Assembly: GCA_944392695.1 (NCBI GenBank)
Contig: CALXXN010000013.1
Location: 1-60,626, forward strand
Length of the DNA stretch: 60,626 nucleotides
Reading direction: 5' to 3'
Origin: an uncultured Spirochaetales bacterium
GTDB taxonomy: Bacteria > Spirochaetota > Spirochaetia > Sphaerochaetales > Sphaerochaetaceae
The position numbers and the translations under genes were made by a program. Positions 1-60,626 of this stretch are shown here, piece after piece. The notes beneath the pieces are model-generated. The model ran no database searches and was not told the DNA's origin. It saw only the letters and a list, made by a program, of their open reading frames with translations. Within the stretch, counting starts at the first letter, position 1; every line of letters begins with the position of its first letter.

Positions 1-78
1 TGGTATCTAAACTTTAGAACGCACATGCTCTTATTTTCAATCTAGTCCTTCATCCCCTATCTTTCCGTGAAGAACCTC

Positions 79-108
79 AAAAAGAGGGTGCGGGAACACC
101 GCACCCTC
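79..108 (-). terminator. Rho-independent terminator of gpmI
   Basis: A perfect 10-bp stem (84-93 with 99-108, GAGGGTGCGG and its complement) closes a 5-nt loop. Read on the minus strand it is followed by five Ts (79-83), and it lies 19 nt past the gpmI stop codon. Bases 1-78 show no gene I can support. Confidence 0.9.
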
Positions 109-126
109 TCATCAGCTGGTAATAAC

Positions 127-1773
127 TCAGTTGAGTGTGACAATCGATGGATCGTAATCCTCTGGTGGTACGAAACCAAGGAGCGTGATACAGGTCGTGG
201 CGATTGAAGAGATGCCAAGCCCTTCCTTGAGTTCCTTTGAATACTCACCATTGTATCCGGCATCGCATATGATGCAGGGGACAGGATTGAGGGAATGGGA
301 GGTCTTGCTCTTCGGCTCACCATCCGCCCTCCTCTTCACACTGCCATCCTTGCCATGCTCGTACATGTCATCTGCATTACCGTGGTCAGCAGTGACGACC
401 ATGATGCCACCAGCAGCCTCTACGGCATCCCAGATGCGGCCGATCTGGATGTCCATGGCCTCCATGGAGCATACAACAGCCTCGTAGACGCCGGTGTGTC
501 CAACCATGTCACCATTAGGGAAGTTGAGCTTGATGAAATCCCACTTGCCGCTCTGGACCTCTTCGATGACACGGTCGGCGATTTCAGCACACTTCATCCA
601 AGGCCTCTGTTCAAAGGGGACCTTGTCACTTGGAATCTCAACGTACTCCTCAAGCTTCTCATCGAACTTGCCGGTCTTGTTGCCATTGAAGAAATAGGTG
701 ACATGACCGAACTTCTGGGTCTCTGAGATGGAGAACTGCTTGACGCCGCTGGCACAGAGGTACTCAGCCATGGTGCGGTCAATCGCAGGAGGGGAGACGA
801 GGTACTGATGGGGGACATGGAGGTCTCCATCGTACTCCATCATACCTGCGTACTCGACCTTGGGATGCCTCTTGCGGTCGAACTCGGAGAGCTCATCGGC
901 CTCGAAGGCCTTGGTTATCTCAAGCGCCCTGTCACCACGGAAGTTGAACAGGATTACAGAATCCCCATCCTCGATCGTACCGACAGGCTTGCCGTTTTCC
1001 GCGATGACGAAAGGAGGAAGGTCCTGGTCGATCGCACCAGTCTCAGCACGGAGCGTCTCAATAGCCTCATGTGCAGAGGCGAACTGGCGTCCTTCACCAA
1101 GGACGTGGGTCTCCCAACCACGGCGGACCATGTCCCAGTTGGCGTTATAGCGGTCCATTGTGATGACCATGCGTCCACCACCAGAGGCGATCTTCGCATC
1201 GAAACCATCAACAGACAGCTCCTTCAGGAATTCCGCGAAGGGGTCGAAGTAGTCAAGAGCGCTTACCTCTCCTACATCACGGCCATCAAGAAGTGCGTGT
1301 ACGCGGACCCTCTTCACACCTTCCTTCTTCGCCTCTTCGACCATGGCCTTGAGGTGGTCGATATGGGAGTGGACATTGCCATCAGACAGCAGTCCGATGA
1401 AATGAAGCGTACCACCGGTCTTCTTTACGTTGCTGACAAGATTCTTCCAAGTGTCACCCTGGAACATCAGGCCACTCTTGATCGACTGGCTGACAAGGGC
1501 GGCGCCCTGTGAGAAGACACGGCCACAACCCATGGCGTTGTGTCCAACCTCGCTGTTGCCCATGTCGGCATCAGAAGGAAGGCCTACTGCCAGCCCATGC
1601 GCCTTCAGCTTCGTGTTCGGATAATCCTTGAGGAGCTGGTCGAGATGGCGGGTCATCGCTGACTTGACAGCGTCCCCTTCCTCATATTTCCCGTAACCAA
1701 CACCGTCCATTATGACCAGGACGACTGGTCCCTTGCGGCTGATCTTGCCGTTCTTCTTCAAGGCTTCAACCAT
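127..1773 (-). CDS. gpmI: 2,3-bisphosphoglycerate-independent phosphoglycerate mutase
   Basis: Interconverts 3- and 2-phosphoglycerate in glycolysis, in the cytoplasm, using two divalent metal ions and a phosphoserine intermediate. Seen: metal-binding Asp23 in VLVIMDGVGYG, the nucleophile Ser74 in GNSEVGH, and the C-terminal metal site VTADHGNADDM near residue 460. At 548 aa it is slightly longer than the usual ~510-aa form, with a short N-terminal extension and inserts. The ATG is supported by AAGGAG eight bases upstream on the minus strand. It follows pepP with a 40-bp gap and ends at a strong terminator, so it is probably the last gene of an lgt-pepP-gpmI unit. Confidence 0.96.
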   Translation of the reverse strand: MVEALKKNGKISRKGPVVLVIMDGVGYGKYEEGDAVKSAMTRHLDQLLKDYPNTKLKAHGLAVGLPSDADMGNSEVGHNAMGCGRVFSQGAALVSQSIKSGLMFQGDTWKNLVSNVKKTGGTLHFIGLLSDGNVHSHIDHLKAMVEEAKKEGVKRVRVHALLDGRDVGEVSALDYFDPFAEFLKELSVDGFDAKIASGGGRMVITMDRYNANWDMVRRGWETHVLGEGRQFASAHEAIETLRAETGAIDQDLPPFVIAENGKPVGTIEDGDSVILFNFRGDRALEITKAFEADELSEFDRKRHPKVEYAGMMEYDGDLHVPHQYLVSPPAIDRTMAEYLCASGVKQFSISETQKFGHVTYFFNGNKTGKFDEKLEEYVEIPSDKVPFEQRPWMKCAEIADRVIEEVQSGKWDFIKLNFPNGDMVGHTGVYEAVVCSMEAMDIQIGRIWDAVEAAGGIMVVTADHGNADDMYEHGKDGSVKRRADGEPKSKTSHSLNPVPCIICDAGYNGEYSKELKEGLGISSIATTCITLLGFVPPEDYDPSIVTLN

Positions 1774-1813
1774 ATTTGTTTCTCCTTGTTTGCAATCCTC
1801 TATGATTCTAGCA

Positions 1814-3604
1814 TCACTCGAGTGGTGCTGTCATTGCCTCCAGCCAAGGCCTGGCATCCTTGTCAACAAGGTCGACCAGGCTGTCATGGACACGCTTGTG
1901 ATAATCATCGACCTGCTTCCTCTCCTCTTCAGTCAGGAGGCTTGTGTCAATCAAACGCCTCTCATAAGGAACCAGGGTGAGGACCTCGAAACCAAGGAAG
2001 AGCCCAAACTCGGTCCTGCCCTCCTCCCTGACAGCAACAAGGTTCTCTATCCTGATGCCGTGGCGGCCTTCCTTGTAGATGCCGGGCTCATCAGAGACGA
2101 CCATGCCAGGCTCCAATGCTACATCCACCGGATGTGCTGAGATCTTCATCGGCCCCTCATGCACATTGAGGTTGAAACCAACCCCGTGGCCTGTTCCATG
2201 ATAGAAGCTCATGCCTTCATTCCACATGAACTGCTTGGCGAGGACATCGAGCTGATAACCCCTGGTCCCTGCGATGAAACGCTGGCGGGAAAGGGCGAGA
2301 TGCCCCTTGAGGACCAGGGTGTAGTCCTTCTTCTGCTCAGCTGTGGCCTCTCCGAACAGCAAGGTGCGTGTGATATCAGTCATGCCGAAGTCGAACTGGC
2401 TGCCCGTGTCCAGGACCAGCAATCCATCATGATCGATCCTTGCCGATGACTCAGGAGTCGCGCTGTAGTGACACATCGCACCATGTGGTCCGAAGCCTGA
2501 AATCGGGTTGAAAGAAGGGCCCTGGTAGCCCTCGAGTTTCTTGCGCTCAGCTTCAAAGAGGCTTGAGATGGCGATTTCATCATAAGTCCCGTCGACCGCT
2601 GAGAAGTCGACCTTGCTGAATGCGTTGACGAAGGCCACGCCATCGAGGACATGGCTCTTCCTCATCCCTTCGAGCTCTGTGCTGTTCTTGCAGGCCTTGA
2701 GGTCTGTCGAGACATCACGGGAGTGGACATCCACATCCTTGCCTCCAAGGCAGGATGCGAAACCTGCGTTGATACGTGCAGGGTCGTAAAGGACGACACC
2801 ACCATCCTTCAACAGGCCAGGCATGTCTTCCATGACCGCATCATATGGCCTGATTTCAAAGGCCTTGCCGATTTCAGAGGCAAGCTCCTTGGTGAAACGG
2901 GAAGGATCCGTGAAGAGGACGGCCCTGTCCTGGCTGATGAAGAGATAGGAAAGGAAGACCGGGTTGCACTCGACATCGGATCCCCGGAGGTTGGTGATCC
3001 ATGCGATGTCATCGATGGCTGCGACAAGTGTGCAGGAGGCTCCCTTCTCCTTCAAGGCCTTCCTGATATCGTCAAGCTTGTCCTCACGGCTCCTGCCGCA
3101 GATGCTGACAGGCATGTCATGCAGCTTCGTCGCAGGGAGACCAGGCCTGTCATCCCAGATCCTGTCCAGGAGGTCGTCAGTGGCGCGGTAAGTGACCTGG
3201 CGGCGCTGGAACAGCTCCTGCTTGGCCCAGAGCTCCTTCAATGAGATTTCATAACGGCATGTGCCGATGACAGCCCCTGGCGTGGAATGTGAGATGATGA
3301 AGTCGTCAATCGTGGGAACCCCCTCCATATCCATCTTCATCAACTCGATTCCACTGCCATCCAACTGCTCTGCGGCCTGGATGAAGTAACGGGAATCTGT
3401 CCACAGCCATGCACCATCCTTGGAAACGAGGACGGTACCAGCCGATCCCGTGAAACCAGAGATGAAGGCACGGGTGCGCCAATGAGGGGCGACGTATTCG
3501 CTCATATGGGCATCACTGCCATTGATGATGTACCAGTCCAGCCCCTCAGCGGCCATTCCGCTTCTGAGCTTTGCCAGCCTTTGCATGACCTTGTTTTCCG
3601 ACAT
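1814..3604 (-). CDS. pepP: Xaa-Pro aminopeptidase, M24 family, three-domain type
   Basis: Cytoplasmic metallo-aminopeptidase expected to remove the N-terminal residue before proline. Two creatinase-type N-terminal domains (about 1-300) precede a pita-bread M24 domain (about 310-535) and a short C-terminal M24 extension; 596 aa is the usual length of this long subclass. Metal-ligand motifs are visible: LDTGSQFDFGMTDITRT (Asp pair), FYHGTGHGVG (His), SDEPGIY (Glu) and GIRIENL (Glu). AGGAGGA eight bases before the ATG supports this start even though it places the first 59 bp inside the end of lgt. Substrate specificity is inferred from the family; no signal peptide is seen. Confidence 0.93.
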   Translation of the reverse strand: MSENKVMQRLAKLRSGMAAEGLDWYIINGSDAHMSEYVAPHWRTRAFISGFTGSAGTVLVSKDGAWLWTDSRYFIQAAEQLDGSGIELMKMDMEGVPTIDDFIISHSTPGAVIGTCRYEISLKELWAKQELFQRRQVTYRATDDLLDRIWDDRPGLPATKLHDMPVSICGRSREDKLDDIRKALKEKGASCTLVAAIDDIAWITNLRGSDVECNPVFLSYLFISQDRAVLFTDPSRFTKELASEIGKAFEIRPYDAVMEDMPGLLKDGGVVLYDPARINAGFASCLGGKDVDVHSRDVSTDLKACKNSTELEGMRKSHVLDGVAFVNAFSKVDFSAVDGTYDEIAISSLFEAERKKLEGYQGPSFNPISGFGPHGAMCHYSATPESSARIDHDGLLVLDTGSQFDFGMTDITRTLLFGEATAEQKKDYTLVLKGHLALSRQRFIAGTRGYQLDVLAKQFMWNEGMSFYHGTGHGVGFNLNVHEGPMKISAHPVDVALEPGMVVSDEPGIYKEGRHGIRIENLVAVREEGRTEFGLFLGFEVLTLVPYERRLIDTSLLTEEERKQVDDYHKRVHDSLVDLVDKDARPWLEAMTAPLE

Positions 3605-4553
3605 AGGCCTTCCTCCTGTTGATGTATATGAAGAAAACGATGGCGGCCGCCATCATCAAGAGGCAGAAGACCTGCCCCTGTGAGATGTTCAGGAATGATT
3701 GGAACACTGCGATGTTGTCACTCTCAGCCCCCAGGGCCATGACATAACCGATGTCAGCATCAGGCTGACGGCAGTATTCGATCAGGAAGCGCACGAAACC
3801 ATAGCCGAAGACATAAAAGGAAAGCATCGATCCTGGTTTCAATGACTTCCTGCGGATAAGAGGCCTGCAGATGAACCACAACACAAGGAAGAGCACCAGG
3901 CCTTCAAAAAGGGCCTCGTAGAGCTGGGAAGGATGGCGTGGCAGGTTCACATAGGCCTGGCCTGCGATGTCCATTCCGACCCTGGATGCCACCTCCTGCA
4001 CCCAAGGCAGGGAGCTGTCGAAAGAAGGGGCTGTCGGGAAGATCATGCCCCAGGGGACACTTGTCACCCTTCCATAGAGTTCTCCATTGATGAAGTTTCC
4101 AAGGCGTCCAAAGGTATAACCTAGTGGTATGCCAGTGACAATCAGGTCGACCTGGCGCAGGAAGTTGAACTTCCTCCTCCTGGCATAGATCCAGCCTGCA
4201 ACAAGCGCTCCGACGACCCCACCATGGTAGCTCATGCCGGGAAGCCCCACGAACCGGCCATCCCTGAAAGGCCAGAAGATCATCCATGGATGTGTCAGGT
4301 AATACCAGCCATCGCTGTAGAAGAAGACAGAGAACAGGCGTGCTCCTATCAGCAGGCCGATGACCGCCCATATGAAGAGGTTCTCACTCTCCTCCTTGCT
4401 TATTCCTGGACCGGGATCCCTCTTCAGCTGCCAGCGATACAGGAGCCAGGCAACTGCGAAGGCCACGATATACATGACCGCGTACCAGCGTATCGGTAGG
4501 AAGGAGACCACATATGGGTCCAGCCATGATGGATAGTCTATGTAGAGCGGCAT
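3546..4553 (-). CDS. lgt: Prolipoprotein diacylglyceryl transferase
   Basis: Inner-membrane enzyme that transfers diacylglycerol from phosphatidylglycerol to the lipobox cysteine of prolipoproteins, the first step of lipoprotein maturation; lipoproteins encoded at 40.9 and 48.0 kb would be substrates. Seen: about seven hydrophobic segments, HGGVVGALVAG, the signature GRLGNFINGELYGR and HPSQLYE. The start is ATG 4553 (335 aa). An upstream TTG at 4589 would extend it but would sit inside a good promoter. There is no Shine-Dalgarno, and the -10 ends 7 nt before the ATG, suggesting a leaderless message. The C-terminal end is lysine/arginine rich and overlaps pepP by 59 bp. Confidence 0.95.
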   Translation of the reverse strand: MPLYIDYPSWLDPYVVSFLPIRWYAVMYIVAFAVAWLLYRWQLKRDPGPGISKEESENLFIWAVIGLLIGARLFSVFFYSDGWYYLTHPWMIFWPFRDGRFVGLPGMSYHGGVVGALVAGWIYARRRKFNFLRQVDLIVTGIPLGYTFGRLGNFINGELYGRVTSVPWGMIFPTAPSFDSSLPWVQEVASRVGMDIAGQAYVNLPRHPSQLYEALFEGLVLFLVLWFICRPLIRRKSLKPGSMLSFYVFGYGFVRFLIEYCRQPDADIGYVMALGAESDNIAVFQSFLNISQGQVFCLLMMAAAIVFFIYINRRKAYVGKQGHAKAGKAQKRNGR

Positions 4554-4560
4554 GGACAGA

Positions 4561-4589
4561 AGTGTAGTCACTGCTTCAAGGCGGGTCAA
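4561..4589 (-). promoter_or_regulatory. lgt promoter, predicted leaderless
   Basis: On the minus strand, TTGACC (4584-4589), a 17-bp spacer and TACACT (4561-4566), then exactly 7 nt to ATG 4553. A start of transcription 7 nt after the -10 falls on the start codon. Confidence 0.65.
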
Positions 4590-4600
4590 TTCACGCGGGA

Positions 4601-4629
4601 TTGTGTGCCACTTTCCTTTGGTCTAGAAT
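4601..4629 (+). promoter_or_regulatory. S41 protease promoter, predicted leaderless
   Basis: TTGTGT (4601-4606), 17-bp spacer, TAGAAT (4624-4629), then 7 nt to ATG 4637, with no Shine-Dalgarno. It is divergent from the lgt promoter; the two -35 hexamers are only 11 bp apart. Confidence 0.6.
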
Positions 4630-4636
4630 CCAAGTC

Positions 4637-6058
4637 ATGAGATGCAAGTCGAGGAAAGCAGCCGCCTTGTTCTGCCTCCTGGCCCTCGCCCTGCCCTGTC
4701 TGGCAAGTGGTGGCATGGAGGCCCAGGCCGCACCACAGTTCATAGGACTACGACAGAGCTCGATCTCCGCCGTACTCAACAACATAAACACGCTTTACCA
4801 GTACCTCAAGACTAATGCCTTCTATGAATTGGATGACAGCCTTGTCGAAGACAACCTGACAAGGGCCTTGATGGCGGCACTGGACGACCCCTATGCCAGC
4901 TATGTATCCACGTCAAAGGAAGTCGATGAGGAAATCAGCGGCACCTATGTGGGGATCGGCATCTATCTGACAAAGATGGACCCACTGTTCATCGACTGGG
5001 ATGATCCTGGAAGCTGGATGATCCATGTCGAAAGCCCCTTCCCCGGAGGTCCTGCCGACCTTGCCGGGATAAAGGCCCGTGACATGATCAGCCATATTGA
5101 TGGACAGATCGTAGCGGACATGGATGCTGATGAGGCGAGCAAGCTCCTCCGTGGACAGGAAGGTGTCGAGATGACACTGACAATCCACCGCGGGGACAGT
5201 GTCTTCAATGTCACACTCACACCAGAGGTCGTGGTCACACCATCTGTCGACTCCGCGATGATACCAGGCACATCAATTGGCTACATGGCCATCGATGACT
5301 TCACAGAATCCACCCTGTCCTTGGTCAGCGAGGCCCTGTCACAACTTTCCTACCAAGGCATGGAGGCCTTGGTCATAGACCTCAGGAACAACCCAGGAGG
5401 CTTGGTAAGCGCAGCACACCAGGTCTCCGACTTCTTCCTGCAGGAAGGTACACCTGTCGTCAAAGTGGAGTTCAAAGAGGGTTCATCACATCAGGACTTC
5501 TCCCTACAGGCAGGCAATCTTACACGCAAGTACACCCTTCCTGTAGCCATATTGGTGAACGGAGGCACAGCATCAGCCAGCGAGATCTTCTCAGCCGCCC
5601 TCCAGGACAATGGACGTGCCATGGTCATAGGAAGCCAGACCTTCGGCAAGGGCATCATCCAGGATGTCGTGCCATGGAACGACGGGTATATCCAGTACAC
5701 AAGCGCCCACTACCTGACACCTGAAGGCAATGACATACACGAAGTGGGGATCACCCCGGATGTCGTAATCGAGGAGGAGGGGTTGGATGAGGAGGAAGCA
5801 GCCTCCTACTTCGCATTCGCTTCAGCCCATCAGGAAGACCTGCTCTCATGGATTGATGAGCATCCTGACTACAACGTGGACAACATCGAGGCCTTCGCCA
5901 AGACCTGGGAAGATGAGGTCTCATTCGACCCCCTCTACCTGAGGATACTCATCCGGAACGAATACATCACAGCCATGCCAGCAGAGGAACGTCCTGTGAT
6001 GGATCCTGTATATGACACCGCGTTGAGGGAGGCCGTCTCACTCCTGGAGGGGAAATGA
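4637..6058 (+). CDS. Carboxyl-terminal processing protease, S41 family, exported
   Basis: PDZ-containing serine protease expected to trim or degrade proteins in the periplasm (Ctp/Prc family). The N-terminus MRCKSRKAAALFCLLALALP is a signal peptide with likely cleavage after AQA near residue 31. The PDZ domain spans about 105-195 and the S41 core about 210-385. The catalytic dyad is Ser313 in GTASASEIF and Lys338 in QTFGKG, spaced 25 residues as in known CtpA enzymes. A longer frame starts at 4601, but ATG 4637 is preferred because it gives a clean signal peptide and sits 7 nt after a -10 box. Its stop overlaps the rsmE start by 4 bp, so the two are co-translated. Confidence 0.92.
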   Translation: MRCKSRKAAALFCLLALALPCLASGGMEAQAAPQFIGLRQSSISAVLNNINTLYQYLKTNAFYELDDSLVEDNLTRALMAALDDPYASYVSTSKEVDEEISGTYVGIGIYLTKMDPLFIDWDDPGSWMIHVESPFPGGPADLAGIKARDMISHIDGQIVADMDADEASKLLRGQEGVEMTLTIHRGDSVFNVTLTPEVVVTPSVDSAMIPGTSIGYMAIDDFTESTLSLVSEALSQLSYQGMEALVIDLRNNPGGLVSAAHQVSDFFLQEGTPVVKVEFKEGSSHQDFSLQAGNLTRKYTLPVAILVNGGTASASEIFSAALQDNGRAMVIGSQTFGKGIIQDVVPWNDGYIQYTSAHYLTPEGNDIHEVGITPDVVIEEEGLDEEEAASYFAFASAHQEDLLSWIDEHPDYNVDNIEAFAKTWEDEVSFDPLYLRILIRNEYITAMPAEERPVMDPVYDTALREAVSLLEGK

Positions 6059-6813
6059 GGATAATGCTCCTTGCCTCGGACAGGGTCCAAGGTGACAGCT
6101 ATCAGCTCTCTGTGAAGGAGCGCCGCTATCTGATGAAGGTCCTGCGCCTCGAGGTGGGCGCACTTGTCAGCGCACGTGATGAGCGTGGCTCCTATTACGA
6201 AGCCACGATCAAGGACAGGGACACGCTCTCTCTCAAACCTTCTGACAAGCCAGCCGACAGCCATACAGACAAGCTCACCGCCTACAAGGAGGCCCTTCCT
6301 GTCATACATGTCTACCAGGGCCTTGTGCGCAGCCGCCGCAACGAGGATGCGGCAAGGATGATGGTCGAAGCAGGTGTGAGCGACCTCACCTTCATCACAA
6401 GCCGTTTTTCCCAGCCAGGTGTCGACGATGCACATGTGCTTTCAAGGATCAGCACTGTCATGGACCAGGCCGTACAGCAGAGCGGCTCTGAGACAGCGCC
6501 ATTGAAGAAAGAAGTGATGACGTTCCAAGATGCCATCAAGAGCGCAAAAGGTCTCAAGATACTACTCCATCAGGCAGCCGTTGGTGAGACGAAGCTCCTC
6601 CCCACATTGCTGGATGAAACCAACATCCCTGATGATGGAATCTCCATCTTCATTGGTCCTGAGGGTGGTTTCAGCGATGACGAGGTCGCCATGGCACTTG
6701 CCCAAGGGGCCTGTTGCAGCCTGCTGCCTACCAACATCCTGCGTTCGGAGACGGCAGGAATCTATGCCGTAGCAGTAATCCAGGCCTTTTGGAGCAGGAT
6801 AAGACACTCATAA
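6055..6813 (+). CDS. rsmE: 16S rRNA (uracil1498-N3)-methyltransferase
   Basis: SAM-dependent SPOUT-fold methyltransferase that modifies U1498 of 16S rRNA. Seen: an N-terminal PUA-like part (1-70) with KERRYLMKVLRLEVG, and the C-terminal knot motifs IFIGPEGGFSDDEV and ILRSETAGIYAV, the SAM-binding signature of the family. At 252 aa it matches the usual length. The ATG overlaps the S41 protease stop (ATGA), so translation is probably coupled. Confidence 0.95.
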   Translation: MRIMLLASDRVQGDSYQLSVKERRYLMKVLRLEVGALVSARDERGSYYEATIKDRDTLSLKPSDKPADSHTDKLTAYKEALPVIHVYQGLVRSRRNEDAARMMVEAGVSDLTFITSRFSQPGVDDAHVLSRISTVMDQAVQQSGSETAPLKKEVMTFQDAIKSAKGLKILLHQAAVGETKLLPTLLDETNIPDDGISIFIGPEGGFSDDEVAMALAQGACCSLLPTNILRSETAGIYAVAVIQAFWSRIRHS

Positions 6814-6969
6814 GCGCTATAAGAACGCGAATATACATGTTTTCTGTAACTATCTTGCTCTAAACCTATCATTCTGTGTTGCTTGGTTGTAGCCTATGTG
6901 AAAATTCACAAGGAGGAAAGAAGTTTTCTGCGTGTGTGAGGGCCTCGGGGGAAGCTTCCTAGGAAAGAC

Positions 6970-8103
6970 ATGTTCTTCATCTTATCCAGCAGCCGTTCCC
7001 TGCGGCGCATGGCAAACAGCTGGTCAACGGCAGACAGGGCCAGGTTCGTCACAAGTTATGAAAGGCTCGCAAAGGAGGCTGCAGCCTGTAGGAAGGATTT
7101 TGGAATCATCCTTGGCGAGGATGCCAGTGTCGAGGACATAAGGGCGGTATCTGTGGACTTCCTCCACAACAGCCGTGTCATCTTCATAATCTTCCTAGTG
7201 CCATGCTCAGACCATCCAGGCATACATGTAGCCCACAGTCATGTGCATTTCACGACAAAAGACCAGCTGGGACTGCTCCTGCCAGCCCTGCTCCCACAGC
7301 CCCAGGAGGCATCAGGCAGGGATGTCGATGAAGAGAGGCTTTCCCATGTATTGATCGGTTCATCTGACATCATGAGGAAACTCAGGCAGCTGATCATCCA
7401 GATAGGCAGGAGCGGTTGCAACTGCCTGATCTGTGGGGAAAGCGGAAGTGGGAAGGAAGACACCGCCAGGGCGGTGGCTGGTGCTGGCGGTTCCAGCAAG
7501 ACGGCCTTCATGAACTGTGCCGCATTAGGTGGTGATGGCTTGGTCGACAGCCACCTCTTCGGCTACAAGAAAGGAGCTTTCACTGGAGCCTATGAGGACA
7601 GCCCGGGGATACTTGATGCGGCTGATGGAGGCAGCCTCCTGCTTGATGAACTGGAGGAACTGCCTCCTCGTGTACAAGCCAAGCTGCTGAGAGTGCTCGA
7701 TGGCCATGGTTACAACCGTATCGGAGAAGCAGACAGGGAGCGTCAGGTAAATTTCAGGGTGATAGGCATGTCAAACAAGAGTGTGACCAGCTTGCGTAAG
7801 GAAGGACGCATGCGCCCTGACTTCTTCATGCGCATAGCCTGTGAGCTGATCGAACTCCCACCACTTCGTGAACATCCAGAGGACATAGGAGAAATCGTAC
7901 GTCACCATGAAGCACTGCTTGGCTATGGGGAGGACCCTATCCAGGACCTGGACTCTCTCATGGCCTACTCCTGGCCTGGCAATGTAAGGGAGCTCGTCAA
8001 TGCTATCGGCATGATCCACCGCAGGGGCAAGGCAAGTGCCCGATTGGAAAGTACTGATTTCGCCCTATCAAGCCGCTTCGAGGAAGGCCTCTTCATGGAG
8101 TAA
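6970..8103 (+). CDS. Sigma-54-activator-like AAA+ ATPase without DNA-binding domain
   Basis: Belongs to the bacterial enhancer-binding proteins that use ATP to remodel sigma-54 RNA polymerase. Seen: a weak receiver-like or unknown N-terminal region (1-115), Walker A GESGSGK (156-162), the sigma-54 contact loop GAFTGA intact at 202-207, Walker B SLLLDE (222-227), a likely arginine finger at Arg282 and WPGNVREL (335-342). The protein stops at 377 soon after the AAA+ lid, so the usual Fis-type helix-turn-helix is missing. Start: ATG 6970 follows AGGA with 5-nt spacing. A stronger AGGAGG at 6911-6916 is not matched by any in-frame start because TGA 6937 intervenes, so an N-terminal frameshift is possible. 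Chlamydial and epsilonproteobacterial activators also lack an HTH and act from solution; by analogy this one may too. The target is unknown and no rpoN lies in the window. Confidence 0.8.
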   Translation: MFFILSSSRSLRRMANSWSTADRARFVTSYERLAKEAAACRKDFGIILGEDASVEDIRAVSVDFLHNSRVIFIIFLVPCSDHPGIHVAHSHVHFTTKDQLGLLLPALLPQPQEASGRDVDEERLSHVLIGSSDIMRKLRQLIIQIGRSGCNCLICGESGSGKEDTARAVAGAGGSSKTAFMNCAALGGDGLVDSHLFGYKKGAFTGAYEDSPGILDAADGGSLLLDELEELPPRVQAKLLRVLDGHGYNRIGEADRERQVNFRVIGMSNKSVTSLRKEGRMRPDFFMRIACELIELPPLREHPEDIGEIVRHHEALLGYGEDPIQDLDSLMAYSWPGNVRELVNAIGMIHRRGKASARLESTDFALSSRFEEGLFME

Positions 8104-8145
8104 GAGCGTCTGGCACACCATACGCCACCACAGGACCAAAAGGGG

Positions 8146-8470
8146 TTTTCCACAGGCTTATCTCATGCAGGATGGGTAGTTGTGAGAATCCACAGATTTT
8201 GTTGAAACTGTTGAAAACCTGTTGAAAACTGACTTTTCAACAGGTCTTTTTCTGACTTTCCACAAGCTTGTTGAAAAGTCATTCCTATATAATTCCTGAT
8301 GCGTTCCAATTGCATATGACTTAAAATAATTCTTTTCGTATGAATTAATTACAAAAAGTTTCAACTTTGAGTCGAAATAGTGTCAGAGGCATATGCGATC
8401 AGAAGTTTTCCACTTTTACACCAACTTTTCCACAGGCTTGTTGAAAACATGTGGAAAACCCAGTGGAAAA
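8146..8470. other. Cluster of DnaA-box-like 9-mers around an AT-rich core
   Basis: The 457-bp gap between the AAA+ gene and murA holds about a dozen 9-mers of the form TTTTCCACA or TTTTCAACA, or their complements. TTTTCCACA: 8146, 8426 (TTTTCCACT at 8406). TTTTCAACA: 8234. TGTTGAAAA: 8209, 8220, 8269, 8439. TGTGGAAAA: 8450 (AGTGGAAAA at 8462). One-mismatch forms start at 8186, 8199 and 8256. Two pairs face each other across 4 bp (8256-8277 and 8426-8447). The middle (about 8281-8370) is AT-rich and lacks boxes, resembling an unwinding element. TTTTCCACA is a known DnaA-box variant in some phyla. No coding gene is seen in this gap. Confidence 0.65.
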
Positions 8471-8560
8471 CCATATATAGTGCCCCTCGGGACAAAGGGA
8501 GCAGGAAAGGCATCATAGGACACTCTCCTGCGCTTCCTGTATTCCTGACAAGCTTTTGCC

Positions 8561-9844
8561 TCAATCAAGACGCCTGATTGAAGCACCTATCATGGAGAGC
8601 TTGGTCAACAGGTCTTCGTAGCCCCGCTCTATCTGCTCGATGTTATGGATCCTGGAGCTTCCATCGGCGCACAATGCGGCTACGAGCAGGGCCATTCCCG
8701 CCCTGACATCAGGACTGGTGACCTCGCGTCCACGCAGGCGGCCCGGTCCCCTGACAACAGCCCTGTGGGGGTCGCAGAGGATTATGTCAGCCCCCATGCG
8801 GATCAGGTAGTCGATGAAGAACATGCGGCTTTCGAACATCTTCTCATGGATGAGGATGCTTCCCTCCATCTGTGTTGCTGTGACTGCCATTATCGACAGG
8901 AGGTCTGCAGGAAATCCCGGCCAAGGTGCGTCATCAAGTTTCTCAGTCACCCCACTGCCAGTGCGGGCAATGACCCGGGCTTGCTCATCGGAGATTGAAA
9001 TGACGTCATCGGACACGCTGAATGTCACTCCAAGCTTTGAAAACCCCCTGCTGATTGGACGTATGAAGGATGAATCGATGCCTGTCAGCTGCAAGGACGA
9101 CCTGGTACATGCGGCAAGTCCTATGAAAGAGCCGCATTCCATGTAGTCAGCCCCTATGCGGAAAGCACAACCATGCAAGGCTTCCACGCCATGGACACGC
9201 AAAAGGTTTGAACCTATGCCCTCTATCTCACATCCCATCGCACCAAGCATATGGCAGAGGTCCTGGACATGAGGTTCACAGGCTGCGTTGTAGATGGTGC
9301 TCACACCATCCGCAAGGGCGGCCGCCATGATGATGTTCTCGGTGGCTGTGACTGAAGCCTCATCCAAGTGGATATATGCGGCCTTGAGGCGTCCACCTGG
9401 TTTCAAGACAAGCATGCCATCCTCCCTGACGGAGCAATCGACACCAAGGCAGCTGAAGCCTAGGAAGTGGCTGTCTATCCTCCTCAGTCCTATGACATCG
9501 CCTCCTGGAGGTGGGAGCACAAGATCAAAGCCCCTGGCAAGCAGAGGACCTGCGAAAAGTATGGATCCCCGTACGGAATCGACCAGTGAAGGGCTCAGCC
9601 CATTGAAGTGGACATCGCTCCTGATGCAGTAGCAACCGTCCCCTAGTCCTATGACCTGGCTGCCAAGCTCACCAAGCAGGCGGATCATGACTGACACATC
9701 CCTGATCGCTGGGATGTTCCTTAATGTAACGGTCTCATCAGTCAGCAGGCTGGCCGCCAGGCATGGCAAGGCCGCGTTCTTGTTCCCACTTATCCTGACA
9801 GTCCCATTGAAGGCGGATCCACCTTGAATCACATAAGAAGCCAT
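8561..9844 (-). CDS. murA: UDP-N-acetylglucosamine 1-carboxyvinyltransferase (Asp-type active site)
   Basis: First committed step of peptidoglycan synthesis: transfers enolpyruvate from PEP to UDP-GlcNAc in the cytoplasm. Seen: SGNKNAALP with the catalytic Lys22, VRGSILFAGPLLAR, and the active-site loop PPGGDVIGLRRIDSH in which Asp116 replaces the catalytic Cys (Cys115 in E. coli). The C-terminal SPDVRAGMALLVAAL carries the conserved Arg. At 427 aa it has the usual length. Start: ATG 9844; the open frame extends further upstream but family homology begins here. GGAGG is only 1 nt before this ATG, while TATCAT ends 6 nt before it, fitting a leaderless start. Known for the family: Cys-to-Asp enzymes are active but not alkylated by fosfomycin. 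Confidence 0.95.
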   Translation of the reverse strand: MASYVIQGGSAFNGTVRISGNKNAALPCLAASLLTDETVTLRNIPAIRDVSVMIRLLGELGSQVIGLGDGCYCIRSDVHFNGLSPSLVDSVRGSILFAGPLLARGFDLVLPPPGGDVIGLRRIDSHFLGFSCLGVDCSVREDGMLVLKPGGRLKAAYIHLDEASVTATENIIMAAALADGVSTIYNAACEPHVQDLCHMLGAMGCEIEGIGSNLLRVHGVEALHGCAFRIGADYMECGSFIGLAACTRSSLQLTGIDSSFIRPISRGFSKLGVTFSVSDDVISISDEQARVIARTGSGVTEKLDDAPWPGFPADLLSIMAVTATQMEGSILIHEKMFESRMFFIDYLIRMGADIILCDPHRAVVRGPGRLRGREVTSPDVRAGMALLVAALCADGSSRIHNIEQIERGYEDLLTKLSMIGASIRRLD

Positions 9845-9850
9845 GCCTCC

Positions 9851-9856
9851 ATGATA
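9851..9856 (-). promoter_or_regulatory. Possible murA -10 element, leaderless
   Basis: TATCAT on the minus strand ends 6 nt before ATG 9844. No convincing -35 hexamer is seen (CTGGAG at 17-bp spacing), so this is weaker than the other sites of the class. Confidence 0.35.
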
Positions 9857-9914
9857 ACATGACGGGCTATCTTCTCCAGCCATTTCCGGGGTATCATGGT
9901 CACAGGAGGAACAT

Positions 9915-10997
9915 ATGGAAAGCAATCGCGAAGCGGCAGCAGCTGTCGTATCGGAATTCCAGATCCCTGGACGTCTTGTGGATATCAAGGTCAACACACA
10001 GGGCCACATAAACTCGACCTTCATCTCAACCTTCGAAGATGAAGATGGACGCAAGCGGAAATACACCCACCAGAGGATCAACCAAAATGTCTTCAAGAAG
10101 CCTGAAGAGGTTATGGAGAACATACTCCTGGTCACAAAGCACATAGAGGAGAAAGTCTTCTCCTGCCCTGACAAGGAAAGGCGCTGCCTCCATGTCGTTC
10201 CTGCCAAGGATGGCAGGCCCTGGCATGTAGACCCAGAAGGCGGCTATTGGAGGACCTACGGTTTCATCGAGGATGTGAACACCTATGACACAATCCCCTC
10301 CTTGGAAGCGGCAAGGAACCTTGGACGTGGTATTGGAACCTTCCAGAAGCAGCTTTCCGACTTCGATGGAGCCCAGCTGAATATCACAATCCCACGCTTC
10401 CACGACATGGGCATGCGCTATGGACAGCTGGATGAAGCCATCAAGGCAGATCCCAAAGGCCGTGTCGCACTCGTGAAAGAGGAGCTGGACTTCCTCATGG
10501 CCAACAAGGAACGAGGTTGCAGGATCTGGGATGCTTTCGAGAGTGGCAAGTTGCCCAACCGTGTCACCCATAACGACACCAAGATCAACAACGTCCTATT
10601 CGATCCTGTCACTGACGAGGCTGTCTGTGTCATCGACCTTGACACGATCATGCCAGGTACGATCCTCTTCGATACAGGCGACATGATCCGTACCGCCTGC
10701 AACACAGGCGCAGAGGATGAGAAAGACCTTTCCCTCATCTCCTTCAACAGGGATATGTACAAGGCCTTGATTGGGGGGTACATGGAAATCGCAAAGGACT
10801 TCCTCACTGCAGATGAAGGTGAACTGATCAAGGAATCCGGCCGCGTGATCACCCAGATCATGGCCGTGCGCTTCCTGACTGACTACATCGCAGGAGACAC
10901 CTACTACCATACCGCATATGAAGACCACAACCTCGTCAGGACACGCACACAGCTTGCCCTGATCCACAGCATGGACGAGCAGTGGGACCTGTACTGA
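9915..10997 (+). CDS. N-acetylhexosamine 1-kinase-like phosphotransferase
   Basis: APH/choline-kinase fold. Closely resembles bifidobacterial NahK, which phosphorylates GlcNAc/GalNAc at C1 in mucin and milk-sugar salvage. Seen: nucleotide-loop motif GHINSTF (about 31-37), catalytic RVTHNDTKINNVLFD (His-Asn-Asp, about 216-230) and metal-binding VIDLDTIMPGTILFDTGD. The 360-aa length equals NahK. AGGAGG seven bases upstream supports ATG 9915. It is followed 10 bp later by a PfkB kinase with its own AGGAGG, so the two form a kinase operon. The exact sugar is inferred from similarity to NahK; other hexosamines or a related sugar are possible. Confidence 0.82.
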   Translation: MESNREAAAAVVSEFQIPGRLVDIKVNTQGHINSTFISTFEDEDGRKRKYTHQRINQNVFKKPEEVMENILLVTKHIEEKVFSCPDKERRCLHVVPAKDGRPWHVDPEGGYWRTYGFIEDVNTYDTIPSLEAARNLGRGIGTFQKQLSDFDGAQLNITIPRFHDMGMRYGQLDEAIKADPKGRVALVKEELDFLMANKERGCRIWDAFESGKLPNRVTHNDTKINNVLFDPVTDEAVCVIDLDTIMPGTILFDTGDMIRTACNTGAEDEKDLSLISFNRDMYKALIGGYMEIAKDFLTADEGELIKESGRVITQIMAVRFLTDYIAGDTYYHTAYEDHNLVRTRTQLALIHSMDEQWDLY

Positions 10998-11007
10998 GGA
11001 GGAAGCG

Positions 11008-12000
11008 ATGAGGATTTACGGCATAGGCAATCCCTTGATTGACATCCAGGCCATGATCAGGGAGGAGGACCTCTCGATGCTCGGTCTCCACAAGGGTACG
11101 ATGCACCTGATCGACAGGGAACGCCATGCCTTCCTCGTCGACTACCTCAAGGGGCATGACCTCCATTACTCACCAGGAGGAAGCTGCCCCAACACCATGG
11201 TCACACTACGTGCCATGGGCATAGAGACGACGCTTGCTGGTGGTGTCGGGCATGACAGTCTTGCAGACACCTATCGCAAGGAATTGGCCAAGGTAGGCGT
11301 ACATGACGAACTAATCTCCTATGATGAGTCCACAGGCACCTCCCTGATACTCCTCACAGAAGACAGGGAGAGGACCATGAACACCTACCTTGGGGCGAAC
11401 CGTTGTTTCAACGCCGATGATGTGAACCTTGACTCCTTGGCCAAGGCATCAATCTTCTACTTCACTGGCTACATGTGGGATACAGAGGCGCAGAAGGGTG
11501 CTGTCAAGAAGGCCCTGGCCTACTGTAAGGAGCATTCAATCCGTGTCGCCTTCGATATAGCGGATCCATTCGCCGTCGGACGTTACCGTCAGACCTTCCT
11601 CTCGTTGATCGAGGAGTACTGTGACATCGTCTTCGCGAACAGCGAGGAGGCACGTTTCCTCTTCGATAATTACGATGCCTATGAATGCTGCCGCAGCATG
11701 GGCAAGCTCTGCCATGTCGCTGTCGTCAAGAATGGACGCAAGGGTTCATATGTATGTGAAAATGGAAGGATAGTACAGGTGCCATTGCAGGGCTCTACGA
11801 ACCCTGTTGACACAACAGGGGCTGGTGACACCTATGCCGCAGGCTTCCTTTATGGTGTCGCCAAGGGATGTGACATGGCCACATCAGGACAAATCGCATC
11901 CTATCTGGCAGGACAGGTCATCTCCCAGCTTGGAACCCAGTTCTCAGCAGCCAAGGCAAAAGAACTGAGGGAGCATGTGGAGAAGACCTATCTTGGTTGA
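11008..12000 (+). CDS. PfkB-family carbohydrate/adenosine kinase
   Basis: Ribokinase-fold ATP-dependent kinase. Seen: the N-terminal substrate motif SPGGSCPNT (about 53-61), typical of the adenosine-kinase branch, and the C-terminal signature DTTGAGDTYAAGFLYG (about 270-285) with the catalytic Asp in GAGD. At 330 aa it is typical. GAGGAGGAAGCG before the ATG gives a good ribosome site. It lies in an operon with the NahK-like kinase, which suggests joint salvage of sugars or nucleosides; the substrate cannot be assigned from sequence alone. Its stop is 1 bp from the stop of the convergent small membrane gene. Confidence 0.85.
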   Translation: MRIYGIGNPLIDIQAMIREEDLSMLGLHKGTMHLIDRERHAFLVDYLKGHDLHYSPGGSCPNTMVTLRAMGIETTLAGGVGHDSLADTYRKELAKVGVHDELISYDESTGTSLILLTEDRERTMNTYLGANRCFNADDVNLDSLAKASIFYFTGYMWDTEAQKGAVKKALAYCKEHSIRVAFDIADPFAVGRYRQTFLSLIEEYCDIVFANSEEARFLFDNYDAYECCRSMGKLCHVAVVKNGRKGSYVCENGRIVQVPLQGSTNPVDTTGAGDTYAAGFLYGVAKGCDMATSGQIASYLAGQVISQLGTQFSAAKAKELREHVEKTYLG

Positions 12001-12001
12001 C

Positions 12002-12289
12002 TCAGATGAGCCAGAAGAATGGCATCAAGATGCTGAATGACAGGAACAGGGCGCCTACGATGATCACCAATGACAGGCTGATCGCTATCACCCCCATGAT
12101 GAAACCAGCATTGGCGCTTTCGCTGTAATGCCTTTCCTCATGTGAGAGGCATACTGCTATGATTCCAAGCACGATTGCTACGAGACGCAGCCCGATCACA
12201 GAAAACACGAGGGCTATGATGCCGAGCACCAAGGGTGTCGTCCCACGGTCATCCCTCCTGCCGCTATTGTCTTCCTGATAAGCACTCAT
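12002..12289 (-). CDS. Small two-helix membrane protein, DUF4190-like
   Basis: A 95-aa protein with a short charged N-terminus (about 20 residues, GRRDDRGTT) and two hydrophobic helices (about 21-45 and 63-94) joined by a polar loop, HEERHYSESANAG. The pattern GIIALVFSVIGL followed by a second GVIAISLSLV is like DUF4190-type proteins; the function is unknown. The start is ATG 12289, with AGGAG eight bases upstream; a GTG one codon earlier is also possible. It follows the rubrerythrin terminator and may be transcribed alone. Confidence 0.65.
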   Translation of the reverse strand: MSAYQEDNSGRRDDRGTTPLVLGIIALVFSVIGLRLVAIVLGIIAVCLSHEERHYSESANAGFIMGVIAISLSLVIIVGALFLSFSILMPFFWLI

Positions 12290-12344
12290 CACTCTTACTC
12301 CTGAATGGAAATATATTAACGCTTTTCAGATGTGCATAGATGTG

Positions 12345-12378
12345 AAAAGCCCCCACCTTCTGTGACAAGGCAGGGGCT
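12345..12378 (-). terminator. Terminator of rubrerythrin
   Basis: Interrupted hairpin: AGCCCC (12348-12353) pairs with GGGGCT (12373-12378), and CCTT with AAGG inside. On the minus strand it ends in a short TTTT run. It lies 20 nt past the rubrerythrin stop. Confidence 0.65.
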
Positions 12379-12397
12379 CCTGTGTTGGCATCCAAGC

Positions 12398-12940
12398 TTA
12401 GTAGTTCTTGGCCTGGAGCTCGAAATAAGCCTGCGGATGTGAGCAGACTGGGCAGACCTCTGGGGCCTTCTTGCCAACGTGGATGTGACCACAGTTGGTG
12501 CACTTCCAGATCATCTCTCCATCGCGGGAGAAGACCAGGCCATTCTCGACGTTGTTCAGGAGGGCGAGGTAGCGCTGCTCGTGCTCAGCCTCGATTTTTG
12601 CGACACCGCGGAAGAGGGCTGCAATCTTCTTGAAGCCTTCCTCATCAGCTTCCTTGGCGAAAGTGGCATACATGTCGGTCCACTCATAGTTCTCGCCAGC
12701 AGCGGCGGCCTTGAGGTTCTCTGCGGTCGTACCAATCTCACCATTCTCCTGGAGGAGCTTGAACCACATCTTGGCATGCTCCTTCTCGTTGTTGGCGGTC
12801 TCCTCGAAGATCGCGGCTATCTGCTCATAGCCCTCCTTCCTTGCCTTGCTGGCAAAGTAGGTGTACTTGTTCCTTGCCTGGCTTTCACCGGCAAACGCGG
12901 TCTCGAGGTTCTTCCAAGTCTTGCTACCCTTGAGTTCCAT
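12398..12940 (-). CDS. rbr: Rubrerythrin
   Basis: Non-haem di-iron peroxidase that reduces hydrogen peroxide in anaerobes, in the cytoplasm. Seen: a four-helix ferritin-like domain with [14 protein letters not shown] and EAEHEQRY (di-iron ligands), then a C-terminal rubredoxin-like knuckle CTNCGH...CPVCSHP (about 146-170). At 180 aa it is standard. The start is ATG 12940 with AAGGAG eight bases upstream; the longer frame to 12997 would overlap the regulator gene without a ribosome site. It lies 34 bp downstream of a PerR-like regulator on the same strand, so it is probably co-transcribed with and controlled by it. Confidence 0.95.
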
Positions 12941-12974
12941 ATAATCTACTCCTTCATTCCGGATGCTTCCGGTT

Positions 12975-13388
12975 TCATTCATTTGAACAACAGCCACAAA
13001 TGCCCATCACGACCAGTTCGACACTCTCAGCGGCGAAGTCCTCGCTGAAGACAAGGTGAGGGACATCACCCATGGCATCCACATCGATAATCCTACCACA
13101 CTTTCCACAAAGCGCGTGGAAATGTGGTGTCAGGTTGAAATCATACCTGTCAGGACAGGTCCCAGGCATTGAGACCTTGCGTATCAGGCCCTGCCTTGAA
13201 AGCAGGGAGAGGTTCCGGTAGACAGTGGCCTTGCTCACATGTCCATCCTTCTTCCTCACAGCCTCATAGACCTCCTCCGCACTTGGGTGGCAGCTCATCG
13301 AACGCACAGTTTCCAGCACGAGGTTCCTCTGTGCCGTGTTGCGTAGCTGACTTGCCTTTGCTGTGTCCTTATTAGTAATCATTCTCAT
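12975..13388 (-). CDS. perR: Fur-family peroxide regulator (PerR-like)
   Basis: Metal-dependent winged-helix repressor. Seen: recognition region [23 protein letters not shown] (about 38-60), the regulatory metal site [15 protein letters not shown], and two structural zinc Cys pairs, CGKC (about 95-98) and CGCC near the C-terminus. The position upstream of rubrerythrin favours PerR over iron-sensing Fur; that assignment is inference. Start: ATG 13388 or ATG 13382. Neither has a Shine-Dalgarno, and both lie immediately after a TTGACA/TATCCT promoter, so the transcript is leaderless or nearly so. A 19-bp palindrome fills the promoter spacer, fitting autorepression. Confidence 0.85.
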
Positions 13389-13391
13389 TTA

Positions 13392-13420
13392 AGGATAATG
13401 ACAACCACGGTGGTTGTCAA
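13392..13420 (-). promoter_or_regulatory. perR-rbr promoter with palindromic operator
   Basis: Minus strand: TTGACA (13415-13420), 17-bp spacer, TATCCT (13392-13397). The inverted repeat GACAACCACCGTGGTTGTC (13400-13418; 9-bp arms, 1-bp centre) covers the spacer and part of the -35, ideal for a dimeric repressor. The likely ligand is the Fur-family protein encoded next to it, although the sequence is not a classical AT-rich Per box. Confidence 0.75.
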
Positions 13421-13422
13421 CT

Positions 13423-13458
13423 AAAAAGAACGACGGGAAGCTGATTGCAACCCGTCGT
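13423..13458 (-). terminator. Terminator of the rpmH-jag transcript
   Basis: ACGACGGG (13430-13437) pairs with CCCGTCGT (13451-13458). On the minus strand the hairpin is followed by TTCTTTTT. It lies directly upstream of the perR -35, separating the two units. Confidence 0.8.
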
Positions 13459-13481
13459 ACATGAATTCCACCAATTCCACC

Positions 13482-14174
13482 TCATTCCTCGTTGGAAGGA
13501 AGGATGCGTACCTGTTTGTAAAGCCCCTCACCCTCGCTCTCTGTCGTGACTCCATTGAAGTCGTTGAGGGCTGTATGGACCAAGCGGCGTTCGAAGGGGT
13601 TCATCGGTGGCAGCAGCTTGCTGCGGTGTGTGCGCCTTACGAACTCAGCGTTCTTGAAAGCCATGCGGATGATCTGCTCCTCATGACGCATCCTGTAGTT
13701 CTCTGTGTCTATGATGACCTTGTAATCCTTGTCCAGTTCACCGGCGTAGACGTTGGCAAGCAGCTGTATGGCATCAAGATTGCGCCCCTTGCGGCCAATC
13801 AGGATGGAAGAACTTGGGCTGTCAATCGAGAGTCCGAGTTTGCGGTCACGGCGGAAACTGATCCTGACAGTGGCCTTGTAGCCCATCTTGTTGATCATGG
13901 TCGTGACGAACTCCATGATCTTGGCCTCATCATCATCTTCAACCTCGAGCGCCTGTTCATTGCTTGCTGGTGTGCTGTCAACGTCTGCCACAGCTTCAAT
14001 GACTTCTTCTTCCTGTGGGATATGGACACGGATCGTCACACTGCCCTTTCGGAAAAGACCCTTCTTCTGGGAAGAGACAACCTCGACATCAAAATCACCT
14101 TTCTTGAGTCCGAGTTCGGCCACAGCCTTGTCGATGGCCTCCTCCTCACTCCTAGCTTCAAATTCCTTATACAT
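13482..14174 (-). CDS. jag: RNA-binding protein KhpB/Jag
   Basis: Cytoplasmic RNA-binding protein of the YidC/SpoIIIJ-associated family. Seen: Jag N-terminal domain (about 1-50: FEARSEEEAIDKAVAELGL, then KKGLF), an acidic linker (about 70-90), a KH domain with SSSILIGRKGRNLDAIQ (about 125-145) and a C-terminal R3H-like region MNPFERRLVHTAL. The start is ATG 14174, with AGGA seven bases upstream; GTG 14180 is two codons earlier. It lies 10 bp after yidC, the conserved rpmH-rnpA-yidC-jag order. Confidence 0.93.
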   Translation of the reverse strand: MYKEFEARSEEEAIDKAVAELGLKKGDFDVEVVSSQKKGLFRKGSVTIRVHIPQEEEVIEAVADVDSTPASNEQALEVEDDDEAKIMEFVTTMINKMGYKATVRISFRRDRKLGLSIDSPSSSILIGRKGRNLDAIQLLANVYAGELDKDYKVIIDTENYRMRHEEQIIRMAFKNAEFVRRTHRSKLLPPMNPFERRLVHTALNDFNGVTTESEGEGLYKQVRILPSNEE

Positions 14175-14184
14175 CTTCACTTCC

Positions 14185-15948
14185 TCACTTCTTCTTCCTG
14201 CTCAGCTTCTTGGCAGCCTTGGCTTTGGCAGCAGCCTCATCACGCTCCGCGATCTCCTGGACGAACTTGTCCTTCTTCTTCCTGTTGACGTAGACCTGCT
14301 GGATGATTGAGATGAAGTTCATCATCGTCCAATAGACCAGTAGCCCAGAAGGTGTGTTGTACAACACGAAGAAGAAGATGATCGGCATGCCATATGTCAT
14401 GAATTTCATCATGCCATTGCCAGCGCTCTGGGTGTTGGTCGTCTGGGTGATCTTCATTGAGAAAATCATCGATGCCGTGTAGATGATGGGCAGCAGATGG
14501 ACCTGGTTGCCAAGGAACGGGATGTTGAATGGCAATGTGAAGATTGTCTCAGGGACTGAGAGGTCTGGAATCCAACCAGGGATGAACATGGCACCACGAA
14601 GGTCGTAGTGCGTGTTGAGCATGCCATAAAGGGCGATCAGGATTGGGAACTGGATAAGCATCGGCAGGCATGAGCCCATCGGGTTGATCCCTTCATCCTT
14701 GTACAGTTTCGCCATGGCGGCGTTCATCGCCTCTGGATTGTCAGCATACTTGACCTTCAACTCCTCAAGCTTCGGACTCAGTGCGGACATCTTGGCAGTC
14801 GAGTCCATGCCCTTCTTCGACAGCGGCTGCAGGAGGAGCTTTATCAGGAGCGTAAGAAGGATGATTGCGACACCATAGTTCGGAATCAGGCGGTAGAAGA
14901 AGTCCAGGACCCACTTCAGGATGTTCTGGAGCCAACCAAGCCATGATGAGGAATCAAGCACCTCCCTGAGCTCGAGTCCTTCCAATCCAAAGCTGTTCTC
15001 ATTCGCATGGTCGTAGATACCCAGCGTTGATGAGAGCTTTGGTCCTGCGTAGTAGCTGAAGACATCGCTGTTGTCACCACCATCGAGCGTGCGTGAGAAA
15101 TAGAAGGCGTTGGACTGTGTCAGCACGCCGTCTGAGGCCTCCTGGCGGAAAATGGTGTCAAAGCCCTTCGATGAGTCAGGCACACCCATGACAGCGAAGT
15201 ATTTACCACTCGTACCTGCCCAGAGGACAGGATCCTCAGCAGCCGCATACCCATCAGTGAAACTATTGACCTGGCGCATGTGGGCACCATCAAGTTCAGT
15301 GTAATAAGCCCTCCTGAACTCACCATAGTTGCTGGAGAGCGACTCGAAGGCAGGACCGACCTGTGGGTCGTAACCCAATGCATAGCTTCCGACTGGAACC
15401 TGGCTTCCATCAAGTGACTTGAACTCCACACCAACACGGAAAAGGTACTCTTCCGCCTTCGGGAAGGCGTAGTGTTTGATGATCTGGAAGGCATGGCCAT
15501 CGAGTTCGAAGTCCTGGCTGAAGTCAACCAGGAACATGTCATCCGTCTCTTCAACAGTGTGGTTGAAAGCAGCCTCAAGAGGGTTCCCGAGGTCATCATT
15601 GAGATAGAGGAGGAAGGCATTGCGGCCTGTCGCATCAGCAAGGACCAGCTCCACAGGTTCGCCATCAACGTCCAACTGGTTGTTGAGCATGATGCTGGAG
15701 ACTGCGGCGCCCCGCGGTTCCAGTGTGACACTGTAGGCTTCAGTGCTTATCGTGAAAGGCACCTCGTCAGCTGCCCCGCTGGCGGTGATCCGGTTCGTTA
15801 TGGGATCCTCTTCGATGACAGGCGTGGTTGTCTCATCGACCGTCGTGTAATCAGTGGCATAATCGTTGAAGAAGACCGAATTGATGGTCATGCCCACTGT
15901 GATGACGATGACGGAGAGGACAATCGCGATAATGGTATTCCTATCCAT
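14185..15948 (-). CDS. yidC: Membrane protein insertase YidC
   Basis: Inner-membrane insertase and chaperone for Sec-dependent and independent membrane proteins. Seen: N-terminal helix (about 4-25), a large periplasmic beta domain (about 45-330) as in Gram-negative YidC, then the five-helix core with IPNYGVAIILLTLLIKLLLQP and the cytoplasmic hairpin YADNPEAMNAAMAKLYKDEG, and a basic C-terminal tail ending KKLSRKKK. At 587 aa it is the diderm type. AAGGAG lies six bases before the ATG. No yidD lies between rnpA and yidC (81-bp gap), unlike many bacteria. Confidence 0.97.
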   Translation of the reverse strand: MDRNTIIAIVLSVIVITVGMTINSVFFNDYATDYTTVDETTTPVIEEDPITNRITASGAADEVPFTISTEAYSVTLEPRGAAVSSIMLNNQLDVDGEPVELVLADATGRNAFLLYLNDDLGNPLEAAFNHTVEETDDMFLVDFSQDFELDGHAFQIIKHYAFPKAEEYLFRVGVEFKSLDGSQVPVGSYALGYDPQVGPAFESLSSNYGEFRRAYYTELDGAHMRQVNSFTDGYAAAEDPVLWAGTSGKYFAVMGVPDSSKGFDTIFRQEASDGVLTQSNAFYFSRTLDGGDNSDVFSYYAGPKLSSTLGIYDHANENSFGLEGLELREVLDSSSWLGWLQNILKWVLDFFYRLIPNYGVAIILLTLLIKLLLQPLSKKGMDSTAKMSALSPKLEELKVKYADNPEAMNAAMAKLYKDEGINPMGSCLPMLIQFPILIALYGMLNTHYDLRGAMFIPGWIPDLSVPETIFTLPFNIPFLGNQVHLLPIIYTASMIFSMKITQTTNTQSAGNGMMKFMTYGMPIIFFFVLYNTPSGLLVYWTMMNFISIIQQVYVNRKKKDKFVQEIAERDEAAAKAKAAKKLSRKKK

Positions 15949-16029
15949 TTATTCTCCTTTTCTGCCTTTTATGGAAAACGGAAAGTTGGAATGGGAACAC
16001 TCTGCTCAAAGAGGAAATAGGGACTATCT

Positions 16030-16386
16030 TCAACCTATCCTGTCCAACAACTTGTAGAAGTCAGACTCAAGCAAGGAATAGGATGAGACCTTTCCGGGGT
16101 AGACCACCAAGGCAATGTCATGAGCGGTGGATGAAAGATCCTGACCGGTCATGTTCCTTTTAGGATAAAGTCTGAAGAGCTCCTTGGCCCTTCTCCTGAG
16201 CTTGTTGCGCTCAACTGCGTTGCCATAGTGCTTCGCAGGTATGATGATGAAACGATCAAAGCCCAGGCTGTTGTCCACAACCATCAACCGCATTCCCTTG
16301 CATGAAATCCTCCTCCCATGCTTGAAAATGCGGTCGATGTCTTGTCTCTTATTGATTATGCAGCTCTTAGTAAGGCTTCTTCTCAT
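16030..16386 (-). CDS. rnpA: Ribonuclease P protein component
   Basis: Small basic protein that helps the RNase P RNA bind precursor tRNA. Seen: the RNR motif [17 protein letters not shown] (about 60-75) and an N-terminal [21 protein letters not shown] typical of the family; 118 aa is normal. The start ATG 16386 lies inside rpmH, overlapping it by 20 bp in another frame. There is no clear Shine-Dalgarno, so translation is probably coupled to rpmH termination. Confidence 0.93.
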
Positions 16387-16534
16387 CTGAGACGGTAAGG
16401 CTGTGGCGGCCCTTCGCCCTGCGACGGGCGAGGACGAGGCGTCCACCCTTGGTGGCCATGCGTGCCCTGAATCCGAACTTCCTGTTCCTCTTCATCTTGC
16501 TGGGCTGATAAGTCCTTTTTCCCTTGTAGCTCAT
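16367..16534 (-). CDS. rpmH: 50S ribosomal protein L34
   Basis: A 55-aa very basic ribosomal protein, [20 protein letters not shown] at the start and ending VSDEKKPY. The conserved [19 protein letters not shown] and [17 protein letters not shown] are all present. A Shine-Dalgarno GGAG is seven bases upstream of ATG 16534. The C-terminus is about 10 residues longer than in E. coli (46 aa), and this tail is where rnpA begins. First gene of the rpmH-rnpA-yidC-jag transcript. Confidence 0.95.
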
Positions 16535-16603
16535 TCTATGTCTCCAATCTCAGGCCCCGGAGGGCTGGTGATAAGTCATGCTATGAAAAGCGTCCGACTT
16601 GCA

Positions 16604-16632
16604 ACTCTATAAGATAAAAGAAAAACAGTCAA
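16604..16632 (-). promoter_or_regulatory. rpmH operon promoter
   Basis: Minus strand TTGACT (16627-16632), 17-bp spacer that is T-rich, TAGAGT (16604-16609). It predicts a leader of about 60 nt before the rpmH Shine-Dalgarno. Confidence 0.6.
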
Positions 16633-16685
16633 GCTTGCCTGACATTGCATGTTGTATCGCAATTAAATCGTATCAAATGAATGAA

Positions 16686-17000
16686 TTAGCTCAGGATCTT
16701 GAGACGGCAGCCAGCGAAACGTGGGAACAGGCGGCGCAGCCTGGAGAGCACATCACGCTCATTAAGACGCAACCAGGAAGCGAATGCAGGATGTGAACAA
16801 CGGACCACGACCTCACGTTCATCTGCGCTCTCAAGGACGACATGCTCCGCCATGTCATGCCCGATGATTTCATCCCAGTGGAAGATCACAGGTTCCTCAC
16901 CACCATTCAAATCGACCATCATACGCTCGAAATCACCCATGTACTCGTTGAGCGTACCTTCCCTTTTCTTCATGAGCCTCGCATCATCTGGGTCGTACAT
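16686..17000 (-). CDS. dciA: DciA-like DUF721 helicase loader
   Basis: DUF721 protein; DciA members load or assist the replicative helicase DnaB in bacteria that lack DnaC/DnaI. Seen: FHWDEIIGHDMAEHVVLES followed by EVVVRCSHPAFASWLRLNE and a C-terminal basic strand GCRLKI, the usual W..ivG / L.V.v.s..wa..L pattern. 104 aa. GGAGG six bases before ATG 17000 decides the start over ATG 17006. It overlaps the recF end by 17 bp. The dnaA-dnaN-recF-DUF721 order is typical of spirochaetes and several other phyla. Confidence 0.88.
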   Translation of the reverse strand: MYDPDDARLMKKREGTLNEYMGDFERMMVDLNGGEEPVIFHWDEIIGHDMAEHVVLESADEREVVVRCSHPAFASWLRLNERDVLSRLRRLFPRFAGCRLKILS

Positions 17001-18066
17001 GTCCATCCTCCACGATATAGGTAAGGCGTCCTCCATCATCCGACCCAAAGTAACGCTCATCTGGAAGGAAGGTGAGGAAGGCCTGGCTGTAAGAATCCAG
17101 ATGAGAAAGGAACGATGCCCTCTTGGCAGCATCAAGCTCCAATAAGACATCATCAAGCAACACTACAGGCTCTTTTCCAGTCATTTCCATGTAAAACCTG
17201 GCTTGGGCGAGACGGAAGAGCACTGATGCCAGGCGCACCTGTCCGGTGGAACCGCTCTGGCTGAATGGTCCGTTCTCATCGCAGACAGTGAAGCGGTCAC
17301 GATGTATTCCAGAAGTGCTGGTGAGCATCCTCATGTCGCGGTCCCTCGTGCTCTCAAGATAGCTGGTGACCTCATCCTCGCTTCTCAGTTCTTTCCAAGA
17401 AGGCTGGTAACGTATGACGACCTCCTTGTCAGTACCGGAAATAGCCTTGTAAAGTCCTGGGAATATCTGGTTGAAGTTCTTCACTCCTTCCTCCCTATCC
17501 CTGACAATCTCAAGACCATACTTCGCAAGACGGCCATCGTACAACGACAGCAACGAGGACTGTCCTGCCTTGATCGCCGCATTACGCTGGGAAAGGATCA
17601 TCCTATAACGCCGCAGGCTGTCGAGGTAGAGCGGGTTGTACATGCTGAAGGTCTGATCGAAGAAGCGCCTCCTCCGCTCAGGCTCCCCTCGTACGAAGTC
17701 GATGTCATCATGGCAGAAGACAATCACAGGAAAGTTGTAGACAAGTTCCTTGCGGTCATTGACCTCTTTTCCATCCAACAAGATCCGGCGTTTCCCATCG
17801 ACAAGCTGGTAGTCAATCCTGCGCATGTCGCCATCATCCATCCCGACCAATGCGGAAAGGGACATGTCATCAGCACCAAAGCGTACAGCCTCCTTGGCGT
17901 ATGGCGTACGGAAGGACGAACCATATGACAACATGTAGATTGACTCGAGCAGGTTGGTCTTGCCCTGCCCGTTCATACCTTCGAATACCACATCCCGCGC
18001 ATCAGTCCTGATGACAGCATCCTGGAGATTGCGGAAATTATGATGGCGGATTTCCTTGAAACGCAT
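16984..18066 (-). CDS. recF: DNA replication and repair protein RecF
   Basis: SMC-like ATPase that promotes RecA loading at gapped DNA and post-replication repair. Seen: Walker A EGMNGQGKTNLLESIYML (about 30-47), the RecF pattern RRRFFDQTFSMYNPLYLDSL, an ABC-type signature FSQSGSTGQVRLASVLFRLAQ and Walker B PVVLLDDVLLELD (about 295-307). 360 aa, normal length. Its ATG overlaps the dnaN stop by 1 nt, so translation is coupled. Confidence 0.97.
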   Translation of the reverse strand: MRFKEIRHHNFRNLQDAVIRTDARDVVFEGMNGQGKTNLLESIYMLSYGSSFRTPYAKEAVRFGADDMSLSALVGMDDGDMRRIDYQLVDGKRRILLDGKEVNDRKELVYNFPVIVFCHDDIDFVRGEPERRRRFFDQTFSMYNPLYLDSLRRYRMILSQRNAAIKAGQSSLLSLYDGRLAKYGLEIVRDREEGVKNFNQIFPGLYKAISGTDKEVVIRYQPSWKELRSEDEVTSYLESTRDRDMRMLTSTSGIHRDRFTVCDENGPFSQSGSTGQVRLASVLFRLAQARFYMEMTGKEPVVLLDDVLLELDAAKRASFLSHLDSYSQAFLTFLPDERYFGSDDGGRLTYIVEDGHVRPR

Positions 18067-19169
18067 CAGTGCATCGGCATGATGATGAAGATGTAGTCCC
18101 TTTCTGGATCAGGCAGGACAGCAATCGCAGTGTTTGCGCTGTTGAAGCAGATCCTCATGACCTCACTCTCCATTATCTTCAACGGTGTCTGCAGGAAGCT
18201 GTAGTTGAAGCTGATTGTCGTCTCAGGACCATCGTACTCGCATGGGACCATGATCTTGGCATCACCGACCTCGGAGTTCTCACTGCTGAGCAGGATTCCA
18301 CCAGGTGCGAGATCGAGGAAGACCTTGCGGCTGTTTGAATCGACGCAGAGTGCGACCTGTGCGAGTGCCTCCTGGAGTGGCTGGACAGGAATGCGGCACT
18401 CATACTTGAAGCTTGGTGGTATGACACGCTGGTAGGCTGGGTAGTTGCCAGTGATCAGTGTCGAATAAATCGTATGACCTGAGATTTCAGCGAATACCTC
18501 TGTTCCACAGACAGCCAAGCTGAAGAGTCCTTCCCCGCTTCCGATTGACACCAGGTGCTGGAGGAAGCGCGGTGGCAGTATGCAAGGCTTGAAATCCGGT
18601 ATCTCCTGTTCGAACACCTTGCGTGAGCAGGAAAGCCTCTTGCCATCAGTGGAGACCATGACGAGTTGGCCGACATCGTTCTTCTCCATGTAGACACCAG
18701 TGAGGAAGAACTTGGACTCATCAGTGCTGACAGAGAAAGATGTCTTCTGGATCATGTCGAAGAAGTCGCGTTGCGAGAGCGGGAAGTACTCGCTTGTGCA
18801 CTGCAGTAGCGAGGGGAACTTGTCCGCATCAAGGGTACGGAGGTTGAAGCTCACCTTGCTTTCCTGGCTGAGAGAGATGTTCAGCTTGTCGTCAGTATCC
18901 TCGAAGACAAGGTCCATTGATGGAAGTGTCTTTAGTATGGAAAGCAGCTTGTCTGAAGTGACAGTGATCGCTCCAGGAACAGCTGTGATCACAGGGAAGC
19001 TTGTGGTGAAACCCATCTTGCTGCCATCAGTGGCCTTGATGGTAAGGCTGTTCTGATAGTTCTCAAGAAGGACGTTCGATGTGATGGAGAGCGCATTGCG
19101 CTGGCTGGTGAAGCTGTTCGCGTATTCTATTTCCTTGAGGATCGTGTCCCGCTGACATATGAACTTCAT
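18066..19169 (-). CDS. dnaN: DNA polymerase III beta sliding clamp
   Basis: Ring-shaped processivity clamp of the replicase. The three clamp domains are present (about 1-120, 128-245, 246-367); recognisable segments include MKFICQRDTILKEIEYA, LTGVYMEKNDVGQLVMVSTD and a C-terminal DYIFIIMPMH in place of the common YxxMPMR/L end. 367 aa. AGGAG lies before the ATG, and TATACT about 30 bp upstream of the ATG could be its -10. It lies downstream of dnaA but separated by 460 bp of origin-like DNA. Confidence 0.97.
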   Translation of the reverse strand: MKFICQRDTILKEIEYANSFTSQRNALSITSNVLLENYQNSLTIKATDGSKMGFTTSFPVITAVPGAITVTSDKLLSILKTLPSMDLVFEDTDDKLNISLSQESKVSFNLRTLDADKFPSLLQCTSEYFPLSQRDFFDMIQKTSFSVSTDESKFFLTGVYMEKNDVGQLVMVSTDGKRLSCSRKVFEQEIPDFKPCILPPRFLQHLVSIGSGEGLFSLAVCGTEVFAEISGHTIYSTLITGNYPAYQRVIPPSFKYECRIPVQPLQEALAQVALCVDSNSRKVFLDLAPGGILLSSENSEVGDAKIMVPCEYDGPETTISFNYSFLQTPLKIMESEVMRICFNSANTAIAVLPDPERDYIFIIMPMH

Positions 19170-19357
19170 GTCTTACTCCTCTCGTAGCAGTCTTGATGGA
19201 AGTATAACAGCTGGATGGGAAAAATCACAGCAGGATGCTGCTTTCGCATGTACAGTCCATCAAGCAGCTGTTTTGGCAACAAGACGACTGATGTTACTAC
19301 CATTACTATTAAAGGTATTTTCAAGACTTCGTCGTAGTAATAGTAATGGCTGTTAAT

Positions 19358-19567
19358 TGTTGAAAACCTGTTCAAGTCTTTTTCAGATTTGTTTTTATAA
19401 AGAGCAAAAGTCTTGTTGACAACCTGTTGGATCCTGATGCTGTGATCGTTGGATCGTTGAAAAGCCGGACAGTCATTCTTGTGTTTTCAACAAAGCCTGT
19501 TTTTTCCACAGGACCTTTCAACAGCTTTTGAGAGTCTTATCAACAGCTTTTCAACAAGTTTTCCACA
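19358..19567. other. Probable oriC: DnaA-box cluster between dnaN and dnaA
   Basis: The 460-bp dnaN-dnaA gap carries TGTTGAAAA (19358), TTTTCAACA (19484, 19548), TTTTCCACA (19502, 19559), CTTTCAACA (19515) and TTATCAACA (19537). Six of the seven lie in the last 85 bp, close to the dnaA terminator. AT-rich DNA lies at about 19380-19400. The setting is the classical one for a bacterial origin, and the boxes match those at 8.1-8.5 kb. No coding gene is seen in this stretch. Confidence 0.72.
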
Positions 19568-19580
19568 ATTCACGTAGATG

Positions 19581-19610
19581 AAACAAAACCCCAGCACTGG
19601 ACTGGGGCTT
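19581..19610 (-). terminator. Terminator of dnaA
   Basis: CCCCAG (19589-19594) pairs with CTGGGG (19602-19607) around a 7-nt loop. On the minus strand it is followed by TTTTGTTT. It begins about 20 nt after the dnaA stop and abuts the DnaA-box cluster. Confidence 0.8.
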
Positions 19611-19629
19611 CATGTTACGTTGGGTATGA

Positions 19630-20979
19630 TCAGCGTGACTTGCTGCGTATCGATGTCTCAAGGGCATCCAATGCGCTTGCGAGCTCGGCGTTGGTCTTCC
19701 TCTCCTTCTCCACCTTGTCGATTGAATGTGTGATTGTCGAGTGGTCCCGGTCGAAATAGGTGCCGATCTCAGTTGTCGAGTACTGTGTTATCTTGCGTGT
19801 AAGGTAGATCGCAGTGTTACGTGCGTCCTTGATGATGGCTGTACGTTTCTTGCCCTTGATCTCGCTGACTTCGACATTGTAATAGGAGGATACCTCCTTC
19901 ACTATGCTTCCAATCGAGATGTCCTGCTCACCTGCCATTGGAGCTGCGATGATGTTCTTCAACTGCTCCTGGGCGACTTCCAGTGTGATTTTTGATCCAA
20001 TCAGGTTGGAATAGGCTATCAAAGTGGTGAGTGAGCCTTCCAGGTCCCTGACATTGGTCTTTATGTTCTCTGCGATGTAATTGAGGACGCTGTCGTAAAT
20101 CCTGACGCCCTTGTCATCACACTTGCGTTTCAATATGGCGACGCGTGTCTCATAATCAGGAGCCGTAAGGTTGATGTTGAGACCACGGCTGAAACGTGAC
20201 TTCAAGCGGTCTGTGAAGCCTTTGAGCTCACTGATTGGACGGTCGCAGGTGAAGACAATCTGCTTGTTCGTCTCATAAAGGTCGTTGAATGTATGGAAGA
20301 GTTCCTCCTGTGTTGAGATCTTCTTCTCAAAAAAGTGGATGTCATCAACAAGCAGGACGTCTGCCTTGCGGTACTTGATGCGGAATTGTGAGGTGTTCTT
20401 ATCTGTCAATGACTGTATGTAGTCATTTGTGAAGGTCTCCGCTGTCACATACACGACGTTCTTCCTTGGATCCTCTTTCTCAATGTAGTTTCCAATTGAT
20501 TCGAGCAGATGGGTCTTGCCCAAGCCTACACCACCATAGATCAGGCAGGGGTTGTAGCTTACACCAGGGTGCATGGCAATGGCCTTCGCTGCGTTGTAAG
20601 CGAAAAGCGTGTTCTCACATGGGATGAAGTTGTCAAAGGTGTAGGCAGGGTTCAGCAGGCTGCGCCTTCCAGATGCCCTGTTGTCATGATAAGTTTCGAC
20701 TTCCTGTGCCTCATCATCGTCACCACCTTCAATCATCTCATCCGTCGTGATGTTGATGTCGAGGTTTATCCTGCGTCCTGTAAGCTCTTCCATGACGCGT
20801 TCGAGTTCTGATTTGCAATACTTCTCGAAGTTGGTCCTGACCATGACTGAATCACAGGTGAGATGTAGTGTGTCACCATCCTCTCCTGCATAACTGACAT
20901 AGTCCAACCAGAGCGTGCTCGACTGTGGCATCGAGCTTCCAAGCTCCTCAAGCGCCTTGTACCATGTGTTTTCCAACAT
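19630..20979 (-). CDS. dnaA: Chromosomal replication initiator DnaA
   Basis: AAA+ initiator that binds DnaA boxes and melts the origin. Seen: an N-terminal helicase-interaction domain (about 1-80), an acidic/variable linker, Walker A GGVGLGKTHLLESIG (about 148-162), Walker B LLVDDIHFF, and the C-terminal box-binding helix-turn-helix ending DRDHSTITHSIDKVEKE. 449 aa from ATG 20979. That ATG is chosen because TATGAT ends exactly 7 nt upstream with a TTGAAA -35, whereas the upstream ATGs (20991, 21015) lie inside the promoter and lack a Shine-Dalgarno. Divergent from gyrB. Confidence 0.97.
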   Translation of the reverse strand: MLENTWYKALEELGSSMPQSSTLWLDYVSYAGEDGDTLHLTCDSVMVRTNFEKYCKSELERVMEELTGRRINLDINITTDEMIEGGDDDEAQEVETYHDNRASGRRSLLNPAYTFDNFIPCENTLFAYNAAKAIAMHPGVSYNPCLIYGGVGLGKTHLLESIGNYIEKEDPRKNVVYVTAETFTNDYIQSLTDKNTSQFRIKYRKADVLLVDDIHFFEKKISTQEELFHTFNDLYETNKQIVFTCDRPISELKGFTDRLKSRFSRGLNINLTAPDYETRVAILKRKCDDKGVRIYDSVLNYIAENIKTNVRDLEGSLTTLIAYSNLIGSKITLEVAQEQLKNIIAAPMAGEQDISIGSIVKEVSSYYNVEVSEIKGKKRTAIIKDARNTAIYLTRKITQYSTTEIGTYFDRDHSTITHSIDKVEKERKTNAELASALDALETSIRSKSR

Positions 20980-20986
20980 GACCACT

Positions 20987-21015
20987 ATCATATGGGTGGT
21001 GACGCCCTTTTTCAA
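20987..21015 (-). promoter_or_regulatory. dnaA promoter, predicted leaderless
   Basis: Minus strand TTGAAA (21010-21015), 17-bp spacer, TATGAT (20987-20992), then AGTGGTC (7 nt) and ATG 20979. Near-consensus, and the best example of the leaderless class in this window. Confidence 0.78.
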
Positions 21016-21089
21016 GACAGGCGGGATGTGAGGTTGTTATTTCATCTGATACAATAACTTGTATTGATGTCTTACTAGTGTGGACTATC

Positions 21090-21119
21090 TTGAAACCCCT
21101 GCATCATCTGTAATAGAAT
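21090..21119 (+). promoter_or_regulatory. Likely gyrB promoter
   Basis: TTGAAA (21090-21095), 18-bp spacer, TAGAAT (21114-21119), giving a leader of about 55 nt that contains GGGGCCCGCCCC (21139-21150) and the Shine-Dalgarno GAGGAA before ATG 21181. Unlike dnaA across the gap, gyrB is clearly led. Confidence 0.5.
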
Positions 21120-21180
21120 ATCTAAGGTTATTATATATGGGGCCCGCCCCCATTTAGAACAGCTTCATAGAGGAAAACGC

Positions 21181-23205
21181 ATGAGTGAAGAGAATCTGAA
21201 TGAAGACCTCAGCGTCCAGGACGTGGGTGTTGTCACTGGTGGTGCCGAAGAGTACGACAGTAGTGAGATCCAGGTCCTTGAAGGGCTCGAGCATGTCAGG
21301 CTCCGCCCAGGCATGTACATTGGTACGACTGGTATCGATGGACTTCATCACCTGGTCTACGAGGTGCTCGACAACAGCATAGACGAGGCCATGGCTGGTT
21401 TCTGTGACCACATACAGATCTTTTTCGACCGCAATGAGTATGGTGAGGTCTGTACGGTTGAGGATAATGGTCGTGGAATCCCTGTCGACATACATCCTCA
21501 AGTTGGCAAGTCAGCCCTCGAGGTCTGTCTGACCAAGCTTAATGCAGGTGGTAAGTTCGCCAAGGGCGCCTACAAGGTCTCTGGTGGTTTGCATGGTGTT
21601 GGTGTCTCCTGTGTCAACGCACTCTCCATCTGGATGGAGGCCACTGTCTACCATGAGGGCAAGATCTACCATCAGGTCTACCACCGTGGCATTCCAGAAG
21701 AGGATGTCAAGGTTATTGGAGAATGTGATCCAGAACGCCATGGAACGACGATAAGCTTCTCTCCTGACTTCGATGTCATGGAGCCTAACAGTTTCAATTA
21801 TGAGACGCTGTCAGCCCGTTTCAGGGAGCTCAGCTACCTCAACCATGGCATACGTATAACAATCACAGACAAGCGTGGCGAGGAGCCTAAGACCGAGGAC
21901 TTCCATTCTGAGGGAGGACTTTCCGAGTTCGTAAGTTATCTTAACGAATATAAGAAGACCCTCTTCCCTCCTGTTGCATTCGAAGCGGTCAAGAATGACG
22001 TCGTTGTTGAAGTCGCCATGCAATACAACGACAAGTACGATGAGAAGGTCTACTCCTTCGTAAACAATATCAACACACGTGAAGGTGGTACACACCTGAC
22101 CGGTTTCAAGACCGCCATCCTCATGGCTGTCAACAACCAACTCCAGAAGAACCAGAAGATGCTGAAGAAATTCGGCAATGACAAGCTGGAGTCATCTGAC
22201 ATAAGTGAAGGTCTTACAGGTGTTGTATCAATCAAGATCGCCAATCCCCAGTTCGAAGGTCAGACCAAGATGAAGCTTGGAAATGCCAATGTGCGTGGCA
22301 TCGTCCAATCCTTGGTCTATGAGAAACTGAACAACTACTTTGACGAGTTCCCTGCCAATATCGAATTGCTCCTTGACAAGGCGATCAGCGCTGCTCTTGG
22401 CCGTATTGCGGCACGTAAGGCTCGTGAGCAGATCAGGAAGAAGAATGAAGGCGGTGGCCTGCCAGGCAAGCTCGCCGACTGTTCTGAGAAAGATCCGGCC
22501 AAGTGTGAGGTCTTCATCGTCGAGGGTGACTCCGCAGGTGGATCCGCAAAGCAGGGCCGTGACCGCCGTTTCCAGGCGATCCTCCCCCTCTGGGGCAAGA
22601 TGCTGAATGTCGAGAAGGCCCAGGAGTACAAGGTACTTGGCAATGACAAGCTGCAGCCTGTCATCTCCACAATCGGAGCTGGTCTCACCCGTTATAACAA
22701 CAACAGCAACGCTGATGGCGATGATGAGCAGACCTTTGATATCACAAAGGCCCGTTACCACAAGATCATCATCATGGCTGATGCTGATGTCGACGGTTCC
22801 CATATCCGTACCCTGCTCCTGACCTTCTTCTTCCGCTACATGAGGCCTCTGATCGAAGCTGGCTACATCTACTTCGCCATGCCTCCACTCTACAAGATCA
22901 CCCTTGGGAAGAAGGTCTTCTATGCCTATGACGAGGCTGATAAGAAGAGGATCATCGAGGAGAATGCTTCAGGCATGGATGAGGCCAAAATCCCCATCCA
23001 GCGCTACAAGGGCCTTGGTGAGATGAACCCAGAGCAGCTCTGGGAGACGACGATGAATCCTGAGACCAGGCTGATCAGCCGTGTGCACCTCGAGGATGCC
23101 GAGGAGGCAGACCGTGTCTTCTCCATGCTCATGGGTGAGGATGTAGAGCCCAGGAGGGATTTCATCGAGCAGAATGCGACTTATGTCGCCAACCTTGACG
23201 TTTAA
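21181..23205 (+). CDS. gyrB: DNA gyrase subunit B
   Basis: ATPase subunit of gyrase, which introduces negative supercoils. Seen: a 30-residue acidic N-terminal extension, then [15 protein letters not shown], the GHKL ATP site ([29 protein letters not shown]), and TOPRIM motifs [20 protein letters not shown] and [14 protein letters not shown], ending with the [12 protein letters not shown] tail motif. 674 aa. GAGGAA eight bases before ATG. It is followed after 14 bp by gyrA in one operon; this gyrB-gyrA pairing beside dnaA is a conserved origin arrangement. Confidence 0.98.
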
Positions 23206-23219
23206 GGAGAAGAGCCTCT

Positions 23220-25760
23220 ATGGATGAGGATATCACAAGAAACGAAGACATCGACAGCCGTACATTGGTCGTTGATGTCGCATCGGAGATGCGTACCAGC
23301 TATCTGAACTACGCGATGTCCGTCATTGTCAGCCGTGCACTCCCTGATGTCAGGGATGGTCTCAAGCCTGTCCACAGGAGGATCTTGTACGATATGTACG
23401 AGATGGGCTTGAAGGCTGGTGGTGCTTATAAGAAATGTGCCCGTATCGTTGGTGACGTACTTGGTAAGTACCACCCACATGGTGATGCTTCAGTGTATGA
23501 TGCACTGGTCCGTCTCGCCCAGGATTTCTCACTGCGCTACCCTGTCGTCAAGCCACAGGGCAACTTCGGTTCCATCGATGGCGACCCACCAGCCGCCATG
23601 AGGTACACCGAGGCCAAGATGAGCCGCATCGGCGAGGAGATGCTGAGCGACATAGGAAAGGAGACGGTCGATTTCGGTCCTAACTACGATGACTCACTTG
23701 AGGAGCCGTCTGTCCTTCCTGCCGCCTTCCCCTTCCTTCTTGCCAACGGCACAAGTGGTATCGCTGTCGGTATGGCTACCAACATGGCGCCACATAACCT
23801 TGGTGAGATCGTAGATGCTGTCTGTGCTTTGATTGACAATCCTGATCTTGGCAACCTTGAGCTGATGGATTACATCAAAGGGCCAGACTTCCCCTCCGCT
23901 GGCATCATCTGCGGCCGCAAGGGCATCATGGATGCCTATACTACTGGCAAGGGCAAGATCGTCATGCGCAGCCGCTATGAAATCGAGGAGCATGAGAAGG
24001 GTCATGACAGGATCATATTCACAGAGCTCCCCTACCAGGTGAACAAGGCAGAGCTGGTCAAGAAGATTGATGACATGCGCAAGGACAACATCATCCCCAA
24101 CATCGCATCAATCCATGATGAGTCTGACAGGGATGGCATACGTGTCGTCATCGACCTCAAGCAGGGTGCCGTGCCCAACATCGTGTTGAACATGCTCTTC
24201 AACCGCACAGCCCTGCAGTCCAACTTCAATGTCTACAACCTGGCTCTCAAAGACGGCCGTCCAAAGGTCTTCACTCTTCGTGAGATGCTCCAGAGCTACA
24301 TCGACCACCGTGAGGAGGTCATCGAACGCAGGACTCGTTACGACCTCAGGAAGGCCGAGGAACGTGCCCATATCCTACAGGGATTGAAAATCGGCTTGGA
24401 CAACATCGATGAGGTCGTCAGGATCATCAAGGAGAGCGAGGACAACAATGTCGCCTCCCTTGAGCTCCAGAAGGCCTTCTCCCTGACACAGGTCCAGGCA
24501 GATGCGATCATCGACATGCGTCTTGGCCGTCTTTCACATCTTGAGACAGAGAAGATCCTTGATGAGTTGGCTGAAATCGAACAGAAGATCGCCTACTACA
24601 AGGACCTCCTCTCCGACAGGTGCAAGATACTTGGTGTGGTCAAGGACGAGATCCGCGATATTGGACAGAAGTATGGTGACAGGAGGCGCACTGAAATCCA
24701 GGAGCGTGAGCTTGAGGATGCGACTGATGCTGACTTCATCAAGGAGGAGCAGGTCGTCGTCTCCATCTCCAACAAGGGCTTCGCGAAGAGGCTTCCGATT
24801 GATGAGTACCGGGCCCAGAGCCGTGGAGGCAAGGGCGTCAAGGGTGCCAAGCTTGTCGATGGTGATTTCGTCGAGCACCTCTTCATCGCTTCTTCTCATG
24901 ATATCGTCATGTACGTGACGAACTTCGGAAAAGCCTACTATTCGTACGTATGGGAGATTCCAGAGGCTGCCAAGACCGCCAAGGGAGCTAATATCAAGAA
25001 CTTCCTCCAGATTGAGAACCAGGAGAAGGTGACGAGCATCATCTGCTTCAAAGAGTTCACAGAGGACAAGTATCTCTTGATGGTCACAAAGATGGGTATC
25101 ACGAAGAAGGTCGAGCTCAACGCCTTCGTCAATGCACGCAAGAAAGGTGTGAAGGCCATCATCCTCGATGAGAATGATGAGCTTGTGAATTCCATCTTCG
25201 TCGACGGTGGTGATGATGTGATGTTCGTATCCAAGCGTGGCAAGGGCCTCAGGACATCTTCAGAGAACGTCAGGACCATGGGACGTGCCACACATGGTGT
25301 ACGCGCCATGAAGCTTGCTGATGACGATGAGATCATCGGAGTCGTCAAGGTCGAGGAAGGCCGCCGCATCCTGATGGTCACTGAGAACGGCAAGGGCAAG
25401 CAGGTACGCTTTGAAGAGTTCATGGCACATGGCCGCGGTACCATGGGCCAGAAGCTTTACACCATCGATGACAGGACTAGTTACCTTGTTGGAGCCTTGG
25501 CTGTCAACGATGACAACGATGTCGTCTTCGTCTCGATGAATGGGCAGACGATCCGAGTCCATGTAAAAGACATCTCAATCCAGGGACGTTCTGCCATGGG
25601 TGTGAAGGTCGTAAGCTTCAAGAAGAGCTCTGACAAGGTTGTTGCCATGGCAATGACTGATTACCAGGAGGATGAAGAGGAAGAAGAAGCTACAGAAGAG
25701 GCTTCAGAAACCACTCCTGTTGAGACTCCTGCTGCTCCTGAAGGCGGAAACGAAGCCTGA
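23220..25760 (+). CDS. gyrA: DNA gyrase subunit A
   Basis: DNA-cleaving subunit of gyrase. Catalytic Tyr129 in [10 protein letters not shown]. The quinolone-determining region reads [14 protein letters not shown]: Ala90 stands where E. coli has Ser83, while Asp94 (E. coli Asp87) is kept. The GyrA box [10 protein letters not shown] and six beta-propeller repeats of the C-terminal wrapping domain (about 510-815) are visible, followed by an acidic tail [11 protein letters not shown]. 846 aa. AAGGAG precedes the ATG; it is co-transcribed with gyrB and ends at a terminator 20 nt downstream. GyrA rather than ParC is indicated by the GyrA box and the gyrB neighbour. Confidence 0.98.
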
Positions 25761-25781
25761 CAGGACAAATGTATCACAAAC

Positions 25782-25816
25782 AAGGTTGCTTTGGATGCTC
25801 CAAGGCAGCCTTTTAG
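25782..25816 (+). terminator. Terminator of gyrBA
   Basis: A 14-bp stem (25782-25795 with 25799-25812, two G-U pairs, 3-nt loop) followed by TTTTAG. Confidence 0.85.
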
Positions 25817-26042
25817 TTAAGAAAAATAATATTCAATATACTGAAAATCATAAGAAAACCTTGTTTTTGTCCAATTATTTTTGTATCTATATATAGAAAC
25901 CTTGCCTCAAAAACCGCAAATGGCGCGTTTATTTGGGGTTTTTGGAGCAGAACGGGTCCCCTAAAGAATGAACATGGTTTTCTGAGGTATCACAGGGGTA
26001 AAACCAAAGATGACTGAGTACCCAGCCATCTCTTTATAGCAG

Positions 26043-26056
26043 GTTTCACGTGAAAC
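26043..26056. other. parS site 1
   Basis: Perfect palindrome GTTTCACGTGAAAC, the core of the universal bacterial parS consensus bound by ParB. Confidence 0.9.
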
Positions 26057-26157
26057 AGTGGCGGTGTGTCACTTTGCTTTTTTTCTATCTGTCTTATTCT
26101 GGATGAAATTGTATGAAATCGTGTTTTTACACTTATTCGTAATTAGTAATCCCAGAT

Positions 26158-26171
26158 GTTTCACGTGAAAC
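26158..26171. other. parS site 2
   Basis: GTTTCACGTGAAAC, preceded by T as in the full 16-mer consensus; 115 bp from site 1. Confidence 0.9.
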
Positions 26172-26253
26172 CATCATTGGTTTACTTTCAATTTGAACTA
26201 TAGAAGTATTTGATTTTGCTTTTCTTTTCTTAAGGTAGTGATATTTATAGTTT

Positions 26254-26267
26254 GTTTCACGTGAAAC
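26254..26267. other. parS site 3
   Basis: GTTTCACGTGAAAC, flanked by T on the left and G on the right. Confidence 0.9.
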
Positions 26268-26531
26268 GTTCAAATCGATGAATATATGAAAGTATGTGCT
26301 TTTTAAAACCAGTTTTTTCTCCTTGCCTTGTTTGGTGTGATAGTTTTATGTAGTTTTTTTTTTAATGTGTATAGTGATGTTGGTTTTAAGCTGGTTTATA
26401 GAATTGTAAGTGAAAGCATATTGTTCTTATTTTTTTATGCTTTCTGATATGATGATTGATTTTGGTTTGAATAAAGCATGTTGTTGAGTTTTCTTGTTTG
26501 TAGAGGTTTTTTATATCAGGGTTTGTGTTTG

Positions 26532-26545
26532 GTTTCACGTGAAAC
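26532..26545. other. parS site 4
   Basis: GTTTCACGTGAAAC. In translation it yields the VSRET that makes a spurious 61-aa frame look peptide-like. Confidence 0.9.
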
Positions 26546-26826
26546 TATTTTAGAGTTATGTGTCATGTTTTGTTTGTTTAATTTTTGTTCTTTTATAGGA
26601 TTTTGCTTTGCCGTATGTATCTTACATTACAAATATTTTTTTGACTGCTGTGATACGAGCTAATTTATATTGTGGTATTTATGTGTAAGGTTCTTGTTTT
26701 TGTGAAGTATCTAATATATTAGTTGTATAGTAATTATAGCTAGTACTTTTTGCGCATTCATGCTGAGTATTGTGAAGCTCTGCTACCTTGAATACCTGAT
26801 GGGCTTGAACTAAAGGTCGTTGACTT

Positions 26827-26840
26827 GTTTCACGTGAAAC
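26827..26840. other. parS site 5
   Basis: GTTTCACGTGAAAC inside a full 16-bp consensus TGTTTCACGTGAAACA (26826-26841), immediately next to the nfu terminator and about 400 bp upstream of parA. Confidence 0.93.
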
Positions 26841-26863
26841 AAAACCTCCCCGAAGAGGGGAGG
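26841..26863 (-). terminator. Terminator of the NifU-domain gene
   Basis: CCTCCCC (26845-26851) pairs with GGGGAGG (26857-26863). On the minus strand it is followed by TTTTG, which runs straight into parS site 5. Confidence 0.8.
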
Positions 26864-26889
26864 CTTGTAATGGTGTTTTGAGGAACTGC

Positions 26890-27141
26890 TTAGAATGCAG
26901 CCTGTGTTGCGTTGATGACCTCAATGCCCTGATCCACTGTGGCCCTGAGGTATTTCTCAACGCCGTTCTTAAGCGTCATCTGGGACATGGGACATCCAGC
27001 ACAAGCCCCGACAAGGTTGACAAAGACGTTCTTGTTCTCGTCGATCTTGATGAATTCGATATCACCACCGTCGTTCTGCAGGGACGGCCTGATCTGATTT
27101 ATAGCGTCAGCTACTTTCTGCTCAAGTGTCATATCAGCCAT
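26890..27141 (-). CDS. NifU C-terminal-domain iron-sulfur scaffold
   Basis: An 83-aa protein consisting only of the NifU/Nfu C-terminal domain, which holds and delivers Fe-S clusters. Seen: IRPSLQNDGGDIEFIKID and the cluster motif GACAGCPMSQMTLKNGVE with its CxxC. The start is ATG 27141, with GGAGG eight bases upstream; the longer frame to 27156 has no ribosome site. It is transcribed alone, divergent from parA, with its own terminator. Confidence 0.93.
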   Translation of the reverse strand: MADMTLEQKVADAINQIRPSLQNDGGDIEFIKIDENKNVFVNLVGACAGCPMSQMTLKNGVEKYLRATVDQGIEVINATQAAF

Positions 27142-27208
27142 TTGAGTTTCCTCCAATTAACTTCGACTAAAATACTATAGTGTATTATCCGCGGTCAAGG
27201 ATTGGATA

Positions 27209-27237
27209 TCGACAACGGTCATTTTAACTTCTATATT
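27209..27237 (+). promoter_or_regulatory. parA promoter, predicted leaderless
   Basis: TCGACA (27209-27214), 17-bp spacer, TATATT (27232-27237), then 7 nt to ATG 27245. The AT-rich stretch before the ATG has no Shine-Dalgarno. Confidence 0.65.
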
Positions 27238-27244
27238 ATTACTC

Positions 27245-28012
27245 ATGAGTGCGAATAAGATAATCCTGCTCAATCAAAAGGGTGGGGTCGGAAAGACAAC
27301 GACTTGTGTCAACCTCGGCTCATCACTAGCAGCCTTGAACTACAAGGTCCTCCTTGTGGATTTCGATTCACAGGGTAATCTTACAGGTGCTGTATCCGGG
27401 GATGGTAGGAAGGCCACGATGTATGATGTCATCACGGGGCGGGTGGATGCCCCTGCGGCTGTTCAGGAGACACCTTTCCAGAACCTCTATCTTATTCCTG
27501 GCTCAATCGACCTCGCTGGCCTTACAGTGGAGCTTGCAGATGAGGATGACAGGAACTATTACCTTAAGAGAAGGCTCGAGGTCCTTGATGATGAGTACGA
27601 TTTCATCTTAGTGGATTGTCCTCCATCCCTTGGAGTGATCACCATGAATGCCCTGGCTTGGTGTGACAGCATAATCATCCCAATGCAGTGTGAATACTTC
27701 GCAATGGAGGGTTTGAACTTGCTGATGCGCACTGTCAGCAATGTCAGGAAGGGTCTCAATCCTGATATCAAGATCCTGGGTATACTCTTCACGATGTTCT
27801 CAAAGAGGAACAAGCTCAATGCCGAGGTTGTGGAGGATACGAGTTCCTTCTTCCCTGACCTCGTGTTCAAGACCATGATCCCCCGCACCATACGCCTTGC
27901 TGAGGCTCCTAGCTATGGTATGCCGATCAACGTCTATGACATAGCCAATGCCGGTAACAAGGCCTATAACGCGCTGGCCAAAGAGGTGGTGAAACGTGTC
28001 TATGAAAGCTAA
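27245..28012 (+). CDS. parA: Chromosome partitioning ATPase ParA/Soj
   Basis: Walker-type ATPase that moves ParB-parS complexes over the nucleoid and, in some bacteria, modulates DnaA. Seen: deviant Walker A KGGVGKTTTCVNLGSSLA (about 11-28), the switch DFDSQGNLTGA, Walker B FILVDCPPSLG and EYFAMEGLNLL. 255 aa, the short chromosomal type without a plasmid-style HTH extension. The start ATG 27245 has no ribosome site and is 7 nt after a -10. It overlaps parB by 11 bp. Confidence 0.97.
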   Translation: MSANKIILLNQKGGVGKTTTCVNLGSSLAALNYKVLLVDFDSQGNLTGAVSGDGRKATMYDVITGRVDAPAAVQETPFQNLYLIPGSIDLAGLTVELADEDDRNYYLKRRLEVLDDEYDFILVDCPPSLGVITMNALAWCDSIIIPMQCEYFAMEGLNLLMRTVSNVRKGLNPDIKILGILFTMFSKRNKLNAEVVEDTSSFFPDLVFKTMIPRTIRLAEAPSYGMPINVYDIANAGNKAYNALAKEVVKRVYES

Positions 28013-29090
28013 GAAAAGTCATGGCCTGGGCAAGGGAATAAGCTCCTTGCTTGGTGATTACGACATCAACTCATCAGCTGATGAGATCCTCAATGAGCTT
28101 GAGAAGCGCAGGCTGGAGTCAATGAAGGAATTTGCTCCTACGGAAGCCGCCCCTCCTGTTGTTGAAGAAGTGAAGGTTGAGGAGCCTGTTCCTGTTGTGG
28201 AGAAGCCAAAGGTCGAGGATGTGAAGCCTGTGGAGGAGAAGAAAGCCATTTCTTCTTCCAAGCCTGAAGTATCTGCCTCTGATACGGTCAGGGAGGTTCC
28301 TATTGATGATGTCATCCCAAATCCTGACCAGCCTAGGAAGTCCTTCGATGAGCTGACGCTCAATGAGCTTGCAGGTTCTGTGCAGAAGCAGGGCATACTC
28401 CAGCCACTGCTTGTCGAGGAGTATGCTCCTGGCAAGTATTCGATCATAGCTGGTGAACGGCGCTACAGGGCCGCCAAGATCGCAGGACTTGATAAGGTCC
28501 CCGTCCTTGTGCGCCGCATGAGCGAGGTCCAGCGCATAGAGGTCGCCCTCATAGAGAACATCCAGCGTGAGGACCTCAATCCAGTCGATGAGGCTGCCGC
28601 ATATCAGTTCCTGATCCAGAAGTCAGGATTGACACAGGACGAGGTCGCCAAGCGTGTGGGCAAGAGCCGCAGCGCAATCACCAACAGCCTGCGCCTCCTC
28701 CAGCTCCCTGACCAGGTCAAGGACGACCTTGTCTCTGGTGTGCTCACTGCTGGCCATGCCCGTGCGATCCTCTCCCTTGTCAACCCTTCTGACAGGATCC
28801 TCCTGCGCAACATGATTGTCGAGAAGGACCTCTCGGTCAGGGCTGCCGAGGCTGAGGCGGAGAACCTCAACCAGGGACGAAAGCTCATTCTGCGCAAGAA
28901 GGCATCGAGGCCTGTGGATCCTGATGTCCAAGCGGTTGAAGACAAGCTGCTTGAAGCCTTCAAGACCCGTGTCGAGATAAAGGGCTCGTTACGCCGTGGC
29001 AAGCTTGTGATCCCCTACCGCACTGAAGCTGAACTTGAACGCATCTACTCCTTGGTCGGAGGCTCAGGCCTCTTCGATGATGAGGAGTGA
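28002..29090 (+). CDS. parB: Chromosome partitioning protein ParB
   Basis: CTP-dependent DNA clamp that loads at parS and spreads. Seen: an N-terminal ParA-activating segment (KKSHGLGKGISSLLGDY), a low-complexity Val/Glu/Pro/Lys linker (about 45-85), the ParB/Srx domain with NPDQPRKSFDE and the CTP motif GERRYRAAKIAGL, box IENIQREDLNPVDEAAAY, the helix-turn-helix TQDEVAKRVGKSRSAITNSL and a C-terminal dimer domain. 362 aa from ATG 28002 (GTG 27996 possible). Its target parS sites lie 1.2-2 kb upstream. Confidence 0.96.
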   Translation: MKAKKSHGLGKGISSLLGDYDINSSADEILNELEKRRLESMKEFAPTEAAPPVVEEVKVEEPVPVVEKPKVEDVKPVEEKKAISSSKPEVSASDTVREVPIDDVIPNPDQPRKSFDELTLNELAGSVQKQGILQPLLVEEYAPGKYSIIAGERRYRAAKIAGLDKVPVLVRRMSEVQRIEVALIENIQREDLNPVDEAAAYQFLIQKSGLTQDEVAKRVGKSRSAITNSLRLLQLPDQVKDDLVSGVLTAGHARAILSLVNPSDRILLRNMIVEKDLSVRAAEAEAENLNQGRKLILRKKASRPVDPDVQAVEDKLLEAFKTRVEIKGSLRRGKLVIPYRTEAELERIYSLVGGSGLFDDEE

Positions 29091-29113
29091 GGATTAAGTA
29101 AGGAATACCAACT

Positions 29114-30064
29114 ATGGATAAGTCAAAGCTGAAAGACGGTCTTTACGCCGTCATCCATACGGAAAAGGGTGATATCATATGCGCCCTTGAGTGGAAGAAG
29201 GCTCCTATGACGGTCATGAACTTCGTAGGGCTGGCAGAGGGTGTCCTCAACCAGGAGGAGCCAGGTGAGCCATTTTACGATGGACTGATTTTCCATCGTG
29301 TCATACCCAACTTCATGATCCAGGGTGGCTGCCCCAAGGGCACAGGAACAGGTGGTCCCGGCTACCGCTTCCCAGATGAGTTCGATGCCACGCTGAAGCA
29401 TGATGGTCCTGGCGTGCTCTCGATGGCGAACGCCGGTCCTCATACCAATGGCAGCCAGTTCTTCATCACCCATGTCGCAACACCCTGGCTTGATGGCAAG
29501 CACTCTGTATTCGGCCATGTCGTCGAAGGTCAGGATGTAGTCAATGCGATCGAAGCTGGAGACAGGATCGACTCCATCGAGATTGTCCGCGTCGGTGATG
29601 AGGCCGAGGCCTACAAGGCCACTCCTGAGGACTTCGAACGCCTTGTCGAGGATGTCGACAAGAGGGCGAGGGAGAAGGAGATCGAGGAGAGGAGGAAGGT
29701 CCTGGCTGAACTCGACAACCGCTACCCAGATGCTGTGAAGAAGCCTTCTGGACTCTGGTACGTGGTTGAGAAAGAAGGTGATGGCAAGGGTTCTCCCAAG
29801 ATGGGGCAGAAGGTCAATGTCCACTATCATGGCACACTGATGGATGGTCGTGTGTTCGACTCATCAATCGCACGCCGCAAGAGCGCGAGTTTCCGTGTCG
29901 GCGAAGTCATCGATGGTTGGAATGAAGCCCTGCAGGAGATGAGCAAGGGTGAGAAGCGTACGCTGATCATTCCTCCTGAGCTGGGTTACGGCGTTCATGG
30001 CATCCCCGGTGTGATTCCTCCGAATGCCTACCTTATCTTCGATGTCGAGCTTCTGGACTTCTGA
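29114..30064 (+). CDS. Dual-family peptidyl-prolyl isomerase: cyclophilin fused to FKBP
   Basis: Cytoplasmic prolyl isomerase and folding helper with two unrelated catalytic domains. Cyclophilin (about 10-160): [19 protein letters not shown] and [24 protein letters not shown] charged coiled-coil linker (about 175-215: [17 protein letters not shown]) leads to an FKBP domain (about 225-316): [38 protein letters not shown] and ELGYGVHG. There is no signal peptide. Fusions of this order are reported as dual-family immunophilins (CFBP) in a few bacteria. TAAGGAAT precedes the ATG; it is 23 bp after parB and ends at a strong terminator. Confidence 0.93.
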
Positions 30065-30087
30065 GCCAGAGGTCTTGTGAATGTATC

Positions 30088-30118
30088 AGCAGGGGATGGA
30101 TGGAATCCCCTGCTTTTT
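30088..30118 (+). terminator. Terminator of parAB-PPIase operon
   Basis: Perfect 10-bp stem (30088-30097 AGCAGGGGAT with 30105-30114) and 7-nt loop, then TTTTAG. It lies 24 nt after the isomerase stop and 15 nt before radA. Confidence 0.92.
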
Positions 30119-30132
30119 AGTCAGGGGGGCTT

Positions 30133-31506
30133 ATGAAAGCCAAGTCAGCAGCAACACAGTTCGTATGCACAGCTTGTGGAAGGGTTGAGACCAAGTGGCT
30201 GGGACGCTGCCCATCCTGCGGGGCTTGGAACAGCTTCGAGGAGGAGAAGGTCCCTGTGGAGTCCTCTTCCCCTGCGATGCAGGCCGTGCCAGTGCTTGAT
30301 GCGAAGCTCAAGAGCCTTGCCGAGGTCAGTGTCGACAAGTCTGTGCGTTTTGAATCAGGGCTCAGTGAACTTGACCGTGTGCTTGGTGGTGGTGTGATGC
30401 GTCCTTCCTCCGTCTTGGTAGGAGGTGAGCCTGGTATCGGCAAATCCACGATCATGCTGCAGTTGGCGGCAGCCTGTCATGGGGCAGGTCCTGTACTTTA
30501 CGTCTCAGGGGAGGAAAGCCCTGGCCAGGTACGCCTCAGGGCTGAGCGTCTTGGCTTGAAGCTTGAGGACATCAACATACTCTGCGATACCAGGCTTGAG
30601 ACACTGATGGATGCGGTAAGCTCCCTCAAACCCGCCATGGTGGTCGTCGACTCACTCCAGACCTTGTCAACGACAACAGTCACCTCGATCGCTGGTTCCC
30701 CAAACCAGATGAGGGCATGTTGCATGGCCCTTTCCATGCAGGCCAAGGCAATGGGCATGGCCTTGTTCCTGATCGGCCATGTGACGAAGGATGGCATGCT
30801 CGCTGGCCCAAAGATTGTCGAGCACCTTGTCGACACGGTGCTCTATTTCGAGAGCGCGCAGGCTGGTGTCAGGATACTGCGGAGCGTCAAGAACCGTTTT
30901 GGATCTGTTGATGAGATTGGTCTTTTCCGAATGGATGCGAAGGGGCTCACGCCTGTAAAGGAACCAAGCACCTTCTTCATCAGCGCACGTGAAGGAGGCA
31001 CGCTACCCAGCGGCATCGCCTATACTGCGGTGACAGAGGGGTCCCGTACGTTCATGGTCGAAATCCAGGCATTGACCGTACCTTGCAAGGGCGGTTCATC
31101 AAGGGTCTACTCAGATGGCATAGACAACGCACGTGTAAACCGTGTCGCCGCGATCCTGGAACGTCATGCCGGGCTCACGTTGTCAGACAGCGACATCTAT
31201 GTGAATGTCGCTGGTGGGATGAGGTTGAACGAGGTCTCGATCGAGCTTGCGCTGGCATTGGCGATCTGGTCTGCCCGCACTGACACGCCACTCTCTGGCC
31301 GTCAGGTCTGCTTTGGCGAGTTGTCGCTCGCAGGTGAGGTGCGACCAGTTTCCTTCCTTGAGAGGAGGATCAAGGCCTCCCTTGAGATGGGTTTTGACAA
31401 AATCCTGGCACCCTCTTCGTTCACAGGTGGCTCACAAGGCTATTCAGAGTGCCGCAACATGAGGCAGGCCCTGATGATCAGCCGCGCACTGAGGGAGGAG
31501 GCTTAA
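30133..31506 (+). CDS. radA: DNA repair protein RadA/Sms
   Basis: Hexameric branch-migration ATPase for recombination intermediates. Seen: N-terminal C4 zinc finger CTACGRVETKWLGRCPSCG (about 13-31), RecA-type Walker A GGEPGIGKSTIMLQL (about 95-109), the RadA-specific KNRFGS motif (near 255) and a C-terminal Lon-protease-like domain with GGMRLNEVSIELALALAI. 457 aa. GGGGGG upstream of the ATG gives the ribosome site. Its stop overlaps the convergent 58-aa gene by 4 bp. Confidence 0.97.
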   Translation: MKAKSAATQFVCTACGRVETKWLGRCPSCGAWNSFEEEKVPVESSSPAMQAVPVLDAKLKSLAEVSVDKSVRFESGLSELDRVLGGGVMRPSSVLVGGEPGIGKSTIMLQLAAACHGAGPVLYVSGEESPGQVRLRAERLGLKLEDINILCDTRLETLMDAVSSLKPAMVVVDSLQTLSTTTVTSIAGSPNQMRACCMALSMQAKAMGMALFLIGHVTKDGMLAGPKIVEHLVDTVLYFESAQAGVRILRSVKNRFGSVDEIGLFRMDAKGLTPVKEPSTFFISAREGGTLPSGIAYTAVTEGSRTFMVEIQALTVPCKGGSSRVYSDGIDNARVNRVAAILERHAGLTLSDSDIYVNVAGGMRLNEVSIELALALAIWSARTDTPLSGRQVCFGELSLAGEVRPVSFLERRIKASLEMGFDKILAPSSFTGGSQGYSECRNMRQALMISRALREEA

Positions 31507-31679
31507 CGCTCCTTCCCTTTGTAGTTGGAGACGATGTAAGCCACCATGAGGCAGGTGGCCACGATGAAGAGCAGTATTGTGACTATTGGTGACAGTGGCA
31601 CACCAACACTGTCACAGAACATGTAGACGATGCAGATGGCAAGTGCCAGCACCAGGGCCCACGTCTTGTTTTTCATCAT
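31503..31679 (-). CDS. Small two-helix membrane protein, 58 aa
   Basis: Not recognised as a family. The frame MMKNKTWALVLALAICIVYM continues to a C-terminal VSNYKGKER and contains two hydrophobic helices (about 7-22 and 28-51) with a PLSP turn between them. GGAGG lies 2 nt before the first ATG (31679) and 5 nt before the second (31676). The preceding TraB-family stop is only 7 nt upstream, so the two are translationally coupled. The coupling and ribosome site are the evidence that it is real; it may be a partner of the TraB-family protein. Confidence 0.65.
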   Translation of the reverse strand: MMKNKTWALVLALAICIVYMFCDSVGVPLSPIVTILLFIVATCLMVAYIVSNYKGKER

Positions 31680-31686
31680 CGCCTCC

Positions 31687-32874
31687 TCATAGATGGCTGA
31701 TCAGCACAGGGAAGGCGATCAAGGTCCCGAACATGCTGCCGATCGACGAGAAGAGCAGTACAAGCAGTGCATGGAGTATGCGGTTCTTGTACCAGCTGCG
31801 GAACTTCATCGCATCATCATTCAGACCTTCGAAGTCCTTGACCTTTGGTTTGCGCAGTGTGGCTTCAAGCACGCCGCCGAGCATGCCGACACCAAGGGCT
31901 GGGTTCAAGGCGAAGAAGGGAGCCGTGACCGTACATGCCAATATGTTCAATGGGTGGGCGAGGGAGGCCAGGGTCGCGATGAAGGTGCACGCGCAGTTGA
32001 CCGCGATCCAGGTAAGGAAGAGCCTCAGCCCCTGGTCCCAACCCGCCGATACGATTCCATAGACGATGAGTGCCACGATCAGCAGTGGTATGACCCAGGC
32101 AGCGATTTTCCCGACCGGCTTCCCCTTGGGGATGTTGTCGAGTTCCTCGAGGCTTGGCGTTTGTTGTCCTTCGTCGAGTTTCCTTATCGTCTCAATGACA
32201 CCATTTGTATGGCCGGCACCGATGACAGCTATTTTCTTCCTGCCTTCGCTTTCGTAGATCGACCTGCCAAGGTAGTTGTCACGCTCATCGATCAAGACCT
32301 CTTTGACGGTGGGGAGTTCCTTGGCCATTTCATCCATCATGGCCTGGAGGGTGTCCTGTTTCTTGAGCTCCTCTAGCTCCTCAGCGCTGATCTCCTCGTT
32401 GGAGAAGGCTGCAGAGATCAATGATGCGAGCAGCTTGCACTTGTTCCACAACGAGCTCTTGGCCCAGGCCCGTTTGAATGTCGTCTGGATCTCACGGTCA
32501 CACAGTGATAGTGGGATGCCACGCTCCTTGGCGAGCTTCGCTGCCCCAAGGATCTCATCACCAGGCTTGGTCCCTGTCTGCTGGCCCATGCGGCGCTGGA
32601 AGGATGCGAGGGCCGTGTTGGCCAGAAGGAAGAAGCCTCGTCCTTCCTTGATGACCTTGCGTATGTCCATGTCCTGCCAGGAGCGCTTGTCGCTCTTCGA
32701 CTGCATCCTGCTCTGATCGAGCTCGATGCAGATCCTGTCAGGATTGTTCTCATCGATCATGGCGGCGACCTCTTCGACAGAGGTCTGGCTGACATGTGCC
32801 GTACCTACCAGGATGATCTCCTGGTCCTTCAGGTACAACCTGTGCACCGTGTCACTTATCGTCTCGACTGTCAT
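31687..32874 (-). CDS. TraB/PrgY-family membrane protein
   Basis: Family with a Tiki/TraB-type domain related to erythromycin esterase-like and pheromone-shutdown proteins. Seen: GTAHVSQTSVEEVAAMI with the conserved GxxH-like motif (about 22-38), a second conserved IGAGHTNG (about 220-227), and four C-terminal membrane helices (about 250-395). 395 aa. Enterococcal TraB/PrgY limit peptide pheromone activity, and eukaryotic TIKI is a metalloprotease; the substrate here is unknown. The ATG lacks a Shine-Dalgarno and is 7 nt after TAAATT, so it is probably leaderless. It is followed by the coupled 58-aa protein. Confidence 0.85.
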   Translation of the reverse strand: MTVETISDTVHRLYLKDQEIILVGTAHVSQTSVEEVAAMIDENNPDRICIELDQSRMQSKSDKRSWQDMDIRKVIKEGRGFFLLANTALASFQRRMGQQTGTKPGDEILGAAKLAKERGIPLSLCDREIQTTFKRAWAKSSLWNKCKLLASLISAAFSNEEISAEELEELKKQDTLQAMMDEMAKELPTVKEVLIDERDNYLGRSIYESEGRKKIAVIGAGHTNGVIETIRKLDEGQQTPSLEELDNIPKGKPVGKIAAWVIPLLIVALIVYGIVSAGWDQGLRLFLTWIAVNCACTFIATLASLAHPLNILACTVTAPFFALNPALGVGMLGGVLEATLRKPKVKDFEGLNDDAMKFRSWYKNRILHALLVLLFSSIGSMFGTLIAFPVLISHL

Positions 32875-32881
32875 GACAAAG

Positions 32882-32911
32882 AATTTATCTCAATAAAGGT
32901 GCCTGAGGCAA
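32882..32911 (-). promoter_or_regulatory. TraB-family gene promoter, predicted leaderless
   Basis: Minus strand TTGCCT (32906-32911), 18-bp spacer, TAAATT (32882-32887), then 7 nt to ATG 32874. It partly overlaps the stop of the upstream hypothetical gene. Confidence 0.5.
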
Positions 32912-32913
32912 TT

Positions 32914-33363
32914 CTAGATCGCGAGGAAGAGTTGCATGACGCACTCGAAGGCGTTCTCCTTCAGGAGGCGCACATAGAGCCTGCCAGAGGCTTCGGTCCC
33001 TGCGAAGGGCATCGCCGTACGGCGTAGCGAAGCCTCATCTGTTATTGGGATTGTCTGGAGGAGCCTATAGCGTCCTGTGGGGATGAGCAGGTCGTGTCCT
33101 GGCCTGTGTGGCAGGACCTCTCCCGCCTCGACAATGGCCTTCTCCTGGGCTGTGAATGGTTCCCTGCTGCCAGACCAGCCCCGTTCCATGCGGAAGATCA
33201 CATCATCATAGGAGAAGGTGTAGGCGAAGCAGGTCTCCGCACCTATCGGCATGTCATCAATCGAGGTGAGGTCTACATCATCAGCCCTGTATTCCAAGGC
33301 ATGGGCGAGGTTGAGTGTGAAAAGCATGTCAGCATTGTATGCCTTGGTGGCCTTGTTGACCAT
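32914..33363 (-). CDS. Hypothetical protein, 149 aa
   Basis: Not recognised. A soluble, mildly acidic protein without signal peptide or membrane helix, starting MVNKATKAYNADMLFTLNLA and ending KENAFECVMQLFLAI. Visible segments: IGAETCFAYTFSYDDVIFRM, HRPGHDLLIPTGRYRLLQTI and a C-terminal GRLYVRLL strand. Codon use resembles its neighbours, and it shares the intergenic space with divergent fprA (35 bp between start codons), hinting at a related, perhaps redox, role. ATG 33363 has no clear Shine-Dalgarno. Confidence 0.6.
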   Translation of the reverse strand: MVNKATKAYNADMLFTLNLAHALEYRADDVDLTSIDDMPIGAETCFAYTFSYDDVIFRMERGWSGSREPFTAQEKAIVEAGEVLPHRPGHDLLIPTGRYRLLQTIPITDEASLRRTAMPFAGTEASGRLYVRLLKENAFECVMQLFLAI

Positions 33364-33391
33364 TGTCCATATGCGTCCACTTCGCTAAGAT
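33363..33391 (+). promoter_or_regulatory. fprA promoter, predicted leaderless
   Basis: TTGTCC (33363-33368), 17-bp spacer, TAAGAT (33386-33391), then 7 nt to ATG 33399. The -35 overlaps the start codon of the divergent hypothetical gene. Confidence 0.6.
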
Positions 33392-33398
33392 TGGAAAC

Positions 33399-34589
33399 AT
33401 GTTAAGCACAATCAAAGATAATGTTCATCTGCTGCGTTTTGAGAAGAGCCACGACGACCTCTTCGAGGGCTGCTGGCCTATAAACGATGGAGTCTCCATC
33501 AACTCCTACTGCCTCACTGGCAGCAAGAAGAAAGTCCTGATCGACTATGTCGAGTCCGGAGCCTCCTTCGATGACGACCTGGCACGCCTCGGTCTCCGCA
33601 TCGAGGACCTGGACGTCCTCATATTGAACCATATGGAGCCTGACCACACTGGCGCCCTGTCGACACTCTTCGCCCGCAACCCATCAATCGAGGTCTATGC
33701 GACGAAACTTGGTGCCACAGAGACAGAGACCCTCTATGGTCATAAGAACGTCCATGTGATCACTTCTGGCGAGGAGCTGGACATCGGAGGCATGACACTG
33801 GTCTTCTATGCTGCACCGAATATCCACTGGCCGGACACCATGATGACCTACCTCAAGGAGGATGGCATCCTCTTCTCCTGCGATGCCTTTGGTGCCTTCG
33901 GTGCTTACCAGAGCGTCTATGATGACGAGCTCACCGAGCGTGAATGGGCCCTGCTGAAACCAGAGACGGAGCGCTACTACGCCAACATCGTCGCCAGCTT
34001 CTCTTCATTCGTCATCCGTGGCATCAAGTCTCTCTCCGGCCTTGATATCAAGACCATCTGCCCAAGTCATGGCATCGTCTGGCGCAAGGATCCTTCCTAT
34101 GTCGTCAACTGGTACCTGAAACTCGCTTCATATGCCGAAGGCCCCAGGGAGGATGAGGTCACGATCCTTGTCTCCAGCATGTACGGCAACACAATCAGCT
34201 ATGTCCAGGATCTTGAGAGGATCGCCAAGGAGGCTGGTGTGACGACCCATACGGTCCGCATCCCGGATGTCGGATCCTCCTACGCCCTGGAGAAAGTATG
34301 GAGGAGCAAGGCCTTCGTTGTCGCCGCCCCGACTTACGAGCGCGCTCTCTTCCCACCGATGGCCCACTGCCTCGACTGGTTCGTCCGCAAGGAGGTCAAG
34401 GACCGTGCGGTCATGCACTTCGGTTCCTCCCTCTGGTCAGGTGGCGCAGCCGCAGAGTTCAAGACCTATGCTGAGAAGATGAAGCTCGATGTCGTCGATG
34501 CATTCGACTTCCGTGGCAAGGGTACCGAGGATGACAGGAAGAGGATTGAGGATTCCTTCCGCGCCCTGCTTGCCAAGGTAAAGGCCTGA
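33399..34589 (+). CDS. fprA: Flavo-diiron protein (A-type flavoprotein)
   Basis: Cytoplasmic reductase of oxygen and/or nitric oxide to water or N2O in anaerobes. Seen: a beta-lactamase-like diiron domain (about 1-245) with ligand motif LNHMEPDHTGAL (about 78-89), a further His in IKTICPSHGIVW, then a flavodoxin domain with the FMN loop SSMYGNTISYV (about 258-268). 396 aa, the basic two-domain form without rubredoxin. Start: ATG 33399 (M13 of the longer frame), 7 nt after a -10 box. With rubrerythrin it forms the oxygen defence visible here. Confidence 0.95.
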   Translation: MLSTIKDNVHLLRFEKSHDDLFEGCWPINDGVSINSYCLTGSKKKVLIDYVESGASFDDDLARLGLRIEDLDVLILNHMEPDHTGALSTLFARNPSIEVYATKLGATETETLYGHKNVHVITSGEELDIGGMTLVFYAAPNIHWPDTMMTYLKEDGILFSCDAFGAFGAYQSVYDDELTEREWALLKPETERYYANIVASFSSFVIRGIKSLSGLDIKTICPSHGIVWRKDPSYVVNWYLKLASYAEGPREDEVTILVSSMYGNTISYVQDLERIAKEAGVTTHTVRIPDVGSSYALEKVWRSKAFVVAAPTYERALFPPMAHCLDWFVRKEVKDRAVMHFGSSLWSGGAAAEFKTYAEKMKLDVVDAFDFRGKGTEDDRKRIEDSFRALLAKVKA

Positions 34590-34614
34590 AAAGCCTGAGA
34601 CAAGTTGGATATGA

Positions 34615-34645
34615 CAAGAGAGGCTCCGATGTGGAGCCTCTCTTG
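34615..34645. terminator. Bidirectional terminator between fprA and pepD
   Basis: Perfect 13-bp stem (34615-34627 with 34633-34645) around a 5-nt loop between two convergent genes. There is no long T-run on either side, but the stem is the strongest in the window. Confidence 0.7.
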
Positions 34646-34662
34646 CATAGACTGGCTGTCGA

Positions 34663-36105
34663 TCAGAACTCAGAGAGCATGTAACGCAGGAAGCCCATCA
34701 TGCGTTCTGCCGATGCGACCTCGATGTGTTCATTGACTGAGTGGACATCGAAGAGGTTGGGGCCGATTGAGACAGAGTCCATGCCAGGAATCACAGAGTT
34801 TATGATTCCGCATTCAAGTCCGGCATGGATTGTCGTCACGACCGGCTTTTTCTTCGTATAGGCCTTCCACAGGGCCGCGGTCTTCTTGACCAGTGCGGAT
34901 GAGGGATCTGGTTCCCAGGAGGGATAGGCCCCGTCATGACGTACATCGAAACCGAAGTCCTCTGCCGCTGCTGCGACCAGGTAGGCGCATTCATTGCGTG
35001 CGGATTCAATCAGCGAGCGTGTCGAGCACTGCGCCTTGAGCTTGCCATCCTTCAGCGAGACGATGGCCAGGTTGTTTGATGTCTCCACGATGCCAGGGAA
35101 GGCCGCGCTCATTGATTGAGGTCCGTGTGGAATCAGGTAGAGGGCCTCCATGAAGGCCATTGATGTCTTCGCCTTCACAGCTTCAGATGGGACTTCTTCA
35201 AGCTTCTCAAGTGTCACAGTGATGCCAGGGTCCTTGTCCTTGTATTCTCCTGCGAGTTCGCAGCGGACCTGTTCTGTGATGCTTGTGACCGTGTCCTCGT
35301 ATTCTGTGTCTATTACGAATGAGACAGTACATGATGATGGGATGACGTTGCGCCTCGAGCCACCCTCCAGTCCTGTCAGCATGAAATCCGGCAACCTGTG
35401 CATGATACGAGCGACCACCTTGATGGCATTTGCACGGCCTTTGTGGATCTCACCGCCACTGTGACCACCAAGCAGGCCAGAGACTGAGAGGCGGAAGTGA
35501 GATGAGTGTGCCTTGTCCACATCCTTCATCTTGGCCTTGGCTGAGATATCGGTGTCAATGCCACCGGCGCAGCCAGTGTAGATGATTCCTTCCTCCTCGC
35601 TGTCGAGGTTGATCATCTGGCGGGCGTGGATTTTGTCGGCATCCAGGTTGAAGGCCCCTGTGAGTCCTGTCTCCTCACTGATCGTGAAGAGGAGTTCAAG
35701 AGGCGGGTGGGCGAGCTCCTTGTCACTTGCGAGAGCGAGCGCCATTGCGATCGCGATGCCATTGTCAGCACCTAGGGATGTGTCTTTGGCGCGGACCGTC
35801 TTACCGTCACAGACGATTTCGATTGGGTCCTTTGTGAAGTCATGACGGCTCTCAGCTGTCTTCACACAGACCATGTCCATATGGCCTTGGAGGCAGACAG
35901 GGACCTCTGCCTCCTTGCCTCCTGTGCCAGGGACGTAGATGATGACGTTGCCGATCTTGTCGGTCTTGGCATCAAGGCCGTTCCTGCCTGCCCATGAGAG
36001 GAGCCAGGAACGCACTCCTTCCTCGTTTCCTGATTCACGTGGTATCTGGGAGAGTTCCTCGAAGATGGACCACATCATTTTCTCATTCAAATCATCGAAC
36101 CACAT
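34663..36105 (-). CDS. pepD: Aminoacyl-histidine dipeptidase, M20 family
   Basis: Cytoplasmic dizinc dipeptidase (carnosinase-like PepD). Seen: GHMDMVCV with the first zinc His (about 74-81), LGADNGIAIAMALA with the bridging Asp, EETGLTGAFNLD with the catalytic Glu pair, and a lid/dimer domain (about 200-390). 480 aa, the normal length. Its start lies 14 bp inside the end of nagA, indicating coupling to that gene; peptide and amino-sugar salvage may be co-expressed. Confidence 0.93.
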   Translation of the reverse strand: MWFDDLNEKMMWSIFEELSQIPRESGNEEGVRSWLLSWAGRNGLDAKTDKIGNVIIYVPGTGGKEAEVPVCLQGHMDMVCVKTAESRHDFTKDPIEIVCDGKTVRAKDTSLGADNGIAIAMALALASDKELAHPPLELLFTISEETGLTGAFNLDADKIHARQMINLDSEEEGIIYTGCAGGIDTDISAKAKMKDVDKAHSSHFRLSVSGLLGGHSGGEIHKGRANAIKVVARIMHRLPDFMLTGLEGGSRRNVIPSSCTVSFVIDTEYEDTVTSITEQVRCELAGEYKDKDPGITVTLEKLEEVPSEAVKAKTSMAFMEALYLIPHGPQSMSAAFPGIVETSNNLAIVSLKDGKLKAQCSTRSLIESARNECAYLVAAAAEDFGFDVRHDGAYPSWEPDPSSALVKKTAALWKAYTKKKPVVTTIHAGLECGIINSVIPGMDSVSIGPNLFDVHSVNEHIEVASAERMMGFLRYMLSEF

Positions 36106-37297
36106 TGATGAACTCCTTGCTTAGAAGCCCCCTGGCCAGCTGTCCGTTGATGAAGAGGCCACCAAGGCTGAAGTCCTTGTTGATGACCGCGACATTCGCA
36201 CAATAGCCAGGGATGAGGGCTCCTTTCTTGTGGAAATCATAGATGCGTGCAGGGTTGGAACAGGCCATCTGTATGGCCTGGTCGATTGGGATGCCCCATT
36301 CTACGACATTCTGTACGCCCTTGAGCAGAGTCAAAGAGGATCCCAGGAAGAGGGCGGGGTCCTCGGCGGAGACGAAGGCTCCATCATGCAGCATGGCCGG
36401 CACTCCGTTTGCTGTGAGAGGGCCTTCCTTCTGCATCGTCGGTTTGAGTGAGTCCGTCACCATGACTATATTGCTGATTGGCTTCTCCCTGAGGAGCAGC
36501 TTGACCAGTTCTGGATGGACATGGATGCCATCACAGATGATTTCAGCCTTCATGTCCTGCTGTATCATGATCGCACCGACACAGCCTGGGTTGCGGTGAT
36601 GCAAGCGGCTCATCGCATTGAAGAAGTGGGTGGAGTGCAGGATGCCGCACTGCATGCCTTCGATGATGTTCTCGTAGGCTGCATCTGTATGTCCTGCCAG
36701 TAGGACTATGCCACGCTTTTGTGCTTCCAAGGCGAGGGTGCGCATGTGTTTCAGCTCAGGGGCTACAGTCATGCAGACGATCTTGCCTTCTCCTGCGTCG
36801 TAGAGCCTGTTGAAGACATCGAGGTTGACCTCCTGCAAGCCCTCTGGTGCCTGGGCTCCGATGCGTTTGGGTGATATGAAGGGGCCTTCAAGGTTGATAC
36901 CTTCGATTGTCGCACCCTTTTCCTCGCCCATGGCTGCGACGATGGCCTTGACGGAGGCCTCCATCTTGTCAATCGTGTCTGTATAGACCGTCGGCAGGAA
37001 TGATGTGACGCCGAAATCGGCGAGACGGTCGCTCATGCCAAGTATTGAGTCGACACTGCAGTCCTCGGTTCCATAACCTCCGATGCCATGCAGGTGCGTG
37101 TCGATCAGGCCAGGGGTGATGTAGGCGCCTTTGACATCAATCAGTATGACGTCCTTGTCATAAGCCTTCTCAGCCAGGCGCTTCATCCTGAAGACATCGT
37201 CGATTTTTCCTTGATCGTCGATTGCCAGGGCGCAGTTGTCGATCTTGGCGACACCTGAGAGCACTGTTCCATTGATAAGTACATATTTGACGCTCAT
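36092..37297 (-). CDS. nagA: N-acetylglucosamine-6-phosphate deacetylase
   Basis: Removes acetate from GlcNAc-6-phosphate, feeding amino sugars into glycolysis and cell-wall recycling. Amidohydrolase TIM barrel with YITPGLIDTHLHGIGGYGTED (HxH metal motif) at about 55-75, LEGPFISPKRIGAQ (metal Glu), GHTDAAYE, and STHFFNAMS. 401 aa from ATG 37297, chosen because TATCAT ends 6 nt upstream and no Shine-Dalgarno precedes either possible start. No nagB lies nearby. Confidence 0.95.
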   Translation of the reverse strand: MSVKYVLINGTVLSGVAKIDNCALAIDDQGKIDDVFRMKRLAEKAYDKDVILIDVKGAYITPGLIDTHLHGIGGYGTEDCSVDSILGMSDRLADFGVTSFLPTVYTDTIDKMEASVKAIVAAMGEEKGATIEGINLEGPFISPKRIGAQAPEGLQEVNLDVFNRLYDAGEGKIVCMTVAPELKHMRTLALEAQKRGIVLLAGHTDAAYENIIEGMQCGILHSTHFFNAMSRLHHRNPGCVGAIMIQQDMKAEIICDGIHVHPELVKLLLREKPISNIVMVTDSLKPTMQKEGPLTANGVPAMLHDGAFVSAEDPALFLGSSLTLLKGVQNVVEWGIPIDQAIQMACSNPARIYDFHKKGALIPGYCANVAVINKDFSLGGLFINGQLARGLLSKEFINVVR

Positions 37298-37303
37298 GAT
37301 TGC

Positions 37304-37309
37304 ATGATA
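37304..37309 (-). promoter_or_regulatory. Possible nagA -10 element, leaderless
   Basis: TATCAT on the minus strand ends 6 nt before ATG 37297. No convincing -35 is seen. Confidence 0.4.
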
Positions 37310-37351
37310 CACCACAAGTGGGCGTGGCGGGTAGGAGGAAGGTGTCCATTC

Positions 37352-37381
37352 TTGTCAAGTATGCAACTGTGGCAATACCAT
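37352..37381 (+). promoter_or_regulatory. Lipid kinase promoter, predicted leaderless
   Basis: TTGTCA (37352-37357), 18-bp spacer, TACCAT (37376-37381), then 6 nt to ATG 37388, with no Shine-Dalgarno. Confidence 0.5.
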
Positions 37382-37387
37382 ATGGGC

Positions 37388-38332
37388 ATGGATGTGGACG
37401 ATGTCTGCTTGATTTTGAATCCCAATGCCTCGAAAGGCCGGGGGAAGGCTTCTGCCGACGTCATAATAAAGGCCTTCAAGGCACGTGGTTGTACGATACG
37501 CACCTGTCTGACAAAGGCCCCTGGTGATGCGCTTTCCATCGCGGAAGAAGCCAAAGAGGGGCTTGTCGTGGTCGCAGGAGGTGATGGCACCGTCAATGAA
37601 GTGCTCAATGGAATCATGCGTTCGGGAGCCAGGGCAGCCATGGGTGTCATACCAATTGGACGAGGCAATGATTTCGCCTGGGCTGCGGGGATCCCTCGTG
37701 ACATCAAGGCGGCTGTGGATCTTGTCCTCGACAGTGATGCCCGTCCGATAGATGTCGGCTATCTCGAGGGAGGTATCTTCCCCGGAGGGCGTTTCTTTTT
37801 GAATGGCACGGGTTTCGGCTTTGAGCCGATGATCAACTTCCAGGCCTCCCGTTACAAGCACATCAATGGCATGCCTAGTTACATCATGGCCTTCTTCCAC
37901 TGCCTGATCAACATACCCAGGCCATATGACTTGGTGATGACGATCGACGGTGAAGAGATCCATGTGCAAAGCCAGCAGGTGTCTGTATGCAATGGCCGCC
38001 GCATGGGTTCTGCCTTCATCCTGGCCCCTGATGCCTGGATGGACGATGGCTACCTCGACATCGTCTACGCCAAGCGCCCTGTGACACGCCATGAGCTCAT
38101 CCCCCTGACCGCCGCCTTTTTCAAGGGGAGTCAGTTGGAGGACTGCCCATTCATGACATCCAGGCGTGGACGTGAGGTCATCATCAGGAGCTCAGGGCAA
38201 GACATGTCTGTCCACACCGATGGCGAGTTCGTGAGCCTTGATGCTGACTGTGTGAAACTCCGTGTGCTACCAGGCGCACTGCGTCTCCATTACGTGAGGG
38301 CGGGCTTCCACCGTAATCGCGGCAAGGGTTAA
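37388..38332 (+). CDS. Diacylglycerol kinase / YegS-type lipid kinase
   Basis: Soluble ATP-dependent lipid kinase (DgkB/YegS/BmrU family). Seen: NPNASKGRGKASADV (about 9-23), the catalytic VVVAGGDGTVNEVLNG (about 55-70), IPIGRGNDFAWA and GTGFGFEP, with a C-terminal beta domain. 314 aa from ATG 37388; an ATG two codons earlier is possible. Likely recycles diacylglycerol released by membrane-lipid turnover, for example from lipoprotein or glycan modification; the substrate is inferred from family only. Confidence 0.9.
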   Translation: MDVDDVCLILNPNASKGRGKASADVIIKAFKARGCTIRTCLTKAPGDALSIAEEAKEGLVVVAGGDGTVNEVLNGIMRSGARAAMGVIPIGRGNDFAWAAGIPRDIKAAVDLVLDSDARPIDVGYLEGGIFPGGRFFLNGTGFGFEPMINFQASRYKHINGMPSYIMAFFHCLINIPRPYDLVMTIDGEEIHVQSQQVSVCNGRRMGSAFILAPDAWMDDGYLDIVYAKRPVTRHELIPLTAAFFKGSQLEDCPFMTSRRGREVIIRSSGQDMSVHTDGEFVSLDADCVKLRVLPGALRLHYVRAGFHRNRGKG

Positions 38333-38386
38333 GACTGTCCGCATAAATCCTTCCATGCAATAAAGAAGGTCTTGGTAAAATTTTGT

Positions 38387-38415
38387 TTGACAGCCCCTGC
38401 GTTCTGGTTTAATGT
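38387..38415 (+). promoter_or_regulatory. Promoter of the glycosidase-like gene
   Basis: Consensus TTGACA (38387-38392), 17-bp spacer, TAATGT (38410-38415). A leader of about 50 nt ends in GGGGAG before GTG 38474, so this gene is led and uses a ribosome site. Confidence 0.7.
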
Positions 38416-38473
38416 ATATGATGAGATTAAAGGCGGTAAGTAGCGGTTTTTCCAGTCTCCTGGGGAGTTGTTC

Positions 38474-39901
38474 GTGGTTAAAGATTTTGTGCCGTGTGTC
38501 CATTTTTACGATCAAGATTTCGTCGACATGTATGACAGGACCTGGGTCTGGATAGAAGAGGGATGGAAGGAGGGCGTTCAAGGCCAGCTCCTCCCACAGG
38601 GCTTCCTCCACACAGGTGAGGAGGGCGTCATAAGCCTCTTCGACTGCTGCTTGGAGTCACTCTTCCTTGTCTATAGCAACCAGAAGTTCGACCCCTGTCC
38701 CCAGATAGATTATTTCTATGCCATGCAGGATGCGGATGGCCGCATCAGCGAGCGCTATGACTATCTTGAAGGAAAGGCTGTGACGGATGCGGAGAACCCC
38801 CTTGGAGTGACACTCCCCCTGCTTCCTTATGTCGAATATGTCTTTTACCATAAAATCGGCAATAAGAAGAGGCTGAAGGAGGTCATTGGGCATCTCGAGT
38901 CCTATATGACCTGGCTCGCTGAGAATTTCCAGCGCCCTAATGGCCTGTACAGCGTCCCCTACCAGGCGTGCAAGATGGGTAACATCCGTCGTCATGATGC
39001 GCTCTATACAGTGGACTTCAACGCCGCCATGGCCTTGGCGGCCCTCTACATGTCGAACATTGGCGACATCCTGAATGACAAGGAGCTCTCATTCCGGTAC
39101 AAGAGGGTCTATTTCTCGCTCAAGACGCGTATCAACAGCATGATGTGGGATCCGGTCAAGCGTTTTTATTTCGACCTCGATGCCAACGAGGAGAGGATTG
39201 TCGCAAACAAGCACATTGGCTGTTATTGGACACTGCTTGCGGAAATCCCCAACTTCGAGTACGCCGAGTACCTGATCGCCCAGTTGAAGGATCCGAACGA
39301 GTTCGGAACCGACAACCCATTCCCCTGCCTGCCTGTGTCAAATCCTGATTACTCGGTCAATGGAGAGGGGTACAGGGGAGGTGTCGTCCCCTTCTACACC
39401 TACATGGTGATCAAGGGATTGAACAAGTACACGTCATCGATTTTCGCCCGCGAGTGTGCGATCCGTCACATGTACTTCATCCTGGACACCTTGCATCCAG
39501 ATGAAGAGACCGTCGGTGAGGTCTGGGAGGCATACAAGCCCACAAGCGAGGGTGCATCTATTTCGACTGATGGTTCTTATACGAACCGCAAGCGCTACCT
39601 TCCAATGCTCGGGTTGACGACAATCACGCTGATGATCGAGAACATCATCGGACTTGAGATCTCGCTCCCCCGCAAGACAGTCGATTGGATGATGCCATCT
39701 CTTGAGGCCATGGGTATTGAGAACCTCTCGTTGAAAAGGAACTTCATCACAATACTCTCGAACAAGAACCAGCGTGGCTGGGAGATCCGTCTGGAGAGTG
39801 AGAAGCTTTACTACTTCACGATTGAGATTCTTGATGAGAACAAGAAGAAGACACTGCCGATTCCGAGTGGAAAGTGCAGCATGTTGATTGACAAGCTTTG
39901 A
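38474..39901 (+). CDS. (alpha/alpha)6-barrel glycoside hydrolase, trehalase/GH63-like
   Basis: Resembles six-hairpin glycosidases of the trehalase/GH63/mannosylglycerate-hydrolase group: SLFDCCLESLFLVYSN near the start, LPLLPYVEYVFYHKIGN, YTVDFNAAMALAALYM, GCYWTLLAEIPN and VGEVWEAYKPTSEG (candidate catalytic acid). 475 aa, with no signal peptide, so it acts on intracellular sugar. Start GTG 38474 follows GGGGAG with 6-nt spacing; TTG 38468 is an alternative. The substrate is not assignable from sequence. It is 98 bp upstream of gluconate 5-dehydrogenase but separated by a terminator and a new promoter. Confidence 0.72.
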   Translation: MVKDFVPCVHFYDQDFVDMYDRTWVWIEEGWKEGVQGQLLPQGFLHTGEEGVISLFDCCLESLFLVYSNQKFDPCPQIDYFYAMQDADGRISERYDYLEGKAVTDAENPLGVTLPLLPYVEYVFYHKIGNKKRLKEVIGHLESYMTWLAENFQRPNGLYSVPYQACKMGNIRRHDALYTVDFNAAMALAALYMSNIGDILNDKELSFRYKRVYFSLKTRINSMMWDPVKRFYFDLDANEERIVANKHIGCYWTLLAEIPNFEYAEYLIAQLKDPNEFGTDNPFPCLPVSNPDYSVNGEGYRGGVVPFYTYMVIKGLNKYTSSIFARECAIRHMYFILDTLHPDEETVGEVWEAYKPTSEGASISTDGSYTNRKRYLPMLGLTTITLMIENIIGLEISLPRKTVDWMMPSLEAMGIENLSLKRNFITILSNKNQRGWEIRLESEKLYYFTIEILDENKKKTLPIPSGKCSMLIDKL

Positions 39902-39927
39902 AAAATGGAACGATGTTCCGGTTTTTT
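39900..39927 (+). terminator. Terminator of the glycosidase-like gene
   Basis: GGAAC (39907-39911) pairs with GTTCC (39915-39919) around GAT, extended by flanking A-run and T-run pairing, and ends in TTTTTT. Confidence 0.8.
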
Positions 39928-39930
39928 CAG

Positions 39931-39970
39931 TTGCAAGAAGCCGGAGCGGGTTTTATACTTCAAGTATAAA
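39931..39970 (+). promoter_or_regulatory. Gluconate 5-dehydrogenase promoter and operator
   Basis: TTGCAA (39931-39936), 17-bp spacer, TATACT (39954-39959). A perfect palindrome TTTATACTTCAAGTATAAA (39952-39970, 9-bp arms) covers the -10 and the start of transcription, a classic repressor position. No cognate regulator gene lies in the window. Confidence 0.8.
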
Positions 39971-39999
39971 GTTTCACAAAACGTGGAGGTATACAGCTC

Positions 40000-40800
40000 A
40001 TGGACATGAAAGATTTCTCCCTCGAAGGGAAGGTCGCCTGGGTGACCGGCGCGTCCTACGGCATTGGTTTCGCTATCGCTTCCGCTTTCCACGCGGCTGG
40101 TGCGAAGATCTGCTTCAACGACATCAATGAAGCTGCAGTCGAGCGTGGCTACAACAACTACAAGGAAGCTGGAATCCCCGTCAAGGGATATGTCTGCGAT
40201 GTCACAAATGAGGATGCGGTCAATGCGACGACAGCCCAGATCCTCAAGGACTTCGGCAGGATCGACATCCTTGTCAACAACGCCGGCATCATCAAGAGGA
40301 TTCCGATGTGCGACATGAAGGCTTCTGAGTTCCGCCAGGTCATCGATGTTGACTTGAACGCACCCTTCATCGTTTCCAAGGCAGTCATCCCCCACATGAT
40401 CGAGCAGGGTCATGGCAAGATCATCAACATCTGCTCCATGATGAGCGAGCTCGGTCGTGAGACCGTCTCCGCTTATGCTGCTGCCAAGGGCGGTCTGAAG
40501 ATGCTGACCCGCAACATCGCATCCGAGTACGGCGAGTACAACATCCAGTGCAATGGCATTGGACCTGGTTATATCGAGACACCCCAGACCGCTCCTCTGC
40601 GCGAGAGGCAGGCTGATGGCAGCCGCCATCCCTTCGACCAGTTCATCGTCTCAAAGACTCCTGCCGCACGCTGGGGCAAGGCCGAGGATCTTCAGGGACC
40701 TGCCGTCTTCCTGGCATCTGATGCCTCGAATTTCGTCAACGGACACATCCTTTACGTCGATGGTGGCATCCTGGCCTACATCGGCAAGCAGCCCCAGTAA
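40000..40800 (+). CDS. Gluconate 5-dehydrogenase, short-chain dehydrogenase
   Basis: NAD(P)-dependent oxidoreductase interconverting gluconate and 5-ketogluconate; very similar to the characterised streptococcal Ga5DH. Seen: Rossmann motif TGASYGIGFAIA (about 16-27), NNAGI, catalytic Ser in ICSMMSELG, YAAAKGG with catalytic Tyr and Lys, and the C-terminal NGHILYVDGGILAYIGKQP that is near-identical in Ga5DH. 266 aa. GGAGG before the ATG. A palindromic operator over its promoter suggests induction by a sugar acid; 2-dehydro-3-deoxygluconate-type substrates are an alternative. Confidence 0.88.
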   Translation: MDMKDFSLEGKVAWVTGASYGIGFAIASAFHAAGAKICFNDINEAAVERGYNNYKEAGIPVKGYVCDVTNEDAVNATTAQILKDFGRIDILVNNAGIIKRIPMCDMKASEFRQVIDVDLNAPFIVSKAVIPHMIEQGHGKIINICSMMSELGRETVSAYAAAKGGLKMLTRNIASEYGEYNIQCNGIGPGYIETPQTAPLRERQADGSRHPFDQFIVSKTPAARWGKAEDLQGPAVFLASDASNFVNGHILYVDGGILAYIGKQPQ

Positions 40801-40820
40801 GTTTCCTGGGAACAAAAGGG

Positions 40821-40848
40821 AAGAGGGAGCCTCAAGCTCCCTCTTTTC
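40821..40848 (+). terminator. Terminator of gluconate 5-dehydrogenase
   Basis: AAGAGGGAGC (40821-40830) pairs with GCTCCCTCTT (40836-40845) around 5 nt, then TTC. The SBP gene begins 16 bp later, so read-through may supply it. Confidence 0.75.
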
Positions 40849-40863
40849 ATATATGGAGGCCAA

Positions 40864-42393
40864 ATGTTCCGCATCATTGCCTTGATCCTGTTGGCGCTGT
40901 GCAGCCTTTCATCCTGTTCCTCAGGAGAAAGCCGGAATGACGTCATTTCCGTCGCCGTCTCACAGGAACCTCCGACCTTTGATGTACATGTCAACTCATC
41001 CCAGGTCGCCCGCTATGTGATCGCGGGTACTGTGGCAGAGCGTGTCGTCACCCTTGATTCCCAGGGTCGCCCCGTGCCTGAGCTGGCCCAGTCATTCCAT
41101 AGTGAGGATGAGGGATGCACCTGGGTCTTCACCTTGCGCGATGATGTGCTGTTCCACAATGGACGTGTGATGGACAGCACGGACGCTGTGATGTCATTGA
41201 ACCGGTGGATTGATCATGACTCTGCAGCATCAGCCATGCTTGGCGGTGCGAGGTTCACTGCTGTTGATGGGCATACGATCAGGATAGAGGCAGGCCACCC
41301 CATACTCTTCCTTCCTGACATGATGGCCTCCAGTCCGCAATCCGCTGTCATCTTCGCCAGGGAATGTCTTGAGGACCTGGGGGAGGATGGGCTCATCAAG
41401 GATTATATAGGAACAGGTCCCTATCGCTTTGTGTCATGGACCCGTGGCCAGGATGTCCTGCTTGAGCGTTTCGATGACTATTGTGCATATGGAGGGCCGA
41501 TGGATGGGCTTGCAGGGCGCAAGCATGCCTACATGCCTCGGATCCAGTTCCACTTCGTTCCTGATTCATTCGCACGTACAAGCGGTTGTGAGACTGGGCG
41601 CTATCATTACATGAATGATGTGATGAATGATGACATACCTCGCCTCATGGAGGATGAGGACCTGTTCGTAAGCAGGGGGGATGAAGCTGGCAGCATCGTC
41701 CTGCTCTTCAACAAGAAGAGTGGGCCTGCAAGTGACATACGCATACGTCAGGCGGTCAACACCGCCCTCGACCTGGATGTGGTCATGGCGGCTTGTTATG
41801 GTAGTGGAGGCTATGTCATGCATCCCGATTACATGGAGGGACACCAGACCCTCTGGCATGTGTCCGACTCGGACCCCCGTTATGATGTAGGCGACAAGGA
41901 AGCTGCACGCCAGATGCTGGATGACATGGCTTACGATGGGACTCCCATCAAGGTGCTCTCAAGCAACCTGTCCAACCTCGACAAGTGCGCGCTCGCCATA
42001 CAAAGCGAGCTTGAGGCGGCGGGTTTCGAGGTGGAGCTCACAATAGTCGACTGGGCCACGATGATGGCCTGGCGCAATGATCCATCCCGCTGGGACATCT
42101 GCCTGACAGCTATGACTTCTGTCAGCATACCATCCCAGAAACTCTTCCTTTCCCCTGATTACCCTGGTTGGTCCGATGATGCCAGGTTGCAGGAGATGAT
42201 GGCTGGATTCTCTGCTTCCACGACAATAGGAGAAGCCCAGGCGTCATGGCGTGACATCCAGGACTATTGTCTTGACTACCTGCCGGCCATAGTAGCCGGA
42301 CACTACCTCTCCGGCTACCTTGGACGGGATGAGCTTGTTGGTGTGATCGAGTACAGGGGCTTCTATTTCTTCAATGCCCAGCTCACATCCTGA
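40864..42393 (+). CDS. Oligopeptide-binding lipoprotein, SBP family 5
   Basis: Extracytoplasmic solute-binding lipoprotein of a peptide/opine/nickel ABC importer. Signal peptide MFRIIALILLALCSLSSC with lipobox ending at Cys18; typical family-5 segments EPPTFDVHVNSSQVARYV, WVFTLRDDVLFHNGRVMDS, GTGPYRFVSW and RQAVNTALD. 509 aa. GGAGG eight bases upstream of the ATG. No permease or ATPase gene adjoins it, so it must work with a transporter encoded elsewhere. Its 3' end overlaps convergent recR by 11 bp. Confidence 0.9.
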   Translation: MFRIIALILLALCSLSSCSSGESRNDVISVAVSQEPPTFDVHVNSSQVARYVIAGTVAERVVTLDSQGRPVPELAQSFHSEDEGCTWVFTLRDDVLFHNGRVMDSTDAVMSLNRWIDHDSAASAMLGGARFTAVDGHTIRIEAGHPILFLPDMMASSPQSAVIFARECLEDLGEDGLIKDYIGTGPYRFVSWTRGQDVLLERFDDYCAYGGPMDGLAGRKHAYMPRIQFHFVPDSFARTSGCETGRYHYMNDVMNDDIPRLMEDEDLFVSRGDEAGSIVLLFNKKSGPASDIRIRQAVNTALDLDVVMAACYGSGGYVMHPDYMEGHQTLWHVSDSDPRYDVGDKEAARQMLDDMAYDGTPIKVLSSNLSNLDKCALAIQSELEAAGFEVELTIVDWATMMAWRNDPSRWDICLTAMTSVSIPSQKLFLSPDYPGWSDDARLQEMMAGFSASTTIGEAQASWRDIQDYCLDYLPAIVAGHYLSGYLGRDELVGVIEYRGFYFFNAQLTS

Positions 42394-42970
42394 CACGGCC
42401 ACGGATTGACCGTGCCAGTGTCAACCTGTCGGCGTATTCCAGGTCCCCTCCGATAGGGAGGCCTGAGGCCAGGCGGGTGATGTTCAAATCAAAGCCTTTG
42501 AGCAACTGCTGTACATAAAGGGCGGTGGTATCACCTTCCTCTGTCGGGTTCGTTGCGATGATGACCTCCGTGAACGCACCCTCCCTGACCCGTTTCAGCA
42601 ACTCGTTGAAGCTGAGCTTGTCAGGGCCGGTCCCTTCAAGTGGGTTGATCGCACCACCCAGGACATGGAAGAGGCCGTTGTAGCTACCAGATGATGCGAT
42701 GGTCAGGACATCCTGTGGCTGTTCGACAACACACAAGAGGCTCCTGTCGCGTGATGCGTCAGAGCAGTAACCGCATTGCTCATCCTCAGTGTATGAACCG
42801 CAGGTAGGGCAGCGGTGTACATGTTCCTTGATTGTCGAGACCGCCTCACCAAGGCGCCTGTTGTAAGATTCATCGCAAGTCAGCAGGTGATAAGCGATCC
42901 TGGTCGCACTCTTGCCACCTATGCCAGGCAGCCTGGAAAGGAGCTTCACCAACTCATCAAGACGCTCCAC
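42383..42970 (-). CDS. recR: Recombination protein RecR
   Basis: Ring-forming partner of RecO/RecF in gap repair. Seen: helix-hairpin-helix LPGIGGKSATRIAYHLL (about 14-30), zinc finger CPTCGSYTEDEQCGYC (about 52-67), and a Toprim domain with VVEQPQDVLTI and ATNPTEEGDTTALYV. 195 aa from GTG 42970, chosen because GAGG lies 5 nt upstream and family homology begins there; a frame to 43000 would overlap ybaB. Order dnaX-ybaB-recR is conserved. Confidence 0.95.
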   Translation of the reverse strand: MERLDELVKLLSRLPGIGGKSATRIAYHLLTCDESYNRRLGEAVSTIKEHVHRCPTCGSYTEDEQCGYCSDASRDRSLLCVVEQPQDVLTIASSGSYNGLFHVLGGAINPLEGTGPDKLSFNELLKRVREGAFTEVIIATNPTEEGDTTALYVQQLLKGFDLNITRLASGLPIGGDLEYADRLTLARSIRGRVRM

Positions 42971-42977
42971 GGTGACC

Positions 42978-43295
42978 TCACTTGCTGAAGAGCTTGCCAA
43001 GGAGTTCTCCCTGGCTTTTCTGCCCCAGGGCCTGGACCTCGGCCATGGCCTTGTCGATTGCGGCGTTCACTGCCGCCATCACCAATGTCTCAAGGGCCTC
43101 CTTGCCAAGTCCAAATGCCTCATCGGAAATCTGGACCTGGCGCACACGTGGGTGTCCATCTGCTGTGACAGTGACCATGTCGCCTCCTGAGGCGGCACTG
43201 ACACGCAGCTCCTCCTGCTTCTTCTGGACCTCTTCGGCGAGGTCCTTCATCGCTCCCTGCATCTTCATCAGGTCGCGGAAATTGAAATCAGGCAT
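42978..43295 (-). CDS. ybaB: YbaB/EbfC nucleoid-associated protein
   Basis: Small dimeric DNA-binding protein of nucleoid or recombination regulation. Seen: an N-terminal coiled helix (MKMQGAMKDLAEEVQKKQEE) then GGDMVTVTADGHPRVRQVQI and a C-terminal helix. 105 aa. ATG 43295 overlaps the dnaX stop by 8 bp and has AAGGAGGA eight bases upstream; the frame to 43313 is not needed. Confidence 0.94.
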   Translation of the reverse strand: MPDFNFRDLMKMQGAMKDLAEEVQKKQEELRVSAASGGDMVTVTADGHPRVRQVQISDEAFGLGKEALETLVMAAVNAAIDKAMAEVQALGQKSQGELLGKLFSK

Positions 43296-45042
43296 TGCCT
43301 TCCTCCTTGTCATGGATGACTATACGGCCCCTGAGTGCCTTTGCCAGCTTCTCAAGCAATGGGTTTCCAGGACCACTTCCCTTGTCGCGTACGACGCAAC
43401 CGAGGGGGCCGGCATAGCCTGTTACCTCCCTTATGATTTCCCTTACGCTGGACATGTTGGTCGAAATCGACTTCTGGGCGAAGGATGACGATGTACACAG
43501 TAGTAGCTGGCCTTCCTCCTGGACGACGCTATGTACTTCGCCAATCAAAGAGCCTAGCCCGAAGACACCACTGTCCTCAGCCTTCTCCTGAATCATGGCG
43601 AGGGAGGACATGATTTCCTTCGCGGGGTCGGCTGGGCTTTCCACCATCGCCTCCCCGTCATCAGTCCAGCGCGGGGCCTCGTCTTCTTCATACTCATCCT
43701 GGACAAGGTCTGGCATAGGCCCTGGTGTGACCTGGGGCCCTGGGCTTGGCTGGGTTGTGGAAGCAAGCTCCGCATCCTGGTCTCCATCCTGCCCACAACC
43801 ATCAGCCTTGGCTGTGGGCTGCCCTAAAGGGCGCCCTGCTTCCTGTATGACCTGGACAGGGGGGAGGGTGACAGGTTCCTTGACGACGGTCGCCCTGCCA
43901 TTGGCTATGTCTTCCTTCATCGCCTCCAGACGGGCAACAAGTTCTTCCTGACTCGTGAGGAAGCGCAATGATGACAGACGTGATACGAAGAGCTCGATCT
44001 CGAAACGAGGGGAGATCGAGTAACGCACCTCCCTGTATGTCTGCATGAGACCACGCAGGGCCGCCTCGACCTGTGCTTCGCTCAGGCTTTCGACCAAGGC
44101 CTGTGGTATGTCATCCTTCATGACGCTCAGCAGCTCTGGGCTGTCTATCCCATCCTTGAGGAAAAGAAGGGAGCGGAAGAAGTCAGTGAAATCCCGGATG
44201 CACTGCTCGACCGAGACCCCTTTTGAGAGGATGGCGGCAAGGCTTTCCAATGCCTCCTTCCTCCTTCCTCCAATGGCGAGGGAGACAAGGGCCCCCACCT
44301 GGTCGGAACCGACAAGGCCTAGTTTGTCCCTTATCCCTGCGAGGGTGATATGGTCACCAGAGAAAGCCGCGACTTGGTCGAAGAGGGTGTAGGCATCCCT
44401 CATCGAACCCGCTCCTTCCTTTGCGATCCAGAACAGCGCGTCATCATCAGCCTTGATCCCCATCTCGTTTGCCGCTTCGGCGAGGCAGGCCTTGATGTCC
44501 TCGAGGCCGATCAGCTGGAAATGGAACTGCTGACAGCGGCTGCGGATTGTAGCGGGGACCTTCTGGAGCTCCGTGGTTGCGAATATGAAGATGATGTACG
44601 AAGGAGGCTCCTCAATTGTCTTCAACAATGCGTTGAAGGCGGAATTGGAAAGCATGTGGACCTCATCGATGATGTAGATCTTGTAGCGTGATGACTGTGG
44701 AGGGAACAGGACCTCGTCCTTGATTACACGTATGTCGTTGACAGAGGTGTTCGATGCACCGTCGATTTCTATGACATCGACACTGCTTCCTGATGTGATT
44801 TCGCGACAGGATGCGCACTGCCCACAGGGATGGGCTGTAGGTCCATGCTCGCAGTTGAGCGCCTTGGCGAGCAACCTGGCTGATGTCGTCTTTCCGACGC
44901 CACGCGGTCCTGAGAACAGGTAGGCGTGGGCTATGCGGCCACTGGCAATGGCGTTCTCTATCGTGGAGACGACGAACTCCTGGCCCACAAGCTTCTCAAA
45001 GACCTGTGGCCTCTTCCTGGTTGCTGTCACTTCGTATGCCAT
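43288..45042 (-). CDS. dnaX: DNA polymerase III subunits gamma/tau
   Basis: Clamp-loader ATPase and organiser of the replicase. Seen: LVGQEFVVSTIENAI, Walker A GPRGVGKTTSARLLAKALNC (about 45-64), zinc module Cys residues in CEHGPTAHPCGQCASC, Walker B IYIIDEVHML, sensor motif TTELQKVPATIRSRCQQF, and a low-complexity Pro/Gln/Glu-rich region (about 400-460) before the tau C-terminus. 584 aa. No A-rich slippery site was noticed. ATG 45042 has no Shine-Dalgarno and is 7 nt after TATACT. Its neighbours upstream are the SRP RNA and tRNA-Ser. Confidence 0.96.
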   Translation of the reverse strand: MAYEVTATRKRPQVFEKLVGQEFVVSTIENAIASGRIAHAYLFSGPRGVGKTTSARLLAKALNCEHGPTAHPCGQCASCREITSGSSVDVIEIDGASNTSVNDIRVIKDEVLFPPQSSRYKIYIIDEVHMLSNSAFNALLKTIEEPPSYIIFIFATTELQKVPATIRSRCQQFHFQLIGLEDIKACLAEAANEMGIKADDDALFWIAKEGAGSMRDAYTLFDQVAAFSGDHITLAGIRDKLGLVGSDQVGALVSLAIGGRRKEALESLAAILSKGVSVEQCIRDFTDFFRSLLFLKDGIDSPELLSVMKDDIPQALVESLSEAQVEAALRGLMQTYREVRYSISPRFEIELFVSRLSSLRFLTSQEELVARLEAMKEDIANGRATVVKEPVTLPPVQVIQEAGRPLGQPTAKADGCGQDGDQDAELASTTQPSPGPQVTPGPMPDLVQDEYEEDEAPRWTDDGEAMVESPADPAKEIMSSLAMIQEKAEDSGVFGLGSLIGEVHSVVQEEGQLLLCTSSSFAQKSISTNMSSVREIIREVTGYAGPLGCVVRDKGSGPGNPLLEKLAKALRGRIVIHDKEEGNA

Positions 45043-45049
45043 GGCTGGG

Positions 45050-45055
45050 AGTATA
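45050..45055 (-). promoter_or_regulatory. Possible dnaX -10 element, leaderless
   Basis: TATACT ends 7 nt before ATG 45042. The expected -35 position falls in the SRP RNA terminator (TTTTCT), so the -35 is weak. Confidence 0.5.
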
Positions 45056-45074
45056 ACACAGTGGGAGGAGTAAG

Positions 45075-45182
45075 AAAAACCGGTGACAAATGATCCTGGT
45101 CACATAGGAATTCCTCTGACCGTTGCTACATTCCTGTCCTGGCGGGGTTGGGAGGCACCTATTGCCTGGTATCTGTCACCGG
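45075..45182 (-). ncRNA. ffs: 4.5S signal recognition particle RNA
   Basis: RNA of the signal recognition particle, partner of Ffh. On the minus strand CCGGTGACA (45182-45174) pairs perfectly with TGTCACCGG (45088-45080), and five Ts follow as a terminator. Inside, the universal domain-IV hairpin is present: CCG, CCAGG, ACA, tetraloop GGAA, TGT, AGCA, ACGG, with the symmetric CAGG/AGCA loop that binds Ffh. About 103 nt, the short bacterial form. It lies between tRNA-Ser (5 nt upstream) and dnaX, a recurrent bacterial setting. Confidence 0.9.
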
Positions 45183-45187
45183 AATTA

Positions 45188-45273
45188 CGGAGAGGGGGGG
45201 ATTCGAACCCCCGAAGGCTTTTGACCTTACACGACTTCCAATCGTGCACCTTCGACCACTCGGACACCTCTCC
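45188..45273 (-). tRNA. tRNA-Ser(GGA)
   Basis: 86-nt minus-strand tRNA: acceptor GGAGAGG/CCTCTCC, anticodon loop TTGGAAG with anticodon GGA, long variable arm typical of serine, T-loop GGTTCGAATCC, discriminator G. No CCA is encoded; the next bases are TAATT and then the SRP RNA. Confidence 0.95.
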
Positions 45274-45294
45274 TCAAGTCGTAAAAACAAGGCA

Positions 45295-45323
45295 AGTCTA
45301 ATGAAACCGTGTCATTTGTTCAA
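45295..45323 (-). promoter_or_regulatory. Promoter of tRNA-Ser and SRP RNA
   Basis: Minus strand TTGAAC (45318-45323), 17-bp spacer, TAGACT (45295-45300), 21 nt before the tRNA. As no other promoter fits in the 5-nt gap after the tRNA, it probably drives both RNAs. Confidence 0.65.
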
Positions 45324-45341
45324 GTGGCAACCGAGCCGCTG

Positions 45342-46022
45342 TCAACGGCTTGCTGCCACACCCTTCCTTGGACAGTATCCTGATGCTGGACACTTGGAGC
45401 AGAACGGGGACACAGGGGTGCAGATGACCTGTCCGTAGGAGACAAGCAGCTCGTTCAAATCGATCCAGAAACGTCGTGGCATGATGGCTTCAAGCGCGGT
45501 GACGCTTTCCTCCGGGCTGTTTGTATCAATCCAGCCGATCCTGTTGGCGATCTGGTGCACATGGCAGTCTACACAGATGGCCTCGACTGCGAAGCCGAGG
45601 TTGAGTGTCAGGTTGGCTGTCTTGATTCCAACCCCTGGCAATGCCAGAAGCTCCTCCTGGGAGGAAGGCACGCACCCGCCATGTTTTTCCAACAGGATCC
45701 CTGCGATTGCCTTCAACTGGGCGGCCTTGCGCTTGTAGAAGCCTGCTGGCTTGATGGCATCGGCGACCGTCTCTTCGCTGATGCCTGCAAGTGCATGTAC
45801 ATCTGGAGCTAGGGATAGCAGCCGTCTGGATGCCTCCAAGGTCACTTCATCCCTGGTGCGAAGTGAAATCAGGGTAGAGACCAGTATGGCATAAGGGTCA
45901 TGCCCGTATTCCGCCGCGATCTGGCTTACAGAGGGCAGGGTGGCGCCTTCTTTCCGGAGGGCGTCCTTGAATGTGTCGAAAACAGACTGCCAATAATCAT
46001 CATCAAACAGTTTTTCTTTCAT
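45342..46022 (-). CDS. nth: Endonuclease III
   Basis: Base-excision glycosylase/AP lyase for oxidised pyrimidines. Seen: helix-hairpin-helix LLALPGVGIKTANLTLNL (catalytic Lys in GIKTA), catalytic Asp in VDCHVHQIANRIGW, and the 4Fe-4S loop C-x6-C-x2-C-x5-C at CTPVSPFCSKCPASGYC near the C-terminus. 226 aa from ATG 46022; a frame up to 46070 is open but neither start has a clear ribosome site, so the start is uncertain by up to 16 residues. Divergent from aroF-pheA. Confidence 0.93.
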   Translation of the reverse strand: MKEKLFDDDYWQSVFDTFKDALRKEGATLPSVSQIAAEYGHDPYAILVSTLISLRTRDEVTLEASRRLLSLAPDVHALAGISEETVADAIKPAGFYKRKAAQLKAIAGILLEKHGGCVPSSQEELLALPGVGIKTANLTLNLGFAVEAICVDCHVHQIANRIGWIDTNSPEESVTALEAIMPRRFWIDLNELLVSYGQVICTPVSPFCSKCPASGYCPRKGVAASR

Positions 46023-46041
46023 GTCAGCGGAGGGAATCGTG

Positions 46042-46070
46042 TTGCAAAAAGACTTCGATGTAAATAGCAT
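46042..46070 (+). promoter_or_regulatory. aroF-pheA promoter, predicted leaderless
   Basis: TTGCAA (46042-46047), 17-bp spacer, TAGCAT (46065-46070), then 6 nt to ATG 46077. No Shine-Dalgarno. Confidence 0.6.
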
Positions 46071-46076
46071 GTCGCC

Positions 46077-47996
46077 ATGATCATCATACTCAAGCAGGAT
46101 ATAAGCCCAAAGCAGAAAGACAATATAAAGGACCTCCTGGAGGAGAACGGACTGATCGTCCGTGAGATCCGGGGCAAGGAGGACACGGTCCTTGGTGCTG
46201 TCGGGGTCAACCGCATGGATCCCCGCCAGATCGAGCTGATGGACGGCGTCGCTTCTGTCGTGCCCATCTCAAAACCATACAAGCTCGCCTCAAGGGAGCT
46301 GAAGAAAGAAGACACGATTGTCCAGGTCGGCAATGTGAAGATTGGTGGCAACCGCGTCGTGATGATCGCAGGACCCTGTGCCGTTGAGAGCGAGAAGCAG
46401 ATCATGGAAATCGCCGGCATGGTGCGTGAGGCAGGGGCTGTGATCCTCCGTGGTGGTGCCTTCAAGCCACGTACCTCACCATACTCATTCCAAGGTCTTG
46501 GTGAAGAGGGTCTCAAGTACCTGCGCAAGGCTGGTGATGAGTTTGGCATGCCTGTTACGACAGAGGTCGTCTCCCCTCGTGATGTCGAGATGATGGCTGG
46601 CTACATCGACATGTTCCAGATAGGAGCCAGGAACATGCAGAACTTCGAACTCCTCAAGGAGGTCGGACGTACTGGCATGCCTGTCCTCTTGAAGCGTGGC
46701 ATCTCGGCGACAATCGAGGAGTGGTTGATGGCTGCTGAGTACCTCATGGCGAATGGCACTGACCAGGTCGTGCTCTGTGAGAGGGGCATCAGGACTTATG
46801 AGAAGGCGACGCGCAACACGCTTGACTGCTCTGCCATCCCTGTGGTCCAGAAACTGACACACCTGCCAGTCATTGGAGATCCTTCACATGCCACTGGCAT
46901 GAGGGACCTGGTCCCCTCTATGGGGCTTGCATTGGTCGCGGCAGGAGCTTCTGGTCTGATTGTCGAGGTACACAACCATCCAGACAAGGCGCTTTCAGAT
47001 GGTCCCCAGTCCCTACTGCCACAGCAGTTCGAGAAACTGGTTCGCGATGTCCAGGCCCTCTGCCCTGTCGTTGGCAAGTCACTTGAGAGCGTGCCCAGGA
47101 TCATGCCCCAGGGCATGGACGAGGGCAGTGCTGATACATCCACCGCATCCAAGCCTGATGAGCTTGTCGTCGCCTTCCAAGGTGAGAGGGGTGCCTTCAG
47201 TGAGCTCGCAGTCCGACGTGTCTTCGATGAGGATGTACGTGTCCTGCCGTGCAAGAGCTTCCGTGATACCTTCGAGGCGGTGAACAAAGGACTTGTGCGC
47301 TATGCGGTCCTTCCTGTTGAGAACACGCTTGGTGGTGCAGTGGGTGACAACATCGACCTGATGACCCAGTACCCCAACCTCACGATAGTAGGCGAGGTCC
47401 AGGTCAGGATCGTCCATGACCTCATTGTCAATCCTGGCGTGCGTTTCGAGGACATCGAACGTGTCTATTCCCATCCCCAGGGACTTGCCCAGTGCAAGGA
47501 GTTCCTTGAGAGGGAGCTTCCAAATGCCGAAGTGATCCCATTCTTCGATACGGCTGGTGCTGTGACTTACATCAAGGAGACTGGAGACAAGCATGCGGCT
47601 GCGATCGCCGGGGCTCCTGCAGCGGCTTACAACAACATGGAAGTCGTAAGGGAGGCTATTGAGACGAATCCCCGCAACTACACCCGCTTCTTCGTGCTCT
47701 GCAGGGAGGAGAATGCGGCGGTCTTCCGTTCCGCGAACAAGCCTGACAGGGCCGCAGTAAGCTTCTCTGTCGCCGACCGCCCGGGTTCTTTGTATGACGC
47801 CCTTGTCATACTGAACAAGTATTCGCTGAACATGAAGAAGCTCGAGTCAAGGCCGATCGCCGGACGGCCTTGGGAGTTCTTCTTCTTCGCAGAGATCGAC
47901 ATTCCTGACATTGACACATTCCACAAGGCGTTTGAGGAGCTCAAAGACAGGACCAATGGTTTGAAGCTCCTGGGCATTTACAAGAGCGGCCACTAA
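46077..47996 (+). CDS. Fused DAHP synthase and prephenate dehydratase
   Basis: A single 639-aa protein combining the first enzyme of the shikimate pathway with the phenylalanine-specific branch enzyme. Domains in order: ferredoxin-like regulatory domain of type-I-beta DAHP synthases (1-67), DAHP synthase barrel (about 85-340) with IAGPCAVES, GGAFKPRTSPYSFQG and IGDPSHATG; a short linker (about 345-365); prephenate dehydratase (about 367-545) with FQGERGAFSELA, PVENTLGGAV and the catalytic NYTRFF; ACT domain (about 555-635) with PGSLYDAL and the Phe-binding ESRP motif. No chorismate mutase domain is present. Both halves keep catalytic motifs, so both are probably active and may share Phe feedback through ACT. 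Leaderless-type start. Confidence 0.93.
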   Translation: MIIILKQDISPKQKDNIKDLLEENGLIVREIRGKEDTVLGAVGVNRMDPRQIELMDGVASVVPISKPYKLASRELKKEDTIVQVGNVKIGGNRVVMIAGPCAVESEKQIMEIAGMVREAGAVILRGGAFKPRTSPYSFQGLGEEGLKYLRKAGDEFGMPVTTEVVSPRDVEMMAGYIDMFQIGARNMQNFELLKEVGRTGMPVLLKRGISATIEEWLMAAEYLMANGTDQVVLCERGIRTYEKATRNTLDCSAIPVVQKLTHLPVIGDPSHATGMRDLVPSMGLALVAAGASGLIVEVHNHPDKALSDGPQSLLPQQFEKLVRDVQALCPVVGKSLESVPRIMPQGMDEGSADTSTASKPDELVVAFQGERGAFSELAVRRVFDEDVRVLPCKSFRDTFEAVNKGLVRYAVLPVENTLGGAVGDNIDLMTQYPNLTIVGEVQVRIVHDLIVNPGVRFEDIERVYSHPQGLAQCKEFLERELPNAEVIPFFDTAGAVTYIKETGDKHAAAIAGAPAAAYNNMEVVREAIETNPRNYTRFFVLCREENAAVFRSANKPDRAAVSFSVADRPGSLYDALVILNKYSLNMKKLESRPIAGRPWEFFFFAEIDIPDIDTFHKAFEELKDRTNGLKLLGIYKSGH

Positions 47997-48038
47997 GCTG
48001 TTTGGAACAAACCCACTGGTTTTTGCATATGAACAGGC

Positions 48039-48749
48039 ATGAAGAAGTTTTCATGCCTGTTCTGCTTGCTGCTGCTTGCCAGCTGCACCTTGCAACCAAT
48101 GAGGACGGTCGAGGTCGTGCTCTGTGATGAGCACTATTGGGAATACTGGGAAGGGCGTCCAATGTGGTACACGTTGTCCTGGTTCGATGGCAGGTCCGTC
48201 CAACATCTCGCCTTGGCGCCTGGTGTGAAGAAGGCCAGTGTCAGGATAGCAATGGGATCGACCTGTCCCTTTGCCGCAACACCTCTTGATTCCTTGCGTC
48301 CACAAGGTGCCATCTTCGTGCCAGGGGATGGTGATGTCGTGAAGCTTTGTTTTGAAGAAGGACGCCTTGCCTCGCTTCTTCTGGACATGACTGCCTTCGA
48401 CAAGCAGGGCGTCTCTGCTCTTGATGCCCATTCCCTTGCCTCATCCCTCCCTGATGACTGGGACGAGGATGCCTTGCAGGCAGCCTTCCTTGAAGGCCGG
48501 CTGGGTCAGGTCCGGATTCCTAGCGCGAAGCGTCATGATGTCTTGGTTGAAGCCATTCCCAGTGGTTATTACGTCGGTGAGTATGATGAAGACCCCCGTT
48601 TCCAGCTGGATCCTGGCGAATCTGTCACGCTCAACCTCATTCCTGGTGTGCATCGCTTCTATAACAGGGAGAGACGGCTGGTGCACATGGTCTATGTTTA
48701 CTCTGATGGGAGGGTATCTTATCATGATTACAGTCTTGTTGGTTGGTAG
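48039..48749 (+). CDS. Predicted lipoprotein, unknown function
   Basis: Not recognised. The signal peptide MKKFSCLFCLLLLASC ends in a lipobox at Cys16. The mature 220 residues are beta-rich and low in Lys (YWEYWEGRPMWYTLSWFDG, SGYYVGEYDEDPRFQLDPGE), consistent with an envelope protein modified by Lgt. 236 aa. ATG 48039 has no good Shine-Dalgarno; CATATG ends 7 nt before it and TTGGAA lies 18 bp further up, so it may be another leaderless gene. Stops 10 bp before the sdaA start. Confidence 0.7.
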   Translation: MKKFSCLFCLLLLASCTLQPMRTVEVVLCDEHYWEYWEGRPMWYTLSWFDGRSVQHLALAPGVKKASVRIAMGSTCPFAATPLDSLRPQGAIFVPGDGDVVKLCFEEGRLASLLLDMTAFDKQGVSALDAHSLASSLPDDWDEDALQAAFLEGRLGQVRIPSAKRHDVLVEAIPSGYYVGEYDEDPRFQLDPGESVTLNLIPGVHRFYNRERRLVHMVYVYSDGRVSYHDYSLVGW

Positions 48750-48759
48750 GAGAGCCCTC

Positions 48760-49965
48760 ATGGAGTCATTGAAGGAGTTGTACAGGATTGGTTATGGACC
48801 TTCGTCATCCCATACAATGGGACCGCGATCTGCTATGGAGCGTTTCTGCTCCCGCAATCCTGGTATCAAGACCTTCGAGGCCGAGCTCTATGGTTCTCTT
48901 GCCGCGACAGGCAAGGGACACCTGACCGACAGGGCCCTGAGGGAGGCCGCCGCTGGTGCAGGGGCCAAGGTTGAAATCGCCTGGTTCCCCGAGACTTTCA
49001 AGCCCTTCCATCCAAACGCACTGACACTCAAGGCGCTTGGTGAGGATGGTTCTGTCACTGATGAGGAGACTTACTACTCTGTAGGTGGTGGCAGGATTGT
49101 CACAGAAGACAGCCATGAGGCTTCTTCGGATGTCTATCCCAAGGAGAAGTGCGGATCCTTCGCCAAGCTCCTTGCCTACTGTGAGGAGGAAGGCCTGCAG
49201 GTCTGGGAGGTCGTGCTTGAGGTCGAGGGCCAGGGCATCATGGACTATATGAAGGATGTCTGGGAGACGATGAAGGCGGCGATCAGCCGTGGCCTCAATA
49301 ATGAAGGTGTCCTTCCTGGTGGCTTGAAGCTCCAGCGCAAGGCTGCCCAGTACTATGCCAAGGCACGTGACTTCAAGGGAACCTTTGCTGGCAACGCCCT
49401 GCCTCTTGCCTATGCCCTCGCTGTCAGTGAGGAGAACGCTGGTGGAGGCCAGATTGTAACCGCCCCCACATGTGGCAGCTGCGGAATCCTTCCTGCCGTC
49501 CTATATTACCTTGCCACTGATAACGAAGTCGCGGAGATACGCATCCTGCGTGCCCTGCTCACTGCTGGCATGATAGGCAACATCGTCAAGGAGAATGGTT
49601 CTATTTCCGGCGCCGAGGTTGGCTGCCAGGGCGAGGTCGGAGTCGCCTGCGCCATGGCGGGTGGTGCGGCCGCCCAGTTGCTTGGTGGGACGATCCACCA
49701 GGTCGAATACGCTGCGGAGATGGGTCTCGAGCACCATCTCGGCCTGACCTGCGATCCGATGAAGGGCCTTGTCCAGATCCCCTGCATCGAACGCAATGCG
49801 ATGGCTGCGATGAGGGCGCTGGATCATGCGCTCTACGCCCTGATGGGTGATGGCCGCCACAAAGTGTCATTTGATGCCGCAGTGGAGGTCATGATGGAGA
49901 CAGGCCAGGCCCTGCCATCCCTCTACAGGGAGACGAGCATGGGTGGTCTTGCCTTGATCAAGTAA
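48760..49965 (+). CDS. sdaA: L-serine dehydratase, iron-sulfur type, single chain
   Basis: Converts L-serine to pyruvate and ammonia with a 4Fe-4S cluster. Seen: beta-domain start IGYGPSSSHTMGPRSA (about 8-23) and alpha-domain motifs TAPTCGSCGILPAVLYYL, GCQGEVGVACAMA and LTCDPMKGLVQIPCIERNA that hold the cluster cysteines. 401 aa, the fused alpha/beta type. AGGAG eight bases before ATG 48760; the frame continues upstream through the lipoprotein gene but that part is a shadow. Provides pyruvate from serine during amino-acid fermentation. Confidence 0.94.
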   Translation: MESLKELYRIGYGPSSSHTMGPRSAMERFCSRNPGIKTFEAELYGSLAATGKGHLTDRALREAAAGAGAKVEIAWFPETFKPFHPNALTLKALGEDGSVTDEETYYSVGGGRIVTEDSHEASSDVYPKEKCGSFAKLLAYCEEEGLQVWEVVLEVEGQGIMDYMKDVWETMKAAISRGLNNEGVLPGGLKLQRKAAQYYAKARDFKGTFAGNALPLAYALAVSEENAGGGQIVTAPTCGSCGILPAVLYYLATDNEVAEIRILRALLTAGMIGNIVKENGSISGAEVGCQGEVGVACAMAGGAAAQLLGGTIHQVEYAAEMGLEHHLGLTCDPMKGLVQIPCIERNAMAAMRALDHALYALMGDGRHKVSFDAAVEVMMETGQALPSLYRETSMGGLALIK

Positions 49966-49970
49966 GCCTG

Positions 49971-50327
49971 TCACCAGGCCTTGGGGATGATGTCCTCCAA
50001 AGCTTTTCCTTTGGCCAGGTCATCGACCAGCTTGTCGAGCGCCCTGACCTGACGCATGAATGGATCTTCAATTTTTTCCACTTTGACACCACAGACCGTG
50101 CCCTTGACCAATGCAGAGTTGGCCTCTGCGTCTGGAGCACCTGAGAAGAAGTCACCATAGGAGATGTCACTGTCCAGGTGGGCTTGTATCTCATCAGTTG
50201 AGTAACCAGTGAGCCAGCTTGTGAGTGTGTATACTTCTTCCTTGGACCTTCCCTTCCTCTCCGCTTTCGCGATGAGCAGTGGGTATGTCCTGGCGAACTC
50301 CATGTTGAAAACCTTCGAGTTGTCCAT
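49971..50327 (-). CDS. DUF2200 family protein
   Basis: A 118-aa cytoplasmic protein of DUF2200: FARTYPLLIAKAERKGRSKE, then LTSWLTGYSTDEIQAHLDS, DYGDFF-like segment SYGDFFSGAP and VCGVKVEKIEDPFMRQVR. Function unknown. Its 3' end is 5 bp from the convergent sdaA stop. The ATG has no Shine-Dalgarno; TTAAAA ends 7 nt upstream, so it may belong to the leaderless class. Confidence 0.85.
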   Translation of the reverse strand: MDNSKVFNMEFARTYPLLIAKAERKGRSKEEVYTLTSWLTGYSTDEIQAHLDSDISYGDFFSGAPDAEANSALVKGTVCGVKVEKIEDPFMRQVRALDKLVDDLAKGKALEDIIPKAW

Positions 50328-50357
50328 GAGTGGTTTTTAAGACAATTGGGCTTATAA

Positions 50358-50390
50358 GGAAAGCCCCATCCATGTGGGACAGGGCTTTCC
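50358..50390 (-). terminator. Probable terminator of leuS
   Basis: GGAAAGCCC (50358-50366) pairs with GGGCTTTCC (50382-50390) 20 nt past the leuS stop. On the minus strand only TTATAAG follows, so the T-tract is weak. Confidence 0.6.
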
Positions 50391-50409
50391 ACTTTGTTTT
50401 CAATCCACC

Positions 50410-52926
50410 TTATTTCACTACAAGGTTGACGAGCTTGCCTGGGACGACGATTTCCTTGACCAGCGTCTTGCCTTCGAGGTAGGGGATGATCTGGGCATCA
50501 GACTTGGCTTCCTTGAGCATCTCCTCCTTGCTGGCGGCGGCAGGCATCTGGATGCGGGCACGGAGCTTGCCATTGACCTGGACAACCATTTCGATGCTGT
50601 CCTCCTGGCAGAGGGCCTCATTCCAGCTGGGCCATTCGGCATTGGCTATGCTGGGTTCGTGTCCGAGCATCTCCCACAGCTCCTCCGCCAGATGTGGCGT
50701 ATAGGGTGAGAGCAGGAGGGCGAGCTTCTCAAGGAGGGCCTTGGGGACGGTGTCGCACTTGTTGAGCTCATTGACCAGGACCATCATCTGGCTGATCGCC
50801 GTATTGAAGCTGAGGGCTTCTGTGTCCTGGGTGACCTTCTTGATTGTCTTGTGGAGGAGCTTGTCGAGCTCTGCTGGGATTCCGATGTCCTCGATCTTCT
50901 TCTCAGTCGCGATCCTCCAGATCCTGTCAAGGAAGCGGTAGACACCAATCGTGCCCTGTGTCGACCAGGGTTTCGACATTGTCAGAGGACCCATGAACAT
51001 CTCGTAGACCCTCATCGTGTCAGCACCGTAGTCACGGATGACCGCATCTGGGTTGATGACGTTCTTGAGGCTCTTGGACATCTTCGTGACAATCTGTTCG
51101 ACCGCCTCCCCCGTGTCCTTCTCGATGAATTTGCCAGGAGAGGTCTCCTCGACCTTGTCGACAGCGATGATCACACCATTGGGCTTCTTATAGGCGAAGG
51201 AGGTGATCATGCCCTGGTTTACAAGCTTCTGGAACGGCTCCTTCGTTGAGACAAGGCCCAGGTCGTAGAGGACGTGGTGCCAGAAGCGGGCGTAGAGGAG
51301 GTGGAGTACGGCATGCTCTGCACCGCCGATGTAGAGGTCGACAGGCATCCAGTACTTCTCCTTGTCAGGGTCGACGAAGGCCTTGTCGTTCTTTGGGTCG
51401 ATGTACCTGAGGTAATACCAGCAGGAACCCGCCCACTGGGGCATCGTGTTCGTCTCACGATGAGCGGGACCGCCACAGACAGGGCAGGTCGTCTCAACCC
51501 ATTCCTTGATATTTGCAAGAGGACTCTCCCCTGTACCTGAAGGTTCGTACTTCGTGACCTCTGGGAGGGTCAGGGGGAGCTGGTCCTCAGGAACAGGTAC
51601 TGTACCACAGTGGTCACAGTGGATCAGTGGGATGGGCTCACCCCAGTAGCGCTGGCGGGAGAAGACCCAGTCCCTGAGCTTGTAATTGACAGCTTTGTGT
51701 CCACACTTGTTCTTTTCAAGGAAGGCGAGCATCGCCTCGATGGCGTCAGCCTTGTTCAGGCCATCGAGGAAGCCTGAGTTGACATGGATGCCATCCTCGG
51801 TCCAGGCCTGCTCGTTGACATCAACGCCGCTCTTGAGGACCTCGATGATTGGGAGGCCGAACTTCTTGGCGAACTCCCAGTCACGTGTATCATGGGCGGG
51901 GACAGCCATGATGGCACCTGTCCCGTAGCTGATCAGGACATAGTCGGCAATCCAGATCGGGATCTTCTTGCCATTCACAGGGTTGACCGCATAGGAACCT
52001 GAGAAGACACCTGTCTTGTCCTTTGCCAAGTCGGTGCGGTCCAAGTCACTCTTATGGCTGGCCTGGGCGATGTAGGCATCAACTGCTTCCTTCTGCCCAG
52101 GTGTGGTCAGCCTGGGTACGAGGGGGTGCTCGGGGGCGACGACCATGTAGGTCGCTCCAAAGAGCGTGTCGCAGCGTGTCGTATAGACTTCCAGTTTCTC
52201 ATCCATGCCATCGACCTGGAAGAAGACCGCGGCACCTTCACTGCGTCCGATCCAGTTGCGTTGCATGAGTTTGACCGACTCCGGCCAGTCAAGGTCATCA
52301 AGGCCTTTGAGCAACTCATCGGCGTAAGCCGTGATCTTCAGCATCCACTGTCTGATGTTCTTACGCTCGACGACACTGCCACAGCGCTCACAACGGCCTT
52401 CCTTGACTTCCTCGTTGGCAAGTCCTGTCTTGCATGAAGGGCACCAGTTTATAGGTGTGTGCGCTTCATAAGCCAGGCCCTTCTTGTACAGCTGGAGGAA
52501 GATCCACTGGGTCCAGCGGTAATAATCCTCCTCGCAGGTGCTCACCACACGGTCCCAGTCATAGCACATGCCGAGGCTCTTGATCTGGCGTGTGAAGTTG
52601 TCGATGTTCTTGTGCGTCGTCACACGGGGATGGGTGCCCGTCTTGATCGCATAGTTCTCGGCGGGGAGGCCGAAGGAGTCGAAGCCCATCGGATGCAGGA
52701 CATTGTAACCACGCATCCTCTTGAAGCGTGAGTAGATGTCAGTGGCTGTATAGCCTTCTGGATGTCCGACATGAAGCCCGGCCCCGGAGGGATAGGGGAA
52801 CATGTCTAGCACATAGAGGCGCTTGTCCTCAGGATAAGAGGGGTCCTCTGTCACATGGAAGGTGTCATTCTCCTCCCAGTAGCGCTGCCATTTCTTCTCG
52901 ATTTCTGTGAATGGGTACTTGCTCAT
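50410..52926 (-). CDS. leuS: Leucyl-tRNA synthetase
   Basis: Class I synthetase charging tRNA-Leu. Seen: HIGH-type motif [20 protein letters not shown] (about 42-61), an editing domain (CP1) with [19 protein letters not shown] and [19 protein letters not shown], zinc-type CPSC and CPVC knuckles, and [13 protein letters not shown] (about 615-627). 838 aa, normal length. GAGG eight bases before the ATG. TATAAT at about 52950-52955 on the minus strand is a possible -10, giving a short leader; no T-box is visible. Confidence 0.98.
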
Positions 52927-52988
52927 TGCTCCAACCTCATGGTCTATTCGTTGTGGATTATATTTCCCGTGGCTTGATGTGGGAAGCC

Positions 52989-53789
52989 TCAGGCGAGACG
53001 GACGCGCACCACGGTCACAAGTTCACTTGTCTCTTTAGTGACCATTGATGATACCGCGTACTCCTCCCACACAGGTCCATCCAAGGACAGGCCCCGTGCA
53101 TCGACTTCATTGAAGAACCTCTTGTAGCTGGGTCCCATGTCCTTGCAGGGACCATGGAAGCACATGCAGGCGTAATGCCCTGCCGGGATGTTTGACTCCC
53201 CTCTGGGTACGCAGATCGTATACACCGCCTTGACTGATGAACCTCCTGACCTGGCCGCCTCCAGGTCAAGCATGCTGCCTGCCACTGCTGTCTGTCCAAA
53301 GCCAAGGCGGTGCACCAGTTCATCAAAGGACCGGTTCCATTCCTCCTCTGTCGTAGGGCCATCGCCCTGGATGTCCTGCAATGCTATTCCTGTAGTGGAC
53401 ATCTCCTTTATGTAGAGGTCCCCTTCATTGTGATGCATGGCCTCATCCATGCGTTCGTAGAGCGACTGGGTCACAAGAAGACGCTGTGTGAGTGTGTCAA
53501 TCCGGGAACCCAGGCCTTCCATCTCCTTTGCCAGGACATCCATGAATCCTTCCCTGTCGAGCCCCTGGGTGGCTTCCTTGACGGAGGAGAGGGAGAATCC
53601 CAGTTCCTTGAGCGCCAGGATGGCTTCAAGTTCCGATAGCTGGGATGAAGTGTAGTAACGGTAGCCGTTAGGCTTCCTGCCTGCGGGTTTCAGCAAGCCT
53701 GTCTTGTCGTAATAGAGCAGGGTGTCTTTACGCAGGCCATAAATCGCTGCCAGCTGTTTGGGGCTGTATTCCCGTGATTTGTTTTTCAT
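52989..53789 (-). CDS. MerR-family transcriptional regulator, BmrR-like
   Basis: Activator of the type that untwists long-spacer promoters. Seen: N-terminal MerR winged helix ([20 protein letters not shown], about 8-27, then [17 protein letters not shown]), a dimer coiled coil (about 80-120) and a C-terminal GyrI-like effector domain (about 130-266) with [20 protein letters not shown], suited to cationic or amphipathic drugs. 266 aa. Divergent from a MATE efflux gene with 55 bp between start codons, so it most likely senses a compound the pump exports. ATG has no Shine-Dalgarno and is 7 nt after TAACAT. Confidence 0.88.
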
Positions 53790-53796
53790 GCCAATG

Positions 53797-53837
53797 ATGT
53801 TAGCACTTGACTATGGACTTGCTCCATGGTTTTAGAT
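53797..53837. promoter_or_regulatory. Divergent merR/MATE promoter with 19-bp spacer
   Basis: Plus strand: TTGACT (53807-53812), 19-bp spacer carrying ATGGA (53813-53817) and TCCAT (53823-53827), TTAGAT (53832-53837), then 7 nt to ATG 53845; the long spacer with dyad is the hallmark of MerR-controlled promoters. Minus strand: TAACAT (53797-53802), then 7 nt to merR ATG 53789, so regulator binding would also affect its own gene. Confidence 0.65.
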
Positions 53838-53844
53838 GGATGCC

Positions 53845-55191
53845 ATGCTTTCAGACAGGGAATTGTTCATAGACACGAAGCCGTCGCGTCTCGTGCTCCG
53901 TGCCGCTGTGCCTGGTGCGATCGGCATGGTCGCATCGAGCATATACTTCACGCTTGAGATGCTCCTGATCGGGCGCCTGATCGGGCAGGAGGCCTTTGCG
54001 TCCGCCAATCTCGTCATGCCATTCGTCCTCATCAACTTCGCGCTTTCGGACCTGATAGCCGTTGGTTCCTCTGTCCGCATCGCCATAAGGCTGGGAGAGG
54101 GTGCGAAGGAGGCGGCTGACAGGCTGTTCTCCCTCGCTGTCGTCACATGCATGGTCCTGAGTGCGTTATCCGCAGTGGTCCTGATGCTGGTCGTACCTGT
54201 CCTGCTTTCATTGATGGGCGCGGATCAGCAGATGATCCGCCATGCCATGGGCTATTTCGGGGTCTATGCCGTCTTCAGCCCTTTCACAGGCCTGGTCTTC
54301 GCCTTGGACAACTATCTCAGGATCTGCGGCAGGATCAGGTTCTCGATGGTGATGAACATACTCATGGCCCTCATGTGCCTGGTCTTCGAGACAGTCTTCC
54401 TCCTGGTTTTTGACCTGGGCCTGCCTTTCGCAGCCCTTGGCTCAAGCCTTGGCATGACAGTGACCTGCCTGATCTGCCTCCTGCGTTTTGCAAGAGGGCG
54501 CCTCGCACTCCGCCTGAGGCGGCCACGTTTCGACAAGGTTGCGCTTGCCGACATGGTCGCACAGGGCCTGCCAACCTTCTTCAACAACATCGCAGGGCGT
54601 ATCTCTTCCATCCTGATGAACAGCCTCCTGTTGCGCTGGGGTGGGGCGGTCGCCGTCTCGATTTATGGTGTGTTGATGAATGTGGATGGCCTGATCGTGC
54701 CTTGCATGTATGGGGTCTTCGATTCCTTGCAGCCAGCCATAGGTTTCAACTGGGGGGCGGGCCGCAAGGACCGTGTACGGAGGATAGCCTTCATCTGCCT
54801 TTGTGCGATTGCCGTGATCAGCCTTGCCTCCTTTGTCATTGTCGAACTCTTTCCGAATGAGATCCATGCCCTCTTCATCGAGGAGGGCGGTGATGAGGCG
54901 CTGGCTGTCAGGGCCATAAGCATCATGGGCCTCACATACCTGTTGCTCTGGCTGCCTTATGCCACGCAGTCATTCTCATCCGCGATCGGACAGAACAAAG
55001 AGGCATCTGTGCTTTCCTTATGCAGGGCCTTGGTCTTCCCCCTGTTTAGCATGCTCGTCCTCTCACCATTCAAACTTGATGGTATCTGGTTCGTGGTCCC
55101 CATGTCGGTGATGCTGACGAGCCTGACCGCCGTGGTCCTCTTCGTGACCAGGCTGAGGCCCATAATCAAGGATGGCGCAAGAGGAAGGTGA
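53845..55191 (+). CDS. MATE-family multidrug efflux transporter
   Basis: Twelve-helix inner-membrane cation/drug antiporter of the MATE/NorM type. Seen: TKPSRLVLRAAVPGAIGMVAS, the repeated half-structure with LPTFFNNIAGRISSILMNSLL and a conserved GFNWGAGRKDRV loop. 448 aa from ATG 53845, the second Met of the frame, chosen because it sits 7 nt after the -10 while the first overlaps it. Under likely control of the adjacent MerR protein. Its 3' end overlaps convergent hflX by 26 bp. Confidence 0.92.
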   Translation: MLSDRELFIDTKPSRLVLRAAVPGAIGMVASSIYFTLEMLLIGRLIGQEAFASANLVMPFVLINFALSDLIAVGSSVRIAIRLGEGAKEAADRLFSLAVVTCMVLSALSAVVLMLVVPVLLSLMGADQQMIRHAMGYFGVYAVFSPFTGLVFALDNYLRICGRIRFSMVMNILMALMCLVFETVFLLVFDLGLPFAALGSSLGMTVTCLICLLRFARGRLALRLRRPRFDKVALADMVAQGLPTFFNNIAGRISSILMNSLLLRWGGAVAVSIYGVLMNVDGLIVPCMYGVFDSLQPAIGFNWGAGRKDRVRRIAFICLCAIAVISLASFVIVELFPNEIHALFIEEGGDEALAVRAISIMGLTYLLLWLPYATQSFSSAIGQNKEASVLSLCRALVFPLFSMLVLSPFKLDGIWFVVPMSVMLTSLTAVVLFVTRLRPIIKDGARGR

Positions 55192-56404
55192 CAGACTCCT
55201 GGCCGTAATCGGCACTGACGATGCGGCCTGTCTTATATGCCGCTTCTATGGCACTGCTGTCACAGAGGGCTATCGTCTTCCTCTCCATGCCCATGATAGG
55301 TAGTGCGAGCTCCTTCATCCGTTCCTTGAGCAGGGGAAGGCCTTCTCCTGTCTTCGCACTGACTGCTATGGCATCTCCTGCCGCCAGGCTGACGCGTCGG
55401 AAGGCGACTTCGTTCGCGCTTTCCTTGTCGATTTTGTTCAAGACCATGATCCGGGGCTTGCCTTCCGCCCCCAGCTCCGCAAGGACCTTGTCCGTGGTCT
55501 CCATCTGCTCTTCGATGTCATCGGCGGATGAGTCGAGTACTATGATCAATACATCGGCCAGGGCTGCCTCCTCAAGAGTCGATGCGAATGCGTCGATCAG
55601 GCTGTGTGGCAGGTTGGAGACAAAGCCGACCGTATCGAAAAGCAGGACATCGAGACCTGGGGCTATGGAAAGGCGGCGTGCCAGTGTGTCCAAGGTTGCG
55701 AACAGCTTGTCCTCGGCGAAGGCCTCCTTCCCTGTCAGGGCGCTCATCAGGCTGCTCTTGCCGGCATTCGTATAACCGACCAGGGCGAAGCTGGCGATGC
55801 CCCCGCCCATGCGTTTCTTACGCTGGGTCTCCCTTTGGCGGCGTACGAGGGCGATCTCTTTCTTGAGTGTGGTGATGACTTCTTCCAGATGTCTCCTGTC
55901 AAGCTCGATCCTGGTCTCCCCCTCTCCCTTGGCTCCACGCACACCACCACGCTGTTGTGCGAAGGCCGCCCCCCGCTGCTTGAGGCGTGGGAGCAGCATC
56001 TGGGCCTTGGCGAGGGCTGTCTGGAGGCGTGCCTCCCTGCTGTGCGCCCTCTGTGAGAAGATTTCTATGATCAGTTCATTCCTGTCCATGACCGGGAGTC
56101 CGAGCACTTCTTCAAGGTTGCGTTGTGTACGTGGACGCAGGGCGCAGTCAAAGCATACGCTGTCAGCTTCGAAGAAGAGGCAATCCTCCTTAAGCTCCCC
56201 TGTCTGGCCAGGGCCGATCAAGAAGGCGGAGTCCTCTCCTTTGAGGGTGAAGGCGATTGATGCGACCACATGGGCCCCATAGGTCTCCAGGAGGGAAACC
56301 GCTTCATTCTTGCGTCGTTCCTCTTCCCTGATGCTTGTGCCGGGTTTGATTGGTAGTACTAGTATGGTCCTCTCTGGTCTTTCCATTGCGGCCAATCCTA
56401 GCAT
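55166..56404 (-). CDS. hflX: GTPase HflX
   Basis: Ribosome-associated GTPase that rescues or splits stalled 70S ribosomes. Seen: N-terminal HflX domain (about 15-185) with FDCALRPRTQRNLEEVLG, QRAHSREARLQTALAKAQML and RGAKGEGETRIELDRR, then the G domain: GYTNAGKSSLMSAL, DTVGFVSNLPHSLIDAF, NKID and SAKTGEG. 412 aa from ATG 56404, decided by AGGAGG six bases upstream. The promoter must overlap that of the divergent peptidase, 31 bp away. Confidence 0.96.
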   Translation of the reverse strand: MLGLAAMERPERTILVLPIKPGTSIREEERRKNEAVSLLETYGAHVVASIAFTLKGEDSAFLIGPGQTGELKEDCLFFEADSVCFDCALRPRTQRNLEEVLGLPVMDRNELIIEIFSQRAHSREARLQTALAKAQMLLPRLKQRGAAFAQQRGGVRGAKGEGETRIELDRRHLEEVITTLKKEIALVRRQRETQRKKRMGGGIASFALVGYTNAGKSSLMSALTGKEAFAEDKLFATLDTLARRLSIAPGLDVLLFDTVGFVSNLPHSLIDAFASTLEEAALADVLIIVLDSSADDIEEQMETTDKVLAELGAEGKPRIMVLNKIDKESANEVAFRRVSLAAGDAIAVSAKTGEGLPLLKERMKELALPIMGMERKTIALCDSSAIEAAYKTGRIVSADYGQESVTFLLRHP

Positions 56405-56422
56405 CTTCCCCCTCCTAGGTGC

Positions 56423-56428
56423 TATATT
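56423..56428 (+). promoter_or_regulatory. -10 element of the M28 peptidase gene, possibly shared with hflX
   Basis: TATATT ends 7 nt before GTG 56436. The near-symmetric GCTATATTC gives TATAGC on the other strand about 17 nt upstream of hflX, so one TATA core may serve both directions. No clear -35 for either. Confidence 0.4.
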
Positions 56429-56435
56429 CCCCCTT

Positions 56436-57797
56436 GTGTTGAAGTTGCCATTCAGACGCAGGAAGGAGGAGGCGAAGGACCTCTTCGATGAGGATTTCGC
56501 TCCGAAGAGGAAGGTCGAGGGTCTTGAAGCCCTCAAGGCAGGCAGGCTTGCCAGCCTCGCCATGGAGAGGTGCGCTTCAATCATATCCCGCGCTGGTGGG
56601 CGTGATGCTGGGTCCGGAGGGGCGGCAGAGGCGGCCAGGGAGCTCCTTGAGGCCTTCCGCCCTGTCTGTGACAAGGCTTCACTTTCAACGGCATCTGGCA
56701 ATCCAGCTGCATGGTGGGCTGTCTATAAGCTCATACCAATCGCCACTGTATTGATGACAATACTCCTCTGGGTGGGACTGCCCCTGGTCTCCTTGGTCCT
56801 TGGCGTCCTCGCATCGCTTTACGCGGCAAGGGTACTGACATGCCGTCCGTTTGGATGCAAGGGCAGGGATGGTCTTTTGAATGTCGATGCTGTGATCGAA
56901 CCTGAGGGGGAAGTGCGTAAGACGGTCGTCTTCACCGCCCATCATGATAGCGCCAGGATGATGGAGCGTGGCAGGGATGGCCTCCTGACCAGCCTGTACC
57001 TGCCCGTAGCCCAGTTCCTGATGGCTTGCCTGCTTTCGCTCAGCATGTTCGTCGGGGACATCGCCACAGGAGGGGTCTTCTCATTTGGCCTCCCTCAGGC
57101 ATCGATGATGGTGATGATGCTTGCGCTTACCGCTTTGACACCCTTCCAGATGAAGCTGTGGCGCCTAGTCGGGAAGGACTCATCCCCAGGGGCCGGGGAC
57201 AACCTCATCTCTTCTTGCATGCTGACTGAGCTTGCCCATTATTTCTCATGGAAGAAAGGCAATGGGGAAGGACTCAAGTCCACACGCCTGGTCTTCGCCT
57301 CCTTCGATGGCGAGGAGTGCGGACTTGCAGGATCTTCGGCCTGGTACAAGGAACATGCTGATTTGGTTGATGGTGCCTCTGTGATCAACATCGACTGTCC
57401 TCTCTCGTTGTCGGACCTGGTCTTCCTGACAAAGGATGTGGGTGGCTTTGAAGCATTGTCACAGCCACTTGCCTCACACTGTGCCCAGGTCGCGGCCAGC
57501 ATGGGGTACAAGTCCTCCACAGGACCGCTTCCTCTCTTTTCCGGAGCGACGGACGCGGCTTCTGCCGCCAGGGCAGGTCTTGAGGCCACGACGCTGATGG
57601 CCATGCCTCTTCAAACATCGTCCTCCAGGATCCATACCAGCGACGACACTGTCGAGAACCTCGATTTGAAGACGCTGGAGGCGGTGATCTCGATTTGCAT
57701 CAGGATCGCCGAGAAGCAGGATGCAGGACTTCCTGATGACAAGCCTCAGAAGGTTTCCGCCCTTGATGACGCATCAAGGCGCTTCACCCTCGCTTGA
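56436..57797 (+). CDS. Membrane M28-family zinc metallopeptidase
   Basis: Aminopeptidase-type fold with built-in membrane helices. Seen: a charged N-terminal region (RRRKEEAKDLFDEDFAPKRK), helices at about 92-131, the zinc motif VFTAHHDSA (near 171), another membrane pair at about 186-238, then GAGDNLISS (bridging Asp), SFDGEECGLAGS (catalytic Glu pair) and a C-terminal His in SSRIHTSDDT. 453 aa from GTG 56436, chosen for the -10 spacing; ATG 56364 is an alternative that would overlap hflX. A membrane hairpin inserted between two metal ligands is unusual. Substrate unknown. It overlaps the convergent PHP gene by 14 bp. Confidence 0.8.
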   Translation: MLKLPFRRRKEEAKDLFDEDFAPKRKVEGLEALKAGRLASLAMERCASIISRAGGRDAGSGGAAEAARELLEAFRPVCDKASLSTASGNPAAWWAVYKLIPIATVLMTILLWVGLPLVSLVLGVLASLYAARVLTCRPFGCKGRDGLLNVDAVIEPEGEVRKTVVFTAHHDSARMMERGRDGLLTSLYLPVAQFLMACLLSLSMFVGDIATGGVFSFGLPQASMMVMMLALTALTPFQMKLWRLVGKDSSPGAGDNLISSCMLTELAHYFSWKKGNGEGLKSTRLVFASFDGEECGLAGSSAWYKEHADLVDGASVINIDCPLSLSDLVFLTKDVGGFEALSQPLASHCAQVAASMGYKSSTGPLPLFSGATDAASAARAGLEATTLMAMPLQTSSSRIHTSDDTVENLDLKTLEAVISICIRIAEKQDAGLPDDKPQKVSALDDASRRFTLA

Positions 57798-58734
57798 TGA
57801 AGTGGGCGTTGGTCCAGGCCCTTCCGCCATTTCCATCCTCAGTTTCGAAGCGGATGTACCTGGCATCATCGGGGATGTCGAAAGAGGCCTCCTCCAAGCC
57901 ATCGCCAAACACCGTGCTGCAGGTTCCAACCCCAGGGCCGGAGTGCAGGCTGATCTTGTGTGCAGTAGAGGTGTGGATGAATGCATGTCCATCCCTGATC
58001 CCCCAGTTGTGGATCAAGGGACCTGTCGATGTATAGAAGCGGCCTTCCTTGATGGATCTGAGGATCGAAGTGCTGTCGAGTCCATCAGCGTCGACCTGGA
58101 TCCATCCTCCGAAGCTGTCCTCAAAGCCCCTGTTGTGGTTGTCGTCAGCTGCCACTGCATATACTTCGTGGCCGCTGTCGAGCAGTTTCACGAAGCTTGC
58201 ACAGTCGAGGCCGTTGGATGAATAGATCTCGCTTTCATTGTTGTAGATTTCCAGAAGGTCGAAACCAGAGAGTGGCAACAGGTCGCTGTCGAGCACCCTG
58301 CTCCAGGAAGGGTGGTTGATGCCGATGACCATACCCTTGTGGGCATCGATCACCGCTTGTACAAGTCCAACGAAGTCAGCATCAGGACCATGGAGCTTTG
58401 GAAAGTCGACGACCTCCATGTGCTTGTAAGGGCCTTGGCCATGATCGGCGAGGAGCTGGATATGGTGGGCCTTGATCAAGGAAGGACTGCCTTCCTCCTT
58501 GTACCAGAGTACGGAAAGCTCCATGGCTGGGATGGTGATGAAGTCATTGCTGTCCAGACTGCCGCCATAGTCAGACCAGGTGTTGTGCTCGCTCAGTGCG
58601 AGGAAGGACCATCCATGCTCCCTGTAACGCCTGACAAGTTCATGCGGTGTCAGCGCACCATCAGATACCGTGCTGTGGCAGTGGATGTTCCCCCTGTAAG
58701 CAGGGCTTTCCCTGAATGCGGTGAAGTCTTCCAT
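57784..58734 (-). CDS. PHP-domain metal-dependent phosphoesterase
   Basis: Cytoplasmic phosphoesterase-like protein. Seen: NIHCHSTVSDGALTPHEL (HxH metal motif, about 16-33), LALSEHNTWSDYGG, VIGINHPSWS (metal His), and AVAADDNHNRG (Asp/His), then a beta-type C-terminal domain (about 215-316) ending RYIRFETEDGNGGRAWTNAHF. 316 aa. Phosphate-ester substrate not predictable. GGGGTGA before the ATG and only 3 bp from the upstream yigZ-type stop, so it is in one unit with the next two genes. Confidence 0.85.
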   Translation of the reverse strand: MEDFTAFRESPAYRGNIHCHSTVSDGALTPHELVRRYREHGWSFLALSEHNTWSDYGGSLDSNDFITIPAMELSVLWYKEEGSPSLIKAHHIQLLADHGQGPYKHMEVVDFPKLHGPDADFVGLVQAVIDAHKGMVIGINHPSWSRVLDSDLLPLSGFDLLEIYNNESEIYSSNGLDCASFVKLLDSGHEVYAVAADDNHNRGFEDSFGGWIQVDADGLDSTSILRSIKEGRFYTSTGPLIHNWGIRDGHAFIHTSTAHKISLHSGPGVGTCSTVFGDGLEEASFDIPDDARYIRFETEDGNGGRAWTNAHFIKRG

Positions 58735-58737
58735 GCT

Positions 58738-59334
58738 TCAATCACCCCACCTGAACGTGGCGCGGGCCAGGGAGAGTGAGCTTACAGCCTCCTCGAAGGC
58801 CTTTGCCTCTTCTTCCCTGATGCTCCCCATGATGGCCACACCTTCTGCGAAGTCTTCTTCAAGACTTGTGATGTCGTAAGAGGGGAGGGCGCGGCGGATC
58901 CTCTCGTAGGCGTCGTAGCCACAACGTACGAGGAAGCGCTTCCTTTCAACGACCTCTTCTGATTCTATCAAGGGTAGGACGGCTTTCACGCTGTCCCCAT
59001 AGGCCTTCACCAGGCCCCCTGTACCGAGCAGGGTGCCGCCGAAGTAGCGTACGACGCAGACGATGATGTCAGTCAGCCCGCTGCCCTTGAGGACCTCGAG
59101 CGCAGGACGGCCTGCCGTGTTCTTGGGTTCCCTGTCATCTGAACAGGACCAGAGCGTGCCCGCATCCCCTGCGACAGCGGCATGGACGACATGGGTCGCA
59201 TCAGGATGCCAGCTGCGCACAAGGGCGACCTTCTCCTTGACTTCGTCCAGGCCCTGTATTGGCATGGCGATGGCGATGAAGCGTGACTTCTTTACAATGA
59301 TTTCCGCTTCAGTCTTCGACAGTGGGCGTCTCAT
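58738..59334 (-). CDS. IMPACT/YigZ family protein
   Basis: UPF0029-type protein; E. coli YigZ and eukaryotic IMPACT belong here, the latter tuning translation stress signalling, while the bacterial role is unclear. Seen: KKSRFIAIAMPIQGLDEVKE, SWHPDATHVVHAAVAG, DDREPKNTAGRPALEVL and the signature VVRYFGGTLLGTGGLVKAYG. 198 aa from ATG 59334, with GAGGAAGGGG directly upstream. It overlaps the Nudix gene end by 26 bp, indicating translational coupling. Confidence 0.92.
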   Translation of the reverse strand: MRRPLSKTEAEIIVKKSRFIAIAMPIQGLDEVKEKVALVRSWHPDATHVVHAAVAGDAGTLWSCSDDREPKNTAGRPALEVLKGSGLTDIIVCVVRYFGGTLLGTGGLVKAYGDSVKAVLPLIESEEVVERKRFLVRCGYDAYERIRRALPSYDITSLEEDFAEGVAIMGSIREEEAKAFEEAVSSLSLARATFRWGD

Positions 59335-60283
59335 CCCCTTCCTCATCATCAAGCAGGCAGACCTTGCTGTCCAACATCTCCCGGTCATCGAAGATGAACC
59401 AGGCGTCGAAGCGGCGTCCTCCGAGGGCCTGTGGCAGCCAGAGCTTGTCATCCGCCCACATGTTGTCATATGGGATCCTGGAGCGCTCGACCCAGAAGGG
59501 GCGGGTCTCATCACTTTCAGCGAGTTCCCCGCCTTCGTACTTGGCGAAGTAGACGTAGCCAAGCTCGCGCACTCCATCGGAGAACTGGAAGTGGAGGGTG
59601 CCACGCAGTTCAAGGCCGCTGATATCTGCCCCGGTCTCTTCCTTGACCTCGCGTACCGCCGCTTCCATCGCGGTCTCAGCTTCTTCAATATGGCCACCAG
59701 GCGCGTTGAAATAGCCACTACCCATGCCACGTTTCTTCTCGATGAAGAGCAGGCGGTCTCCATCCTCCACATAGGTGATCACACAGCGGTGGTTGGGTTC
59801 CCAGATATCCCAGTCTATCTCATCAACGGTCTTTGCGGAGGAGAAGGACTCATTCAGCAATTCCTCTTTCGGCCTCTTCGCCAGCTCCATCTGCCTTTCC
59901 CTTTCCTTCCTTGCCTCGGCTTCTTCTGGGTGGTGTTTGTCGTGGCAGTCCTGGCAGAGGCAGTCATCATGGCCGATGATGTATTCCCATTTGAGCCGTT
60001 TGTGGCATTCATTGCAATGAAGGGTGAATGGCCAGACCCTGCGGCGGAAGATGATGATGCATGCAAGCATCACGGCCAGGCCTCCGAAGACGCCGATCAA
60101 GTCCCATGGTGGACCAAACATGGCTGTCACGACCACGACAAGGTAATAGGCCAGGAGGATCGCGGCCATCCAGATAAGTGCCGTCCTCTTGCGGTTCGTG
60201 TCGTGGATCTTGCGCTGTGAGAAGTTTATCAGGAGGATCAATACAAGGATCCAAGTGTAGTTGTTCGTCAGGAATTCAAGCAT
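59309..60283 (-). CDS. Membrane-anchored Nudix hydrolase with zinc knuckle
   Basis: 324 aa. Seen: two or three N-terminal membrane helices (about 8-22, 35-57, 62-80), a four-Cys zinc-ribbon-like stretch (CNECHKRL ... CLCQDCHDKHH, about 90-120), a charged helix (EEAEARKERERQMELAKRPK), and a canonical Nudix box GHIEEAETAMEAAVREVKEE with TGA following (about 200-222). The catalytic part looks like an 8-oxo-dGTP/MutT-type NTP hydrolase; an attachment to the membrane through a zinc-knuckle linker is uncommon. ATG 60283 has no Shine-Dalgarno and a TTAACC -10 ends 7 nt upstream. First gene of a Nudix-IMPACT-PHP unit. Confidence 0.85.
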   Translation of the reverse strand: MLEFLTNNYTWILVLILLINFSQRKIHDTNRKRTALIWMAAILLAYYLVVVVTAMFGPPWDLIGVFGGLAVMLACIIIFRRRVWPFTLHCNECHKRLKWEYIIGHDDCLCQDCHDKHHPEEAEARKERERQMELAKRPKEELLNESFSSAKTVDEIDWDIWEPNHRCVITYVEDGDRLLFIEKKRGMGSGYFNAPGGHIEEAETAMEAAVREVKEETGADISGLELRGTLHFQFSDGVRELGYVYFAKYEGGELAESDETRPFWVERSRIPYDNMWADDKLWLPQALGGRRFDAWFIFDDREMLDSKVCLLDDEEGDETPTVED

Positions 60284-60290
60284 GTTGCAA

Positions 60291-60318
60291 GGTTAACAGG
60301 CCACCGATGCTCTTGCAA
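60291..60318 (-). promoter_or_regulatory. Nudix gene promoter, predicted leaderless
   Basis: Minus strand TTGCAA (60313-60318), 16-bp spacer, TTAACC (60291-60296), then 7 nt to ATG 60283. The -10 is a poor match. Confidence 0.4.
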
Positions 60319-60434
60319 GGATGCCCATCGCCTTGCTTCTCCTGCAATGGTTGCCGGGGGTATGTCCATTATCCGCTCGATAATCACTCGCTATTCGCTT
60401 GCGAGCGATAAAATGTGATCAAGCGGAGTCACGC

Positions 60435-60599
60435 ATGATAGCAGGAAAGGAAAGTCTGGACATCGAATTCAAAAGCGATAGGGACTCTCTCAAGGATTCT
60501 GTCCTCATTGATGCGGTGGTCGCCATGGCGAATACGGATGGCGGCAGGATTTATAAAGTATGCCGCCAGAAAACCTGCCAGGCTTGTCCTGCAGGATGA
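60435..60599 (+). pseudogene. AlbA_2/Schlafen-type DNA-binding domain protein, broken
   Basis: The 54-aa frame from ATG 60435 (GGAG six bases upstream) reads ESLDIEFKSDRDSLKDSVL and then AVVAMANTDGGRIY, the first half of the AlbA_2 domain found in RecG-like ATP-binding regulators. The frame then derails into KVCRQKTCQACPAG and a stop at 60597-60599 before the expected second half. Another frame from about 60556 (AARKPARLVLQDEGGIIT) stays open to the window edge, so a frameshift or internal deletion, or an intact neighbour beyond the edge, is possible. The upstream 150 bp holds inverted repeats (ATTATC at 60368 with GATAAT at 60379; TCGCT at 60388 with AGCGA at 60404). Confidence 0.5.
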
Positions 60600-60626
60600 A
60601 GGCGGCATAATCACTTCACATCGTAG

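Follow-up and report, generated by a model that had tools for sequence, protein, structure and literature searches.

The DnaA-box cluster beside murA in the window (the whole stretch of 60,626 nucleotides of a gut spirochaete analysed here) lies about 11 kb from the likely replication origin. Comparison with other genomes shows it to be one case of a cis-element conserved across the class Spirochaetia. The element consists of two direct DnaA-box pairs that stand about 230 bp from each other, and in the window's own genus it is reinforced to a dozen boxes. The comparisons show an autonomous, conserved, non-coding locus of two parts that lies near oriC but not at it. We consider it, with a probability of roughly 85%, to be a DnaA-bound element that is not an origin.

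Content and layout of the DnaA-box cluster

The cluster lies in a gap of exactly 457 bp between an AAA+ gene of the sigma-54 activator type (6970-8103, + strand) and the stop of murA (8561, - strand). From 8146 to 8470 there are eight exact copies of the DnaA box TTTTCMACA and four with one mismatch, arranged in two groups (8146-8277 and 8406-8470) on either side of a box-free centre (Table 1). The GC content of this centre is 32% compared with 53.7% window-wide, and 1.4% of 128-bp stretches are equally AT-rich. Two pairs of boxes face each other across 4 bp, the first box of one pair having a mismatch. The initial annotation had described the length of the gap, the two groups of about a dozen 9-mers, the AT-rich centre and the facing pairs, and all of these are borne out, as is its statement that the gap is richer in boxes than that between dnaA and dnaN (12 versus 10 with at most one mismatch, 8 versus 5 exact).

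Exact TTTTCMACA sites number 14 in the whole window against an expectation of 0.89, and none of 100 shuffles reached this number. The 2.31-Mb genome contains 61 exact boxes, and these form clusters only in the murA-side gap and the dnaA-dnaN gap; there is no third comparable cluster. What is conserved in relatives is not the facing pairs but the two direct pairs, with a step of 11 bp within each and exactly 230 bp between them.

Two further observations were made at this locus. A genus-level motif, CACTAgATAtgG, is found at 8471-8484, immediately outside core pair 1. The murA ORF as listed starts at 10207 and is over-long, the true start being near 9850; its first ~120 codons are antisense to a + strand ORF (9915-10997), and relatives have stops there.

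Table 1. Positions of the murA-side element and of the dnaA-dnaN gap in the window
Feature	Position	Strand	Remarks
Intergenic region holding the whole element	8104..8560		Between convergent AAA+ gene and murA
Core pair 1	8439..8458	-	In murA reading direction TTTTCCACA-TG-TTTTCAACA; two DnaA boxes 11 bp apart
Core pair 2	8209..8228	-	TTTTCAACA-GG-TTTTCAACA; two DnaA boxes 11 bp apart, 230 bp from pair 1
TATATA	8286..8291		Fixed 63-64 bp from core pair 2
AT-rich centre	8278..8405		Box-free, 32% GC
Extra exact DnaA box	8146..8154	+	TTTTCCACA
One-mismatch DnaA box	8200..8208	-	GTTTCAACA
Extra exact DnaA box	8234..8242	+	TTTTCAACA
One-mismatch DnaA box	8256..8264	+	CTTTCCACA; faces 8269-8277 across 4 bp
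Extra exact DnaA box	8269..8277	-	TTTTCAACA
One-mismatch DnaA box	8406..8414	+	TTTTCCACT
Exact DnaA box	8426..8434	+	TTTTCCACA; faces 8439-8447 across 4 bp
One-mismatch DnaA box	8462..8470	-	TTTTCCACT
murA	8561..9850	-	Across the class, the gene most constantly near the element
dnaA-dnaN gap, likely oriC	19170..19629		Five exact boxes; outside the element, for comparison
DnaA-trio run in the dnaA-dnaN gap	about 19335-19346		Beside box 19358-19366

Conservation within the genus

The window's genus appears to be that of Bullifex porci and Candidatus Aphodenecus, in the family Sphaerochaetaceae. Both clusters, at murA and between dnaA and dnaN, are kept in all 14 other genomes of the genus in which both loci are assembled. 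The core at the murA locus is formed throughout by the direct pairs TTTTCCACAAGTTTTCAACA and TTTTCAACAGGTTTTCAACA, each with an 11-bp step, and the spacing between the pairs is 230-231 bp across the genus. Core pair 2 is kept in all 15 genomes and core pair 1 has both boxes intact in 13, one box being degenerate in the other two (G004 and G007). In nearly all members TATATA lies 63-64 bp from pair 2 (it is GATATA in G015), and outside the genus it recurs at the same offset at loci L152-L155, and also at L150, L156 and L163 if counted from the degenerate first box. In one genome (G005) the entire element is inverted with its spacing unchanged, which shows that it can face either way with respect to murA.

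Recurrence across the Spirochaetia

A comparison that drew on 80 murA loci from named genomes found strong boxes in the same direction 190-260 bp apart downstream of murA at 36 of 76 spirochaete loci, and upstream of it at 0 of 74. This range was chosen from the first loci seen, and scans with reversed-pattern controls are the cleaner tests. The TTATCCACA two-box pattern is present in 85 of 296 Spirochaetia genomes and its reversed control in none of the 296; with the box motifs fixed beforehand, such figures are a lower bound on the prevalence of the element. Matches linked to murA occur in about 15 families of the class, as counted by hand from tables of element and murA positions, and later linkage to murA or dnaA was judged from coordinates only. 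Many pattern matches in genus g76 of the Treponemataceae, linked to neither murA nor dnaA, were left out of the element count. The two-box DnaA loci of this genus (family f24; G296, G310, G316, G315, G324, G329 and G333) have a core like GTGTCAATAG.

In Sphaerochaeta-like genomes the boxes are TTATCCACA and the element starts about 36-70 bp past murA. All eight genomes of genus g3 that were checked have an element measuring 242 bp end to end. In Treponema-like and other families other genes come between murA and the element, which lies about 2.5-5 kb downstream. Genus g16 (family f1, Sphaerochaetaceae) has no murA match, and there the element is kept, at 7-12 kb from dnaA, in all four genomes that have the two on one contig (G080, G087, G098 and G107). 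The element is therefore not a murA regulator, as it persists without a murA match; nor is it one gene's promoter, since its flanking genes vary between genomes and in the window's genus converge. Outside this genus, strong boxes often number only two to four per element. The distance from element to dnaA ranges from 7 to about 260 kb among genomes, with the element on either side of dnaA. Helical phasing of the pair spacings was considered and dropped, the spacings outside the family (192-248 bp) being too scattered.

One genome (G053) has a second two-box element (C7:22804-23046) less than 1.5 kb from dnaA, in addition to the murA-linked one at C1:374051, which raises the question of whether the murA element began as a copy of oriC.

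DnaA as the likely ligand

All 15 members of the window's genus have TTTTCMACA boxes both in the dnaA-dnaN gap and in the murA element, and the six Sphaerochaetaceae of other genera that were compared have TTATCMACA at both loci. Among the Spirochaetia compared, the recognition helix of DnaA is changed only in the window's genus, where it reads FDRDHSTITHS rather than a FGGRDHTTVMHA-like sequence, and only there is N found at the position matching Q408 of E. coli DnaA. DnaA very likely binds the murA element, since the boxes at both loci and the recognition helix have changed together; no other evidence speaks as strongly for DnaA as the protein that reads it. In the domain IV helix of DnaA (19633-21015 in the window, and in relatives of the genus) one residue is lost and there are changes of T to S, V to I and A to S. 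The altered helix matches the box switch from TTATCCACA to TTTTCMACA.

Relation to the origin of replication

Three readings of the cluster had been offered in the initial annotation, namely the true origin, half of a bipartite origin, or a DnaA-titration locus. The first of these is not supported, and the dnaA-dnaN gap is likely to be oriC. Cumulative GC skew within the window has its minimum close to dnaN and dnaA, at around 17-18 kb. The assembly to which the window belongs is fragmented, and skew at far range was taken from relatives. The skew changes at dnaA (1.162 Mb) in G041 and not at the murA-linked element (1.258 Mb), and in G060 it changes at dnaA, where the record starts, and again not at the murA-linked element (146 kb). 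The separation of dnaA and element in these two genomes is thus 96-146 kb, and the sign change of GC skew by which an oriC is recognized is absent from the element in both. In G042 the skew also changes at dnaA; the two-box match there is unlinked to murA and hence provides no test of the element.

The mean skew in Sphaerochaetaceae is -0.046 to the left of the element, -0.040 from the element to dnaA and +0.066 past dnaA. Over the window and 17 relatives from this family the skew agrees with dnaA, the 11-15 kb concerned being near the limit of resolution. When stratified by gene strand, the interval between element and dnaA has an intermediate skew, nearer to that of the far side. The Sphaerochaetaceae skew data by themselves would not be decisive. 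Fourfold-site skew was set aside, as it tracked gene direction and had the opposite sign in Sphaerochaetaceae.

The DnaA-trio motif (as defined in PMC8287927) separates the two loci further. A DnaA box followed by at least three trios occurs in the dnaA-dnaN gap of 11 of the 15 genus genomes (14 of 15 for at least two trios), and a run of at least three is found at the murA element in none of the 15. At looser control sites, a set that includes dnaA-dnaN gaps, 11 of 543 have at least three trios. The trio stretch in the window has an inverted copy ~40 bp to its left (19290-19348; CCATTACTATTA / TAGTAATAGTAATGG), and the two might form a hairpin where unwinding takes place. A trio module at the dnaA-dnaN gap only, and skew that changes at dnaA in G041 and G060, are what tell against the element as true origin. 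Half of a bipartite origin is also unlikely, since among genomes the element is as near to dnaA as 7 kb and as far from it as about 260 kb, and can be on either side of it; the clusters of a bipartite oriC flank dnaA in adjacent intergenic regions, and the element is not so placed.

Possible functions of the element

The third reading, that of a DnaA-titration locus, is compatible with the findings and is the closest of the three to the conclusion favoured here. The rigid paired architecture suggests that the element may do more than titrate passively, and the strong boxes outside the genus, often two to four, are few for a passive sink. Titration, inactivation and reactivation of DnaA at such a site are indistinguishable by sequence, and we lean slightly towards negative control of initiation, by a sink or by inactivation. 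DnaA would occupy both box pairs, the AT-rich centre with its TATATA might, at a guess, bend, and the two DnaA groups would then join in a loop. The element would be copied soon after oriC fires, and its doubled copy number would withdraw or inactivate DnaA and so hinder re-initiation, by analogy with datA or the B. subtilis DnaA-box clusters. As the element can be up to about 260 kb from dnaA (G273), an argument from early duplication alone is weaker. Whether the element is an ancestral DnaA-regulatory locus of the Spirochaetia, with two paired sites about 22 helical turns apart on which a DnaA loop complex controls initiation, and thus an independent counterpart of datA and DARS with its own architecture, is in our estimate evenly balanced.

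A positive locus like DARS, at which bound DnaA would swap ADP for ATP and promote the next initiation, is unlikely. The element is, as DARS is, a short non-coding DnaA-box locus, and the window's genus has one forward box opposed to two reverse boxes in tandem (8426-8458), DARS cores being composed of three boxes (PMC4585315); however, the core shared by the class is made up of two direct pairs far from each other rather than of three boxes, and outside the genus a facing box does not occur regularly. An AT-rich core that holds a fixed TATATA and has boxes on either side also resembles an origin, and the intermediate skew seen after stratification would suit a second DnaA-dependent unwinding site, whether an accessory origin, an ancestral one or the far half of a bipartite origin. 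Such a site is improbable given that the skew changes at dnaA where the two are far apart, that the trio run is absent from the element in all 15 genus genomes, and that the element shifts so widely about dnaA.

A DnaA-controlled promoter or a small RNA gene inside the element would account for a TATATAAT-like sequence at a fixed place, and an LptF/G-like operon lies immediately downstream of the element in Treponema-like loci. In the window's genus, however, it lies between two convergent 3' ends, and it stays while its neighbours change, which makes this distinctly unlikely. A promoter and terminator scan of the element gave results at chance level, and an Rfam search of it found no family at the cut-off, with weak, unrelated matches far below. 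The origin-proximal position and rigid two-site architecture, together with a parS array that the window has within the same 20 kb, could also point to a site that organizes or segregates the origin domain, with DnaA as a DNA-bridging protein. To this we attach little probability, as the distance to dnaA varies widely and parS is on the opposite side of dnaA from the element; we know of no precedent for DnaA in a bridging or segregation role. The array itself has five perfect parS cores (TTTCACGTGAAA; 26044-26839). They lie in a stretch (25.76-26.9 kb) that is AT-rich and for the most part non-coding, with gyrA on one side and on the other a probable ParA-type ORF that starts at 27245. Very improbable is the binding of a protein other than DnaA to sites that resemble DnaA boxes by coincidence, as the boxes match those of oriC genus by genus and have changed at both loci along with the DnaA helix.

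Significance and comparison with known systems

A description of the element was not found in the literature searched, subscription journals being mostly outside its scope, nor were relevant papers joining Treponema DnaA boxes with murA, or Sphaerochaeta with a replication origin and DnaA. The extra-origin DnaA-control loci that were found described (datA, DARS and DnaA-box clusters) are those of E. coli and B. subtilis. One locus of ~330 bp whose layout is fixed in many spirochaete families is a defined deletion target, and it could tell whether bacteria commonly rely on a dedicated site for DnaA control. The change of helix and boxes at both loci in one genus amounts to a natural experiment on DnaA-box recognition.

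In E. coli, bending of datA is thought to bring DnaA groups together, and its deletion causes untimely initiation (PMC10380432). Both datA and the murA element are non-coding, intergenic clusters of several strong DnaA boxes, proximal to the origin but off oriC, and in both the boxes flank a bendable stretch (putative in the element) and spacing matters (PMC10380432, PMC4585315). They differ in that the minimal region of datA measures 187 bp and has an IHF site between its boxes, whereas the murA element has direct pairs about 230 bp apart and murA for a neighbour; homology is known only in the boxes. Two distant direct pairs as the conserved core also set the element apart from DARS1 and DARS2 of E. 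coli.

The B. subtilis DnaA-box clusters (DBCs) lie outside oriC, as the element does, and deletion of all six leads to early initiation, according to a review (PMC5295017). The element is a single clustered locus with a rigid two-pair layout in many families. The bipartite oriC of B. subtilis has two DnaA-box clusters near dnaA (PMC5295017), as has the window, but bipartite origins straddle dnaA, whereas the element is 7-260 kb off and is without an unwinding module. DnaA boxes are enriched close to the origin in E. coli and Salmonella, where they titrate DnaA (PMC12371093); this enrichment is a statistical density over many sites, whereas the murA element is one compact, structured locus. 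Although the element would function as loci of a known kind do, its layout, its neighbour gene and its lineage-wide conservation are its own and place it outside both datA and DARS.
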